Shown: positions 1-64,000 of the stretch, in pieces
Layout of the letters: the number at the start of each line of letters is the position of its first letter
Numbering within the stretch: position 1 is the stretch's first letter
Assembly (NCBI RefSeq): GCF_003569045.1
Contig: NZ_BFCB01000003.1
Coordinates: 744,001 to 808,000 of the forward strand
DNA from: Aggregatilinea lenta
Lineage (GTDB): Bacteria > Chloroflexota > Anaerolineae > Aggregatilineales > Aggregatilineaceae
Reading direction: 5' to 3'
DNA length: 64,000 nucleotides
Translations under genes and position numbers: made by a program
Notes under the pieces: model-generated
Told to the model about the DNA's origin: nothing
The model's database searches: none
Seen by the model: the letters and a program-made list of their open reading frames with translations, nothing else

Positions 1-767
1 CTGCGCCCGGTCAGGGCGACCTTGCGCCCGTGCTTGTGCGCCAGGTGCATGATCTCCTGAAGGCGCGCCAGCAGTGACGAGAACGTGGCGATGATCACGC
101 GCTGACCTTCCGCTTCCGAAAGCAGGCGGTCCATCGTCTCGCCGACGACGCGCTCGGTCCGCGTGCGGCCCGGTTTGTCGGCGTTGGTGCTGTCCCCAAC
201 CATCGCCAGCACGCCGTCTTTCGTCAGCGCCTTGAGCGTGGCCAGGTCGGTGGTGCGCCCACCGGCGGGCGTCTCGTCCAGCTTATAGTCGCCAGTGTGC
301 ACGATGGTGCCGACCGGCGTCTTGATTACGAAGCCGACCGAGTCGGGGATGGAGTGCGCCACCGAGAACGGCGTCACCTGGAACGGGCCGAAGTGCAGCG
401 TCTTGCTCTTGTCGATCACATGCAAGTCGGCGCGGTCCAGAACATTCTTTTCGGTGAGCTGGCGCTCGACCAAGCCCAGCGTCAGCGGCGTGCCGTAAAT
501 CGGCGCTTCGATCTCGCGCAGCAGGTACGGCAGCGCGGCGATATGGTCCATGTGGCCGTGCGTGAGCAGAATGCCCCGCAGCCGGTCCTGGTTCTGGACG
601 ACGTAGTTGTAGTCCGGCAGGACGAGGTCGATGCCATACATGCTGTTATCGGGGAACATTACCCCGCAGTCGACGACGATCATATTGCGGCCATACTCGT
701 ATACCGTCATGTTCTTGCCGATTTCCCCCAGGCCGCCCAGAGGAATGATGCGTAGTTTTTGTGCCAT
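1..767 (-). CDS. rnj: Ribonuclease J, N-terminal part (cut by window edge)
   Basis: Metallo-beta-lactamase/beta-CASP RNase, which matures and degrades RNA in the cytoplasm. The visible 255 residues start MAQKLRIIPLGGLGEIGKNM, the conserved RNase J opening. They carry the zinc-binding HxHxDH motif (THGHMDHIAAL, about residue 69), the GDYKLDETP segment and the start of the beta-CASP region (FSSLLARLQEI). The start ATG at 765-767 is preceded by a weak GGAAAC ribosome site. The 3' end lies beyond base 1. A well-spaced promoter lies about 160 nt upstream, so the transcript has a long leader. Family assignment is secure; J1 versus J2 type cannot be decided here. Confidence 0.93.
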   Translation of the reverse strand, partial: MAQKLRIIPLGGLGEIGKNMTVYEYGRNMIVVDCGVMFPDNSMYGIDLVLPDYNYVVQNQDRLRGILLTHGHMDHIAALPYLLREIEAPIYGTPLTLGLVERQLTEKNVLDRADLHVIDKSKTLHFGPFQVTPFSVAHSIPDSVGFVIKTPVGTIVHTGDYKLDETPAGGRTTDLATLKALTKDGVLAMVGDSTNADKPGRTRTERVVGETMDRLLSEAEGQRVIIATFSSLLARLQEIMHLAHKHGRKVALTGR

Positions 768-937
768 TTGTTTCCGTTTCTTATTTCTGATTTTCTTACT
801 TCGATTATCCTAATTCACGCGCAAACACGAAGATCCCATGCAGCACACAAACTGCCGGACTTCGACCTTACCAACCACGATAACAGGATGTCTGTGAAAG
901 GGTGGGGGAATTTTGCCGCCTGAAGGATGCTTAATGG

Positions 938-966
938 AGTATAAGCTACCGAGCCTCTCTTGTCAA
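938..966 (-). promoter_or_regulatory. Sigma-70-type promoter for RNase J
   Basis: On the minus strand TTGACA (961-966) is followed after exactly 17 nt by TATACT (938-943). It reads toward the RNase J gene and implies a leader of roughly 160 nt. Between this promoter and base 1188 the sequence is AT-rich and I see no further gene; TATAAT at 1079-1084 may be a -10 for the next plus-strand gene, but it lacks a good -35. Confidence 0.65.
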
Positions 967-1188
967 TCGGGTTATTTTAAATTTTCGTAAAACTTTCTAT
1001 TCGGGGGCGTTTTTCGCTGCGCTGCTGTGCAGCATGCCAACTTTTAGCGCCTATAAACCACCTTTTTGATTTTTGTAATATAATTCTTTTTAATAAAATG
1101 AACAAACTATTCCGATGCTGCGCGCAGAGCGAGGGCTTCCATATGTCGAGCGACGAAACACTTCTCCTGGCTGGCGGTTGTTTTTCTC

Positions 1189-2820
1189 GTGGTTGTTGCA
1201 CTTTCGAGCGCGCCGGGGGTGCGTGCTCAAGGGGGCGAGCCGACGCCGATTGCCGTTGGTGAAAATCACATCGGGGCGGTCACGGCGGATAACCCGGTTC
1301 CGAATTATCTGCTGACCGTCGAAGCGCCGCTGACGGTAGACATCCAGTTGCTCGCCATCACCCAGGGCTTTGCTCCGGCGCTGCGCGTGCTCGACCTGGC
1401 AGGCGCGATCCTCAACGAGGAGCCAAACGCGACGGCGCAGAGCGCCATACGCGTGGCCGCGCTCGAACTCGACGCGGGGGTTTACCGCCTGGAGGTACAG
1501 AGCGCGAACGGCCAGCTTGGCCAGTATGTGCTGGGGGTGCTGGCGGGGGCGCCGCCGCAGCCGCCGGTTCCGCTCGTTCTCGGCACGCCGGTGGCGGGCG
1601 AGGTCAGCGCGGAGGCACCGCACCAGCGCTACACCTTCACCGGGACGGCGGCGAATGTGCTGCTGCTCACTGTACGCGGCGAGTCGGTGGAGCAAGGGGC
1701 GGAGATCACGCTGTCCGACGCGGAGTCGGACGAAGTGCTGGCGTCCAGCGGCGCGCAAGTGCTGGGCGTGCGCTACCGGATTCCGGCAGGCACTCTGAGC
1801 TATCTGGTCGAGGTGTCGCACAGCGGCGATCCGGCAGCCGCGCTTTACACGATCTGCCTGGAAAATGAGGACGGCAGCGGGCCGCTCTGCCCGGCAGCGC
1901 CGGGTGGCACTCCGACGCCGACGCCTGCGGTAGCCGTCGCGCCGACTGTTGTTCCGGCCAGCCCGGTACCGCTTCAGCCGCTGCCCGCAACCGGGCCATG
2001 TGTCGTTGCGTCGCTGACGGGCGGCACGGTCAACGTGCGCAGCGGGCCAGCCACGACGTTCCCGGTGGTCTACCAGTTGTCGGGCAACACGCAGGCGGCG
2101 GTGACAGGGCGCCTCCCGGATGGATCGTGGCATCAGGTGACGTATAACGGCGCGCCGGGCTGGATTTCGACCAGTGTGATCCGCATCGGCGGGCAGTGCG
2201 GCACGGTCCCCGCGATCACGCTGACGCCTGCCACGACGTCCGACACGCTGACGCCGACCATGACGACCACACCCGCCACGGCGACCTGGACGCCGACGGG
2301 TACGCTTTATACCGAGACACCCACCTGGACGCCGACCAGCACGATGGACACAACGCCTACGGCAACCTGGACGCCCACCTGGACGCTGACCCCGGCGGCA
2401 GTGGCGACGCTGAATTTCTCGCTGCCGCCGGTTTACGGATCCAGCAGCCTGACGTCCGGCTTCGTGCCCGATCCGTTTTCGGTTGGCGCGACGGCGGGCG
2501 GTCCGGCGAATGTGGCTTACCTGGGCGGCGGCTGCTCCGGCTTTGCGACAGCCGCACCGACGTTTTCGTTCAACTACACCGCCGGAGCGTTCCCGACGCT
2601 GCGCTTCTACTTCATTGGCAGCGCCGACACGACGATGATCATCAACGCGCCGAGCGGCAGTTACTACTGTGTGGACGATTCCTTCGGCACGCTGAACCCG
2701 ACCATCGACTTCAACTCGCCCTCCAGTGGACGCTATGACATCTGGATCGGCAGTTATGCGATGGGCACGTCGGTTGGCGGTACGCTGTACGTCACGGAGA
2801 ACACTGGCAATCACCCGTAA
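1189..2820 (+). CDS. Secreted protein with bacterial SH3 domain and TPT-rich linker
   Basis: Probable extracytoplasmic protein of unknown function. The N-terminal half (about residues 15-240) consists of beta-rich segments resembling pre-peptidase C-terminal-like modules. Residues about 268-338 form an SH3b domain (GTVNVRSGPATTFPVVYQL ... GWISTSVIRI). A linker of repeated TWTPT/TPTxT units follows (bases about 2215-2395), then a beta-rich C-terminal domain with Cys pairs and WIGSYAMGT. The only canonical in-frame start, GTG 1189, falls inside a signal-peptide core (LAVVFLVVVALSSAPGVRA). The true start is probably ATG 1143, which has GAGGG 7 nt upstream but lies in another frame, so a one-base indel near 1150-1165 is likely. 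The C-terminal half resembles secreted proteins common in Anaerolineae; binding of cell wall or glycan is only inferred. Confidence 0.75.
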   Translation: MVVALSSAPGVRAQGGEPTPIAVGENHIGAVTADNPVPNYLLTVEAPLTVDIQLLAITQGFAPALRVLDLAGAILNEEPNATAQSAIRVAALELDAGVYRLEVQSANGQLGQYVLGVLAGAPPQPPVPLVLGTPVAGEVSAEAPHQRYTFTGTAANVLLLTVRGESVEQGAEITLSDAESDEVLASSGAQVLGVRYRIPAGTLSYLVEVSHSGDPAAALYTICLENEDGSGPLCPAAPGGTPTPTPAVAVAPTVVPASPVPLQPLPATGPCVVASLTGGTVNVRSGPATTFPVVYQLSGNTQAAVTGRLPDGSWHQVTYNGAPGWISTSVIRIGGQCGTVPAITLTPATTSDTLTPTMTTTPATATWTPTGTLYTETPTWTPTSTMDTTPTATWTPTWTLTPAAVATLNFSLPPVYGSSSLTSGFVPDPFSVGATAGGPANVAYLGGGCSGFATAAPTFSFNYTAGAFPTLRFYFIGSADTTMIINAPSGSYYCVDDSFGTLNPTIDFNSPSSGRYDIWIGSYAMGTSVGGTLYVTENTGNHP

Positions 2821-2917
2821 GGGCTGCCGGTTCTGGCGAGATCTGCGCGGCGGGGCACAGCAGGAGCGGTGGCCCGCCGTGTCGTTTGTAGGCGGGTCGC
2901 GACCCGCCTGCGGACCC

Positions 2918-2985
2918 TTGACTGGCCGTGCCCGGACCGCTATAATGCCCGTGTAATTGAAACGTTTTTTCAATTACGCGGGCAT
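2918..2985 (+). promoter_or_regulatory. Consensus promoter with overlapping Zur-like palindromic operator
   Basis: TTGACT (2918-2923), 17-nt spacer, TATAAT (2941-2946). Starting inside the -10 box is an 18-bp inverted repeat, left arm 2945-2962 and right arm 2968-2985, with one mismatch that would be a G-U pair in RNA. The core is TGTAATTGAAA-N5-TTTCAATTACG. The position over the start site fits a repressor operator. The genes downstream (zinc-free L33 and CobW GTPase) are classic Zur targets, so a Zur/Fur-family operator is the best guess. A hairpin role in RNA cannot be excluded. Confidence 0.7.
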
Positions 2986-3111
2986 GCGGTGTTTTCCTCC
3001 TGGCTGCTGGCCCGCTCTGTGCGGATGAGCGTCCGGTTCGCCGGGCGCTGCGCCGCGCGCTGTTCCCTGACCTCAAACCGCCGCTGTCTCTAACATCATG
3101 AGGAGCATGAC

Positions 3112-3276
3112 ATGGCGAAGAAGAAAGATATCCGCACCGTGACCAAACTGCGCAGCACGGTCACCGGCCACATTTACCTGACGCAGAAGAACCGTCGCAA
3201 CGATCCGCAGCGGCTGGAACTGATGAAGTACGACCCGGTCGCGCGGCAACACGTGCTGTACCGCGAAGTGAAATGA
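3112..3276 (+). CDS. rpmG: 50S ribosomal protein L33, cysteine-free (zinc-independent) form
   Basis: 54 residues starting [19 protein letters not shown], matching the L33 family in length and sequence ([31 protein letters not shown]). It has no cysteine at all, so the zinc-ribbon CxxC pairs of the C+ form are missing and the protein does not need zinc. AGGAG at 3101-3105 sits 6 nt before the ATG. The stop codon overlaps the ATG of the next gene (ATGA), indicating translational coupling. C- L33 paralogs are typically induced under zinc limitation to replace the zinc-bound copy; that role is inferred from this and from the operator upstream. Confidence 0.93.
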
Positions 3277-4502
3277 CGAACGGACGCGCCATGCCCGAAC
3301 AACTGCCTGTGACGGTGTTGTCCGGCTTTTTGGGGGCCGGGAAGACTACCTTGCTGAACCACATCCTGAACAACCGCGACGGGTTACGCGTCGCGGTAAT
3401 CGTCAACGACATGAGCGAGATCAACGTGGACGCGCAGCTGATCCGCGATGAGGGATCGCTCAGCCGTGTGGACGAAAAACTAGTAGAGCTGACCAACGGC
3501 TGCATCTGCTGCTCGCTGCGTGAGGACCTGCTCGAAGAAGTGGCGCGGCTGGCGCGTGAGGGCCGGTTCGACTACCTGCTAATCGAAGCCTCTGGCGTCT
3601 CCGAGCCGATGCCCATCGCCGCGACGTTCACCTTTCCCGACGGCATGGGCCGCGCGTTGAGCGACGTCGCTCGCCTGGATACCACCGTCACCGTGGTGGA
3701 CGCGGCGCATTGGCTGAAGGATTACCTCTCGCACGAGGACGTGCAGGATCGCGGCGTGGGTATGAACCCGGACGACGACCGCCCGCTGGTCGAGCTGCTG
3801 GTGGAGCAGGTCGAGTTCGCGGACGTGATCGTGATCAACAAGATCGACCTCGTTTCGCCCGACCAGCTCGCACAGCTTGAGAGCATTCTGAGCCGTTTGA
3901 ATCCCGACGCGCGCCTGCTGCAAGCCGATCACGGTCAAGTCCCGCTCGACGCCGTGCTGAACACGGGGGCGTTCGATTTCGACCGCGCCACGGCGCTGCC
4001 TCTCGTGCTGGCGGATGCGGGTCACACCCATGCCGACACCGACGAGTACGGGATCAGCAGCGTGGCATTCCGCGCGCGCCGCCCGTTCCACCCCGAGCGC
4101 CTGGACGATCTGATCCAGGGCGACCTGTTCGATCCGATCCTGCGCTCCAAGGGCACGATCTGGCTGGCGTCCCGGCCCGAGGACGTGATCCTCTGGTCGC
4201 AGGCGGGCGATCAGTTGGAATTGGAGCTGCTCGGCACGTGGTGGGCCGACACCCCGCGCGACGAGTGGCCGGACGATCCTGAGAAGCGCGCCGAGATCGA
4301 AGCCGGGTGGCACGAATCGGTGGGCGACCGGCGGCAGGAGCTGGTTTTCATCGGCCTGCACCTCGACCGCGCCTCGCTGTACCCGGCGCTGGAAGCCTGC
4401 CTGCTGACCGACGCGGAAATGGCGCTCGGTCCCGATGGCTGGGCCGCGTCATTTGACGATCCGTTCCCCGAGTGGGAGACGGATCTGTACCTGGACGCTT
4501 GA
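3273..4502 (+). CDS. CobW/ZNG1-family GTP-binding metallochaperone
   Basis: G3E-family GTPase of 409 residues. Walker [10 protein letters not shown] at 18-26, the metal-binding GCICC at 76-80, [11 protein letters not shown] (switch/DxxG region), and NKIDL as the guanine-specificity motif near residue 190. The rest is the CobW C-terminal domain ([18 protein letters not shown]). Such proteins deliver zinc to client enzymes or aid metal insertion. Partnership with a cysteine-free L33 in a coupled operon points to zinc rather than cobalt. The first ATG (3273) overlaps the L33 stop; ATG 3291 is a possible alternative. No cobalamin genes are nearby. Confidence 0.92.
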
Positions 4503-4513
4503 TCCCGCCGCCC

Positions 4514-5755
4514 ATGACAGTTCTGGATGCTTTGCCCCAGCCCGCCCAGAAGCGTATCGCGCTGCACGTGGCCCCCGCTGCCGAGCGCGCGCTGCGTGCC
4601 GGGCATCCGTGGGTGTTCGAGAGCGCGATCCGCAAGCAGAGCCGCGAGGGTGCGCCCGGCGATCTGGCCGTGATCTTCGACGCGAAGGATCGTTTCCTGG
4701 CGGTGGGCCTCTACGACCCGGCCTCCCCGATCCGCGTGCGCGTGTTGCAGCAGGGCCAGTCCGCTGCCATCGACCGCGCCTGGTTCGCGGATCGCCTGTC
4801 CGCGGCGGCTGCGATTCGTGAGCCGCTCGCCGCGCAGGGCACGACCGGCTATCGCCTCGTGCACGGCGAAAACGACGGCTTACCCGGCCTGATCCTCGAC
4901 CGTTACGCGGACACGCTGGTGCTCAAGCTCTACACGGCGGCGTGGCTGCCCCATCTGCGCGACGTCCTCGCCGCGCTGGACGAGGTGCACCCGTCGCCGC
5001 GCCTGATCCTGCGCCTCAGCCGGGGCGTGGCCGATCTCGCCGCGCCCTACGGCCTGTCTGACGGGCTGGCCCTGGTCGGAGACGCGCCCGACGCCCCGGT
5101 GATCTTCGAGGAAAACGGGCTGCGCTTCGCGGCGGATGTGGTGCACGGGCACAAGACGGGCTTTTTCTTCGACCAGCGCGATAACCGCGCCCGCGTCCGC
5201 GATCTGGCGGCGGGGCGGCGCGTGCTGGACGTCTTCGCCTACAGCGGCGGCTTTTCGGTCTATGCGGCGGCGGGCGGCGCAGAATCCGTGCTCAGCGTGG
5301 ATGTGAGTGCGCCCGCGCTGGAAGCGGCGGCGGCGAACATGGCGCTCAATGCGGACAATCCGCACGTGCAGGCCGCGAAGCACGACATTCTGGCCGAGGA
5401 TGCATTTGTCGCGCTGGAACGGCTGCGCGCCGAGGGACAGGTGTTCGATCTGGTGATTGTCGATCCGCCCTCGTTCGCCAAGAGCGCGGCGGAAGTGGAT
5501 CGCGCGCTGGCCTCCTACGCGCGGCTGGCGCGGCTGGCGGTGGGTATCGCCGCCGAGGACGGTATGATCGTGCTGGCGTCGTGTTCCAGCCGCGTCACGC
5601 CGGACCAGTTTTTCGAGACGGTCACCCGCGCCGCCGATGACGCCGGGCGGCCCCTCGTCTGGCCGTACCGCACCGGCCACGCGCTCGATCACCCGGTCGG
5701 CTTCCCCGAAGGCGAATACCTCAAGTGCCTCTACGCCACGGTCATGGATGAGTGA
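4514..5755 (+). CDS. Class I rRNA large-subunit methyltransferase, RlmI-like
   Basis: SAM-dependent methyltransferase of 413 residues with the RlmI/YccW layout. An N-terminal PUA domain is marked by ALRAGHPWVFESAIR at about 26-40. A middle EEHD-like segment follows, then a C-terminal Rossmann methyltransferase with VLDVFAYSGGFSVYAA (SAM loop), VIVDPPSFAKS and the catalytic-type LASCSS. Members methylate C5 of a 23S rRNA cytosine (C1962 in E. coli). ATG 4514 lies 11 nt after the CobW stop; an upstream in-frame start at 4472 would overlap that gene and lacks homology. It is probably the third gene of the L33 operon. Confidence 0.9.
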   Translation: MTVLDALPQPAQKRIALHVAPAAERALRAGHPWVFESAIRKQSREGAPGDLAVIFDAKDRFLAVGLYDPASPIRVRVLQQGQSAAIDRAWFADRLSAAAAIREPLAAQGTTGYRLVHGENDGLPGLILDRYADTLVLKLYTAAWLPHLRDVLAALDEVHPSPRLILRLSRGVADLAAPYGLSDGLALVGDAPDAPVIFEENGLRFAADVVHGHKTGFFFDQRDNRARVRDLAAGRRVLDVFAYSGGFSVYAAAGGAESVLSVDVSAPALEAAAANMALNADNPHVQAAKHDILAEDAFVALERLRAEGQVFDLVIVDPPSFAKSAAEVDRALASYARLARLAVGIAAEDGMIVLASCSSRVTPDQFFETVTRAADDAGRPLVWPYRTGHALDHPVGFPEGEYLKCLYATVMDE

Positions 5756-5857
5756 TCGCAGACGCGGTGCACCTTGGCACCTTGCTTTTCCGTCGGGGGT
5801 AGAGCTATGCCCTATCCGGCTTTGCTCACACGGGTGTAGCAGGTGAGCATCCCACTC

Positions 5858-6972
5858 CTACGGAATGTCTGACCGCGCTTGTCTCCCCTCTCCAACCCAG
5901 ATTGGAGAGGGGCCGGGGGTGAGGTCGCGGTGAGCTTGCAATGCGCGCAGCCCCGCGATCACGTCCCCCGTACGCGCCAGCACGTCCGGCGTGGCGGTTT
6001 CGTCCACGAACAGGTTCAACAGCCGTCCCGCGAACCGGCTCGCGCGCGTCGCCTGCCCGAACAGCGCGCTCAGCGGCGGGTACAGGTCCGATCCGCTCAG
6101 CCCGGCGGCTTCCATTGCGTACACGATCCGCCGCGCGAGGATCAGCGTGGGCGCGGTGATCGTGAAGCGCCAGATTGCGTCGCCCGCGCGCAGGTCCGGC
6201 AGGTCCAGCGGCAGATCCTTAAGGCGATCCGCCAGCCACGCGGCGTTGGCGTTCCGCGCCGCGACCCGGTCCGCCAGCGTGTCCCACCCGGCGGTGATGC
6301 GATCCACGTTCGCACGCGCGCCGTCGAACGGGCGCAGCAGTGCGGGTGCGTCCCGCCGCAGCATGGCCGCCATGCCCTGTGCGGCAGGCGCGGGCAGTAG
6401 CGCATCCAGCATCCGCAAATCGAACTCCGGCAGGGCGGGCAGCCGCGCCGCGTCCGCCGCGATCGCGTCCATCAGCCCCACATCGTCCCCGATCACCGCG
6501 CCGCCGCGCCCGTCGATCATCTTGTGCAGATCGAAGCTCACGAACGTCACATCGCCCCACGCGCCAACCGGTTTCCCATCGATGCGCCCGCCCAATCCCT
6601 GTACTGCGTCCTCGATGATCGGCACGTCCGGCGCGGCGGCCCGGATCGCGGCCATGTCGGCAGTGTGCCCGAACAGGTGCGCCACCAGGATCGCCCGTGT
6701 ATCTGGCGTGACCTTACGCGCCACGTCTGCCGGATCGAGCGTGAAGCGCCCCGGTTGCACGTCCGCGAACACGGGTCTGAACCCGGCCAGCAGGGCGCCT
6801 TCCAGCGCCGTGATGCACAGCAGGTCCGGCAGAATCACCTCGCCGGGGCCGTCCCGCCGGGTGATCGCGCGCAGCGCCAGCCACAGCGCGGTCGTGCCGC
6901 GCCCGCACAGCACCGCCTGCGTGCGCCCCACGTCCCCCGCGATTCGCTCGGCCAGCGCGCGCATACCGTCGC

Positions 6973-6976
<4 letters not shown>
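5858..6976 (-). CDS. DegT/DnrJ/EryC1/StrS-family PLP aminotransferase with repeat-derived tail
   Basis: Sugar-aminotransferase-type fold, 372 residues: GTTALWLALRA for phosphate binding, IIEDAVQGLGG with Asp123 for the PLP ring nitrogen, and SFDLHKMIDGRGGA with Lys152 as the Schiff-base lysine. Its substrate, probably a keto-sugar or lipid-linked sugar, is not evident. The start ATG overlaps the stop of tex (ATGA), so it is translated after tex. The last about 22 residues (LTPGPSPIWVGEGRQARS...) are encoded by a dispersed repeat at 5876-5932 and are not part of the fold; the ancestral stop seems to have been lost when the repeat arrived. Confidence 0.85.
5876..5935. repeat. LTPGPSP-type dispersed palindromic repeat, copy inside a CDS
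   Basis: Copy of a family whose core reads CTCCCCTCTCCAA-N6-ATTGGAGAGGGG followed by CCGGGGGTGAGGTCGC. This copy supplies the C-terminal codons and stop of the aminotransferase. Other copies lie near 9260, 25060/25300, 40207, 44090, 51986, 54998 and 58124. Confidence 0.85.
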
Positions 6977-9126
<2,150 letters not shown>

Positions 9127-9199
9127 GTCTGTTCCTTCCTTACGTCGGCTTCACACTTGACGGCGGCCATCTTTCCCCCTGCAACCGGTGCGGTTTGCG

Positions 9200-9306
9200 C
9201 GTTTGGTTTGTAGGGGCAATTCACGAATTGCCCCTACAAAAACTCTGTTCGAGCTGCCTGTCTCCCCTCTCCAACTTGATTGGAGAGGGGCCGGGGGTGA
9301 GGTCGC
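9200..9306. repeat. Two adjacent intergenic repeats (GTAGGGGC palindrome and LTPGPSP type)
   Basis: TTGTAGGGGCAATTC-ac-GAATTGCCCCTACAA (9208-9238) is a near-perfect palindrome of the GTAGGGGC family. It is followed by an LTPGPSP-type copy (about 9260-9306) and a run of CTTGCTCTTGCTC units to about 9335. The rest of the gap between tex and the PadR gene holds the PadR promoter and nothing else I can identify. Confidence 0.8.
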
Positions 9307-9407
9307 TCTTGCTCTTGCTCTTGCTTTTCGCTAATCGCTAACGGCTATCCGCTGCCTGTCGGCCATTTTACCTGCTGCGCCGCAAAACATCACCCGCCCG
9401 AATCCTA

Positions 9408-9437
9408 TTGACAAAAATTACTCACTGAGTGTATAGT
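9408..9437 (+). promoter_or_regulatory. Promoter with palindrome in the spacer, PadR operon
   Basis: TTGACA (9408-9413) and TATAGT (9432-9437) are separated by 18 nt. The 11-bp palindrome ACTCACTGAGT (9420-9430) fills the spacer, where a bound repressor would exclude RNA polymerase. Self-repression by the PadR protein is the likely reading. Confidence 0.65.
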
Positions 9438-9474
9438 TTTCTGGAAATCTAGAATCGCGGTGAATAGGTTTGTT

Positions 9475-10098
9475 ATGTCGGTCAAACACACGCTTCTGGG
9501 CCTGCTCTACCAACGCCCGATGCACGGCTACGAGCTGGGCAAGCAGCTCAGCCTGACGATCAACGCCGAGTGGGATGTCAAGCCCGGCCAGATCGCCAGC
9601 ACGCTCGCCCGCCTCAAAGACGCGGATCTGGTCGATTACGACATCGAGGCCACCGACGACGCGCCCGATCGGAAGGTCTACTGCATCACTGAGGCAGGCC
9701 GCGACGAGTTGGAGCGCTGGTGTCTGACGCCCGAAGTGCGCGATTACCGCCTGGGCGATGCGTTTTACATCAAGCTCGTGCTCAGCCTGACGGGCGGCCC
9801 GGTCAGCCCGGACCAGATCCTGCTCATCCAGCGGCGCGAGCTGTACCAGCAGCTTCACCAGGCGACGGATCTGGTCCGTCAGGCCGATCCCGCGACGCAG
9901 CTCCCGTGGATTCTGCTGCTCGAAAGCGCCGTGATGCATCTGGAAGCCGATCTGCGCTGGATTGAAATGTGCGAGGCGCGCCTGCCCGACCTGAAACACT
10001 TCGAGCCGCCCAAGCCTGTCCCCAAACGGCGTGGACGGCCCAAGCGGCAGCGTTCCAGGTCTCATGAATTTCCTGTACCCAGTCCGTCTGAGCAGTGA
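9475..10098 (+). CDS. PadR-family transcriptional regulator
   Basis: Winged-helix regulator of 207 residues. The PadR N-terminal domain is clear: SVKHTLLGLLYQRPMHGYELGKQL, then WDVKPGQIASTLARLKDADLV and the wing DRKVYCITEAGRDELERW. A helical C-terminal domain follows, and a very basic tail (KPVPKRRGRPKRQRSRSH). ATG 9475 is preferred over the in-frame GTG 9460 because the family starts near MSVKH. It heads an operon with an ABC exporter whose genes follow at 21 and 10 nt, a common PadR arrangement in which the regulator represses its own efflux system until a ligand binds. Confidence 0.9.
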   Translation: MSVKHTLLGLLYQRPMHGYELGKQLSLTINAEWDVKPGQIASTLARLKDADLVDYDIEATDDAPDRKVYCITEAGRDELERWCLTPEVRDYRLGDAFYIKLVLSLTGGPVSPDQILLIQRRELYQQLHQATDLVRQADPATQLPWILLLESAVMHLEADLRWIEMCEARLPDLKHFEPPKPVPKRRGRPKRQRSRSHEFPVPSPSEQ

Positions 10099-10119
10099 TC
10101 GTTTGATCAAGGACCAACC

Positions 10120-10860
10120 ATGAACATCGTACGTACCGAGTCACTCACGAAAAAATACGGCACTCCCGACCAGCCCATCTACGCCCTGAACGACGTTAAT
10201 CTGGAAGTGGCCGAAGGGGAATTTCTGGCGATTATGGGGCCGAGCGGTTCCGGCAAAAGCACGCTCCTGTACCTGTTGGGCGGGCTGGACCGGCCTACCA
10301 GCGGCAAAGTGTGGGTGCGCGATGCCGAACTTTCCAAGTTGGGCGACGATGCGCTGTCGCACCTGCGCCGCACGGCGCTCGGCTTTGTGTTTCAGTTCTT
10401 CAACCTCGTGCCGGTGCTGACCGCGCGCGAAAACGTCGCCATGCCGCTTATCCTCGACGGCGTGCAGCGCCCCGAAGCGCTGCACCGCGCCGACGACGCA
10501 TTGGCCCTCGTCAACATGGCCGATCGCGGCACGCACCGCCCATCCGAGCTGTCGGGCGGGCAGCAGCAGCGCGTCGCGCTGGCGCGCGCCATGATCGCCC
10601 GTCCCGCCGTGGTGCTGGCCGACGAGCCGACGGGTAACCTCGACTCCCGGTCCAGCGACGAGATGGTGCAGATGCTGCGCCAGACGGTCGATGCGTCCGG
10701 CCAGACGATGATCCTGGTCACGCACGACCCGCGCGTGGCGGCCTACGCGGACCGCATCGTATTCCTCAAGGACGGCAAAATCGCGGACGACAACCGGCTC
10801 AAAGGGCAGGGCAGTGCCGACCAGATCCGCGACCAGTTGAGCAAAGTTGCTCTCGCCTGA
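10120..10860 (+). CDS. ABC transporter ATP-binding protein, MacB/LolD type
   Basis: 246 residues with all nucleotide-binding motifs: Walker A GPSGSGKS (about 42-49), Q-loop [10 protein letters not shown], signature LSGGQQQR, Walker [13 protein letters not shown] and the switch histidine in VTHD. The LolD/MacB subgroup pairs with FtsX-type permeases, and the next gene is one. AAGGA precedes the ATG. It probably energises export or extraction of a small molecule, peptide or lipid; the substrate is unknown. Confidence 0.95.
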
Positions 10861-10870
10861 GGGGGCAGTC

Positions 10871-13441
10871 ATGACGACACAATCAACGACTCACACGCAC
10901 GCACGCGGCGCGACGACGTGGCAAATGACCGTGATGGCGCTGCGTTACCTGGGCGGGCGTAAGCTGCGCACCACCCTCACCACGCTGGCGATTGTCTTTG
11001 GCGTGGCGCTGATCTTCAGCGTAAACCTCGTGCTGCCCGGCATGCGGGAGCTGTTCAACCAGTCGATGACCACCGTCACCGGGACGGACGTCTCGATCAC
11101 CAATGTGGCGGGCGGCACCTTTGATCCTGCCCCGGTCATGGACGTGGTCGATCGGAATGAGGACGTGCAGGCGGCGGTCGGCCTTCTTTACCGCCAGTTT
11201 GTGCTGCCCGACGACAAGAGTGACGTTCTGGGCGATCTATCCCAGATCCAGATCGTCGGCGTCGATCCCGCGCTGGTAGATGGCGTCTATCACTTTGTGA
11301 TGAGCGAAGGCCGCTTTCTTGAGCCCGGCGAAAGCGGCAGCGTGATCATCTCCAGCAGCGTCACGGATCTCGCCCCGCAGCTTCAGGTCGGCTCGACCTT
11401 TTCCCTGACGACGGTGGGCGGCCTGAAGACCTTCACCGTGGTCGGCATGTACACGCCCGAAAGCCCGCTGGCCGTGCCGCAGTTCATCGTGTCCCTGTCC
11501 GACGCGCAGGCCGCGCTCGATCAGCTAGGCATGATCAACACGGTGGAAGTGCTGCTCAAGCCGGGTGCGGACCACGACGCCGTGACGAAGGAACTTCAGC
11601 AGGCGCTGGGCGATAGTTACACGCTGGACGACCGCGCTGCGACGAGCGCGCTGCCGTCGATCGACGTGGGCTTCGCCATGATGAGCCTGTTTGCGGCGCT
11701 GGCGCTGTTTTTGGGCGCGTTCCTTATCTTCAACACCTTCCGCACGGTGGTGCTCGAACGTCGCCGCGACCTGGGCATGCTGCGCGCCATCGGTGCGACG
11801 CGGCAGCAGATCACGCAGACGATCCTGGTCGAAGGCTTGATCCAGGGCATCCTCGGCACGCTGATCGGCATGGTGCTGGGCTACCTTCTGGCGGCGGCGC
11901 TGCTGTCGGGCATCCAGTCTCTCGCGGACTACGTCACCTTCGTGGGCGACATGAAGCTGAGCTTCAACGTGACCGCGTTTGCCGTCCCGCTGATCGTGGG
12001 GCCGCTGGTTGCGCTGGTCGCAAGCTATTGGCCCGCGCGCGCCGCTGGCCGGATGTCCCCGCTGGAAGCGCTGCGCCCCGTGCCCGCCGCCGGACTGCGC
12101 CATGCGGCGCGCTGGAGCCTGATCGCGGGCGGCCTCTGCGTGGCCGTGGCCATCGTGCTGATGCTGACCGGCAGCAAGGGCGCGACCTTCGGCGCGGTGC
12201 TGTTCATGGGCGGCATGGTGATCGCCGCGCCGGGGCTGGTCCTTCCGGCGTCGCGCTTGTTCGGCCCGTTGGTGACGCTGTGGTTCAACCGTGAGGGCGA
12301 TCTGGCGCAGGGTAACGTCGCGCGCCAGCCGGGACGCGCGGCCATCACCGGCAGCACGCTGATGATCGGCGTGGCGTCCATCGTGATGGTGGCGGCGATG
12401 GTGAGCGCCTTCATGGATCTCGGCCAGGACCTCACCGACGGCACGTTTGCCAGCGACATCATGATCCTGCCGCAGAGCATCGCCGTCTACGACAACGTGC
12501 TGGGCGCGGATCAGTCCCTGGCCGGTGACATCCAGGCCCTGCCGGACGTGGAGACGGTCTCCACCCTGCGCGCGGCTGCAACCACAACCGACGGCGCACC
12601 GCTTTCCCTGCTGGGCATCGATCTATCGACCTTCCGCGACGTTGAAACGCTGATGTTCGAGGAAGGTAATGCCGACGACGCGTTCGCGGCGTTGAGCGCC
12701 GGGCGCGGCGCGATCGTCACGCCGCTGGGCGCTTCGACGTTGGGCCTCAAGTACGGCGACGACTTCGTGATCGAGACGGCGGAAGGCCCCCAGACCTATA
12801 AAGTCGTCGCGCTGGCGCAGGACCTGCTCACGTTCAAGACGACCACGGCGCTGATCTCGCAGGAAAACATGGCGGCGGATTTCCATAAATCGGAAGATGT
12901 GCTGCTGATGATCAACCTGACGCCGGGCGCGGACAAAGACGCGGCGCTGTCCGAAGTCGAGTCGCTGCTCGCCGGTTATCCGCAGTTCACGGCGCACCTG
13001 TCCAAAGACTATGCGGAAACGATGATGGAGACGACCAGGAGCGCCACGGTGATGTTCTACATCATCGCCGCCCTGATCCTGATTCCCGCCGGGTTGGGCC
13101 TTCTAAACACGCTGACGATCAACGTGCTGGAACGCACGCGTGAAATCGGCATGATCCGCGCGGTCGGCGGCAGCCGCAGCCAGGTGCGCCGCATGGTAAC
13201 CGGTGAGGCGCTGCTGCTGGGCATCTTCGGCGCGGCGATGGGCGTGCTGACGGGCGTCGCCATCAGCTACGGGTTCATCGCGGCTTTCAGCTTCATCGGC
13301 TGGGACATGCCCTATACCTTCCCGGTGGCGGGTATCATCGCCGCGCTGATCATCGGCATCCTGCTGGCACTCTCCGCCGGGATCATGCCCGCGCGCAGCG
13401 CCGCCAAGCTCGATATCATCCGCGCGCTGCAATACGAATAA
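10871..13441 (+). CDS. ABC transporter permease with two FtsX domains (MacB-like)
   Basis: 856 residues. A TM helix near the N-terminus (TLTTLAIVFGVALIFSVNLVL) is followed by a large MacB-type extracytoplasmic domain (to about residue 260). The first FtsX core has three TM helices, with the hallmark ERRRDLGMLRAIGATRQQI between the first two. A second extracytoplasmic domain and a second FtsX core with RTREIGMIRAVGGSRSQV follow. This duplicated architecture is typical of single-polypeptide permeases that dimerise functionally within one chain. GAGGGGG lies ahead of ATG 10871. It ends just before a repeat-derived terminator. Confidence 0.93.
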   Translation: MTTQSTTHTHARGATTWQMTVMALRYLGGRKLRTTLTTLAIVFGVALIFSVNLVLPGMRELFNQSMTTVTGTDVSITNVAGGTFDPAPVMDVVDRNEDVQAAVGLLYRQFVLPDDKSDVLGDLSQIQIVGVDPALVDGVYHFVMSEGRFLEPGESGSVIISSSVTDLAPQLQVGSTFSLTTVGGLKTFTVVGMYTPESPLAVPQFIVSLSDAQAALDQLGMINTVEVLLKPGADHDAVTKELQQALGDSYTLDDRAATSALPSIDVGFAMMSLFAALALFLGAFLIFNTFRTVVLERRRDLGMLRAIGATRQQITQTILVEGLIQGILGTLIGMVLGYLLAAALLSGIQSLADYVTFVGDMKLSFNVTAFAVPLIVGPLVALVASYWPARAAGRMSPLEALRPVPAAGLRHAARWSLIAGGLCVAVAIVLMLTGSKGATFGAVLFMGGMVIAAPGLVLPASRLFGPLVTLWFNREGDLAQGNVARQPGRAAITGSTLMIGVASIVMVAAMVSAFMDLGQDLTDGTFASDIMILPQSIAVYDNVLGADQSLAGDIQALPDVETVSTLRAAATTTDGAPLSLLGIDLSTFRDVETLMFEEGNADDAFAALSAGRGAIVTPLGASTLGLKYGDDFVIETAEGPQTYKVVALAQDLLTFKTTTALISQENMAADFHKSEDVLLMINLTPGADKDAALSEVESLLAGYPQFTAHLSKDYAETMMETTRSATVMFYIIAALILIPAGLGLLNTLTINVLERTREIGMIRAVGGSRSQVRRMVTGEALLLGIFGAAMGVLTGVAISYGFIAAFSFIGWDMPYTFPVAGIIAALIIGILLALSAGIMPARSAAKLDIIRALQYE

Positions 13442-13473
13442 CCGGGAACCCATCCGTTCCCCAGGCTCTGTAG

Positions 13474-13502
13474 GGGCGGGTTTGAAACCCGCCCGTTTTT
13501 TT
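13474..13502 (+). terminator. Intrinsic terminator formed by a GTAGGGGC-family repeat
   Basis: GGGCGGG (13474-13480), 7-nt loop, CCCGCCC (13488-13494), then a run of seven T. The hairpin belongs to the dispersed GTAGGGGC family and closes the PadR-ABC operon. A second repeat-like stretch (13510-13580, GGTGAGGTCGCGGTGA and a GGGGAAGGGGCCAGGGG variant) fills the rest of the gap. Confidence 0.75.
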
Positions 13503-13635
13503 CTACCTGGAGGTGAGGTCGCGGTGATGACCGGACTGTTCCCCTTCCCTCCGCTTGCGTGGGGGAAGGGGCCAGGGGATGGGGGGCTATAACTTCATAA
13601 CAGTCCAGCGAGGCGCGCGCCTCCCTGGACTGTGT

Positions 13636-14949
13636 TTACGTCGGCTGCGCGGCCTGAAGCTGTTCCCTGCGCGCCGTGTCCGCCTGCATATCCGCTTCGA
13701 GATTGCGCAGCGGCGGGAAGAACAGCGCGGTCGTACTGCACAACAGGCAGGTGATGCCCGCCAGGGCGAACCAGAACCGCACCCCGACCGCGTCCGCAAC
13801 CGGACCCGCGATCAGCAGGCTGACGGGCGTCACCGCCGACGTGATCGAGTTCATCAGCGTGAAGATGCGCCCCTGCATACTGGGTGCTACGTTCGACTGC
13901 AAGATCGCCTGCAGCGGCCCGTTCGTGATCGGGAACATGAAGCCCGTGAAGAACAGCCCGCCCACCCCGATCGCAAATCCGCTGGCCGGGGCGATCCCCA
14001 CCACCGCCATGCCGATCCCCTGCCCGCACAGCCCGAACCCGGCGGTGTCCATCAGCCGCTTGAAGCCGCCCCAGACCCCCAGCGTCAGCCCGCCCAGCAC
14101 GATCCCGATCCCCCACGCGGAGTCCATCCACGCGAGCTGCAGCGCCGCCCCGCCGAAGTGATCGGTCACCAGTATCGGTATGAGCGCGATCGCGGGGAAA
14201 AATACAAAACTCACCACGATGGCGACGCCGAAGAAGGTCATCAGGCCCGGCAAATGGGCCGCATACCGGAACCCCTCGGTCAGATCGTGCAGCACGCCGG
14301 GCCTGCCGCTCCCCGCGCGATCCGGTTCCGGGTCGGGCTGCGGCACGGCGATGAACAACAGCGGCACAATCGCGATCGCGGCGGTGGCAATGTCGATCGC
14401 CAGCACCTGCTCGATCGGCAGGGCCTTCAGCAGCAGCGCGCCGAACGGCGGCGCGACGATGTTGATCGCGCCCGAAAGCATCTGGTTGAATCCCGCGACG
14501 CGCGGCAGATGTTGTTTGGGGACCATCAGCGAGGTGGAGGCCTGCATCGCGGGCCAGTGGAACGCCCCGCCCGTCGAGCGCAGCATCAGGACGAGGAACA
14601 CGTGCGGAGTGTCCGCCGCGCCCACGGCGAAGAGATAGACGAGCCACAGCGTCGAGAGCGCCACGCCGCCATCCGCGACGATCATCACGGCGCGCCGGTC
14701 CCAGCGGTCCACCAGTGCCCCTGCGATGGGGCCGATCAGGATCTGGGGGAGCTGTCCTACCAGGGCGGCGGTGGCGAGCACGGTCGCTGAGCCGGTTTCT
14801 TGGGTCAGCCACCAGATCAGCGCGAACTGAACGAGCTGGCTGCCCAGGAGTGAGAAGGCCTGGCCAGTCCAGATAGCGGCGAACAGCGTTTTCCAGGGCT
14901 GGTTTTCGTGCCAGGCGTGCTGCGGCAACGGAGAAGGAGCTGGGGTCAT
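13636..14949 (-). CDS. MFS transporter, MefA/EntS-type exporter
   Basis: 437 residues with about 12 hydrophobic helices and the MFS motif between TM2 and TM3 (GALVDRWDRRAVMIVADGG). The opening FAAIWTGQAFSLLGSQLVQFALIWWLTQ and the helix pattern match the MFS_3 group, which includes macrolide and siderophore exporters. Function is likely drug or metabolite efflux; the substrate is unknown. It is a single gene. The region upstream holds a palindrome (14987-15003) suitable for a repressor. Confidence 0.88.
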   Translation of the reverse strand: MTPAPSPLPQHAWHENQPWKTLFAAIWTGQAFSLLGSQLVQFALIWWLTQETGSATVLATAALVGQLPQILIGPIAGALVDRWDRRAVMIVADGGVALSTLWLVYLFAVGAADTPHVFLVLMLRSTGGAFHWPAMQASTSLMVPKQHLPRVAGFNQMLSGAINIVAPPFGALLLKALPIEQVLAIDIATAAIAIVPLLFIAVPQPDPEPDRAGSGRPGVLHDLTEGFRYAAHLPGLMTFFGVAIVVSFVFFPAIALIPILVTDHFGGAALQLAWMDSAWGIGIVLGGLTLGVWGGFKRLMDTAGFGLCGQGIGMAVVGIAPASGFAIGVGGLFFTGFMFPITNGPLQAILQSNVAPSMQGRIFTLMNSITSAVTPVSLLIAGPVADAVGVRFWFALAGITCLLCSTTALFFPPLRNLEADMQADTARREQLQAAQPT

Positions 14950-14986
14950 ACGGCCTCCGCACAGCAGGTTCTCTTGTGAAAATGCT

Positions 14987-15003
14987 TACAAGGTGTGCTT
15001 GTA
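14987..15003. promoter_or_regulatory. Palindrome upstream of the MFS exporter
   Basis: TACAAG-N5-CTTGTA, 38 nt ahead of the exporter start. Placement suggests an operator for an unlinked regulator. Between it and base 15175 is only degenerate repeat sequence (GTGGGGGTGGAGCTTT, GGGTAAGGCAAGACC). Confidence 0.4.
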
Positions 15004-15174
15004 GTGTACGCCGCTTCTGGTGTTTCGAATAGAGAGTTGGCGCTTTGAATGGGGAAATGTCTTGCGGCGGGAACTGCCGAGCTTGTCTTTCCCGTGGGGG
15101 TGGAGCTTTCTACTCGCTGTCCGAGGTCGGGTAAGGCAAGACCTACCCGTTGTTCATGCTGGAGAAGCTCGATC

Positions 15175-15894
15175 CTAACGGGTGACGTGTTCCGGCGGGC
15201 ACGACTCGAAGCGCACCCCGTGGCTGAAGGCGGAAGCGGTGGGGGGCTGTGCGCTGTAGGCGATGTCAAGCTGCAGCGCGTCCAGCGCGTCCGCGTTCCC
15301 GTCGCGTAGCGTGATGCTCGGCAGCGCCTCCCCGAAAGGCACGCCAAACAGCCGCGCGTAACGGTCCTGTGTGACGGGTAGGTCGCGTGCCGCGATCGCG
15401 AGGCCGCACACGCCCCGCGCGCCGTTCAGGTGCGCGGTCAGGTCGGAATCGGCGGGCACGCGCAGATCGTGCGGAGTGACGTCCTCGATCAGGAACGGTG
15501 CGAAGTCGCCGTCCAGCAGCGCCAGTCGCCACCGGACCAGCACGCCGTCCTCGCGGCGGCGCTCGCCGGGTACGGGATCGCCCACACCGAAGCCCGCCGC
15601 ACGCAGCCGGGCTGCGTCCGCGTCGAGGTCGTCGGATCGCAGTGCGAAGCCGCTCAAGCCTTCGTCGTCGCCCAGGAGCGCGCCGAAGTCAATCAGGTCG
15701 GGGAGGGGCGGCTGGCCGGTAGGGGCCAGCAGTTCGAGGTAGGTCCCATCGGAGAAGACGATCAGGGCGTTGTGCGTCGCGTGATTGGCGTGCGCGCCGC
15801 CCCGGTTTACGGTGAAGCCGAGCGCTTTGAAATCCGCGATCGCCGTGTCCAGGTCGCGCACGGCGATCACGATGTGGTCAAGCTGGAGGGTCAT
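15175..15894 (-). CDS. VOC-family (glyoxalase-like) protein
   Basis: 239 residues. The start MTLQLDHIVIAVRDLDTAIADFKALGFTV is a typical vicinal-oxygen-chelate opening with the first metal-ligand His, followed by HATHNALIVFSDGTYLELLAP. A second beta-alpha-beta module begins near GVCGLAIAARDLPVTQDRYARLFG. It resembles the Glyoxalase_3 group of unknown substrate. It lies 39 nt downstream of the FAD oxidoreductase on the same strand and may be co-transcribed. Confidence 0.82.
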   Translation of the reverse strand: MTLQLDHIVIAVRDLDTAIADFKALGFTVNRGGAHANHATHNALIVFSDGTYLELLAPTGQPPLPDLIDFGALLGDDEGLSGFALRSDDLDADAARLRAAGFGVGDPVPGERRREDGVLVRWRLALLDGDFAPFLIEDVTPHDLRVPADSDLTAHLNGARGVCGLAIAARDLPVTQDRYARLFGVPFGEALPSITLRDGNADALDALQLDIAYSAQPPTASAFSHGVRFESCPPEHVTR

Positions 15895-15933
15895 GCCGTT
15901 CTTCTCACGTACAGAGTGACGTTGGCCTACCCC

Positions 15934-18216
15934 TCAACTATAGCAGCGCACTTCGAACACTGCCGCCGGAACGTCCCCGTGCACGCCCAGAATCTCGACG
16001 GTCAGGCTATCGGTGAGCACCGGCTCGTCGAGCGTGATGGTGCCGCGCGTCTGGTGGTTGTCGTCGCGCTCCGCGAGCACTGTGCCGTGCCCGTCGGTGA
16101 TGCGATAGTGCCGCACGCAAAACGGCATCATGCGCTCCGGGTGGCCCAGCAGCACCGATTCCATCGGGTGATCGAAGTCCGTGTCGAAGCCAAGCGCGAT
16201 CTGGCGGATGGTCTGCGGCTGGGCCCACGTCAGCGTCAGGCACGGAGCCGGGTCGTCCAGCGCGGCGACCCACGCGTTTGGCCCGGATGTGGGCCGCGCC
16301 CAGCCGTTGGCGACGTTGCTTGGCGCGAAGGCGCGCAGCGGCGGATCGATCTGTATGGCGAGGTTGTGCCCCTTCGGGCGGCGCAGCGGCACCCAGAACT
16401 CGAACGTTTCCACGCCGATGTCCTGCCCCGGCTCCTGCTTACCATAGTTCGAGACGGCGGGGTTCTGCGTGTTCGAGACGGACAGCACGCCCGTCACGCG
16501 CTGCGCGCTGGTGTGCACCCGGACCGCCGGGTTGCGCAGCAGGCAGACGAACACGTAGCGCGCGTTGTGGATGTCCACGTCGAAGGTCGGGCTGATGGCC
16601 TGTCCCGCGCCCGCGTCCAGATCGAAGCACTGCTCGGCCAGGATTACGTCCGGCGTGTAGTTGTCCGGCGCGTCGCTGGTGCGCAGGTGCACCTGGAGTG
16701 TGGTAGCCTCCGCCGCGTCCACGGTGAGCGTGACGCGCGGCATCCGGCCCGCTTCCACTGGCAGCATCTGTGCCCAGGGTTCATCGAGCGCGACCGTCTC
16801 ACCGGACGGCGGCAGGGACGCCAGCTCGTAGGCGCTGCTGGCCGAGATCGTCGCGCGGCGGGCGAGGTCTTCCTCGTCGTTGAGCGGCACGTGCGGGATG
16901 TGCTGCCCGGCGCGGATCAGGTGCCGCTGGAGGCCTTTGATCTGGTGCGGCGCGCTGAGATCCGCGGGGAGCAGCCCATCGCGGTGGCACAACACGGCGG
17001 CCATGCCGACCGCCTGCGCCGCGCTGCCGAGTGTCGCCTGGACGCGCGTCGAGGCGAAGGCGACGTGCGACGCGCTGAGGATGCGGCCTGCCAGGAACAG
17101 GTTGTCGATGTTGCGGCTGTACATCGTGCGGTAGGGAATCTGGTAGATGCCGCGCGCATGCCACTGGGTGCAGCCCGGCTTCTCGCTGTAAATGCCGTCG
17201 GCGGGGTGCAAGTCCAGCGCCCACCCGCCGAAGGACACCGCGTCGTAGTGTCCGCGCTGCTCGATCAGGTCCTGCTGGCGCAGCATGTAGGCTCCCTCGA
17301 AGCGGCGGCTCTCACGCTTGCCGGGGATATGGCCGACCCATTCCAGCGTCAGCGTTTCCGCCTCCGGGAACTTGCCGGAATTCTTGACATAATTCCAGAC
17401 GCCGTAGACGACTTTCCACAGCTCCCACTTGATCGTTTCAGTGTCGTGGACCGTGTCCAGCCGACCGCCATACTCGATCCACCACAGCCGCGCGCCATAT
17501 TCCGTCGCGTTGAAGCTGTGGAAGCGCGGAATCTGTGTGATGTCGGTGAGCGCGAAGCTCGGCGGGACGAAGGTTACCGGCTGGCCGGTGTCTTTGCTGT
17601 AGAAGTAAAGGGTGTGGCCCAACAGCTCGCCATAGGCGTGGCTGGGGGCCAGCTTCTCGCCAAATTCGTCGTTGCTTTCCGCGCCCATGCGGAAGGCCGC
17701 ACCGGACAGAAAGCCGACGATGCCGTCGCCCGACGCGTCGCAAAACAGTGGCGCGCGGGCCTCGTAGCGCGTCGAGTTCTGGCTGCAAAACGCGCGCACC
17801 CCGTCGATGTGGTCCGCGCGGGACTTGATCACCTCGTACACCATCGTGTTGAGCAGCAGGCGGATGTTCGGCTCCTCGACGACCTTTTCCAGCACGATCG
17901 TGTCGAAGATCAGCGCGTTGCCTTCGGGGTTGCGATACATGTTCTCGACCAGCAGCTCGTCGATGACGCCGCCTTCACGCGCCCAACGGTTGTTATTGCC
18001 CATATGGGCCGTCGCGCCCAGAATCCAGAGCCGGACTTCGCTGGACGCGTTGCCTCCCAACACCGGGCGATCCTGAATCAGGGTGACGCGCAGCCCGGCG
18101 CGCGCTGCGGTGATCGCGCAGCACGTCCCGGCGATGCCGCCGCCGGCGATCACCAGATCGCAGTCAATCTGTTCCGTACGTGGCTCGCGCTGTAGCGCAG
18201 GAGGATCGAGATGCAT
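15934..18216 (-). CDS. FAD-dependent oxidoreductase with C-terminal beta-rich region
   Basis: 760 residues. The N-terminal dinucleotide-binding motif DLVIAGGGIAGTCCAI (GxGxxG-like, residues 25-30) and VLGGNASSEVRLW identify the FAD-dependent oxidoreductase family (PF12831-like). NNIDNLFLAGRILSASHVAF-type residues near the middle form the second FAD contact. The C-terminal third is predicted beta sandwich, possibly carbohydrate-binding. It stands next to sugar importer 1 on the same strand, separated by hairpins at 18280-18360, and may oxidise or dehydrate the imported sugar; this is inference. Substrate and reaction are unknown. Confidence 0.82.
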   Translation of the reverse strand: MHLDPPALQREPRTEQIDCDLVIAGGGIAGTCCAITAARAGLRVTLIQDRPVLGGNASSEVRLWILGATAHMGNNNRWAREGGVIDELLVENMYRNPEGNALIFDTIVLEKVVEEPNIRLLLNTMVYEVIKSRADHIDGVRAFCSQNSTRYEARAPLFCDASGDGIVGFLSGAAFRMGAESNDEFGEKLAPSHAYGELLGHTLYFYSKDTGQPVTFVPPSFALTDITQIPRFHSFNATEYGARLWWIEYGGRLDTVHDTETIKWELWKVVYGVWNYVKNSGKFPEAETLTLEWVGHIPGKRESRRFEGAYMLRQQDLIEQRGHYDAVSFGGWALDLHPADGIYSEKPGCTQWHARGIYQIPYRTMYSRNIDNLFLAGRILSASHVAFASTRVQATLGSAAQAVGMAAVLCHRDGLLPADLSAPHQIKGLQRHLIRAGQHIPHVPLNDEEDLARRATISASSAYELASLPPSGETVALDEPWAQMLPVEAGRMPRVTLTVDAAEATTLQVHLRTSDAPDNYTPDVILAEQCFDLDAGAGQAISPTFDVDIHNARYVFVCLLRNPAVRVHTSAQRVTGVLSVSNTQNPAVSNYGKQEPGQDIGVETFEFWVPLRRPKGHNLAIQIDPPLRAFAPSNVANGWARPTSGPNAWVAALDDPAPCLTLTWAQPQTIRQIALGFDTDFDHPMESVLLGHPERMMPFCVRHYRITDGHGTVLAERDDNHQTRGTITLDEPVLTDSLTVEILGVHGDVPAAVFEVRCYS

Positions 18217-18333
18217 AACGGGACACTTCCTCTACCGTCTTGCTGATGCAGTTGGACAGATATTAGTGTGCTACAATCGCCGGGGAAGGGAGGCGCACGG
18301 CATCAGGCGGCGCGCCTCCCCGGTGTTGTGCCG

Positions 18334-18360
18334 TGGCCACTTACTCGTCATAAGTGGCCA
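18334..18360 (-). terminator. Hairpin after sugar-binding protein gene
   Basis: TGGCCACTTA (18334-18343), 7-nt loop, TAAGTGGCCA (18351-18360), only 6 nt beyond the stop codon at 18367. A second GC-rich inverted repeat (GGGAGGCGC / GCGCGCCTCCC, about 18287-18320) lies next to it. No T run follows, so it may protect the mRNA end rather than terminate. Confidence 0.5.
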
Positions 18361-18366
18361 TTGGTT

Positions 18367-19617
18367 TTAGCCGATCAGGTCGTTCAGCTCGTCGCGCGCC
18401 TGCGCCATCGCGTCTTCCGCGCTCATATCGCCGGTCAGGACGGCCTGCACCATTTCGTTCAGCGTGCTTTCCATGCGCGCCGATTCGGCATAGGGCCAGA
18501 GCGGGTTGGTGCGCGCGGTCGCCGTCACCTGCTCCGACCACGTCTTCACGTATTCGTCGTTCTGGACCGTGTCGGAGTTCAGCGTGTCGGCGGTGGTAGG
18601 CGGCAGGCCCAGCGCGTCGAAGTATGTCAGCGCGGTGTCCTGATCGGAGCTGAGGAACTTGGCGAACTCCGCGGCGGCCTCGGCGTTGTCGTCATCGAAC
18701 ACGACCAGCAGGTGACCCCACAGCAGCGACTGCGGCGTGTCGCCTTCGTTCAGCACGGGGCGCGGCAGCGAAACGATGCCGTCAACCAGCGCCTGGTCGG
18801 CCTCGTTACCGGCGGCCACGCTGCGCGCCAGGATCGCGTCTTCGTAGAAGCCCACGCGGCCCTGCGCAAAGAGCTGGCGTGCGTCGAAGCGGTCCATATC
18901 GGCGGCGATCAGGCCGCGCTCGAGCAAGCTGGCGTACCAGTCAACGGCCTGCACTGCGCCGTCGTCCAGCACCACGTTGCCTTCATCGTCGATGATCGTG
19001 CCGCCGAAGGTCCAGATCCAGGGGATGATGTCCTTGAGCTGGGCGGTGTCGGTCATAGCGGCGTAGGGGATCACGTCCGGGTCGTACGCCTTAAGCGCTT
19101 CCAACGCGGCCTCGAACTCCTCGATGGTGGTGGGCAGCTCGGTGATGCCAGCCGCTTCCAGCAGCTGCGTGTTGGCGACCATGCCGATCGAGGCGGTGGT
19201 CCAGGGCAGGCCGTACTGCACGCCCTCGTACTGGCCGCTGCTCAGCGCCGCGTCGGTGTAGCCCACGCCCTCGGCCACGCTGCCCAGGTCCTTTAGCACA
19301 CCCATCTGAGCCAGCGGAGCCAGCCACGCGATATCGAGCTGGGCCACGCCGCTGATGTTGCCGCCGCGCGCCTGGAGCAGCACCTGATTCAGGTACTCGT
19401 TGTACGGGTAGGAAACGTCTTCGATCTCCGCGCCAGTGTCGGCGGAATAGGCGTCCACGGCGGCCATGATCACGTCACGCGATTGGCCCTCGTTGGTGGA
19501 CCAGGCGGTAAAGGTGATCTTGCCCTGCGCCAGCGCCGGGACCAGGCCCACGGCTAGCGCCGCGACGAGCACCAGCGCTGCCACAAACGTAAATTTGGAA
19601 CGGGTCTTGCAGTTCAT
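18367..19617 (-). CDS. Sugar ABC transporter substrate-binding protein (importer 1)
   Basis: 416 residues, extracytoplasmic solute-binding family 1. A signal peptide (FTFVAALVLVAALAVGLVPALAQ) has no lipobox cysteine. The mature start KITFTAWSTNEGQSRDVIMAAVDAYSADTGAEIE is typical of the family. ATG 19617 is chosen because GGAGGACACAGC precedes it directly; an upstream in-frame ATG at 19710 lacks a signal-peptide context. Unusually, this gene comes after its two permeases. A CGGCGGG-N5-CCCGCCG hairpin (19662-19680) separates it from them. Confidence 0.92.
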   Translation of the reverse strand: MNCKTRSKFTFVAALVLVAALAVGLVPALAQGKITFTAWSTNEGQSRDVIMAAVDAYSADTGAEIEDVSYPYNEYLNQVLLQARGGNISGVAQLDIAWLAPLAQMGVLKDLGSVAEGVGYTDAALSSGQYEGVQYGLPWTTASIGMVANTQLLEAAGITELPTTIEEFEAALEALKAYDPDVIPYAAMTDTAQLKDIIPWIWTFGGTIIDDEGNVVLDDGAVQAVDWYASLLERGLIAADMDRFDARQLFAQGRVGFYEDAILARSVAAGNEADQALVDGIVSLPRPVLNEGDTPQSLLWGHLLVVFDDDNAEAAAEFAKFLSSDQDTALTYFDALGLPPTTADTLNSDTVQNDEYVKTWSEQVTATARTNPLWPYAESARMESTLNEMVQAVLTGDMSAEDAMAQARDELNDLIG

Positions 19618-19693
19618 GCTGTGTCCTCCATCCAAAAATCTTCCGAAAAGTGCGTTTTGAACGGCGGGATTAACCCGCCGGGTACACCTGGAG

Positions 19694-20566
19694 TTAGCCT
19701 TTGACGGCACCCGCCGTCACGCCGCCGACGATGTAACGCTGCATGATCAGGAAGCCGACGACGATGGGCAGCGACACGATCAGCGAGGCGGCCATCAGGT
19801 TCGGCCACGCGGTCTGGAACTCGCCCGTGTAGAACAGCACCAGTCCGGGCGGCAGCGTCATTTTCTCCGGCCCGGCCAGCGTCAGCGCGTAGATGAAGTC
19901 GTTCCAGCCGCGAATGAACGCGAACAGCCCGGTCGACACCAGCGCGGGCGCGGCAATGGGCAGCAGCACGCGGTGGATGATCTGGAACTGGTTGGCACCG
20001 TCCACCTTCGCCGCTTCGATCAGGTCGTTGGGGATGCCGTCGAAGTAGCTCTTGAGCATCCAGATACACAGCGGCAGCGTGAAGGTGGTGAAGGCCAGGA
20101 TTACGGCCCAGTAGCTGTTGAGCAGGCCCAGGCTGTCGAACATCAGGTAGAGCGCGATCAACAGCAGCGCCTGGGGGAACATCTGCGCCGACAGCACCAG
20201 GAACATCAGCGACTTGCGGCCCCAGTAGCGGAACTTCGAGAACGAATAGGCCGCGTAGGACGAAATGATGATGCTGCCGACCGCCGTCACGCTCGACACC
20301 AGCACGCTGTTGCGGAAGAATCGGATCAGCTCCGGCTTGTTGAAGAAGTCGCGGTAGTAGTCCAGCGTCAGCGAGCTGGGAAACAGGCGCGGCGGGAAGG
20401 CGAAGACTTCTTTGGCCGGGGTGAGTGAGGTCACCAGCATCCAGTAAATGGGGAAGAAGGCAAACAGGCTGATGACCAACAGCGCACCGTAAAGCACCAG
20501 TTTGTCCGAGACGATCTGGCGGCGCGATTTCGCCATGCTTGCCATTTCATACTGTCCGACGGTCAT
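19694..20566 (-). CDS. Sugar ABC permease, MalG type (importer 1)
   Basis: 290 residues with six predicted TM helices and the cytoplasmic EAA loop (IEAAKVDGANQFQIIHRVLLP) that contacts the ATPase. The N-terminus SDKLVLYGALLVISLFAFFPIYWMLVTSL and the end MQRYIVGGVTAGAVKG are characteristic of carbohydrate MalG-like permeases. It follows the MalF-type gene by 13 nt. No ATPase gene is present in the locus, so a shared MsmX/UgpC-type ATPase encoded elsewhere is likely. Confidence 0.93.
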   Translation of the reverse strand: MTVGQYEMASMAKSRRQIVSDKLVLYGALLVISLFAFFPIYWMLVTSLTPAKEVFAFPPRLFPSSLTLDYYRDFFNKPELIRFFRNSVLVSSVTAVGSIIISSYAAYSFSKFRYWGRKSLMFLVLSAQMFPQALLLIALYLMFDSLGLLNSYWAVILAFTTFTLPLCIWMLKSYFDGIPNDLIEAAKVDGANQFQIIHRVLLPIAAPALVSTGLFAFIRGWNDFIYALTLAGPEKMTLPPGLVLFYTGEFQTAWPNLMAASLIVSLPIVVGFLIMQRYIVGGVTAGAVKG

Positions 20567-20579
20567 TCTTTCACCCCGC

Positions 20580-21497
20580 TCAATCGGTTGACGTGAACCG
20601 CAAGTAGAGGATCACGGCGACGGACAGCAGCGCCATCCATACGATGCCAATCGCGCCCGCTTCGCCCAGGTTGAAGCTCTGGAACGCGGCCTTATACACG
20701 GCGACCGAAAACGTGGTCGTGGCCCGCGCCGGGCCGCCGGTCGTCATGACGTAAATGCTTTCGAAGTGCTGGAAGTTCCAGATGAAGCTGAGCAGCGTCA
20801 CTGTGCCCAGCACGCCGCTGAGCTGCGGAATGGTGACGTGGCGGAACTGCTTCAAGCGCGTCGCGCCGTCGATGGCGGCGGCTTCGTACAACTCGGCGGG
20901 GATGGTTTGCAGCCCGGCCAGCAGCATGACCGCGATCCACGGGAATGTGTTCCACGACTTGGCGATGATGATCGCCAGCATCGCGCGGTCCGGGTTGCCC
21001 AGCCAGTTGATGTTCTCGTGAATGAGGCCCAGTTCGCGCAGGAAGCCGTTCAGCACGCCATAGTTGGCGTTGAAGATCCACATCCACAAGAACGACACCA
21101 CCACGGCGGGCAGCAGCCACGGCAGCAGGAACAGGCTGCGCAGCAGGCCCCGGCCAAACAGGGGCGTGTTGAGGATCAGCGCGACCGCGAAGCCGAGCAC
21201 CATCGGCAGAGCCGTCGAGGAGAGCGTGTAGATCATGGTCGTTTTGAACAGCGCCGAAAAGTCGTTTTGCAGCACGTCTTTCACGTTGTCCAGGCCGACG
21301 AATTCCTGGCCCGGCCACAGCAGGCTCTTGTCCAGCAGACCCTGGTACATCGAGCTGACCAGCGGGTAGAGCGTGATGAGCGCGAAGAGCAGCAGGGCGG
21401 GCAGCACGAGCAGTACGCCGACCTGGCTGTCGCTCAGCTTGAACCCGCGTCCGGGGAACGACTTCGCCGTTTCCCGTGGAGTTGCGTGCGTGGTCAT
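20580..21497 (-). CDS. Sugar ABC permease, MalF type (importer 1)
   Basis: 305 residues, six TM helices starting QVGVLLVLPALLLFALITLYPLVSSMYQGL, with EAA loop YEAAAIDGATRLKQFRHVTIP. Forms the membrane channel with the MalG-type partner. GGAAAGAG lies ahead of ATG 21497. It lies 32 nt downstream of the LacI gene and is probably transcribed from the promoter at 22602-22629. Confidence 0.93.
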   Translation of the reverse strand: MTTHATPRETAKSFPGRGFKLSDSQVGVLLVLPALLLFALITLYPLVSSMYQGLLDKSLLWPGQEFVGLDNVKDVLQNDFSALFKTTMIYTLSSTALPMVLGFAVALILNTPLFGRGLLRSLFLLPWLLPAVVVSFLWMWIFNANYGVLNGFLRELGLIHENINWLGNPDRAMLAIIIAKSWNTFPWIAVMLLAGLQTIPAELYEAAAIDGATRLKQFRHVTIPQLSGVLGTVTLLSFIWNFQHFESIYVMTTGGPARATTTFSVAVYKAAFQSFNLGEAGAIGIVWMALLSVAVILYLRFTSTD

Positions 21498-21529
21498 AAC
21501 GAACTCTTTCCGGTCTTCATGAGCGTGCC

Positions 21530-22540
21530 TTAAGTGGATTTACGGTGTTTGAGCGTGGTCGGAACGCGGATTAGCCACGGTTCGTCGGGCGCGTCGTCCA
21601 GCAGCATGCACAGCCGCCGCGCCGCGATGGCGCCCATCTGGTGCATGTCGAAGTGCACGGTGGTCAGCGGCGGGTCGGTGAACTCGGCAATTTCGTAGTC
21701 GCCAAAACCCACTACGGCGACGTCTTCGGGGATGCGACGCCCTTTTTCGCGCAGCGCGCGCAGCCCGCCCATCGCGATGGTGGCGTCGGCGTAGACGATA
21801 GCATCCAGTTCCGGGAATTGGTCGAGCAGGCGGTACGTTTGCTGGCAGCCCGCCTCGGCGTTGAACCCGCTGATCGTCACCTGGCGCGGATCGAAGGGCA
21901 GATCGTTGAGCGCCAGCATGAGCCGCAGGGTATCCCACTTTTCGCGGCTGGTGGTCGTCTCGTCCGGGCCGTTGACCAGCCCGATGCGGCGGCGGCCCGT
22001 GTCGATCAGATGCTGCGTGGCGTCACGCATGCCCTGCGGAACGTCGGCCATGACGCAGTTCACGCGCAGCGGGTGAAGATGCGCGCCCGCGACCACGAAG
22101 GGAATCGCGCGCGCCTGGAGGTGCGCCACGAAGCGAGGGTGGATCATGCCGCCCAGCAGGACCAGCCCCGACACGCCCATGTCGTTGGCGAAGAAATCCG
22201 CATCAGCGGAAGAGATGTGCGAGCTTTGCAGGCGGGTGGTGATGCCGCGCTCTTCGAGGACGGCATGCACGCCGCGCCACACGGTCTGCTCGAATTCGCG
22301 CACGATGGGCTTGGCCGCAGGTCCCGCAGCGCCTTCGCTGTCGTGACGCGCGAGTACCAGCACTGACTGCGCGATGTGCGGCGTGCTGCGCAACCGCTCG
22401 ACCGGGTAGCCGAGGTCCTGCGCGGCCCGGATAACGGCCATCCGCGTGCTTTCGCTGACGCGCGGGTGGTTGTTGAGCGCCCGCGAAACTGTGGCGATCG
22501 ATACGTGGGCGCGCTGCGCAACATCTCTAACCGTAGCCAT
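21530..22540 (-). CDS. LacI-family regulator of importer 1
   Basis: 336 residues. The helix-turn-helix MATVRDVAQRAHVSIATVSRALNNHPRVSESTR is at the N-terminus, followed by the hinge and a periplasmic-binding-like sugar domain. ATG 22540 is chosen because it gives the canonical LacI start; an upstream ATG at 22570 would add ten unrelated residues. It heads the operon LacI-MalF-MalG-binding protein, and two GTAAC palindromes lie directly upstream, so autoregulation plus control of the importer is expected. Confidence 0.93.
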   Translation of the reverse strand: MATVRDVAQRAHVSIATVSRALNNHPRVSESTRMAVIRAAQDLGYPVERLRSTPHIAQSVLVLARHDSEGAAGPAAKPIVREFEQTVWRGVHAVLEERGITTRLQSSHISSADADFFANDMGVSGLVLLGGMIHPRFVAHLQARAIPFVVAGAHLHPLRVNCVMADVPQGMRDATQHLIDTGRRRIGLVNGPDETTTSREKWDTLRLMLALNDLPFDPRQVTISGFNAEAGCQQTYRLLDQFPELDAIVYADATIAMGGLRALREKGRRIPEDVAVVGFGDYEIAEFTDPPLTTVHFDMHQMGAIAARRLCMLLDDAPDEPWLIRVPTTLKHRKST

Positions 22541-22589
22541 ATTTTGAAGGTCCTGAAAAAACATCAACACGCGTTCAAAAGGCTTAACC

Positions 22590-22661
22590 TGTTACATTTG
22601 AAGTGTAACATAGCATGAATACAAGTCAATATCTGTGTGGAAATATGTAACTTGTTACATA
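22590..22661 (-). promoter_or_regulatory. Promoter with two GTAAC palindromic operators (importer 1 operon)
   Basis: Minus-strand promoter: TTGACT (22624-22629), 16 nt, TACACT (22602-22607). Operator 1, TGTTACA-N7-TGTAACA (22590-22610), covers the -10 and start site. Operator 2, ATGTAACTTGTTACAT (22645-22660), lies upstream of the -35. Two sites about 52 bp centre to centre could allow looping by the adjacent LacI protein. Confidence 0.72.
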
Positions 22662-22679
22662 AAATGGAGAGTCATGGCA

Positions 22680-22947
22680 CCTGCGGAGGGGAAATGCACG
22701 GATAGCCCTGTTGGCGTGGCAATCGGCGTGGCATGAAACAGCGTGGAGTCTAAAAGCGTGATCCGTAGGGGGCGTATTGCAATACGCCCACGGGCCAGCG
22801 GGCGGGTTCCGTCTTTGGAGTTAAAATAGGTGGTTCGAGGCGGTGTATGGGCCGTCCCTCCTTTTTGGGTTCGGGTATCGATCAGACATTTTTGTTCAGT
22901 CAGCGGACACCCACGGCTGAGTGCCCGTCTAAAAACAGGCGATTGGG
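22680..22947. repeat. Intergenic region with GTAGGGGGC palindrome
   Basis: Contains CGTAGGGGGCGTATTGCAAT and its complement (22765-22790), a member of the GTAGGGGC repeat family, and nothing else I can identify apart from the ribosome site of the next gene. Confidence 0.55.
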
Positions 22948-23202
22948 ATGCAAAAAACTGTTTTGTACCTGTGTGTGGGATCGGCGTGCCACCAGTACGG
23001 CGCGTACAAGATCCGGTTCGCGCTGGAAGACCTGCTGGCCGAGGGTGACCTGGCCGACCGGGTCGAACTCAAAGGCGCGTTTTGCCTGGGGCCGTGCATG
23101 GACGGTGTGGCGCTGAAGGTGGACGGCGAGATCATCACCCGCGTGAGGCCGGAAAATCTGGAGCAGAAGTTCAGGGACGAGATCGTGCCGCGTCTGCGCT
23201 AG
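22948..23202 (+). CDS. Thioredoxin-like [2Fe-2S] ferredoxin
   Basis: 84 residues with four cysteines spaced C9-x4-C14-x31-C46-x3-C50, the pattern of NuoE/HydC-type thioredoxin-like [2Fe-2S] proteins (YLCVGSACHQYG ... GAFCLGPCMDGVALKVDGE). It is a stand-alone domain like TM1420 of Thermotoga. An electron carrier or redox sensor for the two following genes is likely. The PAS gene starts 54 nt downstream. Confidence 0.9.
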   Translation: MQKTVLYLCVGSACHQYGAYKIRFALEDLLAEGDLADRVELKGAFCLGPCMDGVALKVDGEIITRVRPENLEQKFRDEIVPRLR

Positions 23203-23256
23203 CCGGCTGCTCGTAGACAGTCGAAAGCGGGATCGCTGGAAGTATTGGAGTGGATG

Positions 23257-23766
23257 ATGAGCGGAGCACAACGGAAAAGCCTGTGGGAACTGCTGTGGGA
23301 TTACGACCCGAACGGGCTGATCGTGCTGGACAGGGACATGAACGTCCAGATCGTGAACCCGGCGTTCTGCCGGATGTTTGGCGTGGAGGCGGACGCGATC
23401 CTCGACCAGCCCGCCGAGCAGATCCTGGACGACGTGGACGAGTTCCGGCGCGCGTGGCAGCGCGACGAAGTCGTACCTTCGCGCGAGCGCCACTACGCCC
23501 AGCACGGGGTGTATGTGCGCAAGGTGCTGTTCCCGATCCATGACCAGCAGATCATCGCGTGTATCATGGTCGATCTGACGCACGAGCAGCAGCAGCGCGA
23601 GGAGCTTCAACGCCTGAAGCGCGAGACGGCCAAGCAGATCAACGAGGTGGTCGATAACCAGATGAAGGTCGCGCAGGAGATCGCGGGGCTGCTGGGCGAG
23701 ACGACAGCCGAGACGAAGGTCAGTATGCTGCGCTTGCTGCAAATGATCGAACAGGGAACCGTCTGA
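23257..23766 (+). CDS. PAS-domain protein
   Basis: 169 residues. A single PAS domain (about 10-115; NGLIVLDRDMNVQIVNPAFCRMFGVEADAIL) is followed by a coiled-coil-like helix (EQQQREELQRLKRETAKQINEVVDNQMKVAQEI). There is no kinase, phosphatase or DNA-binding domain, so it probably passes a signal by protein contact to the SpoIIE-type phosphatase encoded 1 nt downstream. TGGAG is 6 nt before ATG 23257; ATG 23254 and TTG 23245 are alternatives. A conserved Cys in NPAFCRMF may matter for redox or cluster sensing. Confidence 0.85.
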   Translation: MSGAQRKSLWELLWDYDPNGLIVLDRDMNVQIVNPAFCRMFGVEADAILDQPAEQILDDVDEFRRAWQRDEVVPSRERHYAQHGVYVRKVLFPIHDQQIIACIMVDLTHEQQQREELQRLKRETAKQINEVVDNQMKVAQEIAGLLGETTAETKVSMLRLLQMIEQGTV

Positions 23767-23767
23767 G

Positions 23768-24931
23768 ATGGAAAGCTGTTTCCTCGACATCTGGCAGGCC
23801 AGTCTGAATAAGTCCGGCGAGGAGCTGTGCGGCGATCAGGTCAAGGTCTACAAGACTGACAGCAAAACCATCGCCGTGGTGTCCGACGGGCTGGGCAGCG
23901 GCGTGAAGGCGAATATCCTGGCGACGCTCACTTCCCAGATCATCCTGACGATGCTGCGCGCGGACGTGCCGCTCAAGGAAGTGATGAGCACGGTGTTGGG
24001 CACGCTGCCGGTGTGCCAGGAGCGGAAAATCGCCTACGCGACGTTCACCGCGCTCGAAATCGATCACGCGACGAACGCGTTCAAAATCATCAACTTCGAC
24101 AATCCGCCGACATTTTTCTTTCGCGGCGGGAAGCGGCTCGACCTGAACCGCACGCCGGAAACGATCCTCGGCAAGCAGATCACGACCGCCGAGGGCGTGC
24201 TGGAACGCGGCGACTTTTTGGGCATCATCTCGGACGGCATTTTACACGCCGGGGCGGGCAACATCTGGAACTTCGGCTGGGGCTGGGACAACGTCGCGGG
24301 CTACATGGAGCCGCTCGTCGCACGCTACCCCACGCGTGCCAAACCCGTGGTGCAGGGCGTGGTCACCAAGACGCGGTCGCTGTACGGCAGCCTGATCGGG
24401 GATGATGCGACGTTCGTGGGCCTCTGTGCGCGCAAACGTCACAGCCTGATCGTGTTCACGGGACCGCCGCTGGACCCCGAACAGGACGAGGCGGTCGCGC
24501 AGCGCGTGCTGGACTTCGGCGGGCGGCGCGTGGTGTGCGGGGGCACGACCGGATCGATCATGGAGCGCGCGCTGGGCGAGGTGATCGAGGTGGATCTGTC
24601 CACCCTGCGCGAAACCGTGCCGCCGATTGGTTACCTGAGCGAGATCGACCTGCTGACGGAGGGCATCATCACGATGTACCGCGCGCTGGAAGTGATGCGC
24701 GAGGCGAACGGCGACGAAGGACGGCTCCCGCGCGACAAAAACGGCGCGGTGATGCTGGCGCGCGAACTGCTGCAAGCAGATTCGGTGTTCTTCCTGGTGG
24801 GGCAGAAGATCAACGAGTTCTACCAGAATCCGCTGCTGCCGCGGAACCTGTCGCTGCGCAAAAATCTGGTGTTGGAAACGGCCCAGTTCCTCAAGGAGCG
24901 CAACAAAGAGGTGCGCATCGAGTTCTGCTGA
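23768..24931 (+). CDS. SpoIIE-type serine phosphatase, hydrogenase-cluster type
   Basis: 387 residues. The N-terminal half is a PP2C/SpoIIE domain: CGDQVKVYKTDSKTIAVVSDGLGSGVKAN (metal-binding Asp in SDGLGSG), FLGIISDGILHAG and the later metal site GDDATFVGLCAR. The C-terminal region (about 225-387) is an additional conserved domain of unknown role (VVCGGTTGSIMERALG, RNLSLRKNLVLETAQFLKERNKEVRIEF). This two-part form is found beside [FeFe]-hydrogenase genes in fermentative bacteria. Starts 1 nt after the PAS gene stop; the three genes form one operon. Confidence 0.85.
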   Translation: MESCFLDIWQASLNKSGEELCGDQVKVYKTDSKTIAVVSDGLGSGVKANILATLTSQIILTMLRADVPLKEVMSTVLGTLPVCQERKIAYATFTALEIDHATNAFKIINFDNPPTFFFRGGKRLDLNRTPETILGKQITTAEGVLERGDFLGIISDGILHAGAGNIWNFGWGWDNVAGYMEPLVARYPTRAKPVVQGVVTKTRSLYGSLIGDDATFVGLCARKRHSLIVFTGPPLDPEQDEAVAQRVLDFGGRRVVCGGTTGSIMERALGEVIEVDLSTLRETVPPIGYLSEIDLLTEGIITMYRALEVMREANGDEGRLPRDKNGAVMLARELLQADSVFFLVGQKINEFYQNPLLPRNLSLRKNLVLETAQFLKERNKEVRIEFC

Positions 24932-25575
24932 GCACGGCGGTTGGGGAATAAGGATCAGGGCATTAGGGTAAGGCAAGAGCGGCCCCCTTCCCCTGGCCTT
25001 GGAAGAGCAGCGGATAGTGGTTAGGCACAAGCAAAAGAGCAAGGGCGAAAGGCAAACGCGACCTCACCCCCGGCCCCTTTACAAGGGTAGGTTTTTTATG
25101 GAAGCCCTAGAAGGCTTAAGCTTTCACGAGTTTTCAAGGGCTCCAGTACGGTGAAATCGTGGGTGGTCTAAGGTCGGTTCCGTCTTAAGCACTGGCAAGA
25201 CCAGAGCATGAAACCCTCGATTTTCAACCGCTGGAAAGTGAATCACTCGCTTAAGCATTGGCGTGTGATTCCCAAGAATTAAAAACCTACCCCTGAAAGC
25301 CCCCGGCCCCTCTCCAATCTGGGTTGGAGCGGGGAGGCAAGCAAGTTCAGGTGCGATCCATAGGGGCGGAGCTTGCTCCGCCCGTTAAGGAAAAAGCCGG
25401 GTCGGGCTTGCCTTACCCCTATGGTCATCGATCCTGGCGATCAACCTTAATATTTTGTTCTTCGGTCGAAACCGTTTTACCGCCATTTTGCGGCGCATCC
25501 CCTCGACCTGAGCACCACCTCCATCACCAGAATCTACAAAGTGTAAATACGCCACCACACGAGTATTAACGGTGC
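24932..25575. repeat. Repeat-rich gap with interrupted LTPGPSP repeat
   Basis: No gene is visible. Bases 25057-25078 and 25300-25340 are the two ends of one LTPGPSP-type repeat split by a 221-bp insertion. A GTAGGGGC-type palindrome (TAGGGGCGGAGC / GCTCCGCCCG, about 25361-25384) follows, then CGGGCTTGCCTTACCCC (about 25404-25420). The remainder up to the LacI promoter is AT-richer and featureless. Confidence 0.75.
25079..25299. mobile_element. MITE-like element inserted in a resident repeat
   Basis: 221 bp without coding capacity, lower in GC than its surroundings. The ends are inverted repeats: AAGGGTAGGTTTTT (left, from 25083) against AAAAACCTACCCCT (right, to 25294). The element is flanked by identical CCCCCGGCCCCT at 25067-25078 and 25300-25311, which looks like a 12-bp target duplication. 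CTTAAGC occurs three times inside. No transposase that would recognise these ends is in the window. Confidence 0.7.
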
Positions 25576-25627
25576 TTGACAAGGGGAGCAAACTCATCTA
25601 TGATGATTTTTAGGCGAACGTTCGCCT
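25576..25627 (+). promoter_or_regulatory. Promoter and perfect LacI-type operator (importer 2 locus)
   Basis: TTGACA (25576-25581), 17-nt spacer, TATGAT (25599-25604). The perfect palindrome AGGCGAACGTTCGCCT (25612-25627), with the central CG typical of LacI operators, covers the expected start site. The LacI-family gene follows 30 nt later, so autoregulation is expected. Confidence 0.8.
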
Positions 25628-25657
25628 TCCAAAAAGAACCAAGGATTTTTAGGTACG

Positions 25658-26701
25658 ATGTCCAAAAATGTTACGCTCAAGGACGTCGCTCGTAAGGCAG
25701 GCGTCAGCTACCAGACCGTATCGAAGGTGCTGAGCGATCAAATGCGCGTCACACCGGAGGTGCGGAACCGGATCTACGCCGCCGTCGAGGAACTGGATTA
25801 CCGCCCCAACGTCGCGGCGCGCAACCTGCGCACGCAGTACAGCTACCTCCTGGGCTACTCCTGGCAGCCCGATCGCCACTACTACTTCAACCCCGTGCTC
25901 GAAGAATTCCAGCAAAGCGTCGTCGAAGCCGCCGAAGAACTGGGCTATCACATCTTGCTGTTCCCGCAGCGCCAGGATCAGGATCTGGTCGAGATCTACC
26001 AGGAGCTGGTGTTGACGGGCCGCGTGGACGGCTTCATCCTCTCCGGCCTGGAATACTACGATCCGCGCGTGCCCGCATTGAACCGGCTCAACGTCCCGCT
26101 GGTGGCGTTTGGCCGCACGGACAGCGACCACGAGTTCCCCTATGTGGACGTCGATGGGCAGGCGGGCATCTATCAGGCGGTGCGCCACCTGATGGACCTG
26201 GGCCACCAGCAGATCGCGATCCTGTGCTGGCCGGAGACGTCACGCGTGGGCACGGAGCGCTTGTCCGGCTATTTGCAGGCGATGGAAGAAGCGGGCCTGC
26301 CGGTCGATCCGGCCTGGATCGTGCGCGGCGAGCGCGAGTACGACTTTGGGTACGGGGCTGCGCCGCAACTGCTCGACCTGCCCACCAGCCGCTGCCCAAC
26401 CGCCATCGTGACCATGCACGACCTGATCGCCCTGGGTGTGATCCGCGCCGCCGAGGAGCGCGGCTTGCAGGTCGGGCACGACATCGCCATCACCGGCTTC
26501 GACAACGTGCCGGTGGTGCGCTACTTCCGCCCCGGCCTCACCACGCTCCAGCAGCCCGTCTGGGAGGTCGGCGCGCGCGTCGTCAGGCTGCTGGTCAGCC
26601 TGCTGCGCAACGAAGATCCCGGCCCGCAGCAGGTGCTGCTTGCGCCGAATCTTATTATCCGTGAATCCACCCAACCCAACCCGCCATACGAGGACGTTTA
26701 A
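25658..26701 (+). CDS. LacI-family regulator of the GH65/importer 2 locus
   Basis: 347 residues starting MSKNVTLKDVARKAGVSYQTVSKVLSDQMRVTPEVR, a canonical LacI helix-turn-helix, then a hinge (RPNVAARNLRTQYSYLLGYSW) and sugar-binding domain. The stop overlaps the start of the GH65 fusion gene (TAATG), so both are translated from one mRNA. A phosphorylated or free disaccharide is a plausible inducer, but the ligand cannot be read from sequence. Confidence 0.94.
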   Translation: MSKNVTLKDVARKAGVSYQTVSKVLSDQMRVTPEVRNRIYAAVEELDYRPNVAARNLRTQYSYLLGYSWQPDRHYYFNPVLEEFQQSVVEAAEELGYHILLFPQRQDQDLVEIYQELVLTGRVDGFILSGLEYYDPRVPALNRLNVPLVAFGRTDSDHEFPYVDVDGQAGIYQAVRHLMDLGHQQIAILCWPETSRVGTERLSGYLQAMEEAGLPVDPAWIVRGEREYDFGYGAAPQLLDLPTSRCPTAIVTMHDLIALGVIRAAEERGLQVGHDIAITGFDNVPVVRYFRPGLTTLQQPVWEVGARVVRLLVSLLRNEDPGPQQVLLAPNLIIRESTQPNPPYEDV

Positions 26702-29565
26702 TGGAAACGCGCATCAAGGCTGTCATCTTCGATCTGGATGGCGTCATTACCGACACGGCTGAATATCACTTCCTGGCCTGGAAGCGGCTGGCCGACGAAG
26801 AAGGCATCCCTTTTAACCGGCAGGATAACGAAGCGCTGCGCGGCGTTTCGCGCCGGGAATCGCTGCGACTGCTGCTCAAGGGCAAGTCCGTGACCGAGCT
26901 GGAGGCCGAACAGCTCATGGAACGCAAGAACTCGTATTACGTGGACATGCTCGACCAGATCACGCCGGACGACCTGCTGCCCGGTGTAGTCGATCTGCTC
27001 GATCAGCTTGACGCGGCGAGCGTGCTCTATGCGATCGCCTCCGCCAGCCGGAATTCGCGCCGCGTCGCAAAGCAGTTGGGCATTCTCGACCGGCTGGCGG
27101 TGCTGGTGGACGGGGCGAGCGTGACGCGCCAGAAGCCCGCACCGGACCTGTTCCGCCGTGCGGCGGCGCTGCTGGACTGCCCGCCGCACGCGTGTTTGGT
27201 GGTGGAAGACGCCGCCGCCGGGATCGAGGCCGGGCTGGCAGCGGGCATGGCGTGCCTGGCGTTGGGTCCGGCGGAGCGCTTCGCGGCGGTGGCAGCGGAG
27301 CGCGGATCGTTCGCGCGGCGCGACGACCTGCAGGATGTGGCGCTGGACGAGATCCTGGCGGTCCGCGCGTGGGACGCGGGCTGGACGATTGCGCAGTCGG
27401 GCTTCGACCCCAGGACGCAGCGCCACATGGAGACCGTATTCACCGTTGGCAACGGCTACTTTTGTAGCCGGGGCAGCCTGGAAGAGAGTTACCCGAACGA
27501 TCACCCCCTGACGCTGGCGCACGGCGTCTTCGACGACATGCCGATCAGCGTGACGGAACTGGCGAACCTGCCCGGCTGGCTGGACCTCGCGCTGACGGTG
27601 GACGGCGAACGCTTCCGGCTCGACCGGGGGCAGGTGCTCGACTTTCAGCGCCACGTCGATCTGCGGCGGGGCCTGCTGCGCCGCGACGTGCGCTGGCAGT
27701 CGCCGTCCGGTGTCGTGCTCGACCTGACTTTCGAGCGCTTCGCCAGCTACACACAGGAACACCTGGGCGCGCTGCGGCTGCTGATCACACCCGTGAACCG
27801 GGCCTGCCGCGTCGAAGTCCAGACCGGTATCGACGGGCACGTCGCCAACGATGACCTGCTTCACTGGCGTCACGGTGATCAAGGTGCGACGGATGGCGCG
27901 ATCTGGCTGCGCAGCCGCACGCGTCACAGCGGCCTGGATCTGGCGGCGGCAGCGGCGATTGGCGTGCCTGCTGAAGCGGTCACCAGCATCGTGCAGTGTC
28001 CCGGCCAGCCGCGCTTCGCCGTCGTGCAGGAGCTGGACGCCGGGCAGACGCTGTGGGTGGATAAGCTGGTGAGCTACAGCACCAGCCGCGATCCCGGTGC
28101 GGGCGAGGCAGACGTGCTCACGCGGGCGCTGGCTGCGCTCGACGGGCAGAGCTACGACGATTTGCGTTCGGCGCAGATCGGGGCGTGGGCGTCGCTGTGG
28201 GACGAGTGCGACGTGATCATCGAGGGTGACGACGAGGCGCAGGTGGCCGTGCGCTTCTACCTGTTCCAACTGCTGATCGCCGCGCCGCAACACGACGAAT
28301 TCGTGAGCATGGGGGCCAAGTCACTGAGCGGGCTGGGCTACCGGGGTCACGTCTTCTGGGACACGGAAATTTTCATTTTGCCGTTTTTCATGTTCACGCA
28401 GCCCGAAATGGCGCGCAACATGCTGATGTACCGCTACCACACTCTACCGGGCGCGCGGCACAAGGCTGCCGCCAACGGCTTCAGCGGCGCGCAGTACGCC
28501 TGGGAAAGCGCCGCGACGGGCGAGGAAGTCACGCCGCGCTGGGTGCCCTCCTTCGACGGGCAGGAGCTGGTACGGATCTGGACCGGCGACATCGAGGTGC
28601 ACATCACATCGGACGTGGCGTATGCCATTCACCAGTACTGGCAGGTCACCGGCGACGACGCCTTCCTCCGCGACTACGGCGCGGAGATGATCTTTGAGGG
28701 TGCGTGCTTCTGGGGCGACCGCGCCGAGCCGGAAACGGACGAGCACGGCCAGCGCCGCTACGCGCTGCGCGACGTCATCGGCCCGGACGAATATCACGAT
28801 CACGTCGATAACAACATCTACACCAACCGCATGGCGCAGTGGCATCTTCAACTGGCGTTCGCCGTGTTGGAGTGGCTCGACGTGTACGCGCCGAACAAGG
28901 CCGCCGCGCTGCGCGACCAACTCGATCTGTCCCCGGTGCGGCTGGCGCACTGGCAGGATGTGATCGCGCACATCATCATCAACCACGACCCCGACACGGG
29001 CCTGCTGCTGCAGTTCGACGGTTTCTTCGAGCGCGAGCGCATCGATCCGGCGGTGATTGCCGCGACGGACAAATCGATGCAGGTGGTGCTGGGCATCGAA
29101 GGGGCTAACGCCAGCCAGGTGCTCAAGCAGGCGGACGCGATCATGCTGCTGTGCCTGCTGCGCGACGAGTACGACGCCAAGACGTGGCAAACCAACTGGA
29201 ACACCTACATGCCCATCACCGACCACCAGTACGGATCGTCGCTGGGGCCGAGCTTCCACGCCTGGGCCGCCTGCGAGATGGACAAACCCGACGAGGCCTA
29301 CGGACACTTCATGCTCGCGGCGAAGGCGGATCTCTACGACGTGCGCGGGAACGCCGGGGACGGCATTCACGCGGCATCGGCGGGCGGGATCTGGCAGGCG
29401 CTGGTCTTCGGCTTTGCGGGGCTGCGGCTCGACGGAGCGGACCTTACATTGAATCCTCGTTTGCCATCGCATTGGACGCGACTGGCGTTTAACGTTCGCA
29501 TTCACGGGGAGAAAAGAGGTGTAGATATTCAAAAAGGAGGTAAGGCTATCGCTGAGCACAGGTAA
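26701..29565 (+). CDS. Fused beta-phosphoglucomutase and GH65 disaccharide phosphorylase
   Basis: 954 residues in two enzymes. Residues 1-225 are a HAD-superfamily beta-phosphoglucomutase: VIFDLDGVITDT with Asp11 and Asp13, SASRNS, and RQKPAPDLF with the conserved Lys. Residues about 230-954 are a GH65 phosphorylase: N-terminal beta sandwich, (alpha/alpha)6 barrel with FWDTEIF and GPDEYH, where Glu697 is the expected general acid. GH65 splits maltose, trehalose, kojibiose or nigerose with phosphate to beta-glucose-1-phosphate, which the fused mutase converts to glucose-6-phosphate. The linkage preference is not predictable here. The protein has no signal peptide. Confidence 0.93.
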   Translation: METRIKAVIFDLDGVITDTAEYHFLAWKRLADEEGIPFNRQDNEALRGVSRRESLRLLLKGKSVTELEAEQLMERKNSYYVDMLDQITPDDLLPGVVDLLDQLDAASVLYAIASASRNSRRVAKQLGILDRLAVLVDGASVTRQKPAPDLFRRAAALLDCPPHACLVVEDAAAGIEAGLAAGMACLALGPAERFAAVAAERGSFARRDDLQDVALDEILAVRAWDAGWTIAQSGFDPRTQRHMETVFTVGNGYFCSRGSLEESYPNDHPLTLAHGVFDDMPISVTELANLPGWLDLALTVDGERFRLDRGQVLDFQRHVDLRRGLLRRDVRWQSPSGVVLDLTFERFASYTQEHLGALRLLITPVNRACRVEVQTGIDGHVANDDLLHWRHGDQGATDGAIWLRSRTRHSGLDLAAAAAIGVPAEAVTSIVQCPGQPRFAVVQELDAGQTLWVDKLVSYSTSRDPGAGEADVLTRALAALDGQSYDDLRSAQIGAWASLWDECDVIIEGDDEAQVAVRFYLFQLLIAAPQHDEFVSMGAKSLSGLGYRGHVFWDTEIFILPFFMFTQPEMARNMLMYRYHTLPGARHKAAANGFSGAQYAWESAATGEEVTPRWVPSFDGQELVRIWTGDIEVHITSDVAYAIHQYWQVTGDDAFLRDYGAEMIFEGACFWGDRAEPETDEHGQRRYALRDVIGPDEYHDHVDNNIYTNRMAQWHLQLAFAVLEWLDVYAPNKAAALRDQLDLSPVRLAHWQDVIAHIIINHDPDTGLLLQFDGFFERERIDPAVIAATDKSMQVVLGIEGANASQVLKQADAIMLLCLLRDEYDAKTWQTNWNTYMPITDHQYGSSLGPSFHAWAACEMDKPDEAYGHFMLAAKADLYDVRGNAGDGIHAASAGGIWQALVFGFAGLRLDGADLTLNPRLPSHWTRLAFNVRIHGEKRGVDIQKGGKAIAEHR

Positions 29566-29570
29566 AATGC

Positions 29571-29602
29571 GCCGCGTATCCCCTTGCACAGACATACGCG
29601 GC
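29571..29602. promoter_or_regulatory. Inverted repeat between GH65 gene and binding-protein gene
   Basis: GCCGCGTAT (29571-29579) and ATACGCGGC (29594-29602), loop 14 nt, directly after the GH65 stop. It may be a terminator or mRNA-stabilising hairpin, or an operator for the importer. No convincing promoter was found in 29566-29709. Confidence 0.4.
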
Positions 29603-29709
29603 ACCCATCAGTAAGACGCGATGCGCCTCGGCTGGCAACTATACCCGATCTGCCCCTCAGACGCATCTCGCCTGACCTCTACTAGATGAGATTAATAGGA
29701 GATGCAACC

Positions 29710-31005
29710 ATGTCTAACCGTAGGAAACTGCTCTTTGTCCTGACCATCACGGTCATGGCGCTCGGCGTGATGGCGAACGCAGCGATCTTCCACGCGCCGT
29801 CGGCTGAAGCTCAGGACGCGACCTCAATCCGCGTCACCACCTGGGAAAGCGGCGACGCTCTGGAGCCGTGGGACCAGGCGATCGCCTCGTTTGAAGAAGC
29901 CTATCCCGACATCGACGTGACGCTGGAGCCGGTCCCGCAGGAATATGGCACCAAGCTGCTGGCCGACATCGCGGCGGGCACCGCCCCGGATGTCTATCAG
30001 GTGGGCGATGGTGACGTGGCCCGGTTCGTCGGCGAAGGCATCGTCGAGCCGCTCGATCCGTTCATCAATGGCGAAGACGGCCTGGATATGAGCGTCTTCC
30101 TGCCCGGTCTGGCGTCCTTTGGCCAGATCAACGGCGAAACCTACCTGCTGACCAAAGACTACAGCTCGCTCGTGCTGTACTACAACAAGGATATGTTCGA
30201 CGCCGCCGGTGTTGAGTATCCCACCGCCGACTGGACCTGGGACGACCTGCTGACCGCCGCCCAGGCGCTGACCGGCGACGATCAGTGGGGCATCCAGCTC
30301 CCCGACGGTTGGGGCGACTGGCTCTGGACGCGCGGTATCTTCCCGCTCATGGTCCAGAACGGCACCACGATCATCAGTGAAGACGGCCTGACGGTGGACG
30401 GCTACATGAACAGCGAAGCAACCGTGAACACGCTGCAGTGGTACGTTGACCTGTTCCTGAAGGAAAAGGTCGCTCCGACGAATGAAGACGTGGCCGCCTT
30501 CGCGGGTGTGGACCTGTTCACGAGCGGCCAGGTGGCGATGCTGTGGACCGGGCATTGGCCCATGAAGGACTACCAGGCCATCGACGGCTTCAACTTCGGC
30601 ACGATGGGTCTGCCGGCGGGTCCGGTGAGCAAGGGTAACACGCTGTGCTGGTCCGGCTTTGCGATGAACTCCGCCGGCGAGAACAAGGACGCCGCGTGGA
30701 CGTTTATGAAGTACATCGCGGCGGGTGACGGCGCTGAGGCGTTCTCGAACTACGCGCTGACGGCGGTTCAGTCCATCGCCGAGGCGCAGGGCCTGACGGA
30801 AGACGAGTACGAAGGCCCGATCGTGGCGGACCTGGAAAACGTCCAGCCGATCCCGGATTCGTACAGCCCATACTTCGCGGAATGCGTCGATACGCCGTTC
30901 AAGGCGCACCTGGAAGAGGTGTTCCTGAGCGACGTTTCGGTTCAGGACGCGATGGACGCGGCGGTGGCGGAAGCGCAGGCCTGCCTGGACGAAAAGAACA
31001 GCTAG
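29710..31005 (+). CDS. Sugar ABC transporter substrate-binding protein (importer 2)
   Basis: 431 residues, solute-binding family 1. Signal peptide MSNRRKLLFVLTITVMALGV... with an AEAQ cleavage region and no lipobox cysteine. Mature start TSIRVTTWESGDALEPWDQAIASFEEAYPDIDVTLEPV. ATG 29710 has AGGAG at 29697-29701. A GC-rich hairpin after the gene and the permeases that follow are standard for high expression of the binding protein. Confidence 0.94.
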   Translation: MSNRRKLLFVLTITVMALGVMANAAIFHAPSAEAQDATSIRVTTWESGDALEPWDQAIASFEEAYPDIDVTLEPVPQEYGTKLLADIAAGTAPDVYQVGDGDVARFVGEGIVEPLDPFINGEDGLDMSVFLPGLASFGQINGETYLLTKDYSSLVLYYNKDMFDAAGVEYPTADWTWDDLLTAAQALTGDDQWGIQLPDGWGDWLWTRGIFPLMVQNGTTIISEDGLTVDGYMNSEATVNTLQWYVDLFLKEKVAPTNEDVAAFAGVDLFTSGQVAMLWTGHWPMKDYQAIDGFNFGTMGLPAGPVSKGNTLCWSGFAMNSAGENKDAAWTFMKYIAAGDGAEAFSNYALTAVQSIAEAQGLTEDEYEGPIVADLENVQPIPDSYSPYFAECVDTPFKAHLEEVFLSDVSVQDAMDAAVAEAQACLDEKNS

Positions 31006-31030
31006 AGCCTCGTCAAAGAGTTCTGAACAT

Positions 31031-31054
31031 GAGGCGGGTCGCAAGGCCCGCCTC
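31031..31054 (+). promoter_or_regulatory. Intercistronic hairpin after binding-protein gene
   Basis: GAGGCGGG (31031-31038), 8-nt loop, CCCGCCTC (31047-31054), between the binding-protein and permease genes. A hairpin here usually raises binding-protein mRNA relative to permease mRNA by blocking decay or causing partial termination. Confidence 0.6.
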
Positions 31055-31081
31055 ACTGTTAGTTTTTGTGAGGGGCAAGAC

Positions 31082-32014
31082 ATGTCGGCAGCAACCCAGG
31101 CTGTTACGAAAAAACCGTTTTGGTCGTCATCCCGCCGGGATGCGCTCACCTTTTACATGGTCACCTCGCCGTGGGTCATTGGCCTCGTCCTGTTTACGGT
31201 CGTGCCCATCGCCTACTCGGTCTACATCAGCTTCACCGACTGGAATATGCTGTCGTCGCCGAACTGGGTTGGCCTGAAGAATTTTAAGGATATGGTAGAC
31301 GACCCCGATGTGGCGCACTCGCTGTGGGTCACGACCAAGTACAGTCTGGTGAGCGTCCCGCTGCGGCTGTCCATCGCGCTGTTTTTCGCCCTTCTGCTCA
31401 ACGAAGCGACCAAGTTCGTCGGCGTGTTCCGCACGATCTTCTACCTGCCAGGGGTGGTCGCCAGCGTGGCGGCGGCGGTGCTGTGGCAGTGGATTCTCAA
31501 CCCGCGCTTCGGGCCGTTCAACGCGTTTTTGGGCCTGTTTGGCATCCACGGCCCCAACTGGTTCACCGATCCCGATTGGGCGTTGTGGGGCCTGGTGCTG
31601 ATGAGTGTGTGGTCCGTGGGCGGCGAGATGTTGATCTTCCTGGCCGGGCTGAAGGGCATCCCGCGCATGATGTACGAGGCGGCGGAAATCGACGGCGCGG
31701 GGCGCTGGCAGCGCTTCCTGAAGATCACGCTGCCGCTGCTCAGCCCGACGATCTTCTTCAACCTGATCATGACCGTGATCGGCTCGTTCCAGACCTTCGA
31801 CAGCGCGTTCGTAATCTCGACGGCGCGCGCAGGCGCGATTGGCTCGCCGCTCAAATCGACGCTGTTCTACATGATGTACCTCTATGAGAACGCGTTCAAG
31901 TTCCTGAACATGGGCTATGCCTCGGCGATGGCCTGGATTCTGTTTGTGGTCATCGTGGTGGTGACCTACCTGATCAATCGCAGCTCCCGGAAATGGGTCT
32001 TTTACGGTGACTGA
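31082..32014 (+). CDS. Sugar ABC permease, MalF type (importer 2)
   Basis: 310 residues with six TM helices (FYMVTSPWVIGLVLFTVVPIAYSVYISF at the start) and EAA loop YEAAEIDGAGRWQRFLKITLP. GAGGGGC lies ahead of the ATG. It pairs with the MalG-type protein encoded 12 nt downstream. The ATPase subunit is not encoded nearby. Confidence 0.94.
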   Translation: MSAATQAVTKKPFWSSSRRDALTFYMVTSPWVIGLVLFTVVPIAYSVYISFTDWNMLSSPNWVGLKNFKDMVDDPDVAHSLWVTTKYSLVSVPLRLSIALFFALLLNEATKFVGVFRTIFYLPGVVASVAAAVLWQWILNPRFGPFNAFLGLFGIHGPNWFTDPDWALWGLVLMSVWSVGGEMLIFLAGLKGIPRMMYEAAEIDGAGRWQRFLKITLPLLSPTIFFNLIMTVIGSFQTFDSAFVISTARAGAIGSPLKSTLFYMMYLYENAFKFLNMGYASAMAWILFVVIVVVTYLINRSSRKWVFYGD

Positions 32015-32026
32015 GAGGAGAACCCT

Positions 32027-32923
32027 ATGAGCGTCAAAACGACTACGGTTGCTCCGGTTATGGCGGTCACCGGCTTCTGGCGGGAGCATCGCCTGGGCAA
32101 GCTGCTGCACGTTGTCGTCGTCTACGGCCTGCTGATCGGCCTGAGCTTCCTGTTCGTGTTCCCGTTCTTCTGGATGATCCTTTCCGCGCTGAAGCCGGAG
32201 TTCCAGATCTACAAGTGGCCGCCGCAGTGGATCCCCGATCCGATCCAGTGGTCCAACTTTTCGGACGTGTTCGGCAACCCGTATCTGCCGTTCGACACGT
32301 TCATCAAAAACACGATGATCCTTGAAGTGGGCATGATCTCCGGGCGGCTGATCTCGTGCACGCTGGTGGCGTACGGCTTCGCGCGGCTCGAAGCGCCGGG
32401 CAAGAATATCTTGTTCGGCATCCTGCTGGCGACGCTGATGATCCCCAACGCGGTGCTGCGCATCCCCAGCTTCATCCTGTTCAACGAATTCGGCTGGATC
32501 AACACCTTCAAGCCGCTGATCGTACCCGCGTGGTTTGGCGAGGCGTACGCGATCTTCCTGATGCGGCAGTTCTTCCGCACCATCCCCAAAGAACTCGAAG
32601 AATCGGCGGTGGTGGACGGCGCGAACCGGCTGCAAATCATCGTCCGCATCATCGTGCCGCTGAGCATCCCCGTGCTGACCGTGATCGGCATCCTGAGCTT
32701 CAAGGACATCTGGAACGACTTCATGGGGCCGCTGCTTTACCTCAACGAGTCCTCAAAGTACACCGTATCGGTAGGACTGGCCTACCTGAACGGCCAGTAC
32801 AACACGCAGATGAACCTGCTGATGGCGGCATCGGTGGTGCTGATGCTGCCGACCCTGATCCTGTTTTTCTTTGCCCAGCGCGCCTTCGTCGAAGGCATCA
32901 CCATGACCGGACTGAAAGGGTAG
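32027..32923 (+). CDS. Sugar ABC permease, MalG type (importer 2)
   Basis: 298 residues, six TM helices, EAA loop EESAVVDGANRLQIIVRIIVP, and the usual ending (FAQRAFVEGITMTGLKG). GAGAGGAG precedes the ATG. It is followed 7 nt later by a glycosidase gene, so the hydrolase acts on what this importer brings in. Confidence 0.94.
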   Translation: MSVKTTTVAPVMAVTGFWREHRLGKLLHVVVVYGLLIGLSFLFVFPFFWMILSALKPEFQIYKWPPQWIPDPIQWSNFSDVFGNPYLPFDTFIKNTMILEVGMISGRLISCTLVAYGFARLEAPGKNILFGILLATLMIPNAVLRIPSFILFNEFGWINTFKPLIVPAWFGEAYAIFLMRQFFRTIPKELEESAVVDGANRLQIIVRIIVPLSIPVLTVIGILSFKDIWNDFMGPLLYLNESSKYTVSVGLAYLNGQYNTQMNLLMAASVVLMLPTLILFFFAQRAFVEGITMTGLKG

Positions 32924-32930
32924 TTTTCTT

Positions 32931-35012
32931 ATGCGTCTGCCGTCAAACTACTATCACTGCTTCCTGGGCAACGGGCTGGACGCCGTTCTCATCGGCCCGA
33001 CCGGATCGATGACCGCCGATAAGTTCGCCGTCGATCGCGGCGAGTGGTACAAGTCGGACCGGTACTATCCCGAAGACCGGCTCGTGATGACCGCGGGACG
33101 CTGGCCGATCGATAAGCCGCTGGAGCACGCGGAGGGATCGGGCTGGTACGACGTCGCGCCGCTGGGCCGCACGTGGTATCACGTCTTGCAAGACGGCCAG
33201 CCGTTGGAGCTGCAGAACAGCGAACAGCGTTTCGTGCCGCAGGAAGGTACGCTGTACACGGCGCTGGATTACGGCGCGGTGAAAGGCGAGGCGGTGACGT
33301 GGCTGCACGCGCAGCAGTCGCTGCTGGTGGAGCGGTATACGTTCGACCAGCCGGTGACCTTCCGCGCATGGATGGGGCCGGGCGTGTGGTTCGACGATGG
33401 ATGGGACACCGATCCGTTCGTGAGCGTCGATATGGACGCGGGGCCGCTGACGGGGCGGTACGATCTGGGCGAGACGCAGGGGCTGATGCTGCTGCGCGTG
33501 GATGCGCCGGTGTCCGGCATGGGCGCGGACGGGACGGATCGCTGGGTGACGGTGAGCGCGCAGACGATCACCAAATATTTCGCTATCACCGACAACCGCC
33601 AGGGGCCGCTGACCATCGCGCGAGTCGAGGCGCAGATCGTGCGCGGCTACGACGCACTGTACGCGGAGCACTGCGACTTCTGGCGGCGCTACTTCGACGT
33701 GTCGCGGGTGGAGATTCCCGACGAACAGTTCCAGTATTTCTACGAGGCGGCGACGTATCACCTGAAGGCAATGCAGAATCCCGTTTCGGGCGGGCTGCCG
33801 GTGAACAACCTGCGGCGCACGTGGTCGTCGCACATCTTCTGGGACTCGTACTTCCTCCACCGCGCGCTGCTGGAATCGAATCACCTGCACGAAGCGCTGG
33901 AAGGCTGCCGCTTTTTCGAGCGCACGATCGAGCACGCGCGGCGGCACGCCCGCGAGGAGTTCGGCTGCGACGGGCTGAAGTGGGACTGGGAGATCACGCA
34001 CGACGGGCGCAAGGCGTACGGCACGCTGCTGCACATGAAGTTCCAGATCCACAACAACGGATCGTATGCCAACCAGTTGTGGGGCTATTACGCCTTCACG
34101 CACGACGAGGCGGCGCTGCGCGAGTTTTACCCGATCCTCGAAGGGCTGGCCCAGTTCTACCTGACCTGCATCGTGGAAGACGGCGAAAACGGGCCGGAGA
34201 TCGGCTATCAGGTGGGCGTGCACGAAAGCCCGATCAAGGTGCGCAACGACGGCACGAATCTGTCCGGCACGATCGCGATCCTGCGGCACTGCGCGAACGC
34301 GGCGCGCGTACTGGGGCAGGAGACGGACTTCACGCGGCGCTGCGCCGCGATCGCGGACGGGCTGATGGCGACGATGGACAGCCTGTACAATGGTAGATAT
34401 TTCCAGGCGTCCGTGGAAAACGACATCTTGAATATGAGCTCGATGGCCCCGATCTACCCGATGGGAGTGATCGCCGCCCGCGATCCGCGCGCGCTAGATA
34501 CGTCGCGGGCCTACCTCGCCAAATACCCGAATCACAACATTGGGCACGGCGACGGCAACGCGTTCCCGTGGGCGGCGGGCGTGCTGGGCGCGATCCTGGC
34601 GCGGCAGGACGACGGCGACATGGCGTGGTCCGTGGTGCAGGGCGCGCGGCCTACGATCTGCACCTTCGGCGGCATGACGGAAGTGATGGAAAACGGCGAG
34701 TGGAACATGCAGTACTTCGGCACGGCGGAAGCCGCCGTGATGACCGCCATCCACCAGATGCTGCTGCAGGCCTCGCCGGACGGATTGATCCGGCTGTTTC
34801 CGGCGATCCCGTCCAACTGGGATCGCGCCGCGTTCGAAAATCTGCTGGTGGCGGGCGTGCGCGTCTCGGCCCGGCTGGAAAACGGTGTCGTGACGTGCGC
34901 GCTGGCGAATCAGGCGGGCGTGGCGCTGACGCGGACCGTGCGCTGCGGCGCCGACGAGCGGCAGGTGATCCTGGCTCCCGGCGAGACGACGGAGCTTGAG
35001 TGGACCTTATGA
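32931..35012 (+). CDS. Unassigned (alpha/alpha)6-barrel glycosidase, GH65/GH95-like
   Basis: 693 residues without a signal peptide, hence cytoplasmic. An N-terminal beta domain (1-250) with NYYHCFLGNGLDAVLIGPTGSM resembles the GH65/GH95 N-domain (FLGNG). A helical barrel follows with LRRTWSSHIFWDSYFLHRALL and NIGHGDGNAFPWAAG. The C-terminal stretch (SPDGLIRLFPAIPSNWDRAAFENLLVAGVRVSARLENG) is like the end of GH95/GH65 proteins. The GPDE catalytic signature of GH65 is absent, and I cannot place it in a CAZy family. It sits between the permeases and a membrane protein (ATGA overlap). Confidence 0.72.
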   Translation: MRLPSNYYHCFLGNGLDAVLIGPTGSMTADKFAVDRGEWYKSDRYYPEDRLVMTAGRWPIDKPLEHAEGSGWYDVAPLGRTWYHVLQDGQPLELQNSEQRFVPQEGTLYTALDYGAVKGEAVTWLHAQQSLLVERYTFDQPVTFRAWMGPGVWFDDGWDTDPFVSVDMDAGPLTGRYDLGETQGLMLLRVDAPVSGMGADGTDRWVTVSAQTITKYFAITDNRQGPLTIARVEAQIVRGYDALYAEHCDFWRRYFDVSRVEIPDEQFQYFYEAATYHLKAMQNPVSGGLPVNNLRRTWSSHIFWDSYFLHRALLESNHLHEALEGCRFFERTIEHARRHAREEFGCDGLKWDWEITHDGRKAYGTLLHMKFQIHNNGSYANQLWGYYAFTHDEAALREFYPILEGLAQFYLTCIVEDGENGPEIGYQVGVHESPIKVRNDGTNLSGTIAILRHCANAARVLGQETDFTRRCAAIADGLMATMDSLYNGRYFQASVENDILNMSSMAPIYPMGVIAARDPRALDTSRAYLAKYPNHNIGHGDGNAFPWAAGVLGAILARQDDGDMAWSVVQGARPTICTFGGMTEVMENGEWNMQYFGTAEAAVMTAIHQMLLQASPDGLIRLFPAIPSNWDRAAFENLLVAGVRVSARLENGVVTCALANQAGVALTRTVRCGADERQVILAPGETTELEWTL

Positions 35013-37312
35013 ACGTGAAACGTGATCTGGAACCCGGACAGCGGGGGCTGATTCTGCTGGCGATGGCGTTGGTGTCGGGCGCGGGATTGGCGTTCGAGAT
35101 CACGCTGACGCGCGTGTTTTCACTGTTCTTCCAGTATCACTTCGCGTTCCTGGCGGTGTCGCTGGCCGTGCTGGGGCTGAGCCTCGGCGCGGCGGCGGGC
35201 TATTTTGTCACGCGGCAGCGCGCGCAGACGCTGGCCGGGGTGCTGGTCGCGCTGGGGATCGCGTTCCCGGCGGCGGCGATCGTCATGGCGTGGCTGCCCT
35301 CTGCCGGATCGATCGTGCCGCGCGCGTTGGCAGCGCTGGTCCCGTTCGTGCTGAGCGGGCTGTTTTCGTCGCTGGTGTTCGAGCGTTTTTCGGGCGTGAG
35401 CGGTGCGGTATACGCGGCGGATCTGGCGGGCGCGTCGGTTGGCGTGATCGTCGTGCTGGGGCTGCTGAATGTGATGAGTCCGTTCAGCGTCGTGCTGCTG
35501 TTGGGCGCGCTGACCGGTGTGGCGGCAGTACTGGTCGCGGCGGCGGACGGATCGCTGCGCGCGGACCGGCGGCTGGCCGGTGGCGCGGGCGCGGTCGTGG
35601 TGATCGGCGCGGCGCTGTTTGTCGCCAACCTCGCGGCGGGGGTGATCGAGTTCGACCCGGCTCGCCTCAAGGATGCCCCACGCGACAAGACCATGCTGCT
35701 GATTCTGGACGATTCGGCGCAGGACGCGCACATCACGCGCACGGCGTGGAGTCCCTTCGCGCGCGTGGACGTGGTCGAGACGAACGATCCCACGGCGAAA
35801 TACATCTTTTCCGACGGCGGCGCGGGCAGTTTCATGCTGCGCTACGACGGCACGCCGGAGAGCGCCGCGTCGTGGCGGGGGATGGTGGACGACGTGCCGT
35901 TCGCGCTGAACGCGGATCGCACGCTGGTGATCGGCGCGGGCGGCGGCAAGGACGTCGTGCTGGCGCTGATGGCCGGGGCGCAGGACGTGACCGCCGTGGA
36001 GGTGAATCCCGCCGTGATCGAGGTCACGCGCGACGACGCGGCTTACAACGGCGGCATCCTCGATCTGCCCCAGGTGCGGCTGGTCGAGGGCGACGCGCGC
36101 ACCTTCGCCGAGCGCGACGAGAATACATACGACCTGATCTACCTGAATCTGGTCTATACGCAGGCGGCGGAGCCGGGCAGCCAGGTGCTGGTGGAGAACT
36201 ACATCTTCACGTGGCAGGCGTTCGAGACGTACCTGGAACGCCTCGCGCCGGGCGGGCACATCGCCATTGTTTCGCACAACGCGCTGGAAGCCAGCCGCGC
36301 CGCGCTGACGGCGATCCGCGCGCTGGACGAGCTGGGCACGCCCCCGGCGGAAGCGCTCGATCACATGGTGATGTGGATGCTGCCCGCCGAGGACGCGACG
36401 CTGCGCACCACGGCGCTGGTGGTCGGCAAAGAGGCGCTGACGCCGGACGCGCTCGACGCGGTGAGCGCCAGCGCGCGGTCGATGGGCCTGCAGGTGTTGT
36501 TCCTGCCGGGCGTGCAGGAACTCGGTTTCGAGCCGCTGCGCACGGGAACGAGCCTGGATGCGTTCATCGACGAGGACGCGGCCTATAACCTGGAGCCGAC
36601 CGGCGACGACAGCCCGTATTTCTTCCACCTGGACCCCGGCCTGCCGGACCCGGTGCAGTCGGCGCTGGTGACGGCGCTGTTTCTGGCGGGCGGGCTGGTC
36701 ATGTTCGCGCTGCTGATGGGCGCGCCGGAAAACAGCCGGGACAGCGTGTGGGCGTGGGGCGGCATGATGCTCTACGCCGCGCTGATCGGGGTCGGCTTCA
36801 TGCTGGTCGAGGTGCCGCTGATCCAACACTTCCAACTGCTACTGGGCTATCCGGTGGTGGCGCTGGCGGCGGTGCTGTTCACGCTGCTGCTGTCCGGCGG
36901 GGCGGGCAGTCTGCTCAGCCAGCGCTGGACTGCGTTGCAGCTTCCGGCCCGCGTGACGGTCGCGGGGCTGTGGATCGCGGGCGTGGCGCTGGTGTACCGC
37001 GTCGCGGTGTCGTCCATGGCGGACGCGCTGCTGCCGCAGCCGCTGATCGTGCGCGTGGTGGCGGTCGCCTTGCTGACGGCGCTGGTCGGCGTGCCGATGG
37101 GCATCCCGTTCCCCAGCCTGATGCGCCGCGCGGGGCAGATCCGGCAGCGGGTGGCGCTGCTGTGGGCGGTCAACGGCGCGTTTTCCGTGCTGGGATCGGT
37201 ACTGGCCGTGGTGCTGTCGATGACGTGGGGCTTCGGGCTGGCGCTGACAGTCGGCGCGCTGCTGTACCTGGGCATGGCGGCGCTGGCGCGTCCGGTGCTC
37301 ACGAGCGCGTAA
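35009..37312 (+). CDS. Membrane protein with spermidine-synthase-like domain
   Basis: 767 residues. About six TM helices at the N-terminus (GLILLAMALVSGAGLAFEITLTRVFSLFF...), a soluble Rossmann domain in the middle (TLVIGAGGGKDVVLALMAGAQDVTAVEVNPAVIEV, VRLVEGDARTF, DLIYLNLVYTQ) and about six more TM helices. The middle is spermidine/spermine-synthase-like, with a SAM-type nucleotide loop and the acidic residue in AVEVNP. The aminopropyltransferase activity of such membrane fusions is unproven. The ATG overlaps the preceding stop; ATG 35009 is preferred over GTG 35000. Confidence 0.83.
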   Translation: MNVKRDLEPGQRGLILLAMALVSGAGLAFEITLTRVFSLFFQYHFAFLAVSLAVLGLSLGAAAGYFVTRQRAQTLAGVLVALGIAFPAAAIVMAWLPSAGSIVPRALAALVPFVLSGLFSSLVFERFSGVSGAVYAADLAGASVGVIVVLGLLNVMSPFSVVLLLGALTGVAAVLVAAADGSLRADRRLAGGAGAVVVIGAALFVANLAAGVIEFDPARLKDAPRDKTMLLILDDSAQDAHITRTAWSPFARVDVVETNDPTAKYIFSDGGAGSFMLRYDGTPESAASWRGMVDDVPFALNADRTLVIGAGGGKDVVLALMAGAQDVTAVEVNPAVIEVTRDDAAYNGGILDLPQVRLVEGDARTFAERDENTYDLIYLNLVYTQAAEPGSQVLVENYIFTWQAFETYLERLAPGGHIAIVSHNALEASRAALTAIRALDELGTPPAEALDHMVMWMLPAEDATLRTTALVVGKEALTPDALDAVSASARSMGLQVLFLPGVQELGFEPLRTGTSLDAFIDEDAAYNLEPTGDDSPYFFHLDPGLPDPVQSALVTALFLAGGLVMFALLMGAPENSRDSVWAWGGMMLYAALIGVGFMLVEVPLIQHFQLLLGYPVVALAAVLFTLLLSGGAGSLLSQRWTALQLPARVTVAGLWIAGVALVYRVAVSSMADALLPQPLIVRVVAVALLTALVGVPMGIPFPSLMRRAGQIRQRVALLWAVNGAFSVLGSVLAVVLSMTWGFGLALTVGALLYLGMAALARPVLTSA

Positions 37313-37322
37313 GGAGATTCTC

Positions 37323-37946
37323 GTGCCGCGACTGCGCGTGCGTGAGGACAACGCGGATCGTCTGTGGGAGGCGTACTATCAGGCGGGCGACCTGATTGTG
37401 GTCAACCTGCTGTGGGTGGTGACTTCGCTGCCGGTGATCACGGCGGTGCCCGCGCTGGGCGCGCTGTTCCACGCCACGAACCGGCTGGCGCACGGCGGCA
37501 GCGCCGGGTGGCGCGTCTTCTGGGAAGGCTTCCGCGAACAGTTCTGGCTGAGCTGGCGTTGGGCGGCGATCAATGCCGCCGCCTTTGGCGTGCTGGGCGT
37601 GAACGTGTGGTTTTACGGGCAGGTCGATGCGGACTGGGCGGGCGCGGTGCAGACCGCGTTCGTGATCCTGCTGGCGCTGTGGGGCGAGCTGACCCTGTTC
37701 ACGTTTCCGCTGCTGCTCGAACAGTCGGATCAGCGCTTTGTGACCGCGCTGCGCAACAGCGCCGTGATGCTGCTGCGCCAGCCGGGACCGGTGCTGTGGG
37801 CGGTGCTGCTGGTGCTGGCGGTCGCCGTGCCGAGCGTGCTGATCCTGCCGCCCGCGTGGATCATCATCTCCGGCAGCCTGTGCGCGTATCTCGCCAACCG
37901 CGCGGTGGTTCAGGCGATCCGGGCGCTGGCGGAAGCCAGCCGTTAG
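37323..37946 (+). CDS. YesL-like (DUF624) membrane protein
   Basis: 207 residues with five predicted TM helices, starting NADRLWEAYYQAGDLIVVNLLWVVTSLPVITAVPALGALFHATNRL, the recognisable YesL opening. YesL proteins accompany sugar ABC importers of oligosaccharide type, but their role is not known. Start is GTG 37323 with AAGGAG upstream. It lies 10 nt after the spermidine-synthase-like gene in the same operon. Confidence 0.85.
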   Translation: MPRLRVREDNADRLWEAYYQAGDLIVVNLLWVVTSLPVITAVPALGALFHATNRLAHGGSAGWRVFWEGFREQFWLSWRWAAINAAAFGVLGVNVWFYGQVDADWAGAVQTAFVILLALWGELTLFTFPLLLEQSDQRFVTALRNSAVMLLRQPGPVLWAVLLVLAVAVPSVLILPPAWIIISGSLCAYLANRAVVQAIRALAEASR

Positions 37947-38089
37947 CGGTTCGCCAGCGCTTGCCCCGTCCGTCAGGCGAAAATCGGTAGAACGCAGGCT
38001 CCTGCCTGAGACAATAATTCCCCGTGACAGCGTATCCCACTGTAGCTGTGTGCCATATTGTTATCGATCCGCTCAAGGAGCATCGTGCT

Positions 38090-40138
38090 ATGGACGATTC
38101 ACGCCTGATCTCGCTGCTGACGCCGGGGATGAGTCTCGACCTGTTTGCCGAAGGGGACCGTCTGCGCGTGGAGGGGTTCGGCGCGCCGGGGCGGTCATGG
38201 CTGGGGGATGCGCCGCCGGGGCTGTTCGGCGTGGAGATCGACGGGCAGCGGTACGATGCGTCGTCGCTGCCGCTGGTAGGCGTGGGCGAGGCGGACGCGG
38301 AGACGGGCATCACGCAGATCGTCGCGCGGTTCGGGGATGGGCGCGTGCAGGTCGATCACCATCTGCGCGGCTACGAAGGCGCGGCGCTGGTCGAGACGTG
38401 GCAGACGGTGCGCAACGTGGGCGGCGAGCCGCTGCACGTCACGCGGGTTGATTCGCTGGCGTGGAGTCTGCTGCCGGACGAGTACACGCTGCTGCATTAC
38501 GACAGCGACTGGGGCCGCGAGTTCGATCTGCGGCGCGTGTCGCTGCGCGAGGCCGTGACGCTCGAAACGCGGTGCGGGCGAGCGTCGAAGGGGCAGCATC
38601 CGTGGTTCGCGCTGATCGGGGCGGACGGGGCGGTGTTTTCCGGCGCGGTGGCGTGGTCCGGCAACTGGGTGATGCGCTTCGAGCCGGGGGACGGCGGCGT
38701 TCTGCTCAGCGGCGGGCTGCACGATTGGGCCTTCGCGCGCGACCTGCTGCCCGGTGAATCGCTCGACACGCCGCGCGTTATCGTGGCGCTGGGGGCGGAT
38801 CTCAATGCCGCGTCGCAGCAGTTCGCGCGGGTGGGCCGCCAGTGGTGGTATCCGCGTAACGCGCTCTCCGCGCAACTGCCGGTCGAGTGGAACCACTGGT
38901 GGAGCTACGAAGACAGGGACATCGACGAGAACGTGTTCCGCGCCAACGTCGATGCGGCGGCGGCGATGGGCTGCGAGATCGCGGTGCTGGACGCGGGCTG
39001 GTTTGGCCCCAGCGAGGCGGGCAGTCCGTGGTATGCGCTGCGCGGCGATTGGGACAGGGTGAACCGGGCGCGTTTTCCGAGCGGGCTGGCGGCGCTGGCC
39101 GATTATACGCGGGCGAAGGGGCTAAAGTTCGGGTTGTGGTGCGAGATCGAAGGGCTGGGCGAGCAGGCCGCGCTGGCCGACGATCGCCCCGACTTCCCCG
39201 CCCTGCGCGACGGCGAGCGGCTGGGATACGTCTGCCTGGGTAACCCGGCGGCGGAAGACTGGGCGTATGCGATGCTGGCGCGGCTGATCGAGGAGACGGC
39301 GTGCGACTGGGTGAAGCTGGACTTCAACGTCGATCCCGGCGCGGGCTGTAACCGGACCGATCACGGGCACGGCGCGGGCGACGGCCTGCTGGCGCACTAT
39401 CACGCCTACTACCGCGTGCTGGACCGTCTGCGGGCGCGCTTTCCCGAGGTGGTGCTGGAAAACTGCTCGTCGGGTGGGCTGCGGATCGACCTGGAAATGC
39501 TGCGACACACGCACCTGACGTTCCTCAGCGATCCCGACTGGCCCACGCACGATTTGCAGATCTTTTGGGGGGCGAGCACGATGCTCGCGCCGGACGCGTG
39601 CCTGCATTGGAGCTTCAGCGAGTGGTGCAACCCGGACCGGCCCGTGCAGCAGACATTCGATCCGCGCGATCCGGCCCTGACGCCGCACCAGCTCGACACC
39701 TATACGCGCATCGCCATGCTGGGCGCGATGGGGATCTCGCAGAAGCTGCCCGATCTGCCGGACTGGGTGCGGGCGCGGCTGGCAGGGCACATCCGCGTGT
39801 ACCGCGAACAGGTGCGGCGCTTCGTGCGCGAGGCGGACGTGTTCCGGCTGACGGATCAGCCTCAGCGCGATGGCAGCAGCGATCGCTGGTGCGCGTTCCA
39901 GTACCGCCTGCCGGACGGCGCGGCGCACCTGCTGTTCGTGTTCCGGCTGGCAGGGGCGGAGGCGTCGCGAGCGATCCGGCTGGCGAGGCTGCGGACCGAC
40001 TGTATGTACACGGTCGAGACGGTGGAGGGCGAGCGGATCGCGGAACTGCGCGGGCGGGATCTGATGGACGCCGGGCTGCGCTTCGATAATCTGCCGGAAG
40101 ACGGATCGACGCTGCTGAAAATAGCGATCAGCGGTTAG
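38090..40138 (+). CDS. GH36 alpha-galactosidase-like glycosidase
   Basis: 682 residues, cytoplasmic. An N-terminal beta supersandwich leads to a TIM barrel (PVEWNHWWSYEDRDIDENVF, CEIAVLDAGWFGPSEAG). The nucleophile is Asp411 in WVKLDFNVDPG; the acid/base is expected in LSDPDWPTHD, with Asp481 in the SD pair. CSSGGLRIDLEML is also typical. GH36 removes alpha-1,6-galactose from melibiose or raffinose sugars; other alpha-linkages occur in the family. AAGGAG lies 9 nt before ATG 38090. It follows the importer 2 operon after a 143-nt gap. Confidence 0.92.
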   Translation: MDDSRLISLLTPGMSLDLFAEGDRLRVEGFGAPGRSWLGDAPPGLFGVEIDGQRYDASSLPLVGVGEADAETGITQIVARFGDGRVQVDHHLRGYEGAALVETWQTVRNVGGEPLHVTRVDSLAWSLLPDEYTLLHYDSDWGREFDLRRVSLREAVTLETRCGRASKGQHPWFALIGADGAVFSGAVAWSGNWVMRFEPGDGGVLLSGGLHDWAFARDLLPGESLDTPRVIVALGADLNAASQQFARVGRQWWYPRNALSAQLPVEWNHWWSYEDRDIDENVFRANVDAAAAMGCEIAVLDAGWFGPSEAGSPWYALRGDWDRVNRARFPSGLAALADYTRAKGLKFGLWCEIEGLGEQAALADDRPDFPALRDGERLGYVCLGNPAAEDWAYAMLARLIEETACDWVKLDFNVDPGAGCNRTDHGHGAGDGLLAHYHAYYRVLDRLRARFPEVVLENCSSGGLRIDLEMLRHTHLTFLSDPDWPTHDLQIFWGASTMLAPDACLHWSFSEWCNPDRPVQQTFDPRDPALTPHQLDTYTRIAMLGAMGISQKLPDLPDWVRARLAGHIRVYREQVRRFVREADVFRLTDQPQRDGSSDRWCAFQYRLPDGAAHLLFVFRLAGAEASRAIRLARLRTDCMYTVETVEGERIAELRGRDLMDAGLRFDNLPEDGSTLLKIAISG

Positions 40139-40255
40139 CCGTCAGCCAGGAGCAAAAACAGGGCGGGTCACAGACCCGCCCCTACACAATTAATTGCTCA
40201 ATTTGCTTGCTCCCCTCTCCAACTTGATTGGAGAGGAGCCGGGGGTGAGGTGCTT
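40139..40255. repeat. GTAGGGGC and LTPGPSP repeats between convergent genes
   Basis: GGGCGGGTCACAGACCCGCCC (about 40161-40181), then an LTPGPSP-type copy (40207-40253). The first can form a hairpin for transcription end of the converging GH36 gene. Confidence 0.75.
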
Positions 40256-41542
40256 TTATGCCTCCAACCCACCTAGAATCTCGGCAGCGGTGGGAGCGTC
40301 GCCGGAGAGGATCGCAGCGGCAGCGGCGTCCAGATCGGCGTTAACGGCCTCGTCGCCATAGTTGTCTTTGCGCAGCGTGTAGATCTCGAAGGGCAGGCGC
40401 AGATCGTCGGCGCTGTACGGGAAGTCCTCACCGCCCGGCAGCGCGCGGCGCACGTCCTGCACCGTCTCCAGGTAGCGGTAGCCGTATTCCTCCGCCGGTT
40501 CGATGTTGGTCCCCTCGCCGTAATCGTTCCAGGTGATAAGCTGGATCACGTCCGGGTTTTGGTCCAGCGCCAGTTGCAGCGTGAAGCGGAACGTCTCGCC
40601 GTCTTCCGCGTCCAGGTAGCCGTAGCTGGCCTGCACGCCCGCCTCGGCGTAGATATCGTAGAAGCCGGGGAACGCGCCACCAACGATATACTCACCGCGT
40701 GCAGCCTTGCGGTAGAACTGCGTCAGGTACGCCTCAATCGCGGCGTGATTGAGCGTGATGCCGCCCTGCATCGGGGGCCAGGGATAGCTCGCCAGCTCGT
40801 CGACCACGCGGTGACCGTCCAACGTGACCAGCGCGGGATTCGGCTCGACGGTGCTGAGGATTGTCTGCCAGTCGGTCGAGCTTTTGAAGTACTGCGGGCC
40901 GAAGGTGAACAGCACAGGATGCCCGCCCGCTTTCAAGTACGCCTCATCCGTGAACCAGTGCTCGTGCAAATAGCGCATCACGTCCTGGCCATGCGCAACG
41001 GCGTCCTCGGCGGTGATCTGCCCTCCATCGATCAGGATCTTGACGGTGGCGTCCTCGTAACAAATGGCGAACTTGAGCTTGGCTTTTTGGACGGCCTCGA
41101 ACAGTTTGGCAGTGTTCTTGTTGATGGCGTCGTAGTCGTAGTAGTTCTTGATGCCGTACCAGTCCACGATCACGCCGTCGATGCCGCTCGCCTTCATCAG
41201 CAGCGTCTGGTATTCCAGCAGGATCGGATCGCCGGAGTCGTAGGGGCCGGTCAACGGCGTGAAGTGCGACGCGATGTCGGGGCGTCCGTTGTCGCCCATT
41301 TCGGACGGGTTATAGTGCTCCATCGTCCAGTGCCAGCCCCAGTTGCCACGCATCGCGCGGGATTGATACCAGGGCATGGTGTGGGCCATCAGCAGGGGAC
41401 GTGCGCTGTCCTCGGCGTTGCCGGGTTGGGCGTCGACCGGGTCGAGTGAGACGGCTCCCACCAGCAGGCCGCCCGCCATCAGGCCGGCTGAGCGGATCAG
41501 CGTGCGCCGGGTGAGCAAAGGCATCCATTGGGATGAAGTCAT
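40256..41542 (-). CDS. Tat-exported GH71/GH99-like glycoside hydrolase
   Basis: 428 residues. The N-terminus has a twin-arginine signal (LTRRTLIRSAG, then a hydrophobic core and DAQ), so a folded protein is exported by Tat. The mature part shows the GH71/99-like TIM-barrel pattern: LLMAHTMPWYQS, GNWGWHWTMEHY, IDGVIVDWYG, FAICYEDATV and LITWNDYGEGTNIEPAEEYG. Members cleave alpha-1,3-glucan (GH71) or alpha-1,2-mannan (GH99); which applies is unknown. The ATG overlaps the stop of the upstream GH31 gene (ATGA). Confidence 0.82.
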   Translation of the reverse strand: MTSSQWMPLLTRRTLIRSAGLMAGGLLVGAVSLDPVDAQPGNAEDSARPLLMAHTMPWYQSRAMRGNWGWHWTMEHYNPSEMGDNGRPDIASHFTPLTGPYDSGDPILLEYQTLLMKASGIDGVIVDWYGIKNYYDYDAINKNTAKLFEAVQKAKLKFAICYEDATVKILIDGGQITAEDAVAHGQDVMRYLHEHWFTDEAYLKAGGHPVLFTFGPQYFKSSTDWQTILSTVEPNPALVTLDGHRVVDELASYPWPPMQGGITLNHAAIEAYLTQFYRKAARGEYIVGGAFPGFYDIYAEAGVQASYGYLDAEDGETFRFTLQLALDQNPDVIQLITWNDYGEGTNIEPAEEYGYRYLETVQDVRRALPGGEDFPYSADDLRLPFEIYTLRKDNYGDEAVNADLDAAAAAILSGDAPTAAEILGGLEA

Positions 41543-44013
41543 GGTTGGGCAGCTCCTTCCGCTGCGGGGATCAGGTCAAAGGGGAGCGAGTCGTCAGCGG
41601 CCAGCATGCCGGAGGCCGCTGCCTCGCCGTCCGGCGTGATCAAATGCACGGTGATCGCGCGCTGGTCGGGCGCGCCTGCGTACGTCCCGGCGGCGGAGCC
41701 GATCTCGCCCGACCAACCCGCACCGAGGCGGGTCGCGGTGATAGGCGTTTCGCGCACGGCTCCATCGCGGTAGGCCATAGTTGTGCCGTCGTCCTCGATC
41801 AGCGTGAAGGCGGCGGGTGCGACTTCGGCGGCGTACACAGTCACGGTCAGGTCGTGGCTGATGCTGCCGTCCGTGCGCTGGCCGAGCATGTTGAGCGTAC
41901 CCTCTTCGACGGGCATCAGCGGCAGGATCGCGCCGTCGCGCACGAACAGCGGCGCGCGCAGCAGGCCGTCTATGGTAGTGGGCGCGTCGATCCATTCGCC
42001 CGCGCTGGCGAAATAGTCGCCGGTATAGTAGTCGAACCAGCCGCCAGCGGGCAGGTAAACCGGGATAGTCGCCACGTCATAGGCGGTGATAGTCGCCACC
42101 ATCAGGTCGGGGCCGATCATCTTCTGGCTGCCCAGCGCGCGCACGGCGGGATCGTCCTGAAAATACACCACCAGCGGCGCGAAGACCGGATCGCCGTCGC
42201 GGGTGGCGCGGTGCGCGAGCGTATACAAATAGGGGCTGAGTTCGTAGCGCAGGCGCACATTGGCAAGGTTGCTCGCTACGTCCCCGATCAGCGACGGCGC
42301 GGTGACGTTCTCGTTTTGCAGGTTCTGGACGTGCGGGCGCAGCGGCACGTCCAGCAGAGCCGCGTTTGCCAGCCAGATGGTATAGAGGTCGTCCGCCGGG
42401 TAGCGGTCGAGCGCCTGCCGCATGAAGCCGCCCACGTCCGCGCCGAAGTAGTCCACGCCGCTGAGCGACATGTGCATCTGGACGTTCATGTGCGCGGCCA
42501 AACTGGGCATGTTCGCGCCGATGTCACCGGACCACATGGCGACGCCGTAACGCTGGCTGCCGGACGTGCCGCTGCGCGACAGCACGAACGGGCGCTGCTC
42601 GACTGCGTGGCGCGCGTAACCGTCCCAGATACTCCTGGACCATAGCAGGTTGTAGAGGTTGTGCACGTCCGCCTGCGTATGACCCTCCGCGCCGACGCCC
42701 GCATACCACGCGCCTTCGTCGTAGACTTCCGGCTCGCCCAGGTCGGTCCAGTGGCCGGTCACGCCCGCGTCGATCAGCGGCTGGCGGCGATGGTCGTGCC
42801 ACCACGCGGCGGCGTTGGGATCGGTGAAATCGACCATGCCCCCCATGCCCCACCAGTCGTCGATCGCGACCGGCGCGCAGGTGACTTCGCCGCAGGTGCG
42901 TACCAGGACCCCGTTCGCGGCGGCCTCGTCGTACCCTTCGGCGGACTGGCTGACGTAGGGTTCCTCGATCAGCATGACGCCGAGGCCCGCGTCACGGTAC
43001 TGCGCGAGGGTTTCCGCCGGGTCCGGGAAGGCGGCTTCGTCCCACGTGAGCGATCCCATCTGGCTCGACTCCTTTGGAAACGCGCTGCCGAACCAGTACA
43101 GGTCCAGCACGAAGCCGTCCAACGGGAAGCCCGCCGCGCGCAGCGACTCGATCACACCGTCCAGTTCGGCCCAGTCCTCGTAGCCGTACTCCGACACCCA
43201 CAGCCCGAACATCTGCTTCGGCGGGACGGGCGCGCGTCCGGTCAGTTCCATATAGTCACGCCGCAGGTCGAGCAGGTCCGGGCCGGTCATCAGGTACCAG
43301 CGCAGTGATGCGCCGCTCGTGATGGCGGCGAAGGGGTCCGCGCCGAAGTCCCAATACTGCTGGCGGGCGTGGTCGAGGAACAGCGCGTAATTTTCGGTGT
43401 CCGGCCCCAGCGCGTAGAGGATCGGGAACTGGGCGTTGCCCACGCTGCCGCCGTTGAGGCCGGTCAGCTCGTTGCCGTACAGGTTCAGGAAGCGCCGCTG
43501 CTTGCCCATCCAGGTGCCATCCGCGCCGCCGCGACGCTGGAACTGCTCGCCCAGGCCGTACAGATCGGTAGTGCGCTCCTGGGTGAGCGTGAGGCCCAGC
43601 TCGTCCTCGGCGGCGTCGGGCAGGGGGCAAACGGTGGTCAGCGGCAGCGCCGGATCGCGCGTGAGGTCGGTCAGCGTCACGCACAGGGCGTCCGCGTCGA
43701 TCTCCAGCCGCAGCTCCGGCGTTTCGATCACGCCCGGCGCAGGCTCGGTGACGCTCGACGGCCCGGCGTAGTCCGTTTTGGCGATCATCGGCGTGACGGG
43801 AATTGGATCGTCGCCGGGCAGGGACTGGCTCAGCTCGAAGTGCGCGAGGTCGTCGTCGAGCAGCTCGACGGTCAGCGTCCAGCCCGCCGCCTCGTACGCG
43901 GTGCGGAAGATGCCGGGCGCGTCCTGCGCCGCGACGGGGCGCAGGGGTGCGCCGAGGGCGGCGATCAGAGCGATCAACAAAACCAACCGGCTCGAAAGAA
44001 GTGTAAGTCGCAT
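41539..44013 (-). CDS. Secreted GH31 alpha-glycosidase
   Basis: 824 residues with a Sec signal (LLSSRLVLLIALIAALGAPL...VAAQ). Standard GH31 order: N-terminal beta sandwich (EERTTDLYGLGEQFQRRG-like, then Trp/Tyr region), TIM barrel with nucleophile Asp424 in WTDLGEPE and acid/base Asp497 in WSGDIGAN, then C-terminal beta domains (FVRDGAILPL). The WTDLGEPE form differs from the WxDMNE of classical alpha-glucosidases and is nearer to the xylosidase/galactosidase branches; substrate is open. It is cotranscribed with the Tat-exported hydrolase. Confidence 0.92.
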   Translation of the reverse strand: MRLTLLSSRLVLLIALIAALGAPLRPVAAQDAPGIFRTAYEAAGWTLTVELLDDDLAHFELSQSLPGDDPIPVTPMIAKTDYAGPSSVTEPAPGVIETPELRLEIDADALCVTLTDLTRDPALPLTTVCPLPDAAEDELGLTLTQERTTDLYGLGEQFQRRGGADGTWMGKQRRFLNLYGNELTGLNGGSVGNAQFPILYALGPDTENYALFLDHARQQYWDFGADPFAAITSGASLRWYLMTGPDLLDLRRDYMELTGRAPVPPKQMFGLWVSEYGYEDWAELDGVIESLRAAGFPLDGFVLDLYWFGSAFPKESSQMGSLTWDEAAFPDPAETLAQYRDAGLGVMLIEEPYVSQSAEGYDEAAANGVLVRTCGEVTCAPVAIDDWWGMGGMVDFTDPNAAAWWHDHRRQPLIDAGVTGHWTDLGEPEVYDEGAWYAGVGAEGHTQADVHNLYNLLWSRSIWDGYARHAVEQRPFVLSRSGTSGSQRYGVAMWSGDIGANMPSLAAHMNVQMHMSLSGVDYFGADVGGFMRQALDRYPADDLYTIWLANAALLDVPLRPHVQNLQNENVTAPSLIGDVASNLANVRLRYELSPYLYTLAHRATRDGDPVFAPLVVYFQDDPAVRALGSQKMIGPDLMVATITAYDVATIPVYLPAGGWFDYYTGDYFASAGEWIDAPTTIDGLLRAPLFVRDGAILPLMPVEEGTLNMLGQRTDGSISHDLTVTVYAAEVAPAAFTLIEDDGTTMAYRDGAVRETPITATRLGAGWSGEIGSAAGTYAGAPDQRAITVHLITPDGEAAASGMLAADDSLPFDLIPAAEGAAQP

Positions 44014-44201
44014 GCGGAAGGGTCCTTGATAAGGGCGTGTTATGCGCTTTGGGTGTCTTCATCAGCCAAGATTGCGTTGTGTCAAGAGCACCTCACCCCC
44101 GGCCCCTCTCCAGTCGTCGCTGGAGAGGGGAGACAAGCACGATCACGCGTGATTCGTAGGGGCGGGGCCTTGCCCCGCCCGTTTTTGGCGCTGACTTCCG
44201 C
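44014..44201. repeat. Composite LTPGPSP plus GTAGGGGC repeat
   Basis: LTPGPSP-type copy (44088-44130) joined through AGACAAGCACGATCACGCGT to GTAGGGGCGGGGC-ctt-GCCCCGCCCG and a T run (to 44186). The same junction recurs at 52021-52061. The T run would serve plus-strand transcription only, where no gene exists. Confidence 0.8.
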
Positions 44202-46919
44202 CTACGGCGTGCGCTCCCGGTAGCCCTCGGCGACGCTCAGCAAGTTGAAGTAGTCGATCTGGACCTGCCACTGCGTGGGATGCACGTACTCGCCGTACGC
44301 ACCCTGCCGCCACGCATGCACCGGTGGGGTGAAGGCTGCGTAACGTGGCACGACTCCGCGCGCGTGGTTCGCGTCGCGCAGCATGCCGAAGTGCAGGTAG
44401 GCGTCGGCGTAGCGGTAGGTGAACCGCGCGTCTTCGCGGTTGTTCCACACCACGACCATTGCCGGATCGTGCGTGTCGGTGACAGTGTGCACGCCCGCTT
44501 CGCACAACGTCTCGAACAGGGCGCGCGCGTGGGTCGTTTCCATCACGAGCACGTAAGGAGCCAGCCGCTGCGGATCGTCGATGATCGCGTCGATCTCCTC
44601 GGCGATGTGGTTGCGCACGCCGGTGTGCAGCCGGAAGAAGCGCAGCAGACGCAGCAGCGTCTCGCGTGTGCGATCCCGGCGCGACAGCAGCGTCTGCCCG
44701 CCGCCGTCCAGCACCAGCCGCAGCGCAGACGCCGCGCCGAGCATGAGGCCCTCGACGTGCAGCGTTTCCGCCGCTTCGTCGTATGTGCGGCTGATCTCGA
44801 CCGCACGCCCGTCGATCGCGACGGCCAGATCGTCCGCGTTCCGCACGCCGTGCAGGTGCAGCGCGATGGTGCGCTGGGCGGGGATCAGGCTCGTATCGCC
44901 GTGCGGCGCGTCGATCGTGAACGACAGACGATCGTCGGCCCAGGTCTGCGCCAGCCGCGTTGTACAGGTGTGGCCGTCGCGGTAGGCGTTGGTTTCGCCG
45001 TCGTCCTCGTACAGCGTGAAGGTGTTATCCGCCCCAGCAAAGAGGTGCACGTTCAGCACATTCGGGTTATCGACGCCGCCCCACCCGCTGTGCGGACCCA
45101 GCGGCACGATGGCCCCGGCCCTGGCGAAGATCGGGATCTCCGCCAGCGTGCCGTAGACCGCGTGCCAGCGCTCCCCGGCGAAGTGCTCGCCAGTGAAGAA
45201 ATGCGTCCACTCGCCTTCCGGCAGCCAGACGACTTGACGGCTCAGGCCCGTGTCCGGGTCGGCGGGCGTGACGAACGGCGCGGCGATCAGCTCCGTGCCG
45301 AACAGATACTGGTGCGGGCAGTGGTAGGCTTCGTCCGCTTCGGGATAGTCGTAATACATCGGTTGCACCAGCGGCAGACTGTCGCGGTGCGCGCGGTAGG
45401 CCATCGTGTAGAGGTAGGGGATCAGCGCGTGGCGCAGTTGCAGCGCGTCGCGCACGACGTTCAGCACCTCGGCGTTTTCGAAGACCCAGGGCCGGACATC
45501 GTAGTACTCGCCTTTGGTGACGTGGATGCGGTTGATCGGGCTGAACGCGCCGAACTGCACCCAGCGCGCGAACAACTCCGGGTCTTCCACGCCGCTGATG
45601 TGTCCGCCGATGTCGTGGCTCCACCAGCCGTAAGCGACGTTGCTGGCGGTGGAGGTCATGTAGGCTTCGAATTGCAGCGTTTCCCAGGTGCGGTAGCTGT
45701 CGCCGGAGAAGCCGATCGGGTAGCGCTGGTGGCCTTCGTTGCCCCAGCGCGAGAAGACGAACGGGCGGCGCGTCCCGTCCCGCCCCAGGTCATAGAAGTG
45801 CAGGTGGTTGATCAGCCACAGCGGGTCGAGGCCGGGCAGGGCGCAAGTCAGGCCCTGCTGCCAGTCCAGCCACCAGAAGTCCACGCCCATCTCTTCGTAG
45901 GGGTGGTGCAGCACGTCGAAGTAGGCCGAGACGAACTCCGGCGAGTCGATGCGGAACGGGACCGGCTGCTTGCTCTCCGGGTCGAGGCCGGTGCGCCGCG
46001 CCATCTCAAGGTAGCTCTCCTCGTGGGGGTGGATGCCCTCCGCCGGGTGCAGGTTGAGCGCGGTACGCAGGCCCTTGGCGTGCAGGAAGTCAAGGAAGCC
46101 CGGCGGATCGGGGAAAAGCTGGCGATTCCAGGTGTAGCCCGTCCAGCCGGTGCAGTCGTTGCCCGTCTCGGTCAGGTGCCAGTCCATGTCGACGATGCAC
46201 ACCGAAAACGGCAGCGCGTACGCCTCGAAGTCGTTGATGAGCTGCATGAAGTCGTCCTGCGAATAATGCCAGTAGCGGCTCCACCAGTTGCCCAGGATCC
46301 AGCGCGGGATCATGGGCATGCCGCCGCTGACCCGGCAGTAGTCTTGCAGGCAGGTTTTGTAGTCGTGCCCATAGCCGAAGAAGTACCAGTCCGTCGCGCC
46401 GGGCGTGCGCGGCTCCAGCCACGACGCCTCGTTGAGCACCAGCGTGTGCGAGTCGTCCAGCACGGACCAGCCCTCGCGCGACATCAGGCCCGGCTCCAGC
46501 GGCGTGTAGCCGTTGACGACGTCCAGCGTGCGCGTCGTGCCGAGCAGGTTCGCGTCCGCGCTGTCGCCGGGATGCCACTCGACGCCGCTGCCCTTGAGCG
46601 TAATCGACAGCGTCTCCGGGATGAAGCCGCGCGCCTCGCCGGGGCGGAAGCGCAGCAGCAGCGCGTCCGTTTCGATCTCCAGCAGGCCCGCCACTTCGCG
46701 CACGTCGAAGGCCGGGACCGGCTGCTCGCGGTACCAGAACGCCTGCGTGGGCCGGTCTTCGAAGCGCGCTTGCGGGTCAAACTCCAGCCGGATCAGGCGG
46801 CTGGTCAGCACGGTGAAGCGGGCGTTCCCGGCGCGGACCACGGCGTCAGGCGCGGCCTCCGGCGTGAGCTTCAGTTTAAAATGTTCGGGAATGATGGCGT
46901 ATTGCTCGACAAGTGACAT
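44202..46919 (-). CDS. Cytoplasmic GH31 alpha-glycosidase
   Basis: 905 residues without a signal peptide. GH31 TIM barrel with nucleophile Asp352 in VDFWWLDWQQG and acid/base Asp436 in WSHDIGGHISG; the DUF5110-like C-terminal domain (FTLYEDDGETNAYRDG) follows, then about 180 further residues with helices of unknown role (NHIAEEIDAIIDDPQRL...). ATG 46919 has GGAGA upstream; earlier in-frame ATGs run into the permease gene. It hydrolyses what importer 3 takes up, complementing the secreted GH31. Confidence 0.93.
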   Translation of the reverse strand: MSLVEQYAIIPEHFKLKLTPEAAPDAVVRAGNARFTVLTSRLIRLEFDPQARFEDRPTQAFWYREQPVPAFDVREVAGLLEIETDALLLRFRPGEARGFIPETLSITLKGSGVEWHPGDSADANLLGTTRTLDVVNGYTPLEPGLMSREGWSVLDDSHTLVLNEASWLEPRTPGATDWYFFGYGHDYKTCLQDYCRVSGGMPMIPRWILGNWWSRYWHYSQDDFMQLINDFEAYALPFSVCIVDMDWHLTETGNDCTGWTGYTWNRQLFPDPPGFLDFLHAKGLRTALNLHPAEGIHPHEESYLEMARRTGLDPESKQPVPFRIDSPEFVSAYFDVLHHPYEEMGVDFWWLDWQQGLTCALPGLDPLWLINHLHFYDLGRDGTRRPFVFSRWGNEGHQRYPIGFSGDSYRTWETLQFEAYMTSTASNVAYGWWSHDIGGHISGVEDPELFARWVQFGAFSPINRIHVTKGEYYDVRPWVFENAEVLNVVRDALQLRHALIPYLYTMAYRAHRDSLPLVQPMYYDYPEADEAYHCPHQYLFGTELIAAPFVTPADPDTGLSRQVVWLPEGEWTHFFTGEHFAGERWHAVYGTLAEIPIFARAGAIVPLGPHSGWGGVDNPNVLNVHLFAGADNTFTLYEDDGETNAYRDGHTCTTRLAQTWADDRLSFTIDAPHGDTSLIPAQRTIALHLHGVRNADDLAVAIDGRAVEISRTYDEAAETLHVEGLMLGAASALRLVLDGGGQTLLSRRDRTRETLLRLLRFFRLHTGVRNHIAEEIDAIIDDPQRLAPYVLVMETTHARALFETLCEAGVHTVTDTHDPAMVVVWNNREDARFTYRYADAYLHFGMLRDANHARGVVPRYAAFTPPVHAWRQGAYGEYVHPTQWQVQIDYFNLLSVAEGYRERTP

Positions 46920-47019
46920 GCAGCAGTCTCCAGCAAAATGCTGTGCGGTAGGATGTAGTGTGATCATAGGCGACCCGGCGCGAACGTCAAAAGCTGCCGG
47001 GCGAATGGGACGCTGCGGA

Positions 47020-47889
47020 TTATCCTTTGACGCTGCCCAGCGTGAGTCCCGCGACCATGTAGCGCTGGAGCAGAATGGCAACCAGCAGCGGCGGCAGCAG
47101 CGCGATGAACGCGGCGGCCATTTGCAGGTTCACACCGTGCTCGCCGGTCAGGTACTCCAACCGGACCGTGATCGGCTGGTGCTGCGGGTTGCTGATGATG
47201 AGCATCGGCAGCAGATAGTCCTTCCACAGCGTCATGAAGGCCAGGATGCTCAGGATCAGGATGATCGCGCGGGACAGGGGCAGCATGATGTGCACGAGCA
47301 CCTGGAACGAGGACGCGCCGTCAATCCGGGCGCTGTCGAGGATGTCGGGAGGGATGCGGTCAAAAAACGTCTTCAGGACGAAGATCGCAAACGCGCTGGC
47401 GGAGTAGGGCAGCCACAGGCCCCAGTACGAGTCCAGCAAGGTGACGTGCAGGATCGGCAGGTCGCTCAGCGTCACGAACAGAGGGACTAGATAGGCGATG
47501 CTGGGGATCATCAGCGTGATCCCAAAGCCGAGCATAATCAGCCGCCCGCCTTTGGGCTTGAGCTGCGACAGGGCAAACGCCGCCAGCGACGACACGATCA
47601 TTTGCAGCACCACCGCCACCGAGACGATGATCATCGAGTTGCGGAACAGCTTGATCATCTCGAAGCGGTTCCAGGCTTCCTGATAATTCGACCACTGCGG
47701 ATCTTTGGGGAACAGCCGCAGGCCGGAGTTGAAGATCTCGGTGCTGTGTTTCAGGCCGGACGTGAACGCATACAAAAAGGGGAATATCACGACAACAGCC
47801 AGCACGATCAGGATGGTCATCGCCGTGTAATAATAGATGCGTCCGGTCGTGGTGCGCAGTTCCACATCCGATAAAAAGCCGCGCGTCAT
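47020..47889 (-). CDS. Sugar ABC permease, MalG type (importer 3)
   Basis: 289 residues, six TM helices, EAA loop LDSARIDGASSFQVLVHIMLP and ending LQRYMVAGLTLGSVKG. The EAA box begins DSAR rather than EAA, a tolerated variation. It lies 127 nt downstream of the MalF-type gene; the gap holds only a short CCCCGACCCCTTCTCCCTC repeat (about 47942-47975). Confidence 0.93.
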   Translation of the reverse strand: MTRGFLSDVELRTTTGRIYYYTAMTILIVLAVVVIFPFLYAFTSGLKHSTEIFNSGLRLFPKDPQWSNYQEAWNRFEMIKLFRNSMIIVSVAVVLQMIVSSLAAFALSQLKPKGGRLIMLGFGITLMIPSIAYLVPLFVTLSDLPILHVTLLDSYWGLWLPYSASAFAIFVLKTFFDRIPPDILDSARIDGASSFQVLVHIMLPLSRAIILILSILAFMTLWKDYLLPMLIISNPQHQPITVRLEYLTGEHGVNLQMAAAFIALLPPLLVAILLQRYMVAGLTLGSVKG

Positions 47890-48016
47890 GAGTCTTGCTC
47901 CTGGTAAGAATGTGTACGGAAACCCTCAGTGGGGTGGCCGTCCCCCGACCCCTTCTCCCTCAGGAAGAAGGGGAGCAGGAGTGCGGCAAAACCGCTTTCC
48001 ATCCACGCCCTAAGAA

Positions 48017-48955
48017 TTATCGAGTCTTGGACCGGTTGATAGTCCAGTTCAGTCCCTGGTAAATGGCGGCGAACCCCATCAGGACCACCACGAGCATGAC
48101 GCTCCATGCGGACGCGTAGCCAATGTCCATGCGCATGAAGGCCCGGTTATAAATGTGCAGCACCGGCGTCAGCGTTTCGCGCCCCGGTCCGCCATTGGTC
48201 AGCAGGAACGGCTCGGTGAAGACCTGCGCCACCGCCAGGACCTGGAACACGAACAACAGCGACATCATCGGGAACAGGTGCGGCAGGGTGACGTGGCGAA
48301 TGCGCCGCATCGGGGAGGCGCCGTCCAGCTCCGCCGCCTCGTATAGCTCGACGGGAATCTCTTGTAGGCTGGACAGGTAAATAAGCGTCGTGGTGCCGAA
48401 CGCGCCCCAGGTCATCACCAGCACGATCGAAGGCTTGGCGAGCGCCGGATCCTGCAGCCAGTGCTGCGCGCCGATGCCGACGAGGCCCAACATGCCGTTC
48501 AGGAAGCCCGCATCGGGGTCGTAAATCAAGCGCCAGACGATGATCGCAATTGAAATGGGGACCACCGTCGGCAGGAAATAGACCACGCGGAAGAAGCCCT
48601 GCGCGAAACGCATCTCGCGGATCATGATCGCGATGAGGACCGGCAGCGCGTAGCCCAGCAGGATGCTCCACGCGGCGAACTCGAACGTGTTTTGCCACAC
48701 GATGTCGAGCGCCGGGTCCCGATTCATCAGCTCGAAGTTGTCGAACCCGACCGAGGTCGAATCGCCGACCAGATTCACGTCTTGAAAGCTCATCTCGAAC
48801 GCGCGCACGATCGGATACCACGCGACGAGGGTGAAGATCAGCAGGGCGGGCAGCAGGAACAGGTACGCAGCAGCTTGTTTGGTGACGCGGGATGGAATGC
48901 GAGCGGTCAAACCTTCCAGGGACGGCAGCGTGCTCAAACGATAAGTCACTTTCAT
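48017..48955 (-). CDS. Sugar ABC permease, MalF type (importer 3)
   Basis: 312 residues, six TM helices starting AAAYLFLLPALLIFTLVAWYPIVRAFEMSF, with EAA loop YEAAELDGASPMRRIRHVTLP. TTTAGGAGCAAGCTT precedes the ATG. The long nested hairpin at 48974-49082 lies just upstream, between it and the binding-protein gene. Confidence 0.93.
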   Translation of the reverse strand: MKVTYRLSTLPSLEGLTARIPSRVTKQAAAYLFLLPALLIFTLVAWYPIVRAFEMSFQDVNLVGDSTSVGFDNFELMNRDPALDIVWQNTFEFAAWSILLGYALPVLIAIMIREMRFAQGFFRVVYFLPTVVPISIAIIVWRLIYDPDAGFLNGMLGLVGIGAQHWLQDPALAKPSIVLVMTWGAFGTTTLIYLSSLQEIPVELYEAAELDGASPMRRIRHVTLPHLFPMMSLLFVFQVLAVAQVFTEPFLLTNGGPGRETLTPVLHIYNRAFMRMDIGYASAWSVMLVVVLMGFAAIYQGLNWTINRSKTR

Positions 48956-48973
48956 AAGCTTGCTCCTAAAGGC

Positions 48974-49082
48974 GTCGGGTGGGCCTATGCATATTTACAG
49001 GTTAATGCGGTAATCGTTGGGCGGTATTTTCCGCACCTATGCATTACCTGACTTAACTGTAAATGACATTAGCCCACCCGAC
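48974..49082 (-). ncRNA. 109-nt nested inverted-repeat element between importer genes
   Basis: The whole gap folds on itself. Outer stem GTCGGGTGGGC (48974-48984) with GCCCACCCGAC (49072-49082), 11 bp perfect; next ATTTACAG (48993-49000) with CTGTAAAT (49057-49064); next GGTAAT (49009-49014) with ATTACC (49043-49048); tip GCGG (49021-49024) with CCGC (49031-49034). In RNA this would be a long rod with internal loops. It could be a decay-blocking hairpin between binding-protein and permease messages, a regulatory RNA, or a small palindromic mobile repeat. No known RNA class is recognised. Confidence 0.6.
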
Positions 49083-49102
49083 CGTTATTTTTGGTGTCGC
49101 GC

Positions 49103-50503
49103 CTAGTCCAGAACGAACAGCTGGAACTCCTCCGCGACCTCAGGCAGCCGGGTCGCCGGGTCCGTGCGCTCGTTGCTCAGGACCTCGCTGACCAGGACGC
49201 CCAGTTCCGAGTAGTAGTCCTGCGCGGCGGCAGGCGGCTCGGCTTGCAGCGTGACTTCACCGGCCTTGACGGTGTCGTTGAAGAGCTGGTAGTTCTCGAC
49301 CGGCAGCACGGTGTACTGCGCTTCGAACTCTTCGCGCTTGGTCTGGTAGTCGCCCACGTAGAGCGGCAGCACCGGCTGCCCGACGAACTGGCCCGTCTCG
49401 TAGCGGGTGATCGTCGTCTGCTCGAACTCTGCCGGATCAAGCTCGCGCCAGGTCAGGAAGTAGAACGCGGCTTCCTGCTCATCGGCGGAGGCGGAACCGT
49501 TGATCATCCACAAGTTGCCGCCCGTCAGCGCGACGCGGCCATTGGGGCCAGCCGGAACCGGCGCGTAGCCGTACTTGCTCAAGTCGGCATCGGGGAAGTT
49601 GGACTTCATGAAGCTGAACTGGTCACCGGCGTAGATCACCATCGCCGCGCGGTTGGACACCAGCGCGTCGGTGATGTTCGCCCAGTCGAGGGCCGCGCCC
49701 GGCAGCACGTCGTACGTCCAGCGCAGGTCGTGCACGTACTGCAGCGCGTCAACAGTCGCGCCTTCGCCGAAGGTCGCCGTGTAGGTGCCGTCGCCATTTG
49801 CCATGATAATGTCATCCGGCGTCGCGCCGAAACCGTAGGCGATGTTGGTGTAGTGCCAGCCCGAGGCACCGGTGCCGTCGTTAATGAAGGCGAACCCGGC
49901 CACGTTATTGTCTTTGTCGGTCAGCGCAACTGCCATCTCGGCCAGCTCGTCCCAGGTCGCGGGCGGCGCGTCGTAGCCAGCGGCTTCGAGCATGCCAATG
50001 TTGTAGCCGATGCCGAGCGAATAGGCAAAGGTGGGAATGCCGTACAGCTTATCATCATAGGTAGCGATATCGAGCACGTTGGGATTGTACGCGTCCGCGA
50101 TGCCCGATTCCTCGAAGAACGGGGTCAGGTCCGCGACAGCGCCCTGGCTGATGAACTTCTCAGGCTCGGTGAAATAGGTTTGGAACAGGGTGGGCAGCTG
50201 GTTGCCAGCGATCATGGCGATGAAGGCGGTCGGATCGTAGTCCAGCTCAAGACCTTCAACGTGCACGTTGGGGTACATGGCCTCGAAGCGGGCGACCTGT
50301 TCCTCCCAAAGGGTGAGCTGCTCGGCCAGGTCCGCCGGGGGCTTGTTGCTGACCGTAATGGTCACGTCACGGCCTTCTGCGATCTGGTCCGGCAAATTGA
50401 CGACCTGGGGAATGTCGGAGCCGTCTTGGCCGTAGGCAGACGCAAGCGGGAAACTGCCTACGAGCACGACCACTGCTAAGATAAGGAACAATTTCTGCTT
50501 CAT
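49103..50503 (-). CDS. Sugar ABC transporter substrate-binding protein (importer 3)
   Basis: 466 residues, solute-binding family 1. Signal peptide MKQKLFLILAVVVLVGSFPLASAYGQD without a lipobox cysteine. AGGAG sits 5 nt before ATG 50503; ATG 50506 is an alternative. First gene of the operon that continues with both permeases, the cytoplasmic GH31, the secreted GH31 and the Tat-exported hydrolase. A palindromic operator lies 93 nt upstream. Confidence 0.93.
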   Translation of the reverse strand: MKQKLFLILAVVVLVGSFPLASAYGQDGSDIPQVVNLPDQIAEGRDVTITVSNKPPADLAEQLTLWEEQVARFEAMYPNVHVEGLELDYDPTAFIAMIAGNQLPTLFQTYFTEPEKFISQGAVADLTPFFEESGIADAYNPNVLDIATYDDKLYGIPTFAYSLGIGYNIGMLEAAGYDAPPATWDELAEMAVALTDKDNNVAGFAFINDGTGASGWHYTNIAYGFGATPDDIIMANGDGTYTATFGEGATVDALQYVHDLRWTYDVLPGAALDWANITDALVSNRAAMVIYAGDQFSFMKSNFPDADLSKYGYAPVPAGPNGRVALTGGNLWMINGSASADEQEAAFYFLTWRELDPAEFEQTTITRYETGQFVGQPVLPLYVGDYQTKREEFEAQYTVLPVENYQLFNDTVKAGEVTLQAEPPAAAQDYYSELGVLVSEVLSNERTDPATRLPEVAEEFQLFVLD

Positions 50504-50595
50504 CATTTCTCCTGTATTTTGCGTAAGCCTTCCATAGGGTGGTGCTGGGTGGCGTGTCCTCGATAGGCAGGCTACCAAGAACGATTTGAAAATAA

Positions 50596-50643
50596 TTGAG
50601 ACGTCTCAAAAGTTATGTTATAATGGCTTTCAGCGTTTGTCAA
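50596..50643 (-). promoter_or_regulatory. Promoter and LacI-type operator of the importer 3 operon
   Basis: Minus-strand TTGACA (50638-50643). TATAAC (50617-50622) after 15 nt or TAACAT after 17 nt serves as -10. The perfect palindrome TTGAGACGTCTCAA (50596-50609), central CG, sits at the expected start site. The adjacent divergent regulator at 50773 is the likely binder. Confidence 0.72.
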
Positions 50644-50772
50644 GCAGATTTTGAGCGCCTTGCTGCCCCCTCTAGCCTGTCACGGTCGCCCCTATGGGGA
50701 GCGGTGGATAAGCGTTTGTAGGTGCGAACATATAAACTTGTGCTGGAACGGCAGCCTGCGGAGATCAAGCCT

Positions 50773-51924
50773 GTGGCGAAGCTAAAAGATGTAGCCGAAC
50801 TCGCTCATGTGCCGATGGACGTCGCGTTTCACGCCCTCAGCGGCGGCGACGAGCGGGTGGACGACGAGGTTAGCAGGCGCGTCATGCGTGCCGCGCAGGC
50901 GTTGAACTACTCGCTGAAGATCACGCAGATCGACATCGCCGACATGGCGGGCGTTGCCAAAGGCACGGTGTCCTATGCGCTCAACGACAGCGACCTGATC
51001 AAGCCGGAAACGCGCCAGAAGGTGCTCGACGCGGCGCAGACGCTCGGCTACAGTCTGAACGTCACGGCACGCAACCTGCGCACCAACCGCGCGGGCGTCG
51101 TGGGCTATTCGTGGCACGTCGCGGACGATCCCAGCCGCATGAACTACCTGCTCGACCGCTTCATTTACCTGCTGACGACCGCCGCCGAAGCTCACCACTA
51201 CCACCTGCTGACCTTCATTCAGCCCCAGGCGGGCGCGGACCGCGTCTACGAAAACCTCATTTCCACCAGCCGCGTCGACGGCTTCATCATTTCAGACGTG
51301 GCCTACAACGATCCACGCATCACGCGCCTGTCCGGGATGAAAGCGCCGTTCGCGGCGTTCGGCGGCATGTTCGTGCCGGACGCGGACTTCGCCTACGTGG
51401 ACGTGGACGGCAAGCGCGGGATCGAGTTGGTGGTCGATCACCTGCTGGGGCAGGGTCACGAGCGCATCGGCCTGCTGACGCGCCATCCGGGGCTGCCCTT
51501 CAGTGACGCCCGCGAGGCCGGATATCGCGAGGCGATGCAGCGCGCCGGGTTGACCGTCAAAGAGGCGTGGATCGCCTATACGCCGAACATCCTTGAGGCG
51601 GCCTCGGCGGCGGCGCATCAGGTAATGTCCGCCAAGCAGCGGCCCACCGCCCTGATTTGCACGCACGACCTGATGACGCTGGGCGCGAAGTCGTACCTGG
51701 ACGAGATCGGGCTGAAGATGCCGGACGACGTCGCGCTGGCCGGGTACGACGACGATCCGACTTCCGCGTTCCTGGGCATCACGTCTGTGCGCCAGCCGAT
51801 TGAGGATCTGGCGAGCACCCTGTTCGACATCCTGCTGGGCGAGATCAACCAGACGCCGCAGCCGCAGCGGCAGGTGGTCTTCACGCCGGATCTGGTCATC
51901 CGGCAGAGTACGCTGAGCCGCTAG
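50773..51924 (+). CDS. LacI-family regulator with two tandem helix-turn-helix domains
   Basis: 383 residues from GTG 50773, which gives the canonical start (V/M)AKLKDVAELA and has GGAG 9 nt upstream; GTG 50722 would add 17 residues. Residues 1-49 are a LacI-type HTH with a degenerate recognition helix (HVPMDVAFHALSGGDERV). Residues 50-98 are a second, canonical one (IDIADMAGVAKGTVSYALND). The two align residue by residue, including RRVMRAAQALNYSL and QKVLDAAQTLGYSL. The rest is a normal hinge and sugar-binding domain. Divergent from the importer 3 operon. Two HTHs per chain are very unusual in this family. Confidence 0.88.
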   Translation: MAKLKDVAELAHVPMDVAFHALSGGDERVDDEVSRRVMRAAQALNYSLKITQIDIADMAGVAKGTVSYALNDSDLIKPETRQKVLDAAQTLGYSLNVTARNLRTNRAGVVGYSWHVADDPSRMNYLLDRFIYLLTTAAEAHHYHLLTFIQPQAGADRVYENLISTSRVDGFIISDVAYNDPRITRLSGMKAPFAAFGGMFVPDADFAYVDVDGKRGIELVVDHLLGQGHERIGLLTRHPGLPFSDAREAGYREAMQRAGLTVKEAWIAYTPNILEAASAAAHQVMSAKQRPTALICTHDLMTLGAKSYLDEIGLKMPDDVALAGYDDDPTSAFLGITSVRQPIEDLASTLFDILLGEINQTPQPQRQVVFTPDLVIRQSTLSR

Positions 51925-52097
51925 CGCCCGCCTTTGTGCGCGCCTCCGCATGTCGCGGATAAGCAGGCTGCCCCGGTTGCGAGCCGACCTCATCCCCGGC
52001 CCCGCGCGCACTTGATTGGAGAGGGGAGACAAGCACGATCACGCGTGATCCGTAGGGGCGGACCTTGCGCTCCCGGCCTCTACGAAAATGCTCGGCG
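51925..52097. repeat. Composite LTPGPSP plus GTAGGGGC repeat
   Basis: LTPGPSP-type copy (about 51986-52026) followed by AGACAAGCACGATCACGCGT and a decayed GTAGGGGCGG palindrome (to about 52075), matching the composite at 44088-44186. Lies between convergent genes. Confidence 0.75.
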
Positions 52098-53357
52098 TCA
52101 CGCGCCGTGCGTGTAACGGCGGCCCGCGCGCATCACGCGCGTGTCGAGCTTCAGGCGAGAGACGACGTGTGCCAGGATCGTATTTTCCAGCGATGCGCGC
52201 AGGGTCGGCGCGTAGATCGCGCTGCCTGCGTCGGCCAGCCGCCGCTCGATCCACCGGCTCGGACGCACCGGCTCGGACGCGGAAATGTCTGTTCTCTCCG
52301 CGCAGCCGGAGCGGTTCGGCGCGTGGATGCCGGACAGGTCGAGCGCGTGCCACGTACCGTCCGTTATATATTCGGTGGCTTTCAGGGCCGGGAAGTAGCC
52401 CAGCGCCGCCGCCTCGCACCAGATCGCGTCGATCTCCGCCTGCGTATAGGCCGCGTCATGTCCGATGCCATCACGGTACGACACGACGAACACGGGCTTG
52501 TCGTCCGCCGCGATCAGCGGGATCAGGTGGCGGTTGCTGGCGGCCAGCGCGTGATTTTCGATCAGGTAGTAATCCAGGTGTGGGCCGAGCTGCGCCAGCG
52601 AGTAACCGAAGTGAAATTCGGGCGCGTGCCAGTATGGGTCGTACAGGTTGACGCCGAACGTTTTGCCCGCATCCCGCGTAATGCAGGACATCTCCGCGCA
52701 AAGATCGGTGAGCGTCCGGGCGCGGAAGTCGAGCGTGTCCGCGATTTGCTGCGGGCTGCGGCGCGGACCGGTGGGCAGCGCATACCCGTACTGCTGGCGG
52801 AAGGCAGCCTGGCAGTGCTCGCACGCGCAGCCGAAGAACGAGGTGTAATCGCGGCGCACCATGAACGGCGGCAGGCCGAACATCAGGTTGTCGATGAACA
52901 CGCCCGCGAAGGGGTGCGCGCACGCCGCTTCGACACGTTGCCGGATCACGGCGCGGGCAGCGGGCTTGTTGGGGCAGGTGAACGAGCGGCCTTTGCTGTA
53001 GGGCAGCAGCCTGCCGTGTGGGTCGCAGCAGAAAACGTCCTGGTCCGCGAATTCATCTGTGACGAGGTTCAGGCCTTGCACGTAGGCGTGCGGCGCGATG
53101 TCGTACTGCGCGAAGTTGGGCAGGCGCTCGACGATAAATCGCCGGTCGGGCTGTTCGGTCGCGGTGGAAAAGCCCCACGAGAACGTGACCCACATATCGG
53201 TGACGCCCAGCTTGTCTTTGGCCTCGGCCAGCGCAGCGTCGTCGTAGAGCGCCATGAAGCTCGCCGCGTCGATCCGGGGCGCGTGGTATTTAACCTGCAA
53301 TAACCGGATCGTGCCGGGGCCGCCCCAGGCATAGAGTCCCACTCGCTGCACCCGCAT
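52098..53357 (-). CDS. Putative TIM-barrel glycosidase-like protein of unknown function
   Basis: 419 residues. Starts RVQRVGLYAWGGPGTIRLLQVKYHAPRIDAASF; a barrel-like order of segments follows: FAGVFIDNLMFGLPPF (probable catalytic-face Asp), the Cys motif FFGCACEHCQAAF, KTFGVNLYDPYWHAPEF, DYYLIENHALAASNRH and GYFPALKATEYITDGTW. Similar Cys-containing segments occur in uncharacterised glycoside-hydrolase-like proteins. No signal peptide. GGAGG directly abuts ATG 53357 and is better spaced for GTG 53351, so the start may be the latter. Not assignable to a named family from sequence alone. Confidence 0.7.
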   Translation of the reverse strand: MRVQRVGLYAWGGPGTIRLLQVKYHAPRIDAASFMALYDDAALAEAKDKLGVTDMWVTFSWGFSTATEQPDRRFIVERLPNFAQYDIAPHAYVQGLNLVTDEFADQDVFCCDPHGRLLPYSKGRSFTCPNKPAARAVIRQRVEAACAHPFAGVFIDNLMFGLPPFMVRRDYTSFFGCACEHCQAAFRQQYGYALPTGPRRSPQQIADTLDFRARTLTDLCAEMSCITRDAGKTFGVNLYDPYWHAPEFHFGYSLAQLGPHLDYYLIENHALAASNRHLIPLIAADDKPVFVVSYRDGIGHDAAYTQAEIDAIWCEAAALGYFPALKATEYITDGTWHALDLSGIHAPNRSGCAERTDISASEPVRPSRWIERRLADAGSAIYAPTLRASLENTILAHVVSRLKLDTRVMRAGRRYTHGA

Positions 53358-53535
53358 CCTCCATCGTATCCCCCGCGCAAGAGCGTACACGATACCACGA
53401 AGCCGCGCACACGACGAGATCCGACGCCTTAAATTCATTTTACGCGCTGCTAACAGGCATTTGACGCAGGGATCGCGCGGGCTTAATGTGCGGCGGCTAT
53501 GCTGAAGACGATGAAACAGACCCAAGGGGGAATTC

Positions 53536-54864
53536 ATGGCCGCTCATCGTCTCGTCGCGGCGCTGGAACAGTTGGAACCGGACGCCATCGACCGTGTTTT
53601 CGGACACGAAGCGAACCTGTTTTGCCAGGGTCCCGCGCCGTTCGCGCTGGCGCCCGTGCACCGTGTAGCGCTCGTCACCGAGTCGTTTTATCCCAAGATG
53701 GACGGGGTGGCAAAGTCGGCCTATCTCACGCTGCGCTACCTGCAGCAGACCGGACGCGAGGTGCTGGTCATCGCGCCGGATATCGCGCCGCCGCAGGTCG
53801 GGCCGAGCCGCGTGCAGGGCGTCGCGTCGGTGGGCCTGCCGTTCGCGCCGGAAACGCGCGTCGCGCTGCCGATGGCCTCGATCGGCAGGCAACTGGACGC
53901 ATTCAAGCCCGATCTCGTGCACCTGTTCAGCCCGGCGGTGATGTCCGCCCAGGGCGTGCGCTACGGTCAGCGTCACCACGTCCCGGTGATCGCCAACTAC
54001 CAGACCGACCTGCCCGCCTACGCGCACCATTACGGCATGGGCGCGTTCGCACCCGCCGTGTCGTCGTGGCTGCGGATGGTGCACAATCATGCCGATCTCA
54101 CGCTGGTGCCCAGCCAGTTCACGCTGCGCCAACTGCGCGAGCAGGGCTATCGCGGGCTGCGCGTCTGGAAGCGGGGCGTCGACCTGGAACGCTTCAGCCC
54201 GGCCAACCGCTCTAAGGAGATGCGCGCAAAGCTGTTGGCGGGGCGTCCCGATGACGCGCTGCTGTGCCTGTACGTGGGGCGCATCGCGTCGGAGAAGCGG
54301 ATCGACTTGCTGTTGGATATCGCGCGGGTGCCGGGCGTGGCCCTGACGATCGTCGGCGACGGTGCGGCCCGCGAGGCGCTGGAACGCTTATTTGCCGGGA
54401 CGGGCACGGTGTTCACCGGCTATCTGTATGGCGACGATCTGGCGGCGGCGTATGCCAGTGCGGACGTGTTCACCTTCCCCGGCCCCAGCGAGACGTTCGG
54501 GCAGGTGGTGCAGGAAGCGATGGCCTCGGGCCTGCCGTGCGTGGTGATCGACCAGGGCGGCGTCAGCGATCTGGTGACGCACGGCGCATCCGGCTTCGTG
54601 TGCTCCGCCGATCCTGCCGCGTTTGCAGACGCCGTCGCGGCGCTGCGCGCGCAGCCCGATTTGCGCGAGCGTATGGCACACCGCGCGCATGAAGACGCCG
54701 AACAACGCCCCTGGGCCGCGATCATGGCCCAGCTCGAAGACTACTACCGCGAGGCGATCGCGTTCAATTATCGCCTTGTAAACCAGCGTTTCCGCCCGCA
54801 GCGGCCGTCGCTGGTGCAGCGGTTTTATACGCGCATGGGCGGACGCGCCTCGACTGCTGATTAG
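53536..54864 (+). CDS. GT4-family glycosyltransferase
   Basis: 442 residues, GT-B fold. N-terminal domain begins at about residue 42 (HRVALVTESFYPKMDGVAKSAYLTLRYLQQTGREVLVIAP), resembling MgtA/PimB-type mannosyl- or glucosyltransferases to lipid acceptors. The C-terminal donor-binding domain has LYVGRIASEKRIDLLLDI and GPSETFGQVVQEAMASGLPCVV with the EX7E-type motif. The first 41 residues are an extra segment. It probably makes a glycolipid or glycan at the membrane. AAGGGGG precedes the ATG. It is divergent from the glycosidase-like gene. Confidence 0.9.
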   Translation: MAAHRLVAALEQLEPDAIDRVFGHEANLFCQGPAPFALAPVHRVALVTESFYPKMDGVAKSAYLTLRYLQQTGREVLVIAPDIAPPQVGPSRVQGVASVGLPFAPETRVALPMASIGRQLDAFKPDLVHLFSPAVMSAQGVRYGQRHHVPVIANYQTDLPAYAHHYGMGAFAPAVSSWLRMVHNHADLTLVPSQFTLRQLREQGYRGLRVWKRGVDLERFSPANRSKEMRAKLLAGRPDDALLCLYVGRIASEKRIDLLLDIARVPGVALTIVGDGAAREALERLFAGTGTVFTGYLYGDDLAAAYASADVFTFPGPSETFGQVVQEAMASGLPCVVIDQGGVSDLVTHGASGFVCSADPAAFADAVAALRAQPDLRERMAHRAHEDAEQRPWAAIMAQLEDYYREAIAFNYRLVNQRFRPQRPSLVQRFYTRMGGRASTAD

Positions 54865-55166
54865 GCGCGCTACATCCCGCAGCGCCTTATTTCCCCATCC
54901 CCCCAGCCCCTTTCTTCGCGCTATGAAGGAGGGGGCGTGCTTTTGGAAAAGCAGCCGTTAGCTGTTAACGAATAGCCAGAAGCAAGCGCAAAAGCAAACG
55001 CGACCTCATCCCTGACCCTAATCAAGTTGGAAACGGGAGACAGGCGGGAATCGGGGGCGGGTTGCGCCGTGGCGATAATCCCGTTACGCTGAAAGGGATA
55101 GTTGTCGCTCGCGGCGGCGTGTGTGCCGGTGTTGCGCCGCGCAGCGGGCGATCTCGCGAGGAAACG
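54865..55166. repeat. Intergenic region with decayed repeats
   Basis: A CCCCATCCCCCCAGCCCCTTTCTTCGC variant near 54893, AGCAAGCGCAAAAGCAAACG (about 54973) and a decayed LTPGPSP copy (54998-55046). No promoter that I would trust before the response-regulator gene. Confidence 0.6.
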
Positions 55167-55847
55167 ATGTCCCGAACGATCCTGATTGCCGATGATGACG
55201 CTCAACTGCGGCGTACGTTGCGCGCGTACCTCGAAGACGCCGGATTTACCGTGCTGGTGGCCGGGACAGGGCAGGAAGCCGTGTTCGCCGTGCGGCACGA
55301 TCAGCCCGACCTCGTGCTGCTGGACGTGATGATGCCGGAAATGGACGGGTTCGAGGCGGCGCGGCTGATCCGCAAACAGAGCGCCGTGCCGGTCCTGATG
55401 CTGACCGCGCGCGACGACGAAGCCGACCAGACGACCGGCCTGGAACTGGGCGCGGACGACTACATCACCAAGCCGTTCAGCCCGCGCGTGCTGGTGGCGC
55501 GCGTCAAGGCGGCGCTGCGGCGCGCCTATGGCGATCTCGTCGCGGAGCCGCCGGTGCTGCGCGTAGGTCCGGTCAGCCTGAGCGAAGAGACGCGCGACGT
55601 CAAGCTCGACGGGGAGCCGCTGGCGCTGACGCGCTCCGAGTTCGACCTGCTGGCGGCGCTGATGACGCGGCCCGATCGTGTGTTCACGCGCATGGAACTA
55701 TTGGAGCGGCTGCAAGGCGAGGCGTTCGCGGCTTACGAGCGCACGGTGGATGTGCACGTGAAAAACCTGCGCGCGAAGCTGGGCACGGCGGGCGAGCGCA
55801 TCGAGACGGTGTACGGCGTTGGCTACCGGATGCGCGGCGATGAATAG
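55167..55847 (+). CDS. OmpR/PhoB-family response regulator
   Basis: 226 residues. Receiver domain (1-120): TILIADDDAQLRRTLRAYL with the acidic pair, phosphoacceptor Asp in LVLLDVMMPEMDG, Lys in YITKPFSP. C-terminal winged helix (about 130-226): VSLSEETRDVKLDGEPLALTRSEFDLLAAL and VDVHVKNLRAKLG. ATG 55167 follows GAGG; a longer in-frame start at 55062 is in repeat sequence. It overlaps the histidine kinase gene by 8 nt. It is the only OmpR-type regulator in the window, and so a candidate for the direct-repeat promoters at 60040 and 60930. Confidence 0.95.
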   Translation: MSRTILIADDDAQLRRTLRAYLEDAGFTVLVAGTGQEAVFAVRHDQPDLVLLDVMMPEMDGFEAARLIRKQSAVPVLMLTARDDEADQTTGLELGADDYITKPFSPRVLVARVKAALRRAYGDLVAEPPVLRVGPVSLSEETRDVKLDGEPLALTRSEFDLLAALMTRPDRVFTRMELLERLQGEAFAAYERTVDVHVKNLRAKLGTAGERIETVYGVGYRMRGDE

Positions 55848-57222
55848 ACTCTGGGTGCGGCTGGCGGGGGCGTTCCTGGCCGTCGCGCTGGTCGCGGCGG
55901 TCGCGGTGGTGGTGATCGTCAACCAGTCCACGCGCAGCAGCTTCCACAGCTACGTCGGGCAGCAGAATCTCGCCAATAGCAGCGGCGACGTGATCGATCG
56001 CCTGGAAGAACATTATGCCTCAACCGGCTCGTGGGACGGCGCGCAGAGCGTGCTGCCGGGGCAGCGCGGCATGGGTGGACAGGGTGGGCAAGGCGGTCAG
56101 GCGGGGCAAGGCGGCGGCCCGCGCTTCGTTGTGGCGAATGCATCCTATACCATCGTGGCAGCGAACGAGGAAGCACTGGTAGGGCAGAAGCTGGCCGCAT
56201 CCGAGCAGGACCTCGCGCTGCCGCTGGCAGTGGACGGGCGCACCGTTGGCTACCTGTACCAGCAGATGGGCAGCACCCAGGCGCTGAGCGCGGCGGAGGC
56301 ACAGTTTCTGGACAACGTGACCGATGCACTGGTGATGGCGGCGGTTGGTGCGGTAGTGCTCGCGGTGGCGATGGGCGTGGGGCTGGCATGGGTGCTGGTC
56401 CGCCCACTGCGCCATCTACGGCAGTCGGCGCTGGCGATCGAGCAGGGGCGGCTGGGCGCGCGGGTCCCCGTCACCGGCACGGTCGAATTTCAGGACGTGG
56501 CGGCGTCGTTCAACCAGATGTCGGCGGCACTGGCCGAAAGCGAAGCGCTGCGCCAGCGCATGACCTCCGACATTGCGCACGAACTGCGATCCCCGTTGAG
56601 CGTGATGCGCAGCCAGATGGAAGCCATGCTCGACGGCGTGTTTCCCCTCAACGCGGAGCAGCTGGCGGTGGTTTACGATCAGAATCTGCATTTGGGGCGG
56701 CTGGTCGAGGATCTGCGGACGCTGACGCGCGCCGAAGCCGGGCGGCTCTCGATGGATCTGGCGCGGATCGAGCCGGGTGAACTGATACAGCATGTCGCGG
56801 CGGACTTCGCGCCGCTGGCGCAGGATCAGGACATCGCGCTGCGCGTGGAAGTCTCGCCGGATCTGCCTGCGATTCGTGCCGACCGGGACCGGCTGCGGCA
56901 GGTGTTCACCAATCTGCTAGTCAACGCGCTCAAGCATACGCCCGCAGGCGGCAGCATCACGCTCAGCGCCGCACCGTGCGAAACAGGTGTGCGCTTCGAC
57001 GTGGCGGACACCGGCCCAGGCCTGACCGCTGACCAGGCGCGGCACGTCTTCGAGCGCTTTTACCGCACCGACGACGCGCGCCAACGCGATCGCAGCGGAT
57101 CGGGGCTGGGGCTGGCGATCACACAGGAACTGGTGCGGCTGCACGGCGGGCGGGTGTGGGTCGAGAGCACGCCCGGCGCGGGCAGCCGGTTTATGGTTGA
57201 GCTTCCGCGCGCCGAAGCGTGA
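55840..57222 (+). CDS. Membrane sensor histidine kinase
   Basis: 460 residues. TM1 about 8-27, extracytoplasmic loop 28-160, TM2 about 163-186, HAMP to about 240, HisKA with phospho-His247 in SDIAHELRSPLSVM, then HATPase with the N-box NLLVNALKHTPAGG, DTGPGL and GSGLGLAI. The sensor loop contains a Gly/Gln-rich stretch (residues 77-93, GMGGQGGQGGQAGQGGG). It forms a two-component system with the preceding regulator. The 3' end overlaps the convergent gene by 32 nt. Confidence 0.95.
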   Translation: MNRLWVRLAGAFLAVALVAAVAVVVIVNQSTRSSFHSYVGQQNLANSSGDVIDRLEEHYASTGSWDGAQSVLPGQRGMGGQGGQGGQAGQGGGPRFVVANASYTIVAANEEALVGQKLAASEQDLALPLAVDGRTVGYLYQQMGSTQALSAAEAQFLDNVTDALVMAAVGAVVLAVAMGVGLAWVLVRPLRHLRQSALAIEQGRLGARVPVTGTVEFQDVAASFNQMSAALAESEALRQRMTSDIAHELRSPLSVMRSQMEAMLDGVFPLNAEQLAVVYDQNLHLGRLVEDLRTLTRAEAGRLSMDLARIEPGELIQHVAADFAPLAQDQDIALRVEVSPDLPAIRADRDRLRQVFTNLLVNALKHTPAGGSITLSAAPCETGVRFDVADTGPGLTADQARHVFERFYRTDDARQRDRSGSGLGLAITQELVRLHGGRVWVESTPGAGSRFMVELPRAEA

Positions 57223-57946
57223 CGAGCTGTACGCCCGCCTTGTGGATCTGGCGGAAGGTCGCGCCCTGCTCGACGGCACGCAGTACCGGCTCGATGTCCT
57301 TCACGATGGAACTGGACACGATGTCCACACCGTGATCGAACAGGACCGGGCTGAGCGGCGTGCTGGACCCCATGACCAGCACCGTCGCTTCTGGCGCGCA
57401 CAGCGCAAGCAGCCCTTCGAGCGAGTGGTTGACGAACGTCATGCCGGTGATGGCAATCACGTCGGCGCGGGGCAGCACGTCCGGCGCGGCCTCGGCAGGC
57501 AGTTCGTCAGGGCCGGGATGCTGCTCCAATACGAGTAATTCCCCGACGCGCGAGCGCAGGCGCGGCACGAACGGAAAACTGCCGATCATCGCCACGGTTT
57601 TGCCCGCGCCGCGTTCCGCGATGACTTCCTCCGCGTTCAAATTTTCCCAGTGCTCGGGGACGGGCAGCAGCGCGTTGATTGCTGCCGCGCCGACGCTCGC
57701 CAGAGTGGGGTGATCGCTGCGTGCCATCTGCGCCAGCTCCGGCGCGGGCAGGGTGTGCAACTGGCCCGCCTGGGCGATGGTCGCTTCTCCGAAATGCTCG
57801 GTGGAGGTGGTCAGGGTGGAGGCCAGCCCGCAGCGTTCCTGTCCGTTGGCGCGGACCACGACGGCGGTCCAGTGCAGCCCGATGCTGACGTGCAGCGTTT
57901 CGGCGCTGGATGGTAGGGCGGCCAGGAGATCGTCTAACAGAGTCAT
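57191..57946 (-). CDS. DUF364/DUF4213-type putative metal-chelation protein
   Basis: 251 residues with the N-terminal DUF4213-like segment (CGLASTLTTS, LHTLPAPELAQMA, ASVGAAAINALLP) and a C-terminal Rossmann-like DUF364 domain (KTVAMIGSFPFVPRLR, DVIAITGMTFVNHSLEGLLAL, VLVMGSSTPLSPVLFDHGVDIVSSSIV). Family members are linked to transition-metal or molybdenum cofactor contexts and called putative heavy-metal chelators; the function is unproven. GGATG precedes the ATG. Overlaps the kinase gene tail to tail. Confidence 0.85.
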   Translation of the reverse strand: MTLLDDLLAALPSSAETLHVSIGLHWTAVVVRANGQERCGLASTLTTSTEHFGEATIAQAGQLHTLPAPELAQMARSDHPTLASVGAAAINALLPVPEHWENLNAEEVIAERGAGKTVAMIGSFPFVPRLRSRVGELLVLEQHPGPDELPAEAAPDVLPRADVIAITGMTFVNHSLEGLLALCAPEATVLVMGSSTPLSPVLFDHGVDIVSSSIVKDIEPVLRAVEQGATFRQIHKAGVQLVTLRRAEAQP

Positions 57947-58276
57947 GGTGCATCCAATCGATTGATGAAAGAGATCAGTTTTTAGCCGTCAGGGTTCAGC
58001 AAAGGCAAATGCAAACGCGACCTCACCCCGACCGCTCGAACCGTAGGGGCGATGCAAGCATCGCCCGGCAGTTGTAGAGCAGGGCAGGTTACAAACCTGC
58101 CCCTACAAAACCCCGTTGGGCGCTGCCTGTCTCCCCTCTCCAATCAAGTTGGAGAGGGGCCGGGGGTGAGGTTGCGGTAGGGGCAATTCATGAATTGCCC
58201 CTACGTGTTAGGGCGATTCGGCAAAAATCAGGCGGGGCATGTCCCGCCCCGACGAGCGGCAAACCCGGGTCTACGT
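57947..58276. repeat. Cluster of three GTAGGGGC palindromes and an LTPGPSP repeat
   Basis: Palindromes at about 58032-58053 (GGGGCGATGC / GCATCGCCC), 58083-58107 (GGGCAGGTTACAAACCTGCCC) and 58176-58205 (GGTAGGGGCAATTC / GAATTGCCCCTACG). An LTPGPSP-type copy lies at 58124-58174 and a fragment at 58015-58030. No gene is visible. Confidence 0.8.
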
Positions 58277-58678
58277 CTAATGCAGCCGCTCGGTATGGTC
58301 CACGATGCGACCCTCGGCGTACGCGCGCACAGCGTCTTCGGCGCTGGCGATGTCGGTCACGATCGGGCGGATGTTGGCCTGCTGCAGCGACACATACGCG
58401 CCGCGCCCCATGCCGCGCGAGAGCATTGCTTCGCAGTCGATGATCGAGTCGATCATCTGGTTGTGCTTGTGCTCCGACAAAGAGCCGAAGCCATGACCCT
58501 GGCCGTGATCGTGCTCATGATCGTGCGGCTGACCCGCGAAGTGACTGTGGTTGGCCTTGTCACGCTGTTCGCGCGCGATGATCGCGCCATCTTCGATCGT
58601 GAAAACCAGATAATAGGGTGCGCGGCCAAAGTGCTGGCTGATTGTTTGTCCGTCTTCGGTTACGACTGCAATTTTCAT
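58277..58678 (-). CDS. NifX/NafY-type (FeMo-cofactor-like domain) protein with His-rich insert
   Basis: 133 residues starting MKIAVVTEDGQTISQHFGRAPYYLVF, the standard start of the dinitrogenase Fe-Mo cofactor-binding family (PF02579), and ending with the GRGAYVSLQQANIRPIVTD segment. Between residues 44 and 72 it carries nine histidines (HSH, HDHEHDH, EHKH), a metal-binding insert absent from most family members. No nitrogenase genes are present, so a role in iron-sulfur or metal trafficking is more likely. AAGGAAG precedes the ATG. Confidence 0.88.
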   Translation of the reverse strand: MKIAVVTEDGQTISQHFGRAPYYLVFTIEDGAIIAREQRDKANHSHFAGQPHDHEHDHGQGHGFGSLSEHKHNQMIDSIIDCEAMLSRGMGRGAYVSLQQANIRPIVTDIASAEDAVRAYAEGRIVDHTERLH

Positions 58679-58714
58679 CGATATTCTTCCTTATAAGCGG
58701 CGATAAGTGGATCC

Positions 58715-58757
58715 ATTTTACTACTTTTATTGGACTCGTCAATTATTATGGTACAAT
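58715..58757. promoter_or_regulatory. Overlapping divergent promoters, NifX-like and XRE-cupin genes
   Basis: Plus strand: TTGGAC (58730-58735), 16 nt, TACAAT (58752-58757). Minus strand: TTGACG (58737-58742), 16 nt, TAAAAT (58715-58720). The -35 boxes are almost adjacent, so one bound regulator could block both. Confidence 0.68.
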
Positions 58758-58796
58758 CGACACAGCAAAAACTGCAGACAAGGATTATAGGACATT

Positions 58797-59384
58797 ATGG
58801 CGCGCAGCACGCTCAATGTCGGTCCCCGCATCCGCGCAATCCGCGAGCAGCGCAAACTGTCGCTGCGGGCGCTGGCGGAGCGGTGCGACCTGTCGATTAA
58901 CGCGATCAGCCTCATCGAGCGGGGGGAAAATTCCCCGACGGTGTCCTCGCTGCACACGCTGGCGAACGCCCTGGGCGTGAAAATCACCGACTTCTTCGAG
59001 GAGACGCAGGGGCAGGCGATCGTGTTCGTGCCGCGCGGCCAGCGGCTGGGCACGCAGGGCAACGGGCTGGTGATGGAAAGCCTGGGCATCGGCCTGCACA
59101 ACCAGCAGCTGGAGCCGTTCCTGGTTGCGGTCGAGCCAGGCGCGGGCGGCGCAAGCCAGCCGATCAGCCACCCTGGCCAGGAGTTCGTCTACTGCACGAG
59201 TGGTGCGATTGAGTACCACGTGAGCAGCCACGCGTATGCCATGCAGCCGGGCGACAGCCTGCTATTCGACGCGACGCAGCCGCACTACTTCTGCAACCTG
59301 AGCGACCGTCCGGCGGAGCTGCTGTTGGTGTTCCAGGGCTTCGAAGGGGGTATTCTGGCCCGCCACCGCCACCTCGAAACGTAG
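58797..59384 (+). CDS. XRE-family regulator with cupin sensor domain
   Basis: 195 residues. HTH_3 at about 8-65 (IRAIREQRKLSLRALAERCDLSINAISLIERGENSPTVSSLHTLANALGV) and a C-terminal cupin_2 domain (about 105-185; HPGQEFVYCTSGAIEYHV, MQPGDSLLFDATQPHYFCNL) whose His/Glu residues can bind a metal or small ligand. Divergent from the NifX-like gene and probably its regulator. Confidence 0.93.
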   Translation: MARSTLNVGPRIRAIREQRKLSLRALAERCDLSINAISLIERGENSPTVSSLHTLANALGVKITDFFEETQGQAIVFVPRGQRLGTQGNGLVMESLGIGLHNQQLEPFLVAVEPGAGGASQPISHPGQEFVYCTSGAIEYHVSSHAYAMQPGDSLLFDATQPHYFCNLSDRPAELLLVFQGFEGGILARHRHLET

Positions 59385-59411
59385 GTTCCCGGCGGCGCGG
59401 ACAGATGCGGT

Positions 59412-59459
59412 GCGAAGCGGCACACCAATCCGGTGCTGCGGATCGGTGCACCGCTTCGC
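59412..59459. terminator. Bidirectional hairpin between convergent genes
   Basis: 21-bp imperfect stem, left arm 59412-59432 starting GCGAAGCGG, right arm 59439-59459 ending CCGCTTCGC, 6-nt loop. It lies between the XRE-cupin gene and the convergent AhpD-like gene. Confidence 0.65.
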
Positions 59460-59477
59460 GGGGAAGAAAACCGATGC

Positions 59478-59825
59478 TTACCCTACAGCCTCGGCCTGAA
59501 ACTGCTTGAGGGCTTCCAGCGTCTCGCAGCCGTACATCACAGCGGGACCGCCGCCCATCAGGATCGCAACCCCGATGGTTTCCATGATCTCATCTTCGGT
59601 CGCCCCGGCAGCAAGCGCGTCGTGCACGTGGAACGCGATGCAGCCGTCGCAGCGAATGGCGATGGCGATGCCGAGCGCAATCAGTTCTTTGGTCTTCACA
59701 TCGAGCGTTCCGGTTTCGGACGCCTTCTCATGGAGCTTGCCAAAGCATCCCATCGTGGTCGGGATGCCGCCGCCCAGCTGGCTCATCAGGTCTTTCATGT
59801 GTTGGTAGTGATCGGGGTAATTCAT
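59478..59825 (-). CDS. AhpD-like carboxymuconolactone decarboxylase-family protein
   Basis: 115 residues. The hallmark CxxC plus His is visible: IRCDGCIAFHVHDALAAGATEDEIMETIGVAILMGG. Such small proteins act as alkylhydroperoxidase-type thiol antioxidants; a decarboxylase role is unlikely. The start MNYPDHYQHMKDLMSQLGGGIP has GAGG upstream. It is divergent from the DUF2202 gene across a regulatory gap. Confidence 0.9.
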   Translation of the reverse strand: MNYPDHYQHMKDLMSQLGGGIPTTMGCFGKLHEKASETGTLDVKTKELIALGIAIAIRCDGCIAFHVHDALAAGATEDEIMETIGVAILMGGGPAVMYGCETLEALKQFQAEAVG

Positions 59826-59985
59826 TATACGCCTCGGTTTGAACGTGATAGACGGAACATACGTCGTTTCAGGATTGGCTGTCGAACGGTGCGGAGTGTG
59901 ACTCTGTCGCCAAGCCAGACCCTGTTTGTTGAACCAGTATACTGTACATGCTACATAAAAAAGTGTAACAATGCTCCTGTCAATT

Positions 59986-60001
59986 AGTGATTCAAATCAC
60001 A
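59986..60001. promoter_or_regulatory. CRP/FNR-family-like binding site
   Basis: AGTGATTCAAATCACA: inverted GTGA-N6-TCAC, close to the CRP consensus TGTGA-N6-TCACA. It lies between the AhpD-like and DUF2202 genes and could act on either. Near it are AGTATACT (about 59937) and an AT-rich stretch, but I cannot place a good promoter for the AhpD-like gene. Confidence 0.5.
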
Positions 60002-60039
60002 ATCGCATGCTCCGCTGATTGTGTGGCGATCCACATAAG

Positions 60040-60085
60040 TTCCACCCGGCTTCTTCATAAGTTCTACACAGTCTCCCTTTATTCT
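60040..60085 (+). promoter_or_regulatory. Promoter of the DUF2202 gene with 11-bp direct repeats
   Basis: Three direct repeats at an 11-bp period: TTCCACCC (60040), TTCTTCAT (60051), TTCTACAC (60062-60069). They are followed after 10 nt by -10 TATTCT (60080-60085). No -35 is present; the repeats take its place, as in OmpR/PhoB-type activated promoters. The same layout occurs at 60930-60986. Confidence 0.62.
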
Positions 60086-60128
60086 ATGCACAGGTTTAAC
60101 GATGAGTTCAAAGCATAGGAGATACAAC

Positions 60129-60830
60129 ATGTTGAAGAAGCGTCTGGTGAAAGTCGGATTTTTCACGCTGGTGTTGGTAGGCGTTGTCGCCTTTTCGCTG
60201 GCAGTGATGGCAGATACGAGCTACGCACAGGGACCGGGTGGTCGCGGCGGTCGTGGCAATCAGGGCACGGGGTATCAGGCCAACCCGGGCACGGGTATCC
60301 AGAACGGTGGCACGATGGGCTACGGCCAGATGGGCCAAGGTTCCATGGGCCGGGGCAATATGGGGACTGCGGGTCAGATTGGGATCGGCCAGGGTTGGCT
60401 GTGCTGCTTGCCGGATGCCGTCGCGGGTGACGTGCCTGCGGACGTGATCGATGCACTGGCGGGTGGGCTGGCGGACGAGCACAACGCGTACAACATCTAC
60501 CAGGCCGTGATCGACCAGTTCGGCGCAGTGCGCCCGTTCACCAACATCCAGCGCGCCGAGGCGCAGCACATTGAGGCGCTTGAATTCCTGTTCGACCGTT
60601 ACGGGATCGCTGTGCCAGACGTCGCGCCGCTGGCCGACGCACCCCAGTTCAGCACGCTGGTCGACGCCTGCGCCGCCGCGGCTGACGCCGAAGTCGCCAA
60701 TTTCGCGCTTTACGACAGCTGGATCGCCACGGTACAGGATTACCCGGACATGGTGCAGGTCTTCACCTCCCTGCGTGATGCGTCCGAATTCCAGCACCTG
60801 CCCGCATTCGAGAACTGCGCCAGCTTCTAG
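60129..60830 (+). CDS. Secreted ferritin-like DUF2202 protein, Gly/Met-rich N-terminus
   Basis: 233 residues. Signal peptide (MLKKRLVKVGFFTLVLVGVV...SYAQ), then a Gly/Gln/Met-rich region (35-90, with units like GQMGQGSMGRGNMG), then a DUF2202 domain (about 92-230). The domain shows a di-iron pattern: Glu117, Glu144-x-x-His147, Glu188, Glu220-x-x-His223, plus Cys92, Cys93, Cys181 and Cys230. It probably binds iron or another metal outside the membrane; the activity is unknown. AGGAG precedes ATG 60129. Confidence 0.88.
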   Translation: MLKKRLVKVGFFTLVLVGVVAFSLAVMADTSYAQGPGGRGGRGNQGTGYQANPGTGIQNGGTMGYGQMGQGSMGRGNMGTAGQIGIGQGWLCCLPDAVAGDVPADVIDALAGGLADEHNAYNIYQAVIDQFGAVRPFTNIQRAEAQHIEALEFLFDRYGIAVPDVAPLADAPQFSTLVDACAAAADAEVANFALYDSWIATVQDYPDMVQVFTSLRDASEFQHLPAFENCASF

Positions 60831-60861
60831 CCCTCTAACATTCTCTACACCGCTGCAAAAA

Positions 60862-60895
60862 GGGGTGCCCGGTCATTGTCAAGGCCGGGCGCTCC
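60862..60895 (+). terminator. Intrinsic terminator after the DUF2202 gene
   Basis: 11-bp stem with two G-U pairs (60862-60872 with 60885-60895, core GCCCGG / CCGGGC), 12-nt loop, followed by TTCGTTTG. It separates the DUF2202 transcript from the next promoter. Confidence 0.7.
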
Positions 60896-60929
60896 TTCGT
60901 TTGTCCTAGCGACGGACGGTGCGCACGCA

Positions 60930-60986
60930 ATCTTCATCATTTCCCCGCAGCTTCTTCACCGGTTCTTCACATCTTCCCCTTACCCT
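60930..60986 (+). promoter_or_regulatory. Promoter of the DUF4405 gene with 11-bp direct repeats
   Basis: Repeats start at 60930 (ATCTTCAT), 60941 (TTCCCCGC), 60952 (TTCTTCAC) and 60963 (TTCTTCAC, to 60970), all at 11-bp period. After 10 nt comes -10 TACCCT (60981-60986), then ATGGGCAG, parallel to ATGCACAG at the DUF2202 promoter. The spacing equals that of the other promoter exactly. Confidence 0.62.
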
Positions 60987-61040
60987 ATGGGCAGTTGTGT
61001 GATGAACGGCTGCCTACTGCTGCGGGCGGAAAGAGGACCC

Positions 61041-61634
61041 ATGTCAAAACGGACGCGACTCAACTGGTTGATCGACCTGACGGTATTTTTGAGCGGGCTG
61101 GCCGCCGCGCTGTCGGGCATTTATTACCTGTACCTGCCCAACGGGTACCAGGGCGGGCGCAATCCCCTGTACAACACCGTGATCGTGTTTCACCGGGGAA
61201 CCTGGGAGGACATTCATACCTGGGGCGGCGTGATCATGGTCGCCATTCTGTTGGTGCATATCACTTATCACTGGTCATGGGTGAAGACGATGACCCGCCG
61301 CATGGTCAATGCCATTCGGGGCCGTGGGACGCGCATGTCTTCGAAGGCGCGCTTCAACGTCCTGATCGACGCGCTGATCGGCTTGTGCTTTGTGCTGGTG
61401 GCGACCTCCGGCATTTATTTCCTGTTCGCACCGTCCGGCTCCGCGCATTCCACCGTGACCTTCCTGTTCAGCCGCACGACGTGGGACTTGATCCACACGT
61501 GGTCCGGCACGACCATGATCGCGGGCGCGGTCGTACACTTCGCCATTCATTGGGGCTGGGTCACCAAGGTCAGCACTCGCTTTTTCACCACTCTGCGATC
61601 CGGCGCACGCCCGGTTCCCCAGATGTCGCGCTAA
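61041..61634 (+). CDS. Four-helix DUF4405-type membrane protein, internally duplicated, probable heme b
   Basis: 197 residues made of two copies of one module. Copy 1 (about 5-85): LNWLIDLTVFLSGLAAALSG, His51, IHTWGG with His59, His73 and His77 (VHITYHW). Copy 2 (about 101-180): FNVLIDALIGLCFVLVATSG, IHTWSG with His152, His166 and His170 (VHFAIHW). The paired transmembrane histidines suggest two or more b-type hemes in a four-helix bundle, as in cytochrome b/DUF4405 proteins. AGAGGA precedes the ATG. An operon with the next gene, 28 nt downstream. Confidence 0.85.
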   Translation: MSKRTRLNWLIDLTVFLSGLAAALSGIYYLYLPNGYQGGRNPLYNTVIVFHRGTWEDIHTWGGVIMVAILLVHITYHWSWVKTMTRRMVNAIRGRGTRMSSKARFNVLIDALIGLCFVLVATSGIYFLFAPSGSAHSTVTFLFSRTTWDLIHTWSGTTMIAGAVVHFAIHWGWVTKVSTRFFTTLRSGARPVPQMSR

Positions 61635-61662
61635 TTCATCTTACGTTGAGGAGACAAGAACC

Positions 61663-62139
61663 ATGTTGAAGAAGATCGTGCTCGGCGTTTTGTTCACTGG
61701 CTTGATCGGCGTCCTGATCTACGGGGCAATTAACCGGACCATCGCCAAAACGCAGTCTGAAGAAACCGGGCAGGAAAGTGGCGAAGTCTGGGGTGGCGGT
61801 ACGGGGAACGGTGGCGGGCTGGGCGGTGGGTCGGCCTACGCCGAGAGCGAAGCTGCTGCCAGTGAGTGGCTGATCGTGCAGGGCGTGGTGACCGATGTGA
61901 GCGACACAGAACTGGTGCTGGACGCGGACGGTGAAGCCGTGTTCGTCGAGGGGCGTCCGTGGGCGTATGCGCTGGAGCAGGGCTTTACCGCGCAGCCGGG
62001 CGACCGGGTGAGGCTGAACGGTTACTATGAGGACGGCGAGTTCAAGGTCGGGCTGATGGAAAACGCGGCGTCCGCCATGCGCGTGCAGTTGCGCACCAGC
62101 ACGGGCGCGCCGATGTGGGCTGGTGCTGGCTGGCGTTAG
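61663..62139 (+). CDS. Membrane-anchored Gly-rich protein with OB-like domain, unknown
   Basis: 158 residues. N-terminal anchor or signal (MLKKIVLGVLFTGLIGVLIYG), Gly-rich linker (WGGGTGNGGGLGGGSAYAE), then an about 85-residue beta-rich domain (SEWLIVQGVVTDVSDTELVLDADGEAVFVEG ... PGDRVRLNGYYEDGEFKVGLMEN) with the order of strands of an OB fold. Not a named family to my knowledge. GAGGAG precedes the ATG. Probably acts outside the membrane with the cytochrome-like and ferritin-like proteins. Confidence 0.8.
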   Translation: MLKKIVLGVLFTGLIGVLIYGAINRTIAKTQSEETGQESGEVWGGGTGNGGGLGGGSAYAESEAAASEWLIVQGVVTDVSDTELVLDADGEAVFVEGRPWAYALEQGFTAQPGDRVRLNGYYEDGEFKVGLMENAASAMRVQLRTSTGAPMWAGAGWR

Positions 62140-62355
62140 GCCCCGGTCTCTTTTGGTCTTACCAGGGCGCGGTCCGTCAGATGCGGGCTGCGCCTTTTCG
62201 TGTTTTCCCGGCGGCGTACGGCGGGATCATAAATCGGCGGAAAGCGCGTTTTATTTTATCATTAGGGCGCGCGGCGACTGGCCCGGATCTGGGGACGCCT
62301 GCCGCATGGGTTCGCGCGTATTTACCGGACGGTCATTAGGAGCAAAAAAAGCCTT

Positions 62356-64000
62356 ATGGATCTGAAATCGCTTCTTGAACGGATGACTTTGGAAGAAAAA
62401 GCAGCACTTTGTACCGGCCTGACGCCCTGGGATACCGTGCCCGTGGAACGGCTGGGCCTTCCGTCGATCATTGTGTCGGACGGGCCGCACGGCGTGCGGC
62501 GCGCGCCCGGCGGCTTTTCGGGCGACATCGTGCCTGCGACGTGCTTCCCTACCGCCTCGGCGCTGGCCTCGACGTGGGACGTCGAGCTGGTCCGTGAGCT
62601 GGGCGAGGCGCTGGCCGACGAGTGCATCGCGCTGGACGTAGACATCGTGCTCGGCCCCGGCACCAATATGAAACGCACGCCGCTGTGCGGGCGCAACTTC
62701 GAGTACTTCTCCGAAGATCCGCATCTCGCCGGGCGCATGGCGGCCAGCCTGATCGACGGCGTGCAGAGCAAGGGTGTCGGCACGTCGCTGAAGCACCTCG
62801 CGGCCAACAACCAGGAAGAGCAGCGCTTCACCATCGACGCGCAGATCGACGAGCGCACGCTGCATGAACTGTACCTCGCCGCGTTCGAGTATGCGGTGAA
62901 GGAGGCCAAGCCGTGGACGGTGATGTGCGCCTATAACCGGCTGAACGGCACGTACGCTTCGCAGAACCACTATCTGCTGACGGAGGTGCTCAAGGACCGG
63001 TGGGGCTTCGAAGGTGTGGTCGTGTCGGACTGGGGCGCGGTGCATGACCGGGTCGCGGCGCTGGCCGCCGGGCTGGACCTGGAGATGCCCGGACCGCAAC
63101 CGCAGCGCACGCGGGCCATCGTGGAAGCGGTGCGCAGCGGTGACCTGGACGAAGCCGCGCTGGACGAGTCGGTGATGCGGCTGCTGTCCATCATCGACAA
63201 GGCGCAGCAAACGCCTAAGGGCGGCGTGTCGATCGATATCGACGCGCATCACGCGCTGGCGCGCCGCATCGCCGCCGAGGCGATGGTGCTGCTCAAGAAC
63301 GAGGGCAACCTGCTGCCCCTGCACGACGCGAGCCGGATCGCGGTCATCGGTGTGGCAGCTAAGGAGCCGTACTTCCAGGGCGGCGGCAGCTCGCACATCA
63401 ACCCGACGCGGGTAGACAGCCCCTTCGACGAGCTGCAAAAGCTGGCCGGGGATGCTGTGCTGACCTACGCGCCCGGCTACGCGATGGACGATTCGTCCGA
63501 CCCGGCGCTGATCGAGGAAGCGGTCGCGCTGGCAGGCGAAGCGGACGTCGCACTGTTGTATGTGGCGCTGCCGCCGATGAAAGAATCCGAGGGCTACGAC
63601 CGGCCCGACATCGACCTGATGGATCATCAGGTCGCGCTGATCAAGGCCGTAGCCGCGCGGCAGCCGAAGTCGGTGGTCATCCTCAACAATGGCTCGGCGG
63701 TCGCCATGCAGGACTGGATCGACGGCCCGGCGGCGGTGCTTGAGGCGTGGATGATGGGACAGGCGGGCGGCGGCGCGATCGCGGACGTGCTGTTCGGCAA
63801 GGTGAACCCCTCCGGGCGGTTGGCGGAGACATTCCCGATCAAGCTCAGCGACACGCCCGCGTACATCAACTATCCCGGCGATCTGGGCAAGGTCCGCTAC
63901 GGCGAGGGCGTGTTCATCGGCTACCGCTACTACGACACCACCGGGACGGACGTGCTGTTCCCGTTCGGTTACGGCCTGAGCTACACCACGTTCGCGTACG
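62356..64000 (+). CDS. GH3 beta-glucosidase (cut by window edge)
   Basis: The first 548 residues of a GH3 enzyme. N-terminal TIM barrel with LERMTLEEKAALCTGL, IVSDGPHGVRR, GVGTSLKHLAANNQEEQR, and nucleophile Asp225 in GVVVSDWGAVHD. C-terminal alpha/beta domain begins near AEAMVLLKNEGNLLPL, continuing to FPFGYGLSYTTFAY at the edge, where the fibronectin-like domain would follow. No signal peptide, so cytoplasmic. It releases terminal beta-glucosyl or related residues. AGGAGC lies 12 nt before the ATG, slightly far. Confidence 0.94.
   Translation, partial: MDLKSLLERMTLEEKAALCTGLTPWDTVPVERLGLPSIIVSDGPHGVRRAPGGFSGDIVPATCFPTASALASTWDVELVRELGEALADECIALDVDIVLGPGTNMKRTPLCGRNFEYFSEDPHLAGRMAASLIDGVQSKGVGTSLKHLAANNQEEQRFTIDAQIDERTLHELYLAAFEYAVKEAKPWTVMCAYNRLNGTYASQNHYLLTEVLKDRWGFEGVVVSDWGAVHDRVAALAAGLDLEMPGPQPQRTRAIVEAVRSGDLDEAALDESVMRLLSIIDKAQQTPKGGVSIDIDAHHALARRIAAEAMVLLKNEGNLLPLHDASRIAVIGVAAKEPYFQGGGSSHINPTRVDSPFDELQKLAGDAVLTYAPGYAMDDSSDPALIEEAVALAGEADVALLYVALPPMKESEGYDRPDIDLMDHQVALIKAVAARQPKSVVILNNGSAVAMQDWIDGPAAVLEAWMMGQAGGGAIADVLFGKVNPSGRLAETFPIKLSDTPAYINYPGDLGKVRYGEGVFIGYRYYDTTGTDVLFPFGYGLSYTTFAY

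Follow-up and report, generated by a model that had tools for sequence, protein, structure and literature searches.

One OmpR/PhoB-type system probably controls two neighbouring units for a ferritin-like protein and a DUF4405 cytochrome with an anchored OB-fold protein in Aggregatilinea lenta

In PhoB- and PhoP-type regulons, the pho box consists of 11-bp direct repeats that lie beside the -10 box and replace the -35 element. A locus of Aggregatilinea lenta, contained in the 64,000-nucleotide stretch of DNA analysed here (the window), resembles these regulons in having tandem 11-bp repeats in place of a -35 element and a regulator with receiver and Trans_reg_C domains, the recognition helix of which we take to resemble that of PhoB. 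It differs from them in the repeat itself (TCTTCACAAnT, not a pho box), in its redox-protein targets and in a BaeS-like kinase. We consider it likely that the two repeat-bearing units are targets of one OmpR/PhoB-family system, very probably the pair encoded at 55167-57222 (Table 1), and that they build an extracytoplasmic electron-transfer set.

The protein families involved also have described relatives. Flavinylation-associated DUF4405 cytochromes (PMC11334425) share with the protein found here the DUF4405 domain, conserved central histidines and a role, here proposed, in membrane electron transfer; ours differs in its two fused short halves, its His pairs 14 residues apart and its two-component control, and is partnered by an anchored OB or DUF2202 protein where the published clusters have ApbE/flavodoxin_4. 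In the same study, purification of a DUF4405 protein from a different phylum showed it to bind heme b, and DUF4405 was related to FezC of ferrosomes. The likeness to FezC lies in a related cytochrome with an iron-type partner, although here the ferritin-like partner would be secreted or anchored outside, and the FezC relationship is taken from PMC11334425 alone. Bacterioferritin, rubrerythrin-nigerythrin and MJ0754 resemble the predicted DUF2202 structure in a four-helix bundle with an E, EXXH, E, (E)XXH pattern, whereas the window DUF2202 protein is exported and has a Gly-rich N-terminal linker, an invariant Cys pair and a variable last Glu. YgiW (BOF) and CusF are likewise extracytoplasmic OB-fold proteins; similarity to them is at fold level only (best E 0.01), and the window protein differs in its membrane anchor and C-terminal GRPxWxG-type motif. 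The kinds of component (OmpR-type regulon, DUF4405 cytochrome, ferritin fold and OB fold) are thus all known, and the literature searched points to their combination being undescribed: we found no mention of DUF2202 and no paper that brings together Anaerolineae, Rieske, cytochrome b and two-component regulation.

Table 1 Features of the locus, in window coordinates
Feature	Position	Strand	Basis or description
OmpR/PhoB-family response regulator, probable activator	55167..55847	+	profile matches and orthologue comparison
Sensor histidine kinase, BaeS-like, predicted extracytoplasmic sensor with Gly/Gln-rich insert	55843..57222	+	overlaps regulator gene
Control site 1	60030..60085	+	four 11-bp direct repeats, half repeat and -10 TATTCT; DUF2202-unit promoter
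Secreted ferritin-like DUF2202 protein	60129..60830	+	signal peptide, Gly-rich linker, four-helix bundle, E/EXXH ligand pattern, invariant Cys pair
Intrinsic-terminator-like hairpin between units	60860..60897	+	15 pairs
Control site 2	60931..60986	+	four 11-bp direct repeats, half repeat and -10 TACCCT; DUF4405-OB-unit promoter
Duplicated DUF4405 membrane cytochrome	61041..61634	+	Pfam PF14358, invariant His
Membrane-anchored OB-fold protein	61663..62139	+	anchor MLKKI...GAINRTIAK, linker, OB domain (predicted)
Intrinsic-terminator-like hairpin 3' of OB gene	62164..62196	+	

Read directly from the letters, site 1 comprises TCCACATAAGT (60030-60040), TCCACCCGGCT (60041-60051), TCTTCATAAGT (60052-60062) and TCTACACAGTC (60063-60073), followed by TCCCTT (60074-60079) and the -10 box (60080-60085). 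Site 2 has the same build, with TCTTCATCATT (60931-60941), TCCCCGCAGCT (60942-60952), TCTTCACCGGT (60953-60963), TCTTCACATCT (60964-60974), TCCCCT (60975-60980) and its -10 box (60981-60986). Both promoters carry four TCTTCACAAnT-type repeats at a step of exactly 11 bp, and no sigma-70 -35 element was found at either. The initial annotation had described repeats of 11-bp period ending 10 nt before the -10 box, and this is borne out in both units, where 10 nt separate the end of TTC(T)(A/T)CAC from the -10 box; the terminator that it placed between the units is present as the 15-pair hairpin. Its further motif after the -10 box, ATG[C/G][A/G]CAG, is found in the window and is unconserved among orthologues.

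The window holds exactly two occurrences of the core pattern, where 0.15 are expected even allowing one mismatch, and the 6.2-Mb genome has exactly two without mismatch. With a sequence-only model of the signal (R1), a whole-genome search returned just three sites at E≤10: site 1 (44.8 bits, E 5.6e-11), site 2 (40.6 bits, E 1.2e-9) and a near match (C3:1398578; L118 10557-11071, own-genome C3:1398556) with an identical layout, located 5' of a secreted-protein gene. The product of that gene begins MKNKHLVKIGVFTLIIVGVAVFSLALVTDTSLAQGPGG, carries VDADGDGVCDN repeats (VDADGDGVCDNCG) and shares a homologous signal peptide with the DUF2202 protein. A protein resembling it, also with a control site, is encoded at L115. 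Between the two-component genes and the two units, window positions 58277-59825 hold Nitro_FeMo-Co (NifX-like), XRE-cupin regulator and carboxymuconolactone decarboxylase-family (CMD) genes, none with the signal; among genes neighbouring the units, no control site was found upstream of the DUF364, NifX-like and CMD genes.

We found DUF4405 orthologues in 8 of 100 relatives (51-59% identity) and DUF2202 orthologues in 15 of 100. An expectation-maximisation search of the upstream regions of orthologues yielded the consensus TcTtCACAA.ttCc.CAta.c.tCTTCAtaAGTTCTtCACAatc..cg.tTATccT, in which CA stands at positions 4, 15, 26 and 37, once in each of four repeats, and positions 50-55 form a -10 box; spacings between TCNNCA pairs peak at 11, 22 and 33. 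When a matrix was built from the DUF4405 promoters of relatives only, DUF2202 promoters and both window promoters outscored all 500 dinucleotide shuffles, and training on DUF2202 promoters likewise separated DUF4405 promoters from shuffles (0/500), with L039 (5/500), L023, L026 and the borderline L027 as exceptions to this cross-training. Because the training sites were drawn from a joint alignment, this test is strong yet imperfectly blind. Across the order, model R1 finds control sites at E≤0.001 in 34 of 101 genomes.

The signal extends beyond the order. Our class-wide sample comprised 66 DUF4405 loci from public genomes, among them the cultured Pelolinea submarina (L245), whose DUF4405 gene has the signal; apart from one Pseudomonadota and one actinobacterium title, all were titled as Anaerolineae or as other Chloroflexota. 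In 46 of the 66 loci, a site is found no more than 250 nt upstream of DUF4405, compared with 7 other matches in approximately 80 times more sequence. As a strict count of TNNCA(C/T) spacings was too weak outside training, we adopted a matrix test with shuffles; in that test, with matrices matched for composition, p≤0.005 was reached by 48 of the 56 DUF4405 loci that lay outside training. The test that the initial annotation had set for itself, namely that orthologues keep the repeats upstream, was therefore passed across order and class. Its claim that the units are co-regulated gains support from the cross-trained matrices and orthologue promoters, and on this comparative basis the DUF2202 and DUF4405-OB units are almost certainly under common control.

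Approximately 4 kb upstream of the two units lies the regulator/kinase pair. The regulator matches PF00072 (receiver, 111 bits) and PF00486 (Trans_reg_C, winged-helix, 86.5 bits), and the kinase has HAMP, HisKA and HATPase_c domains, although it reaches none of the curated equivalog cut-offs examined. Regulator orthologues are present in 27 of 101 genomes, and sites occur in 22 of these 27 versus 12 of the 74 without one (p 2e-9); outside the organism's own family, the counts are 12 of 17 versus 12 of 66 (p 7e-5). In 18 of the 22 genomes (window included), the regulator gene is within 6 kb of a site on the same contig, often in one operon, as in L089 (DUF4405-OB-regulator-kinase) and L090 (DUF2202-regulator-kinase). 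Site-linked regulators at L079, L081, L089, L090, L099, L112, L114 and L121 are 62-85% identical to that of the window and at most 54% identical to the next paralogue in the organism's own genome, and window-type regulators have in common the recognition helix YERT(V/I)DVH(V/I)KNLRAKL or a close variant. OmpR-type control, as initially annotated, is thus backed by a regulator of the OmpR/PhoB type, with a common DNA-recognition helix, physically linked to the signal in 18 genomes. Linkage and co-occurrence together make the adjacent pair very probably the controller of the sites.

Twelve of the 34 signal-bearing genomes, mostly with weak sites, encode no close regulator orthologue. Other regulator classes (L097, L116, L119, L120, L122 and L123) also stand 3' of similar sites, and those of L097, L116-type and L122 are 42-51% identical to the window's, suggesting that the box is common to a clade of regulators. 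At L116, L119, L120 and L123, a different OmpR-type regulator-kinase pair is preceded by a secreted-protein gene and a similar box. Autoregulation of the window regulator was ruled out, as no site lies upstream of it (best score -15.8), unlike at L099 and L114. At these two loci, a heavy-metal-type P-type ATPase gene (L114 3567-5534; L099 9186-11153) is convergent with the autoregulated two-component pair. In the window, a DUF4213/DUF364 gene (putative heavy-metal chelation) runs convergently to the kinase gene, and the 3' ends of the two share approximately 32 nt (57191-57222).

Genes 3' of sites in the order encode DUF2202 proteins, DUF4405-OB pairs, VDADGDG proteins, Fer4_5 (NapH-like) proteins and two-component systems. 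In relatives, a further site-led operon begins with a homologue of the window OB protein, followed by cytochrome b, a Rieske protein and a multi-domain cytochrome c. At L105, this order continues with regulator and kinase, and L093 has the same arrangement with a DUF4405 gene placed between cytochrome c and regulator. Judged by these sites, the regulon exceeds three genes and includes the cytochrome b-Rieske-cytochrome c operon, Fer4_5 proteins and the two-component system itself. The organism's own single cytochrome b gene (C3:966168) has no site within the 3.5-kb stretch examined. DUF4405 and DUF2202 co-occur across genomes (p 2e-5). Within the order, however, the joint occurrence of the three genes, which the initial annotation had proposed to look for, is not conserved: the window genome alone has DUF2202 and DUF4405 on one contig, and no relative's contig has both, which rules out a fixed three-gene cassette there and indicates a regulon instead. 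Elsewhere in the class, DUF4405-DUF2202 operons exist. ApbE genes lie approximately 5 kb or less from sites in two distant genomes (L090 9065-11843 and L118 15819-17909), and in L090 a ferric-reductase-like membrane gene accompanies ApbE, hinting at a flavin-based link.

The three products had been read as a secreted di-iron-like protein, a duplicated heme-type membrane protein and an anchored OB-like protein, and structure and conservation are consistent with each reading. The DUF2202 protein, for which 60129, with AGGAG seven bases 5', is a more probable start than 60102, scores 24.1 bits in Pfam against a cut-off of 22. Its domain is confidently modelled (pLDDT ~96), and the predicted structure matches MJ0754 (Z 16.7, rmsd 1.8 over 136 residues), bacterioferritins (Z 15.7-16.6) and nigerythrin (Z ~16), supporting a ferritin-like fold. 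The putative iron ligands E144, H147, E188 and H223 are invariant, and the helix-A Glu is present in every aligned row that covers helix A; the pattern is mostly kept, but at least three orthologues lack the Glu of the second EXXH. A specific iron or oxidant role for this protein is a tentative assignment that we rather doubt.

The DUF4405 protein matches PF14358 in two stretches (78.3 bits, gathering score 26.7), and H59, H73, H77, H152, H166 and H170 are invariant in nine orthologues. Within each half, a pair of His is spaced by fourteen residues (59/73 and 152/166) and accompanied by a further invariant His, so the protein is probably a diheme cytochrome b-like core, a heme-type reading also supported by the published DUF4405 purification (PMC11334425). 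None of the 66 loci has an ApbE match within approximately 6 kb of DUF4405, in contrast to the published flavin-linked clusters. Beside another OmpR-type regulator, and in divergent orientation to it, lies a distant DUF4405 paralogue (29% identity) at G000:C4:63486-64822 (L026, L143). The peptide GYQGGRN in a DUF4405 loop (window 61143-61163) recurs at the C terminus of the L084 OB protein and the N terminus of the L095 DUF2202 protein; as a genome-wide interaction motif it was rejected, being restricted to DUF4405 in the organism's own genome.

The OB protein has no Pfam match. Its model shows a beta-beta-beta-alpha-beta-beta topology, which supports the predicted OB fold, with weak structure matches (Z below 7) that hold at fold level only. 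The gene 3' of DUF4405 almost always opens with an anchor of the type M(L/I/F/V)KKI...GAxxRTxAK. In most loci the anchored payload is an OB domain, but five loci (L215, L220, L225, L226 and L254) have a canonical DUF2202 domain instead, with Pfam scores of 183-188 bits in L225 and L254.

We propose that the phosphorylated regulator, responding to a stimulus that may be redox- or metal-related, would bind the four 11-bp half-sites head to tail and on a single face of the DNA. Of these, the final one abuts the -10 box and would stand in for the -35 element, so that the regulator would activate transcription in the manner of PhoB. The duplicated, probably diheme DUF4405 protein would trade electrons with the quinone pool or a flavin/Fe-S donor and carry them across the membrane to the anchored OB protein, its putative outer partner, or to the ferritin-like partner; the secreted ferritin-like di-iron protein may be an electron or oxidant sink, or an iron handler. 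In relatives, the same signal would drive the OB-led cytochrome b-Rieske-cytochrome c operon that ends in regulator and kinase. That extracytoplasmic electron transfer is the function of the set is a view that we hold with moderate confidence.

Short, AT-rich upstream regions could make two neighbouring promoters alike by chance, but orthologue promoters refute this, as do the whole-genome search and the conservation across families and orders, and we regard the likelihood as negligible. It is very improbable that the signal is an alternative-sigma-factor promoter class instead of a response-regulator box: the motif does sit directly on the -10 box at promoters lacking a sigma-70 -35 element, yet the four tandem repeats span 44 bp, far beyond the length of a -35, and 18 genomes have an OmpR-type regulator gene either sharing the operon or no more than 6 kb away. 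Several regulator classes stand behind similar sites, which leaves room for binding by a related paralogue, and the organism's own genome encodes at least 20 full-length OmpR-type paralogues, among which L136 (51%) is the next candidate and has a similar recognition helix. A different paralogue, or several regulators with one common box, might then bind the sites, the adjacent pair not being the main controller. However, the regulators in relatives' DUF4405-OB and DUF2202 operons match the window's best by at least 10 points, no site lies near L136, and most orthologue-bearing genomes (22 of 27) have sites. We consider such a substitution improbable.

A further alternative concerns function and leaves co-regulation untouched. 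The set could serve iron storage and redox, with DUF4405 cycling iron for the ferritin-like protein as has been suggested for FezC of ferrosomes. The predicted bacterioferritin/nigerythrin fold of the DUF2202 domain, the reported relationship of DUF4405 to FezC (PMC11334425) and the DUF4405-DUF2202 operons all agree with this reading; the partners of DUF4405, however, are mostly OB rather than ferritin-like proteins, and the presence of a bc-type operon in the regulon favours respiration over storage. We therefore judge iron storage unlikely, though well short of negligible, and keep extracytoplasmic electron transfer as the preferred function.

Anaerolineae abound in sediments, aquifers and waste-treatment systems, yet little has been described of their redox sensing and extracellular electron handling. 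The locus described here ties three uncharacterised families (DUF2202, the anchored OB protein and the two-half DUF4405) to one probable regulator, a common anchor in the membrane and a partner operon of respiratory type, and it names a concrete DNA box and regulator ready for study in vitro. That one anchor carries either an OB or a ferritin-like payload offers a lead on the electron acceptor of the cytochrome. More tentatively, with the balance slightly against it, a single Anaerolineae-wide system may exist in which one kinase/regulator pair switches on a diheme DUF4405 with exchangeable outer payloads (OB or ferritin-like), coupled to a bc-type cytochrome b-Rieske-cytochrome c complex; such a system, if real, would amount to a branch of respiration or of iron/oxidant handling that is so far undescribed.
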